Shown: positions 1 to 11,560 of the stretch, in pieces
How positions within the stretch are numbered: the first letter of the stretch is position 1
Layout of the letters: every line of letters starts with the position of its first letter
Source of the DNA: J061 sp003695725 [NCBI: Candidatus Schekmanbacteria bacterium]
Lineage (GTDB): Bacteria > Schekmanbacteria > GWA2-38-11
Assembly: GCA_003695725.1 (NCBI GenBank)
Contig: RFHX01000206.1
Location: 1-11,560, forward strand
DNA: 11,560 bases
Reading direction: 5' to 3'
The notes under the pieces: model-generated
What the model was told of the DNA's origin: nothing
Databases searched by the model: none
What the model saw: only the letters and a program-made list of their open reading frames with translations
Program-made: the position numbers and the translations under genes

Positions 1-5
1 CTACA

Positions 6-830
6 TTACACTTGAACTTTAAAGACATCCTTTAGTCCAAAGGCAGAAATAATTGAGAGGACAAAAAAGACAATAAGCCAGTGAATCTCCACTCCCCAAA
101 ATGTTAAATTCATTTCAGGGTAATTTATTCTTACCTCTTCTATGGGAGAATCTGACGGGAATGGTGTTTCGGCAGGAGTAAGAAGAATATGCTCAAAATT
201 TACCTTTTCCTTTTCTGCACCAACTCGCTGAAGAATGTTTTCTGCTAACAATTTTTTTTCATAGCGTTTACCATTCACAATAAATGTAAGTTTATAATTT
301 CCACTCTTTTCGACTCTTAAACGCCAGTCAATTTCATTCTCTCTTTCAATCCTCAATGGTGGTGCATCCAATTTCAAGCCTTTTGGCAATTCCAATTCAA
401 TATCCGCATTATTTATCAATATGCCATCATCGAGTTTAAGGCAAACTATCGTTTTTTCTCCTTCTTTTAGCGGCCTGTATGCATATCTGCTGTCAAGCTG
501 GACAAGGATAAAAATAACCGGAATTATCATTACAAGCATCGGCGTCACAGAATATCTCATATAAGTAAGGTTTGTCCTCAATATCTTTTTCTGAGATTTT
601 AACATCTGCTGAAGGTCATGATTGAAAAGGCGGACTTCAAGAAGATAACCTTTTATTTTTTCCTTTGTATTTTTAATCCCCTCCTGATTTGACGTATAGC
701 GGAAGATGATTAACATTACAACACCTGTTATGAGTGAAACAACAGTTATTCCCCACACAGGCGCCATATTTTTGAAGGGTGCAAAAATCAGGTCAAACAA
801 CCCATTCAACAATTTCACAAATGTAATCAT
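6..830 (-). CDS. YidC/Oxa1/DUF106-like membrane protein with an extracytoplasmic domain
   Basis: 274 residues, last gene of the operon in the window. Layout seen: a short amphipathic start (residues 5-20), TM1 about 22-43, a charged coiled-coil-like stretch 48-92 rich in Lys, Glu and Gln, TM2 about 94-112, a polar beta-rich region 120-243, and TM3 about 246-265. TM1, cytosolic hairpin, TM2, outside loop, TM3 is the core plan of the Oxa1 superfamily (YidC, DUF106/Ylp1, EMC3, TMCO1), which inserts membrane proteins. Membership is inferred from topology and sequence feel and not from a search. The roughly 120-residue outside domain is larger than the loop at this place in YidC. The ATG has a nearby AAAGGA-type ribosome site. 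The gene starts 51 nt after RHH-2, so it is probably co-transcribed. An insertase role for the AlkP membrane partners is speculation. It could instead be an unrelated three-TM protein. Confidence 0.62.
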   Translation of the reverse strand: MITFVKLLNGLFDLIFAPFKNMAPVWGITVVSLITGVVMLIIFRYTSNQEGIKNTKEKIKGYLLEVRLFNHDLQQMLKSQKKILRTNLTYMRYSVTPMLVMIIPVIFILVQLDSRYAYRPLKEGEKTIVCLKLDDGILINNADIELELPKGLKLDAPPLRIERENEIDWRLRVEKSGNYKLTFIVNGKRYEKKLLAENILQRVGAEKEKVNFEHILLTPAETPFPSDSPIEEVRINYPEMNLTFWGVEIHWLIVFFVLSIISAFGLKDVFKVQV

Positions 831-881
831 CTTTCCTTTTCTAATCCTTTAAAAAAGACCTTAATTTTTTAACAAACAATA

Positions 882-1076
882 TTAGGAAATATATCCAAGT
901 CCCTGCAATTTTTTCTTGATATCTTCTTCGGAATCGGCTTCTTCAAGTTTTGCAATCTCTTTTTCAATCGTATGTGTAATGAATTCTTCTGCTGATGAAT
1001 ATCCGGCAATGTCTGCATATTTCTTTACCTTTGCCAAAAGTTCCTTATCAATCTTTATCTTAGCTCCACCAAACAT
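882..1076 (-). CDS. RHH-2, small ribbon-helix-helix protein with LGY tail
   Basis: 64 residues. A short basic strand (residues 5-9, AKIKI) is followed by two helices, with the G-Y-S-S-A-E-E-F-I turn at 25-33. This is the usual pattern of CopG/Arc/MetJ-type dimeric DNA-binding proteins. Residues 43-53 are acidic, and the protein ends in K-K-K-L-Q-G-L-G-Y-I-S. The same ending occurs on RHH-1 and on the APS kinase of this operon. A strong site (GGGAGG) lies just before the ATG, and the gene follows AlkP-4 by 23 nt. Unlike RHH-1 it has no palindrome upstream, so it may not be a local repressor. It may instead act through protein contact or form mixed dimers with RHH-1. The fold call is fairly safe; target and role are unknown. 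Confidence 0.8.
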   Translation of the reverse strand: MFGGAKIKIDKELLAKVKKYADIAGYSSAEEFITHTIEKEIAKLEEADSEEDIKKKLQGLGYIS

Positions 1077-1099
1077 TTTTCTACCTCCCTGAAATCAGG

Positions 1100-3115
1100 T
1101 TAAAAAATATTACTGCCTACCATTTCTTTTTCCTTTTCAAAGCCAAACTCTGCTAAAAGAGTTGGTGCAATATCATAGAGTGCAGGATTTTCCTTGACAA
1201 TCTTTTTGTTGGAAAGGATTATTCCCGGCACTTCTTCAGGCGCCATACAATGGTCTCCACTCCATGCTTCCATATTGTCCGTAATCAATTCCTTTGGAAA
1301 CTTTCCAAGGCTTGCTTCCCATGAGATACGATAACCTCTCGCAAAACCCAAGAGGATATCTGGGGCATCCTTTACATATGGCCCTGAATAGATGTCATCT
1401 CTTTTATAAACATTTCTGAAAACTTTCTTTCCTGTTTTAGGGTCTACTACTTTTTTCAATTTTTCTACCAGTTCGTCTACAAGTTGATTATATTCATCTC
1501 CCGGAGATACGATTCCATTTGCTTCTCTTCCAGCAAGATTTATGTACAAAGCATTCAATCCCAAGACATATGCCTTGGTCCTACTCCAATCAACATTGGC
1601 AAACAACTCCTCCTCTCCCTGTTTTGAAGGGTCAATCAATGCGACATAACCATTGTTCAAAAGCCAAGTATTTATGTTGAAGGAATAATAGAAGGGCGCA
1701 AAGCCATGGTCAGACATTATAATCAAAGTGGTATTATCATCTATTCGCTTCAAAGTATAACCAAGGATATCATCCATCTCTTCATAAACCTTTTCAAGGA
1801 CATCTCCATATTTATCATAAGATTCCTGATTGAAAGCAGGATGGTTTTTATCATGGAGACGCCAAAACATATGGGCATTTTGGTCAGTGCTTGAAAAATA
1901 ATAAAAGAGAAGTCCGCTTTTAAATTGAGAAAGAAGATAATGATAATTTCTGACCTCCTCTTCATGGACTAATGTTATCTGTTTGATGAATTCACCATCA
2001 TCAAATATTCCGCTTGAGAGGGCTTTTGTGTCTTCTGGCATTCCCTGTGTATAAAAGTATCCTACATTTTCGAAGAGCTCCTTCGAAAAATCGGGCGGCG
2101 TCGAAATGGGCAGAGCAGGGTCTTCAGGATTTATATTTATCGGTGTAACATAAAGCTTGAAATCAGGATGCACTTCTTTTAGATAAAAACGGCATATTCC
2201 CGAAACAGACTGCAAATAGGGTATCAGCTCAAAATCAATCCTAATCCATTCGCTCCATTCGCCTTCCTTCAAGAATATTTCTTTATTAGGAAGCACAATC
2301 TTTGCAACAGGATTTTCAGGGTCAATATAGACTGTGAAATCAACAGTGCAGTCAGGTGCACCTTTTCTGAAGGTATTTTTAGGTCCGTATATTTTCGCTT
2401 TTACAGTATTTCTTTTGACATAAACCTCGTAGTATTTTCCTCCTGAGATTTCGCCGTTTTCCATCTCTGGTTCAACATTGGAATAATATGAAAAAGTCCC
2501 ATATGTCCCAAGCATATCAGGAGTGCCCATTCCTGAAAGAGTTTTTGCCTCACATTCTACAGGTGGAAAATTGGAAGGAATCATATATACTGTGCACGGC
2601 ACACCTTTGCTTTGTAATATTTCCCAAAAAGATTTTCCATGCCGTAAAAGTTCAACCTTGCCTGATTCAAGCGGTATAACCCAATCGCCAATTGTAATGC
2701 TTTTCTTACCCGCCTCTGTGCGTGATGTTGAAAGATAAGGGAAAAGCGTTTTTGGGTCGCGATGGACAAAATCAAATATTCCGTGTCCACCCGGATTCAT
2801 ACCGGTAATAAAATTAGACCATGCAACAGGAGACTGTGGCGGATTGGAAGTTTGAAGCTCTTTAAATGAACCTTCTTCGGCAAGTTTTTTGAAGTTGGGC
2901 ATTCTTCCCTCATCCATCATCTTCCTTAAAATTATAGGGTCCATACCGTCAAAACCTAAAATTAGAACTTTCTTTTTCGTATCAGATGTTTCAGCTTTCT
3001 TCCCGCATCCAATAATTAGAAAAGGTATTATGGCGAAAAGAAGAATGATGCGTACCAAAACTTTACTTTTGCTCTTCAAATTTGATCTGCCTCTCTTAAA
3101 TATCATATCATACAT
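1100..3115 (-). CDS. AlkP-4, alkaline phosphatase superfamily phosphodiesterase-like lipoprotein
   Basis: 671 residues. The N-terminus carries many Lys and Arg, then a hydrophobic stretch 21-36 ending I-I-G-C with Cys37, a plausible though not ideal lipobox. The mature protein would be lipid-anchored outside the inner membrane. Catalytic signature of type I phosphodiesterase/nucleotide pyrophosphatases: D56 (GFDG), predicted nucleophile S95 (SPVAWS, ten residues before the G of ITG), D411/H415, D469-H470-G471 and H622. These would bind two metals for phosphoryl or sulfuryl ester hydrolysis; the substrate is unknown. Between the nucleophile and D411 lies an inserted beta-rich region (about 203-360) shared with AlkP-3. 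The two are clear paralogues along their whole catalytic part. The ATG overlaps the AlkP-3 stop by 8 nt; a second in-frame ATG three codons on is also possible. It lacks the sulfatase C/S-x-P-x-R motif. Confidence 0.88.
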   Translation of the reverse strand: MYDMIFKRGRSNLKSKSKVLVRIILLFAIIPFLIIGCGKKAETSDTKKKVLILGFDGMDPIILRKMMDEGRMPNFKKLAEEGSFKELQTSNPPQSPVAWSNFITGMNPGGHGIFDFVHRDPKTLFPYLSTSRTEAGKKSITIGDWVIPLESGKVELLRHGKSFWEILQSKGVPCTVYMIPSNFPPVECEAKTLSGMGTPDMLGTYGTFSYYSNVEPEMENGEISGGKYYEVYVKRNTVKAKIYGPKNTFRKGAPDCTVDFTVYIDPENPVAKIVLPNKEIFLKEGEWSEWIRIDFELIPYLQSVSGICRFYLKEVHPDFKLYVTPININPEDPALPISTPPDFSKELFENVGYFYTQGMPEDTKALSSGIFDDGEFIKQITLVHEEEVRNYHYLLSQFKSGLLFYYFSSTDQNAHMFWRLHDKNHPAFNQESYDKYGDVLEKVYEEMDDILGYTLKRIDDNTTLIIMSDHGFAPFYYSFNINTWLLNNGYVALIDPSKQGEEELFANVDWSRTKAYVLGLNALYINLAGREANGIVSPGDEYNQLVDELVEKLKKVVDPKTGKKVFRNVYKRDDIYSGPYVKDAPDILLGFARGYRISWEASLGKFPKELITDNMEAWSGDHCMAPEEVPGIILSNKKIVKENPALYDIAPTLLAEFGFEKEKEMVGSNIF

Positions 3116-5240
3116 TGTTAATTAACGGTTTACCCTGCATATATTTAGGAATATCCAAGCCATAGAGCTTTAATACAGTAGGTCCAATATCCATAATCGA
3201 AGGCGAATCCGCATCAATCTTCCTACTGCAAAACAATATACCCGGCGCCAATCGTGGGTCAATACAATGGTCTCCACTCCAGCTTTTCGTATTGTCCTCT
3301 ATTACTTTGTCTGTACATTTGCCCACTGCCGCTTCCCATGAAGTTCTATAACCAACATTGAATCCCACAAAAAGGTCGGGACCATTACCTGCATAAGGTC
3401 CGCTGAAAAGCTCTTTATTGTCATAGAGGCGGCATATTGCAGTTTCTCCCCATTCCTCGTCCTGAAAATTATTGAGTTTTTCACATAACTCTTTTTTCAA
3501 ATTCTCATACTCTTCACCCGGTTCAACAATTCCTTGACCTTCTCTACCTTTCAAATTGATATAGATGCCACCAAGTCCAAAGGTATATGCTCGTGTTTTA
3601 GACCAATCAACACCTTGAAACCACTCTCCTCCTGTACCTCCGTCCTTAAAATGCATATAACCATTTTGATGAAACCATGTATTGAGATTTACACAGCGCC
3701 TAAAAGACTTGAAACCATGGTCAGATATGACCATAAGGACATCCTTCTCTCCAAGCTTCTGCATTGTTTCACCTACAAGTTCGTCCATTTTTTTGTACAT
3801 ATCTTCAATGGAATTTTTATGCTTCACTGTATCTTTATCTTTATTAGCTGGATGCCTATCATCTATATAACGGAAAAACATATGCTGAATTCTGTCTGAT
3901 GTATCAAAAACGCATGCAACCATTCCCTTTTTGATTTTATCAAGCATATTGAAAAACATCTCTCTTCTTTCTTCATAATATTTATATGCCTGTCCCAAAA
4001 AAGCCTCCTCATCAATAACGCGCTCATTAAGAGCCCAAGTGTCTTCTGCAAGTCCCAATGTAGCATAGCGTCCCTGCATTTTGGAAAGATAAACAGAATA
4101 ATAGAGGGGATGAGAAATAGGCATAGCAGGAGTGTCAGGGTCAATATTAATCGGTGTTATATACAATTCAAATTCTGGAGAAACAGACCTCAACAGGAAG
4201 CGGCAAATTCCCTGCACTTTAATACCTAATCCTGCTTTGAAAACAATCACTTTCCAATCTGTATATTCACCTTTTTTAAGTTTGATTTCTTCGTCAGGTA
4301 GTTTCAAAATTGCTTCAGAATCGTTCAATATCTCTATTTTAAAGGGTATTGTCATTTCACCACCATTTTTAAGAAGCGAATTTTCAGGTCCTTTAATATG
4401 ACTTTCAATAATATTGTTTTTTCTTTCCACTAAGACCCTTACTCCGCCAGTATGCTTGCCTACAGAATTTTTATCCGTTGTATAATAAGTAAAAGACCCT
4501 TGCGTGCCTTTGAGGTCAGGAACACACATTCCTGAAAGTGAAACGCCATAAAATTTTTCAGGAGGAAATGTAATTGGAACGCGAAGTACTGCGCTAAAAA
4601 TATGATTGTCTCCTAAAATCTTCCAAAAGGGTTGGCTTTTTCTTAAAAGGGTAATTTCTGGTTTCCCAATTGGGATCTTATATTTCCCAATATTCAAAGT
4701 CTTCTTCGTATTTCCAATGTGCACCGATGAAATATCAGGAAGATATGTTCTTACATCTCTTTTCAAAAAATCGAAAATATTGTGCCTTGAAGGGTCAACT
4801 CCTGTTATAAAGGACGACCATGCAACAGGGGACATTGCAGGATATGTTGTCCTCAATGGGCTGAAAGAGCCTTCCTCTTTGAGTTTTGAAAAATTAGGAA
4901 GTTTCCCCTCGTTCATATATTTTGTAACAAGAGCAGGGTCAAGCCCGTCGAGTCCCAATACAACGACCCTCTCGACATCAGTTTTTTCTCCACTGCGTTT
5001 TTTTATAAATGTCCTAATGATATACCGAATTGGCCAAACAAGAATAGAAAGAAAGGCAAGAAGAAATGTTACAAATAGGACAAAGAAACTTGAAATAAAA
5101 GCAAATCCAGCGCCGGGACCAATGTAGGCATCAGCATCGTAGGAAAAAAAGATTAAAAGAATCGCAAAGGGGATGTATTTCTTAAAAAAAACTGATGATG
5201 ACTTATATCTTAAACTTTTAGTTATCTGCAAATTATTCAT
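3108..5240 (-). CDS. AlkP-3, membrane-anchored alkaline phosphatase superfamily protein
   Basis: 710 residues from the ATG that overlaps the AlkP-2 stop by one base (TGATG), a layout for coupled translation; an upstream in-frame TTG lacks support. The N-terminus is basic (K8, R11, K13, K20, K21). It is followed by a hydrophobic segment 23-33, an A-D-A signal-peptidase-like site near 36-38, the motif Y-I-G-P-G-A-G (39-45), a second hydrophobic segment 46-70, and a basic stretch (R72, R76, K80, K81, R82). By the positive-inside rule the catalytic domain faces the cytoplasm. Active-site residues: D98, predicted nucleophile S137, D449/H453, D507-H508-G509, H658. An inserted region (about 245-400) matches AlkP-4, including a G-I-C-R-F segment and the T-P-I-N-I-x-P motif. 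It ends G-K-P-L, typical of the family. Substrate unknown; membership is secure. Confidence 0.88.
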   Translation of the reverse strand: MNNLQITKSLRYKSSSVFFKKYIPFAILLIFFSYDADAYIGPGAGFAFISSFFVLFVTFLLAFLSILVWPIRYIIRTFIKKRSGEKTDVERVVVLGLDGLDPALVTKYMNEGKLPNFSKLKEEGSFSPLRTTYPAMSPVAWSSFITGVDPSRHNIFDFLKRDVRTYLPDISSVHIGNTKKTLNIGKYKIPIGKPEITLLRKSQPFWKILGDNHIFSAVLRVPITFPPEKFYGVSLSGMCVPDLKGTQGSFTYYTTDKNSVGKHTGGVRVLVERKNNIIESHIKGPENSLLKNGGEMTIPFKIEILNDSEAILKLPDEEIKLKKGEYTDWKVIVFKAGLGIKVQGICRFLLRSVSPEFELYITPINIDPDTPAMPISHPLYYSVYLSKMQGRYATLGLAEDTWALNERVIDEEAFLGQAYKYYEERREMFFNMLDKIKKGMVACVFDTSDRIQHMFFRYIDDRHPANKDKDTVKHKNSIEDMYKKMDELVGETMQKLGEKDVLMVISDHGFKSFRRCVNLNTWFHQNGYMHFKDGGTGGEWFQGVDWSKTRAYTFGLGGIYINLKGREGQGIVEPGEEYENLKKELCEKLNNFQDEEWGETAICRLYDNKELFSGPYAGNGPDLFVGFNVGYRTSWEAAVGKCTDKVIEDNTKSWSGDHCIDPRLAPGILFCSRKIDADSPSIMDIGPTVLKLYGLDIPKYMQGKPLINNV

Positions 5241-6553
5241 CAACTTTCGAAAGTTTTCAGAATGATGCCGGCAACATCTGTAATATTCATTTCTTCTTTT
5301 TCTTTTTTGAATGACCAAAAAAACGCATCATCCCAAGTGTGCATACCACATAAAACCGTTCTATCGAATAGTTCCTTCTTTTTAACCGATCCCTTTAAGT
5401 CAAAACCTCTATTTGACAAAACAACTATATCAGGAGCGTTATCGATGCATTTACCACTGTATATGTCTTCTTTAAAAAATACGCTATTTACTACTTTTTT
5501 GCCGTTGTATTCGAGAGTCTCGAGCTTATCTTTCAACTGCCTTTTCAGTTCTTCTACTTCTCCACCCTCGACACATCCCCTCGGATATTTACCTTTTACA
5601 TTTATATAAATGCGCCCCGGATCAAGAACAAATGCCTTTGTCTCATCTGAAATATCTGCCACAGATTCAGGTAAATCTTTCTTATAACTTATGAAACCTT
5701 CCTTTTCAAGAAATTTGTTCAGATAAACCTCTTGCTCGATTCCTGTAAAACCGTGGTCAGATAAAAGGATAAATTGGCTTCCTCTGTCTGCATCACCTGC
5801 TGTGTCAAGAAATCTCTCATAAACTTCACGAATAAATCCATCAACAGCATTATAATAGTCAAGAAATGCCTGATGATGCTTGTGATTTGAATCCTCCAAT
5901 GCCTCCCATAGGAAATGATGAAGTCTGTCCGTACTTGTTATAACAAGCTCCAAATAATCCCAATCCTGTGTGCGCCACAAAAGGTCAAGGGCTTTTTTTC
6001 TTCCTTCAAGAGTCGAGTAAAGCTCTTTTATAAGAAAATCATGGTCTTCGCGGGCTTTCATTGTATCAACATCTATCTTGTACCCCATTGTTTCAAGCTG
6101 TGATATCAGCGCAAGAGGATAGACGGCTTTTTTGATATTTATAGCCACAAATCCTGAAATCATTGCCCCATTCAAGGGTTTCGCAGGATAGGTAGAAGGC
6201 TGGTTTATGACAACACTTTTTTTACCTTTTTCCTTGAGCTTATCCCATATCGTTGGTGCTTTGAGGTCAGGATACGAAGGGAAAACCATATCATAGGTGC
6301 CGGGTTTCAAATCCATAAAACCAAAAATCCCGTGTTCAGCAGGATTGACTCCTGTCATAAAAGACGACCAACTGACAGATGAAATTTCAGGCAGAGTGAC
6401 TTTCATCTGCTGAAGATTGCCATCACTTTTTAGTTTAGCCATAAATGGCATAATATCTTCATCTATGAAGCGCTCAATCAATGAAAAAGGCACACCATCA
6501 AGACCTACAACACAGCATCTCTTTTTTTTCTTCTTTTTAAAAAAGAAAGCCAA
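5240..6553 (-). CDS. AlkP-2, cytosolic alkaline phosphatase superfamily phosphodiesterase-like protein
   Basis: 437 residues with no signal peptide and no membrane segment, so probably cytosolic. The start is a TTG: an AAGGAGA site sits six bases upstream. The first in-frame ATG (residue 35) would delete D19 of the first metal motif (GLDG), so the TTG is preferred. Residues 3-12 are three Phe, six Lys and an Arg, an odd tail encoded by T- and A-runs. Active-site residues: D19, predicted nucleophile S58 (SSVSWS), D209/H213, D266-H267-G268, H405. It lacks the long insertion of AlkP-3 and AlkP-4 and resembles AlkP-1 in size and in the middle region (P-x-K-P-L-N-G segment). The C-terminus lacks the usual G-K-P-L ending. 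It lies between cysC and AlkP-3 in the operon. Substrate not determinable from sequence. Confidence 0.87.
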   Translation of the reverse strand: MAFFFKKKKKKRCCVVGLDGVPFSLIERFIDEDIMPFMAKLKSDGNLQQMKVTLPEISSVSWSSFMTGVNPAEHGIFGFMDLKPGTYDMVFPSYPDLKAPTIWDKLKEKGKKSVVINQPSTYPAKPLNGAMISGFVAINIKKAVYPLALISQLETMGYKIDVDTMKAREDHDFLIKELYSTLEGRKKALDLLWRTQDWDYLELVITSTDRLHHFLWEALEDSNHKHHQAFLDYYNAVDGFIREVYERFLDTAGDADRGSQFILLSDHGFTGIEQEVYLNKFLEKEGFISYKKDLPESVADISDETKAFVLDPGRIYINVKGKYPRGCVEGGEVEELKRQLKDKLETLEYNGKKVVNSVFFKEDIYSGKCIDNAPDIVVLSNRGFDLKGSVKKKELFDRTVLCGMHTWDDAFFWSFKKEKEEMNITDVAGIILKTFES

Positions 6554-6566
6554 AGGTATCTCCTTT
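6554..6566 (-). promoter_or_regulatory. Ribosome binding site that fixes the TTG start of AlkP-2
   Basis: On the minus strand AAAGGAGA is followed by a six-base spacer from GGAG and then TTG. No ATG lies near in frame, and the next one would remove the first metal-binding Asp. Confidence 0.7.
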
Positions 6567-6573
6567 TAATTTC

Positions 6574-7173
6574 TTAAATATATCCAAGATCCTTTAATCT
6601 TTGCTTTACCTCATCTTCCTCATCTTCAGAATATTCGGATTCTCCGGTTTCCGGAATCAATTTCATCAATTCGAGTGTTCTTATAATCTTCTTTACACTT
6701 TCTTCTATAGATTCCTTGGAAGTATCCACAACTACTTCAGCATTATCAGGTTCTTCATAGGGGTCGTCGACACCTGTGAAATTTTTTATTTCACCTTTAA
6801 GCGCTTTTGCATAAAGTCCCTTTACATCTCTTTCCGTCAAAGTTTCAAGAGGGCATTTGCAGTAAACTTCAACATAATTTTTGATCAATCTGCGATTCTC
6901 CTCCCTTACTGCTTTGTAAGGTGATATCGCCGCCGCAATGGCAACAACTCCATTTCTTGAAAGAAGGTTGCATACAAAACCGATTCGTCTAATATTCGTA
7001 TCTCTGTCTTCTTTTGAAAATCCCAGCCCTTTGCTCAAATTTGTTCTTACTATGTCGGCATCGAGGACTTCAACCTTCATACCCCTTTCAAGAAGAATTG
7101 CCTCAACTTCTCTTGCAAGAGTTGTCTTTCCCGAACCGGAAAGTCCTGTAAACCAAAGTGTAAAACCTTTCAT
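6574..7173 (-). CDS. cysC: Adenylylsulfate (APS) kinase with an added LGY tail
   Basis: 199 residues. It phosphorylates APS with ATP at the 3' position to give PAPS. Seen: P-loop G-L-S-G-S-G-K-T (10-17); D-A-D-I-V-R (38-43) with G-L-G-F-S-K-E-D-R and N-I-R-R-I-G (60-65), the APS-binding stretch; I-S-P-Y (83-86); F-T-G-V-D-D-P-Y (132-139), a hallmark of the family. The kinase domain ends near residue 172. After it come an acidic linker (E178 to E188, mostly Glu, Asp and Ser) and the ending [11 protein letters not shown]. This is not part of ordinary CysC and matches the ends of RHH-1 and RHH-2. The ATG at 7173 has GGAGG seven bases upstream; an in-frame TTG at 7203 is less likely. It lies two genes after sat, its partner enzyme, with AlkP-1 between them. 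Confidence 0.95.
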
Positions 7174-7209
7174 TAATCTTCCTCCAATTTTTTCTAAATT
7201 CAAATTTCT

Positions 7210-8586
7210 TTATATCAGCGGTTTCCCTATCATATTTTCAGGTATATCTATCCCATAAAATTTGAGAATCGATGGAGCAATATCATATATAGAAATTGTA
7301 TCTTCTCTTTTATCCCATTTTTTACCCGGGATCCTCCAAATAAAAATTCCTTCCTGAGCATGATTTGCATCATCAGGTCCTGTATCATTTTCATAGATGT
7401 GAATAGAGCCAGTACCAACTGAACCGGCTGAACGCCAATCCAAGTTTCCCGGATAAAGAATCAGGTCAGGCGGTATGTTCTTGCACTCTCTATAAATCTC
7501 CTCAGGCTTGAATATACGGTTATTGATTAAATTCCCGTTTTCGTCAGTCATAGCTTCGAGTTTAGCGATAAGTTGGTTTCTAAAGGATTCATATTCGTCT
7601 TGAGGAATGACTCCTTGCGGCTCACGACCTTTAACATTAAAAAATATCCTCGAATAATAACCGCCTTCACCCCAACAGCTAGTTTTCTCCCAATCTATCA
7701 TATCCATCTTTAGGCGTGTTTGTTCCTTTGGCTGTTCTTTCAAGGTAAGATACCCTTCCTGCTGAAACCATTCATTGATGCATATCGCTCCATGCATTGT
7801 CTTTGCACCATGATCTGAAACAATTATGACGGAAGTATCTTTATCGAGCTGTTTTAGAGTTTCTCCTACTTCACTATCAACATACCTGTAATAATCTTTT
7901 ATTGCATTTTCATATTTGTTTCCCGGCTCATATAGGCGATGGTCTTTGTCAAAAAATCGCCAAAAGCCATGATGAATGCGGTCTATACCCATCTCGACCA
8001 TCATAGCAAAATCGAAATCCTTCTTTAAAAAGTGCCGAAACGCTTTGAAGCGGCGTTCTGTCATAACATAAATGGATTTTAAGAGTTTGTCTTTATCGTC
8101 TGTTCTAAAATCGTCCACATCGATTATATAATCTCCTTCTGCGGCTTGATCCAATTCCGCCTTGATATCATCAGGCCATGTAAATTGAACATCCTTGTTG
8201 GGCGTTAAAAAACTTGCAATAAGGACTCCATTCAAGGGCTTGGGAGGGTATGTTTGAGGGACACCCATAATAAGTGAACTCATTCTATTTCTTGATAGAT
8301 AGTTCCAAATCGTCTTTGCTTTTACATAATTGGCATTGGCAAAATAAAGGTCATCATATCCATAACTTTTCCTATTCCTGAAGCCGTAAAAACCAAGCAT
8401 ACCGGGGTCATGCGATGTCATCATAGCTGTCCATGCTGGCACAGTAATTGGAGGAATAGTTGATACCATTTTACCGTAAAGGGCATCATCGATAACCGAT
8501 TTTATATTTGGAAGCTCATCGAGCCATTTATCAAAGACGAGTTGAGGCGTTGCACAGTCAAGACCTATTACAACAAGTTTCGTCAT
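7210..8586 (-). CDS. AlkP-1, cytosolic alkaline phosphatase superfamily phosphodiesterase-like protein
   Basis: 458 residues, no signal peptide. Type I phosphodiesterase/nucleotide pyrophosphatase motifs: D10 (IGLDC), predicted nucleophile T48 (TVPAWT), D202/H206, D258-H259-G260, H409 (D-D-A-N-H). It ends D-I-P-E-N-M-I-G-K-P-L-I, the normal family C-terminus. This is the only one of the four with Thr at the nucleophile position; the others have Ser. Trp follows four residues later in all four, where sulfatases have Arg, so a formylglycine sulfatase is unlikely. The ATG at 8586 is chosen because AAAGGAG lies 11 bases upstream, just after the sat stop; an in-frame TTG at 8607 overlaps sat. It sits between sat and cysC, so a nucleotide or sulfonucleotide substrate such as APS, PAPS or PAP is a reasonable guess, not shown. 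Confidence 0.88.
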   Translation of the reverse strand: MTKLVVIGLDCATPQLVFDKWLDELPNIKSVIDDALYGKMVSTIPPITVPAWTAMMTSHDPGMLGFYGFRNRKSYGYDDLYFANANYVKAKTIWNYLSRNRMSSLIMGVPQTYPPKPLNGVLIASFLTPNKDVQFTWPDDIKAELDQAAEGDYIIDVDDFRTDDKDKLLKSIYVMTERRFKAFRHFLKKDFDFAMMVEMGIDRIHHGFWRFFDKDHRLYEPGNKYENAIKDYYRYVDSEVGETLKQLDKDTSVIIVSDHGAKTMHGAICINEWFQQEGYLTLKEQPKEQTRLKMDMIDWEKTSCWGEGGYYSRIFFNVKGREPQGVIPQDEYESFRNQLIAKLEAMTDENGNLINNRIFKPEEIYRECKNIPPDLILYPGNLDWRSAGSVGTGSIHIYENDTGPDDANHAQEGIFIWRIPGKKWDKREDTISIYDIAPSILKFYGIDIPENMIGKPLI

Positions 8587-8603
8587 AGTTAAATTATCTC
8601 CTT

Positions 8604-9746
8604 TCAAGAATTTTTCATACTTCTTATCAATACCTCTGCCACCTCAGGCCGAGTAAATTCTGCCGGGGGCTTTTGTCCCGCCCTTAACATTTCACGCACT
8701 TTCGTACCGCTCAAGAAAACATGGTGCTCCTTTGAATGCGGACAGGTTTTTGTCGAAGCCATATTTCCGCATACTTTACAATAAAATGCATGCTCGAAAA
8801 AGAGAGGTGTAATCTCAATCTCTTTTGGGTCGAATTCATTAAAAATCAACTGTGCATCATAAGTGCCATAATAATTGCCAACTCCTGCATGGTCGCGCCC
8901 AACAATAAAATGTGTACATCCATAATTTTTCCTTGCTATGGCATGAAATATTGCTTCAGAAGGTCCAGCATAACGCATTGCCGCAGGAAATATAGATATG
9001 GCAACTCTATCTTTAGGATAATAATTTTCTAAAAGTGTCGTATAACATTGCCACCTTACATCACCCGGAATATCATCACCTTTTGTTGCGCCCATCAAAG
9101 GATGGATAAGCAGGGCATCTACAATTTCAAGGGCGCATTTTTGCAAATATTCATGGGCTCTGTGAATTGGATTTCGAGTCTGAAAGGCAGTGATTGTCTT
9201 CCATCCCTTCTCTTCAAAAAGTTTTCTTGTGTCTGCCGGGTCAAGACGAAATTCATTAAAATCATCATAGTGAGGCTTTTCAATGAGAGTAATCTTTCCT
9301 CCAATATAGGTATTGCTGATAGAATCAAGATATTGCACACCCGGATGTGCCTTGTCAGTTGTCCGTAAAACTGCCTGTGCTTCCTTTTCTTTATCAAAAG
9401 TAAATTTATCCTCAACTTCCATTACTGCAAGGATATTCCCATTTTGGCAAAGAGCTATCTCACTGCCAATTTCAACATCATCTCCTTCTTTTTCAGATAA
9501 GACAACGGGTATCGTCCAAACAGGACCTGTCGAAAGATGTCTCTCCTCAAGGACTGATTTGTAGTCTTTAGATGTCATAAAGCCTTCAAGTGGACTGAGC
9601 GCACCTGTTGCTATCATCTCTAAATCACTTGTCTCTCTCTCATTAAGAGCTATTTTTTTCAAATTTTGAGCTTTTTCTTTTAATTTATTTCTGCTTTCAT
9701 CATCAGCTATTCTATTGATAAGTTTTCCACCATGAGGTTTAATCAT
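8604..9746 (-). CDS. sat: Sulfate adenylyltransferase (ATP sulfurylase)
   Basis: 380 residues. It makes APS and pyrophosphate from sulfate and ATP. Seen: the N-terminal region with L-S-P-L-E-G-F-M (50-57); the nucleotide site Q-T-R-N-P-I-H-R-A-H (189-198); G-R-D-H-A-G (283-288); a zinc cluster C323, C326, C335, H337; and the C-terminal segment S-G-T-K-V-R-E-M-L-R with P-P-A-E-F-T-R-P-E-V. This is the single-subunit Sat, not CysDN. It has no fused kinase domain, and cysC is separate in the same operon. Length is normal for prokaryotic Sat. The ATG at 9746 has GGGAG eight bases upstream; a GTG five codons earlier overlaps that site. Sat and CysC together supply PAPS. Sat can run backward in dissimilatory sulfate metabolism, but the cysC partner argues for PAPS supply here. 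Confidence 0.97.
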   Translation of the reverse strand: MIKPHGGKLINRIADDESRNKLKEKAQNLKKIALNERETSDLEMIATGALSPLEGFMTSKDYKSVLEERHLSTGPVWTIPVVLSEKEGDDVEIGSEIALCQNGNILAVMEVEDKFTFDKEKEAQAVLRTTDKAHPGVQYLDSISNTYIGGKITLIEKPHYDDFNEFRLDPADTRKLFEEKGWKTITAFQTRNPIHRAHEYLQKCALEIVDALLIHPLMGATKGDDIPGDVRWQCYTTLLENYYPKDRVAISIFPAAMRYAGPSEAIFHAIARKNYGCTHFIVGRDHAGVGNYYGTYDAQLIFNEFDPKEIEITPLFFEHAFYCKVCGNMASTKTCPHSKEHHVFLSGTKVREMLRAGQKPPAEFTRPEVAEVLIRSMKNS

Positions 9747-9775
9747 TCTTAATTCTCCCACAATTAAAAAGTTGC

Positions 9776-9988
9776 TTATAAATATCCAAGATTTTTCAAT
9801 TTTTGTTTTATTCTTTTCAATTCGTCAGGTTTTAATGCATCATCCTCTGAACTTATTCCAGCGTCGCTTACCATATCCCGAAGGACATAGACTATGAAAT
9901 CCGTTGGGGAATTAAAACCTGAATCCGAGATAAGCTGTTGAATTTTATTATACAAAACGCGTGGAATCTTTATTGTTACTTTATCCAT
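9776..9988 (-). CDS. RHH-1, ribbon-helix-helix repressor-like protein with LGY tail
   Basis: 70 residues, first gene of the operon. Strand D-K-V-T-I-K-I-P (2-9), helix A, turn G-F-N-S-P-T-D-F-I (24-32) and helix B match the CopG/Arc/MetJ fold. An acidic linker (47-56) and a basic helix follow, ending I-K-Q-K-L-K-N-L-G-Y-L. The ending matches RHH-2 and the APS kinase. The ATG at 9988 is preferred because AAGAG lies eight bases upstream; a GTG at 9997 (73 residues) would overlap that site. Just upstream, two palindromes overlap the promoter, as expected for an RHH protein repressing its own operon. The tail is extra to the usual short RHH protein and could sense a partner protein. An antitoxin role is less likely, because no toxin gene follows and the next gene is sat. 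Confidence 0.83.
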   Translation of the reverse strand: MDKVTIKIPRVLYNKIQQLISDSGFNSPTDFIVYVLRDMVSDAGISSEDDALKPDELKRIKQKLKNLGYL

Positions 9989-9995
9989 ATCATAC

Positions 9996-10032
9996 ACTCT
10001 TATAAGAGTTTTATAGCACTCTTATATGAGTG
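9996..10032. promoter_or_regulatory. Tandem palindromic operator, probably bound by RHH-1
   Basis: The first site, 9996-10009, is ACTCTTATAAGAGT, a perfect 14-bp palindrome. The second, 10017-10032, is CACTCTTATATGAGTG, palindromic except for one mirrored pair. Read as direct repeats, 9995-10009 and 10017-10031 differ at one base of fifteen. Centres are 22 bp apart, about two helix turns, so bound dimers would lie on the same DNA face. The right site covers the -10 box and the left one lies between the transcription start and the first codon. This is the classic layout for an autorepressing RHH protein. Assignment to RHH-1 and not RHH-2 is by position. Confidence 0.75.
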
Positions 10033-10049
10033 TTTTGTCGATTTGTCAA
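10021..10049 (-). promoter_or_regulatory. Sigma70-type promoter of the nine-gene operon
   Basis: On the minus strand, TTGACA (10044-10049) and TATAAG (10021-10026) are separated by exactly 17 bases. Transcription would start near 10014, leaving a leader of about 26 nt before the RHH-1 ATG. The -10 box lies inside the right-hand palindrome, so a bound repressor would block polymerase. Confidence 0.75.
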
Positions 10050-10112
10050 GTTTTTTACATATTTTTAACCCTAAAATTTAAATTTCTATCAATAAAACAA
10101 CAAGATAGCAAA

Positions 10113-10754
10113 TTAAATTTTTTCCCCATCTATATCTGCAGATGTAATGATATCCTCACTTTCTACAATATATGGCTCGGGATTTTGAGGTGAATAAATA
10201 TTAACTTTAGAATGCAATTTTACAATTCCCACATCTTTTGCCATCCATTGGGTGAATATGACATTTACAACTAAATCAGAAAAGACATCATCTCTAATAA
10301 GGGTCAATTTTGGACACTCTTTGAAAATCCCTGCCGGTGTTTCAATATCTTCAATGTTTTCAAATCGAGTCACATCATAAAATTCGCCTTCATCTTGAAT
10401 CTCTCCGTCATATTTATGTCTGAATAGATGAGAGGTATTATAATGTATTTGTCCTAAAGCCATCTTTGCAGGGATAATTATAGTTGGTGGTGTATAAACT
10501 AAAAAATTGGGAGACATTCCAATGTGATGCTTAAAGTCCCGCACACCATAAATCGGATCAATAAGTGTGCAGAAATACTCATCAGGATTGTCTTCCTGCA
10601 CCTTTTTTGGGACTTGAACACCAAAAAATGTTTCAACGCCATCTATTATATACGAAACCTCCGATTCGTTCCCATTAGAAATATGTTTATAACTCCACCT
10701 ATTCCCCTGATTATATGGAAAAAAAGAAGTCATATCATAAATTACTGAATTCAT
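10113..10754 (-). CDS. Hypothetical protein, F-x-P-x-x-x-G-N-x-W-x-Y family
   Basis: 213 residues, not assigned to a named family. It begins with F-F-P-Y-N-Q-G-N-R-W-S-Y (residues 11-22). Later it has I-E-T-P-A-G-I-F-K-E-C-P-K-L (about 137-150) and Q-W-M-A-K-D-V-G-I-V-K-L (about 169-180). This set of phrases recurs in a loose group of bacterial beta-rich proteins with a LolA- or DUF3108-like look. In my recollection those are usually exported, but no signal peptide or membrane segment is visible here, so this copy may be cytosolic or its true start may differ. The ATG at 10754 is chosen because GGAGG lies six bases upstream; the TTG two codons earlier abuts that site. It stands between the hsp20 terminator and the operon promoter. 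I see no clear terminator after it, so some readthrough into the operon is possible. Function unknown. Confidence 0.72.
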   Translation of the reverse strand: MNSVIYDMTSFFPYNQGNRWSYKHISNGNESEVSYIIDGVETFFGVQVPKKVQEDNPDEYFCTLIDPIYGVRDFKHHIGMSPNFLVYTPPTIIIPAKMALGQIHYNTSHLFRHKYDGEIQDEGEFYDVTRFENIEDIETPAGIFKECPKLTLIRDDVFSDLVVNVIFTQWMAKDVGIVKLHSKVNIYSPQNPEPYIVESEDIITSADIDGEKI

Positions 10755-10809
10755 AATCAACCTCCAATAAGTATTTTTTTAAAAGTATGGTTATTAAATT
10801 TCAAAGCAT

Positions 10810-10815
10810 TGTCAA
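10810..10815 (-). promoter_or_regulatory. Possible -35 box upstream of the hypothetical gene
   Basis: TTGACA occurs on the minus strand in the 106-bp gap before the gene, but no good -10 box stands 16-18 bases away (TAATAA is too close, CATACT too far). Some promoter is expected here because the hsp20 terminator lies just upstream. Confidence 0.25.
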
Positions 10816-10864
10816 ATCAAAGGGCAGGAAAAAACTCTTGCTTTATGAATTTTCTGAAAAATAC

Positions 10865-10893
10865 AAAAAAAGAGGGGCAATGAGCCCCTCTTT
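10865..10893 (-). terminator. Intrinsic terminator of hsp20
   Basis: On the minus strand AAAGAGGGGC, a five-base loop and GCCCCTCTTT form a perfect 10-bp GC-rich stem (10869-10893). It runs into a T stretch ending at 10865. It lies about 30 nt after the hsp20 stop. Confidence 0.92.
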
Positions 10894-10921
10894 GAGAATT
10901 GATACTAAAGTTACCCCGAGA

Positions 10922-11374
10922 TTATGCTTCTGCCTCCACTTCAATCATCTTAACCTTTGCAAGCTCAAGTTTTGGAACTGAAACCCTTAACACTCCATTT
11001 TTTAGTTTTGCCTTGATATTTTCAATATCTGCTCCATCATGAAGGTGCAGCCATCTCTCAAAATAACCTTCACCGATTTCTCTTCTGTGATACCTTGTTA
11101 TTTCTCCAAATCCATCTTCAAAGCTTTTAGTTCCCGAAACCTTGATATGCTTGTCCTCAAATGTTACTTTGAGGTCTTCTTCTTTTACTCCCGGAAGTTC
11201 CACAAAGTACTCCCAGCTATCTGCAGTTTCATAAACATTCATTCTGCATGAGAAACGGTCATCCCACTCATCAAAAAAGTCATCAAAATATTCTTTAAAA
11301 AGCGGGGTGTAATCTCTCAACCATTTACCTAATCTTTTATCTGAACCCTGAGGGTGATAATGTACAAGCTTCAT
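10922..11374 (-). CDS. hsp20: Hsp20-family small heat-shock protein
   Basis: 150 residues. An ATP-independent chaperone that forms oligomers and holds unfolding proteins in the cytosol. Seen: a variable aromatic and acidic N-terminal arm (1-43), the alpha-crystallin domain from about 44 to 136 with V-E-L-P-G-V (58-63) and the hallmark K-N-G-V-L-R-V-S-V-P-K near its end, and a C-terminal I-E-V that fits the I-x-I/V motif used for oligomer contacts. Length is normal. The ATG at 11374 follows a strong GGAGGAG site; a further in-frame ATG at 11431 lies upstream of that site and is unlikely. It has its own terminator and is a separate transcription unit from the operon. Regulation may involve the palindrome and leader fold listed separately. 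Confidence 0.95.
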   Translation of the reverse strand: MKLVHYHPQGSDKRLGKWLRDYTPLFKEYFDDFFDEWDDRFSCRMNVYETADSWEYFVELPGVKEEDLKVTFEDKHIKVSGTKSFEDGFGEITRYHRREIGEGYFERWLHLHDGADIENIKAKLKNGVLRVSVPKLELAKVKMIEVEAEA

Positions 11375-11380
11375 TTTTTC

Positions 11381-11424
11381 TCCTCCTCTTTTATTCTGAT
11401 ACTCTGAAAAAAGAAAATCAGAAT
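11381..11424 (-). promoter_or_regulatory. Foldable 5' leader of hsp20 with ribosome binding site
   Basis: Minus-strand ATTCTGAT (11417-11424) and ATCAGAAT (11393-11400) form an 8-bp stem with a 16-base U-rich loop. The stem ends just before the GAGGAGGAG ribosome site (from 11390). The loop sequence TTTTTTC could instead pair with GAAAAAA next to the start codon. It is not a recognised ROSE or fourU element. Confidence 0.35.
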
Positions 11425-11444
11425 TAAGCACTGCTTTTACTTAT

Positions 11445-11473
11445 AAGTTAATTGTCAAAGAGCAAAAAGTCAA
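11445..11473 (-). promoter_or_regulatory. Possible promoter of hsp20
   Basis: TTGACT (11468-11473) and TAACTT (11445-11450) stand 17 bases apart on the minus strand, giving a leader of about 64 nt. The -10 box is weak. No CCCCAT-type heat-shock sigma box and no CIRCE element is seen. Confidence 0.4.
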
Positions 11474-11480
11474 GCTCTTT
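11457..11480. repeat. Inverted repeat over the hsp20 -35 region
   Basis: AAAGAGC (11457-11463) and GCTCTTT (11474-11480) are perfect inverted copies, ten bases apart, flanking the TTGACT -35 candidate. It could be an operator half-site pair or chance in AT-rich DNA. Confidence 0.4.
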
Positions 11481-11481
11481 T

Positions 11482-11500
11482 TAGGACTAAATTAGTCCTA
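11482..11500. promoter_or_regulatory. Perfect 19-bp palindrome upstream of hsp20
   Basis: TAGGACTAAATTAGTCCTA is a perfect 9-1-9 inverted repeat directly upstream of the hsp20 -35 candidate. The GACT/AGTC arms recall sites of Rrf2/IscR-type regulators, but that match is from memory and uncertain. On neither strand does it look like a terminator with a clean T run and a known gene before it. It may control hsp20 or a divergent gene beyond the window edge. Confidence 0.5.
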
Positions 11501-11560
11501 TTTTAAAAATAAAAAATATCCTATTCATATTATTTTTGTGGTAATATATACTTTCAAAAA

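What the first reader, a model, noticed from the sequence alone, without database searches (positions are those of the whole stretch)
6574..6645. APS kinase carries the same C-terminal tail as two RHH proteins of its operon
CysC (residues 177-199) has an acidic linker and then [14 protein letters not shown]-1 (9776-9853) ends I-K-Q-K-L-K-N-L-G-Y-L and RHH-2 (882-941) ends I-K-K-K-L-Q-G-L-G-Y-I-S, both also after an acidic stretch. Three unrelated folds in one operon share K-x-x-L-x-x-L-G-Y-(I/L) at the very end. At the DNA level AAATATATCCAAG recurs at 887-899 and 6576-6588, and AAATATCCAAG at 9780-9790. In my recollection similar L-x-x-L-G-Y endings occur on some sulfatase and AlkP-type proteins, yet here none of the four AlkPs has it. 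It may be a detachable docking peptide joining regulator, PAPS synthesis and hydrolases.
Basis: partly seen in the sequence, partly recalled or inferred. Interest (0 to 1): 0.82.

Follow-up and report, generated by a model that had tools for sequence, protein, structure and literature searches.

The report
Shared C-terminal tag in sulfate operons
Unrelated proteins of one widespread, apparently undescribed bacterial gene cluster (gene regulators, a sulfate-activating kinase and phosphatase-like enzymes) end in the same short helix, which looks like a detachable plug that lets them gather on a common partner.

Summary
Confirmed, and more general than claimed. CysC, RHH-1 and RHH-2 all end (K/R)-L-x-x-L-G-Y. 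In 290 diverse genomes I followed 61 strict terminal [KRQ]LxxLGY[LIVMF] sites; 53 end an ORF of at least 30 aa: 28 AlkP-superfamily enzymes (14 PF01663-type, 14 sulfatases; Pfam confirms 28 of 28), 22 CysC, CysD or RHH-like proteins, 3 others. Control motifs (LYG 23 sites, LGF 17) end 4 short anonymous ORFs, with no AlkP in any of 40 loci. The operon RHH1-Sat-AlkA-CysC-AlkB-AlkC-AlkD-RHH2-EMC3-like recurs in MAGs of many phyla. Pooling all loci fetched, RHH1 (25/25) and RHH2 (36/36) carry the tail; AlkB, AlkC, AlkD, Sat and the EMC3-like protein never do (0/191). Elsewhere PF01663 enzymes often carry it themselves. RHH-1 has palindromic RCTC-N6-GAGY sites upstream in 8 of 23 loci. Best reading: a portable C-terminal docking helix gathering regulator and enzymes on a common partner, perhaps the AlkP fold. 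No contact was shown. Against an AlkP receptor: an archaeal tailed RHH in a genome without a PF01663 hit, and AlkB loci without a tail. CysD's similar end belongs to its own fold. The DNA repeat reflects shared codons. Seven searches found no paper on it.

The parts
6574..6609 (-). CysC terminal tail [11 protein letters not shown] plus stop
   Evidence: outside the APS-kinase model; conserved in homologues
6610..6660 (-). CysC acidic, variable linker and helix N-cap (…[14 protein letters not shown])
   Evidence: alignment; linker identity 0.46 against 0.75 for the tail; AlphaFold helix 193-206
6574..7203 (-). CysC, APS kinase (likely start ATG at 7173)
   Evidence: PF01583 E 4.5e-61; NF002059 over cut-off
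9776..9811 (-). RHH-1 terminal tail IKQKLKNLGYL plus stop
9776..9988 (-). RHH-1, ribbon-helix-helix-like regulator
   Evidence: sequence pattern; no Pfam or NCBIfam hit; 25 of 25 distinct homologues in the fetched loci are tailed, also when searched with a profile without the tail
9996..10009 (.). probable RHH-1 operator, palindrome ACTCTTATAAGAGT
10018..10031 (.). probable RHH-1 operator, second copy ACTCTTATATGAGT, 22 bp start to start
882..920 (-). RHH-2 terminal tail IKKKLQGLGYIS plus stop
882..1076 (-). RHH-2, ribbon-helix-helix-like small protein
   Evidence: weak VapB-type hit E 0.0095 below cut-off; 36 of 36 distinct homologues in the fetched loci are tailed
8604..9761 (-). Sat, ATP sulfurylase, no tail
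   Evidence: PF01747, PF14306
7210..8607 (-). AlkA, PF01663 AlkP-superfamily enzyme, no tail
5240..6553 (-). AlkB, PF01663 AlkP-superfamily enzyme, no tail
3108..5318 (-). AlkC, PF01663 enzyme with hydrophobic N-terminal stretches, no tail
   Evidence: sequence
1100..3115 (-). AlkD, PF01663 enzyme with lipoprotein-like N-terminus, no tail
6..830 (-). EMC3/TMCO1-like membrane protein (weak hit below cut-off), no tail
   Evidence: PF01956 17.7 bits against cut-off 27.1

Best explanation
The end [S/T/D]-x-E-E-x(3-4)-(I/V/L)-x-x-(R/K)-L-x-x-L-G-Y-(I/L/M) is a portable C-terminal docking helix. Shown here: the motif, its near-exclusive use (in the census) by AlkP-superfamily enzymes and by sulfate-activation and RHH-like proteins, its conservation next to a variable linker, its absence from five co-encoded families, and palindromes in front of RHH-1. 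Inferred: the helix plugs into a groove on a shared partner, so that regulator (RHH-1), adaptor (RHH-2) and PAPS-forming CysC gather on tail-less operon proteins. Where an AlkP carries the tail itself, the same contact would be made in cis or between subunits. The likeliest acceptor is the AlkP fold (about 0.35); Sat, or several acceptors, remain possible. The tailed repressor could then sense how much acceptor is free.
For: Own genome: both pattern hits are in this operon. Census: of 61 strict sites fetched, 53 end an ORF of 30 aa or more (61 sites re-found by script); 50 of the 53 are in five groups (14 sulfatase, 14 PF01663-type, 9 CysC, 8 CysD-like, 5 RHH-like), and two of the other three lie just before AlkB or AlkC. 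Pfam confirms all 28 AlkP-superfamily members. Controls: LYG 3 of 23 and LGF 1 of 17 sites end short anonymous ORFs, 0 of 40 loci with an AlkP. Pooled loci: RHH1 25/25, RHH2 36/36 tailed; AlkB 0/51, AlkC 0/27, AlkD 0/32, EMC3-like 0/37, Sat 0/44, AlkA 1/37; of 3709 other ORFs of at least 150 aa (all frames, spurious ones included) 4. RHH profiles without the tail still find only tailed proteins (46 of 46, 51 of 51, the two sets may overlap). Cis-versus-trans trade: L028 has an untailed CysC but a tailed AlkA-like enzyme; L341 has a tail-less PF01663 enzyme beside a PAPS_reduct-like protein with the tail. In L008 and L035 a DUF2061 membrane protein also bears it. In L173 a CysC-like protein whose P-loop is gone (only 54.6 bits to PF01583) still has the tail. 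Tail identity 0.73/0.81/0.75 against linker 0.37/0.49/0.46. AlphaFold makes the CysC tail a separate helix after the kinase fold.
Against: No binding was measured or modelled; AlphaFold gives the tail helix of the L028 enzyme only moderate confidence (blocks 71 and 66), and no coordinates could be read. Of 35 AlkB loci 26 have a tailed protein in the fetched stretch and 9 do not, two of these (L322, L324) with 17 kb of context. The archaeal RHH of L036 is tailed, next to Sat and CysC, in a genome with no PF01663 hit; in the other archaeal genome (L038) the two PF01663 proteins found have no tail. Untailed CysC beside AlkA exists (L031, L330). CysD's LGYM end is a variant of the terminus all CysD seen share. 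Sulfatases with export-type N-termini and cytosolic CysC cannot share one receptor protein, so either the AlkP fold is the receptor in both places or the two uses differ. Only 6 of 30 sulfatases chosen by score have the tail.
Confidence: 0.55

Rival explanations
1. Each protein ends in its own stable helix cap: L-x-x-L-G-Y-(I/L) resembles the common Schellman-type helix ending (recalled), reached independently, without a common partner.
For: The canonical CysC end (LELMGYIP, LKELGYIE) and the CysD end (KKxxGYF, LRxxGYM) look alike and belong to their folds.
Against: A generic cap should appear on many families. In the census it is confined to AlkP, CysC, CysD-like and RHH-like proteins plus 3 small ORFs; 4 of 3709 other ORFs have it; with F for Y the 17 sites followed end only one short ORF. 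In CysC it is a second such ending after a variable linker, beyond the kinase model.
Confidence: 0.22
2. The tail is a degradation or processing signal read by a protease, which keeps the amounts of these proteins matched.
For: A hydrophobic extreme C-terminus after a flexible acidic linker is compatible with C-terminal degrons (recalled knowledge, no call).
Against: It sits on cytosolic proteins and on proteins with export-type N-termini, so no single protease would see both. It is kept in family-specific variants (mostly NLGYL in RHH-1, DLGYI in CysC, GLGYIS in RHH-2), unexpected for a plain degron.
Confidence: 0.1
3. The tails bind each other: homotypic helical bundles assemble CysC, RHH-1, RHH-2 and tailed AlkPs, with no separate acceptor.
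For: Several tails per operon; amphipathic spacing of I, L, L; RHH proteins are dimers as a family (recalled).
Against: Some loci show only one tailed protein in the fetched stretch: a PF01663 enzyme alone (L150, L151, L164, L181). The motif is strongly acidic at its start, which disfavours like-with-like packing.
Confidence: 0.1
4. The tail is a membrane-binding amphipathic helix that brings the proteins to AlkC, AlkD and the EMC3-like protein at the inner membrane.
For: Three tail-less operon members look membrane-bound; one tailed family, DUF2061, is annotated as membrane protein.
Against: The N-terminal half of the helix is acidic (EEEE), unlike usual membrane-binding helices (recalled); sulfatases with export-type N-termini carry it too.
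Confidence: 0.03

Closest known systems
Short C-terminal helical docking or encapsulation peptides (for example microcompartment targeting peptides; recalled)
   Same: A short amphipathic helix at the end of unrelated enzymes, joined by a flexible linker, recruiting them to a common partner.
   Different: No shell protein among the window genes named; here a probable DNA-binding regulator carries the tag too, and the motif is a fixed LxxLGY end.
APS kinase CysC (PF01583, NF002059)
   Same: The kinase domain matches over cut-off.
   Different: The model stops at residue 182; residues 183-209 (linker and tail) are additional.
CysD, sulfate adenylyltransferase subunit 2 (TIGR02039; structure 1ZUN)
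   Same: Ends in G-Y-F or G-Y-M; a subset, mostly near AlkP genes, ends LRxLGYM.
   Different: In CysD the end is part of the conserved family sequence, aligned to the end of the 1ZUN chain, not an appended tail.
PF01663 nucleotide pyrophosphatase/phosphodiesterase and S1-type sulfatases
   Same: Families of the tailed enzymes; Foldseek matches the L028 model to ENPP enzymes and phosphonoacetate hydrolase.
   Different: Among the solved chains listed, none reaches the LGY end of the profiles; 9s03 comes closest, to position 77 of 82 (best 60 rows shown each).

Membership tests
APS kinase (CysC) | PF01583 domain over cut-off | tested here: met
   205.8 bits against 21.1
APS kinase (CysC) | Protein ends with the family model | tested here: not met
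   NF002059 covers 11-182 of 209; the tail is extra
Ribbon-helix-helix regulator (RHH-1) | Pfam or NCBIfam RHH model | tested here: not met
   no hit; assignment by sequence pattern only
Ribbon-helix-helix regulator (RHH-1) | Palindromic sites in front of its own gene | tested here: met
   RCTC-N6-GAGY: 9 sites in 8 of 23 upstream stretches against 0.13 sites in base shuffles; 0 sites in 20 stretches for RHH-2. The motif was defined after seeing the sequences, and three of the loci are close relatives.
AlkP superfamily, PF01663 (AlkA-AlkD) | PF01663 over cut-off | tested here: met
   110-143 bits against 23
Portable C-terminal docking peptide | Same motif at the end of unrelated folds, after a variable linker | tested here: met
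Portable C-terminal docking peptide | Binds a common receptor | not testable with these tools
   no complex prediction or binding data
Microcompartment or encapsulin cargo tag | Shell protein encoded nearby | tested here: inconclusive
   none among the ten window proteins scanned; not searched genome-wide
EMC3/TMCO1 family (274-aa protein) | PF01956 over cut-off | tested here: not met
   17.7 bits against 27.1

The most novel reading that the evidence does not exclude
The operon uses one interchangeable plug to couple gene control to enzyme assembly: repressor RHH-1 and kinase CysC carry the same tail and compete for the same groove on a tail-less AlkP enzyme, so free enzyme pulls the repressor off its RCTC-N6-GAGY operator; and the same plug, in cis, regulates AlkP enzymes and sulfatases across many phyla.
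Probability: 0.15. Interest if true: 0.9.

Novelty: new variant of a known kind. Interest (0 to 1): 0.7.

Why it matters
It names a terminal motif, not found in print here, that marks a whole functional set (sulfate activation, AlkP enzymes, their probable regulator) across MAGs of many phyla, and a nine-gene operon built round it. The motif gives a simple handle: a pull-down with one short peptide could reveal what the four AlkP enzymes and the EMC3-like protein do with activated sulfate. It also suggests which AlkP and sulfatase genes belong together, and offers a case of regulator and enzyme sharing a docking tag.

Tried and rejected
DNA-level repeat (AAATATATCCAAG): rejected as a mobile or regulatory element, because it is the codon image of LGYI/L.

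EMC3-like protein as universal receptor: rejected. It was found in 30 of 290 genomes, and not in G113, G255, G138 and G306 (86-90% complete), which have tailed clusters. AlkB as obligate receptor: rejected. Of 35 AlkB loci, the 18 fetched earlier all have a tailed protein (17 of them had been fetched for a tail or CysC, L295 for CysD); of the 17 fetched afterwards, a set therefore poor in known tails, 8 do and 9 do not, and contig ends cut seven of the nine on at least one side. AlkA as sole receptor: weakened by untailed CysC beside AlkA (L031, L330).

CysD as a borrowed tail: rejected. All CysD seen end GYF (30 of 30 long-class loci, only about 4 kb each, so neighbours unseen) or GYM (short class); LGYM is a local variant. 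Of 9 LGYM loci, 7 have an AlkP gene in the stretch; of 14 other short-class loci, 0 (stretches 3.5-16.8 kb; 8 of the 9 had been picked for the tail, L295 had not).

Structures: AlphaFold of CysC and of the L028 enzyme gave helices but no readable contacts. Solved structures: none listed that reaches the tail. Papers: (search listings only, no paper opened) show nothing on this motif or operon; the library holds open-licence papers only.

Limits. Family labels from then on come from home-made profiles seeded partly with the tailed proteins; Pfam was run on all 28 census AlkP members but on only a few CysC and CysD. The RHH profiles first held the tail; profiles without it gave the same result. 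ORFs were called mechanically. Counts pool loci chosen in several ways, many for CysC or the tail itself, with distinctness judged on the last 60 residues and score thresholds of my own (AlkA-like enzymes such as the tailed one of L028 fall in 'other PF01663', 33 of 67 tailed). The census followed only the rows listed ('more matches are not listed'); I dropped rows by eye that do not translate to the motif and gave 93 to the script, which kept 63. The control sites were picked by eye from listed rows (23 LYG of about 33, 17 LGF); all 40 were checked to be strict. Control windows were 6 kb or less, test windows up to 17 kb, so the neighbour comparison favours the test set; the comparison of what carries the motif does not depend on that. 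The 20 PF01663-type loci were picked by hand from the lower rows, leaving out those already fetched for a tail. The segment identities used only proteins that fit my cut-out pattern (11 RHH1, 17 RHH2, 28 CysC), which favours the tail. The table misfiled L019, corrected by hand; 4 of 63 loci without a complete CysC were left out. An earlier count said 12 of 20 PF01663-type loci with a cis tail; the count is 11 of 20.

Full report
Observation. CysC, RHH-1 and RHH-2 end [22 protein letters not shown] and IKKKLQGLGYIS after acidic stretches. The four AlkPs, Sat and the membrane protein lack them. The recurring DNA word is the codon image of LGYI/L. In the own genome, the pattern [KR]LxxLGYx-stop has two hits, both here; read backwards it has three.

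The operon is conserved. A scan with CysC brought 63 loci, from MAGs labelled Omnitrophota, Planctomycetota, Eisenbacteria, Hebobacteria, Acidobacteria, Latescibacterota, Krumholzibacteriia and others, and more distant CysC loci of actinobacteria and archaea. The order RHH1-Sat-AlkA-CysC-AlkB-AlkC-AlkD-RHH2-EMC3-like recurs with local losses and turns. The three tails mostly keep their own signatures: NLGYL in RHH-1, DLGYI in CysC, GLGYIS in RHH-2. In CysC the alignment shows the kinase ending LELMGYIP, then a variable linker, then the tail, beyond the APS-kinase model. Mean pairwise identity of tails is 0.73, 0.81 and 0.75 (RHH1, RHH2, CysC) against 0.37, 0.49 and 0.46 for linkers and 0.72, 0.62 and 0.72 for cores (the tails were cut out with a motif, which favours them).

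The motif is specific. In 290 genomes, mostly one or two per family, the listed rows gave 63 strict sites. Sixty-one were fetched (two lie in genomes already held); 53 end an ORF of at least 30 aa: 14 sulfatases, 14 PF01663-type enzymes, 9 CysC, 8 CysD-like, 5 RHH-like and 3 others. Pfam agrees for all 28 AlkP-superfamily members. The 8 loci without such an ORF hold no AlkP (0 of 8). Of the 25 ORFs that are not AlkP enzymes, 21 have one in the fetched stretch (8 of 9 CysC, 6 of 8 CysD-like, 4 of 5 RHH-like, 3 of 3 others). Of the 3 others, a 91-aa ORF lies just before AlkB (L149), a 37-aa ORF just before AlkC (L174), and a 50-aa ORF (L177) is probably spurious. Control motifs in the same genomes: LYG, 23 sites followed, 3 short ORFs; LGF, 17 sites, 1 short ORF; no AlkP in any of the 40 loci.

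Donors and non-donors. Over all loci fetched, RHH1 25 of 25 and RHH2 36 of 36 are tailed (also with profiles that lack the tail); AlkB 0 of 51, AlkC 0 of 27, AlkD 0 of 32, Sat 0 of 44, EMC3-like 0 of 37, AlkA 1 of 37, CysC 44 of 87; of 3709 other ORFs of 150 aa or more, 4. In 20 PF01663-type loci picked from the lower rows, not for the tail, 11 carry it in cis. Among 30 sulfatases taken as the best hit of a genome, 6 do. Where a protein lacks it, a neighbour may have it: in L341 a tail-less PF01663 enzyme sits beside a tailed PAPS_reduct-like protein; in L028 CysC is bare and an AlkA-like enzyme is tailed; in L008 and L035 a DUF2061 membrane protein joins the tailed set. In L173 a CysC-like protein has lost its P-loop but kept the tail.

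Association with AlkP. Of 59 CysC loci with a complete CysC, the 24 tailed ones all have an AlkP gene in the fetched stretch, against 5 of 35 untailed (L019 moved by hand; Fisher p 3e-11 before the move; the tailed CysC are related to each other, so the test overstates independence). L026 and L027 have AlkP genes and degenerate CysC tails but intact RHH tails.

Regulation. The 100 bases before RHH-1 hold RCTC-N6-GAGY palindromes: 9 sites in 8 of 23 loci against 0.13 sites expected from base shuffles, none in 20 RHH-2 stretches (motif defined after inspection). In the window there are two, 22 bp apart. So RHH-1 is probably an autoregulator, although no RHH model matches it.

Against. The archaeal L036 has a tailed RHH beside Sat and CysC in a genome without a PF01663 hit; the PF01663 proteins of the other archaeal genome have no tail. 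Of 35 AlkB loci 26 have a tailed protein in the stretch and 9 do not; contig ends cut seven of the nine. CysD's LGYM end is a variant of the terminus of all CysD seen and aligns with the end of the 1ZUN chain. AlphaFold makes the CysC tail a separate helix (pLDDT blocks 82 and 87) and gives the L028 tail moderate confidence (71 and 66); neither shows a partner.

Mechanism (inference). A helix at the extreme end, conserved behind a variable linker, found on unrelated proteins of one system and absent from others, is best explained by docking. The AlkP fold is the one component that could be common to the cytosolic and exported settings, which makes it my first choice of acceptor, at about one in three. 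The chemistry of the operon stays unknown: it should make PAPS and has four AlkP enzymes, and no sulfotransferase was recognised among the ten window proteins scanned.

Known or new. Docking tags are a known kind; this motif, its family set and the operon were not found in print in seven searches (listings only).

Noticed in passing
window 6-830: Membrane protein with a weak EMC3/TMCO1 (Oxa1-type insertase) hit and a large extra domain, beside RHH-2 wherever RHH-2 was seen; also next to CysD in L160.
   Followed up: partly
window 6-9988: Nine-gene operon of unknown chemistry in MAGs of many phyla: PAPS synthesis plus four AlkP enzymes, with no sulfotransferase recognised among its genes.
   Followed up: partly
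L036 7555-10549 and L038 1224-4577: Archaeal clusters RHH(tail)-Sat-DHH-type protein-CysC (Pfam DHH for L036); L038 also has a sulfotransferase, so the tailed RHH goes with PAPS synthesis there without an AlkP gene recognised in the fetched stretch.
   Followed up: partly
L174 1188-1301: A 37-codon lysine-rich ORF that is little more than the tail, directly upstream of an AlkC gene; may be a stand-alone tail peptide or a spurious ORF.
   Followed up: no
L173 8001-8549: CysC-like protein in an otherwise normal operon whose P-loop is gone (GPSPALAA in place of GLSGSGKT) but whose tail is kept; possibly a non-catalytic tail carrier.
   Followed up: partly
L169 7818-11042 and L167 6760-10002: Tailed sulfatase fused to a lysylphosphatidylglycerol-synthase-type membrane domain (Pfam for L169; L167 by similar length and place) inside CysC/AlkP clusters.
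   Followed up: no
own genome G000: 15 sulfatase-family (PF00884) matches at E 1e-20 or better in a 2.8-Mb genome.
   Followed up: no
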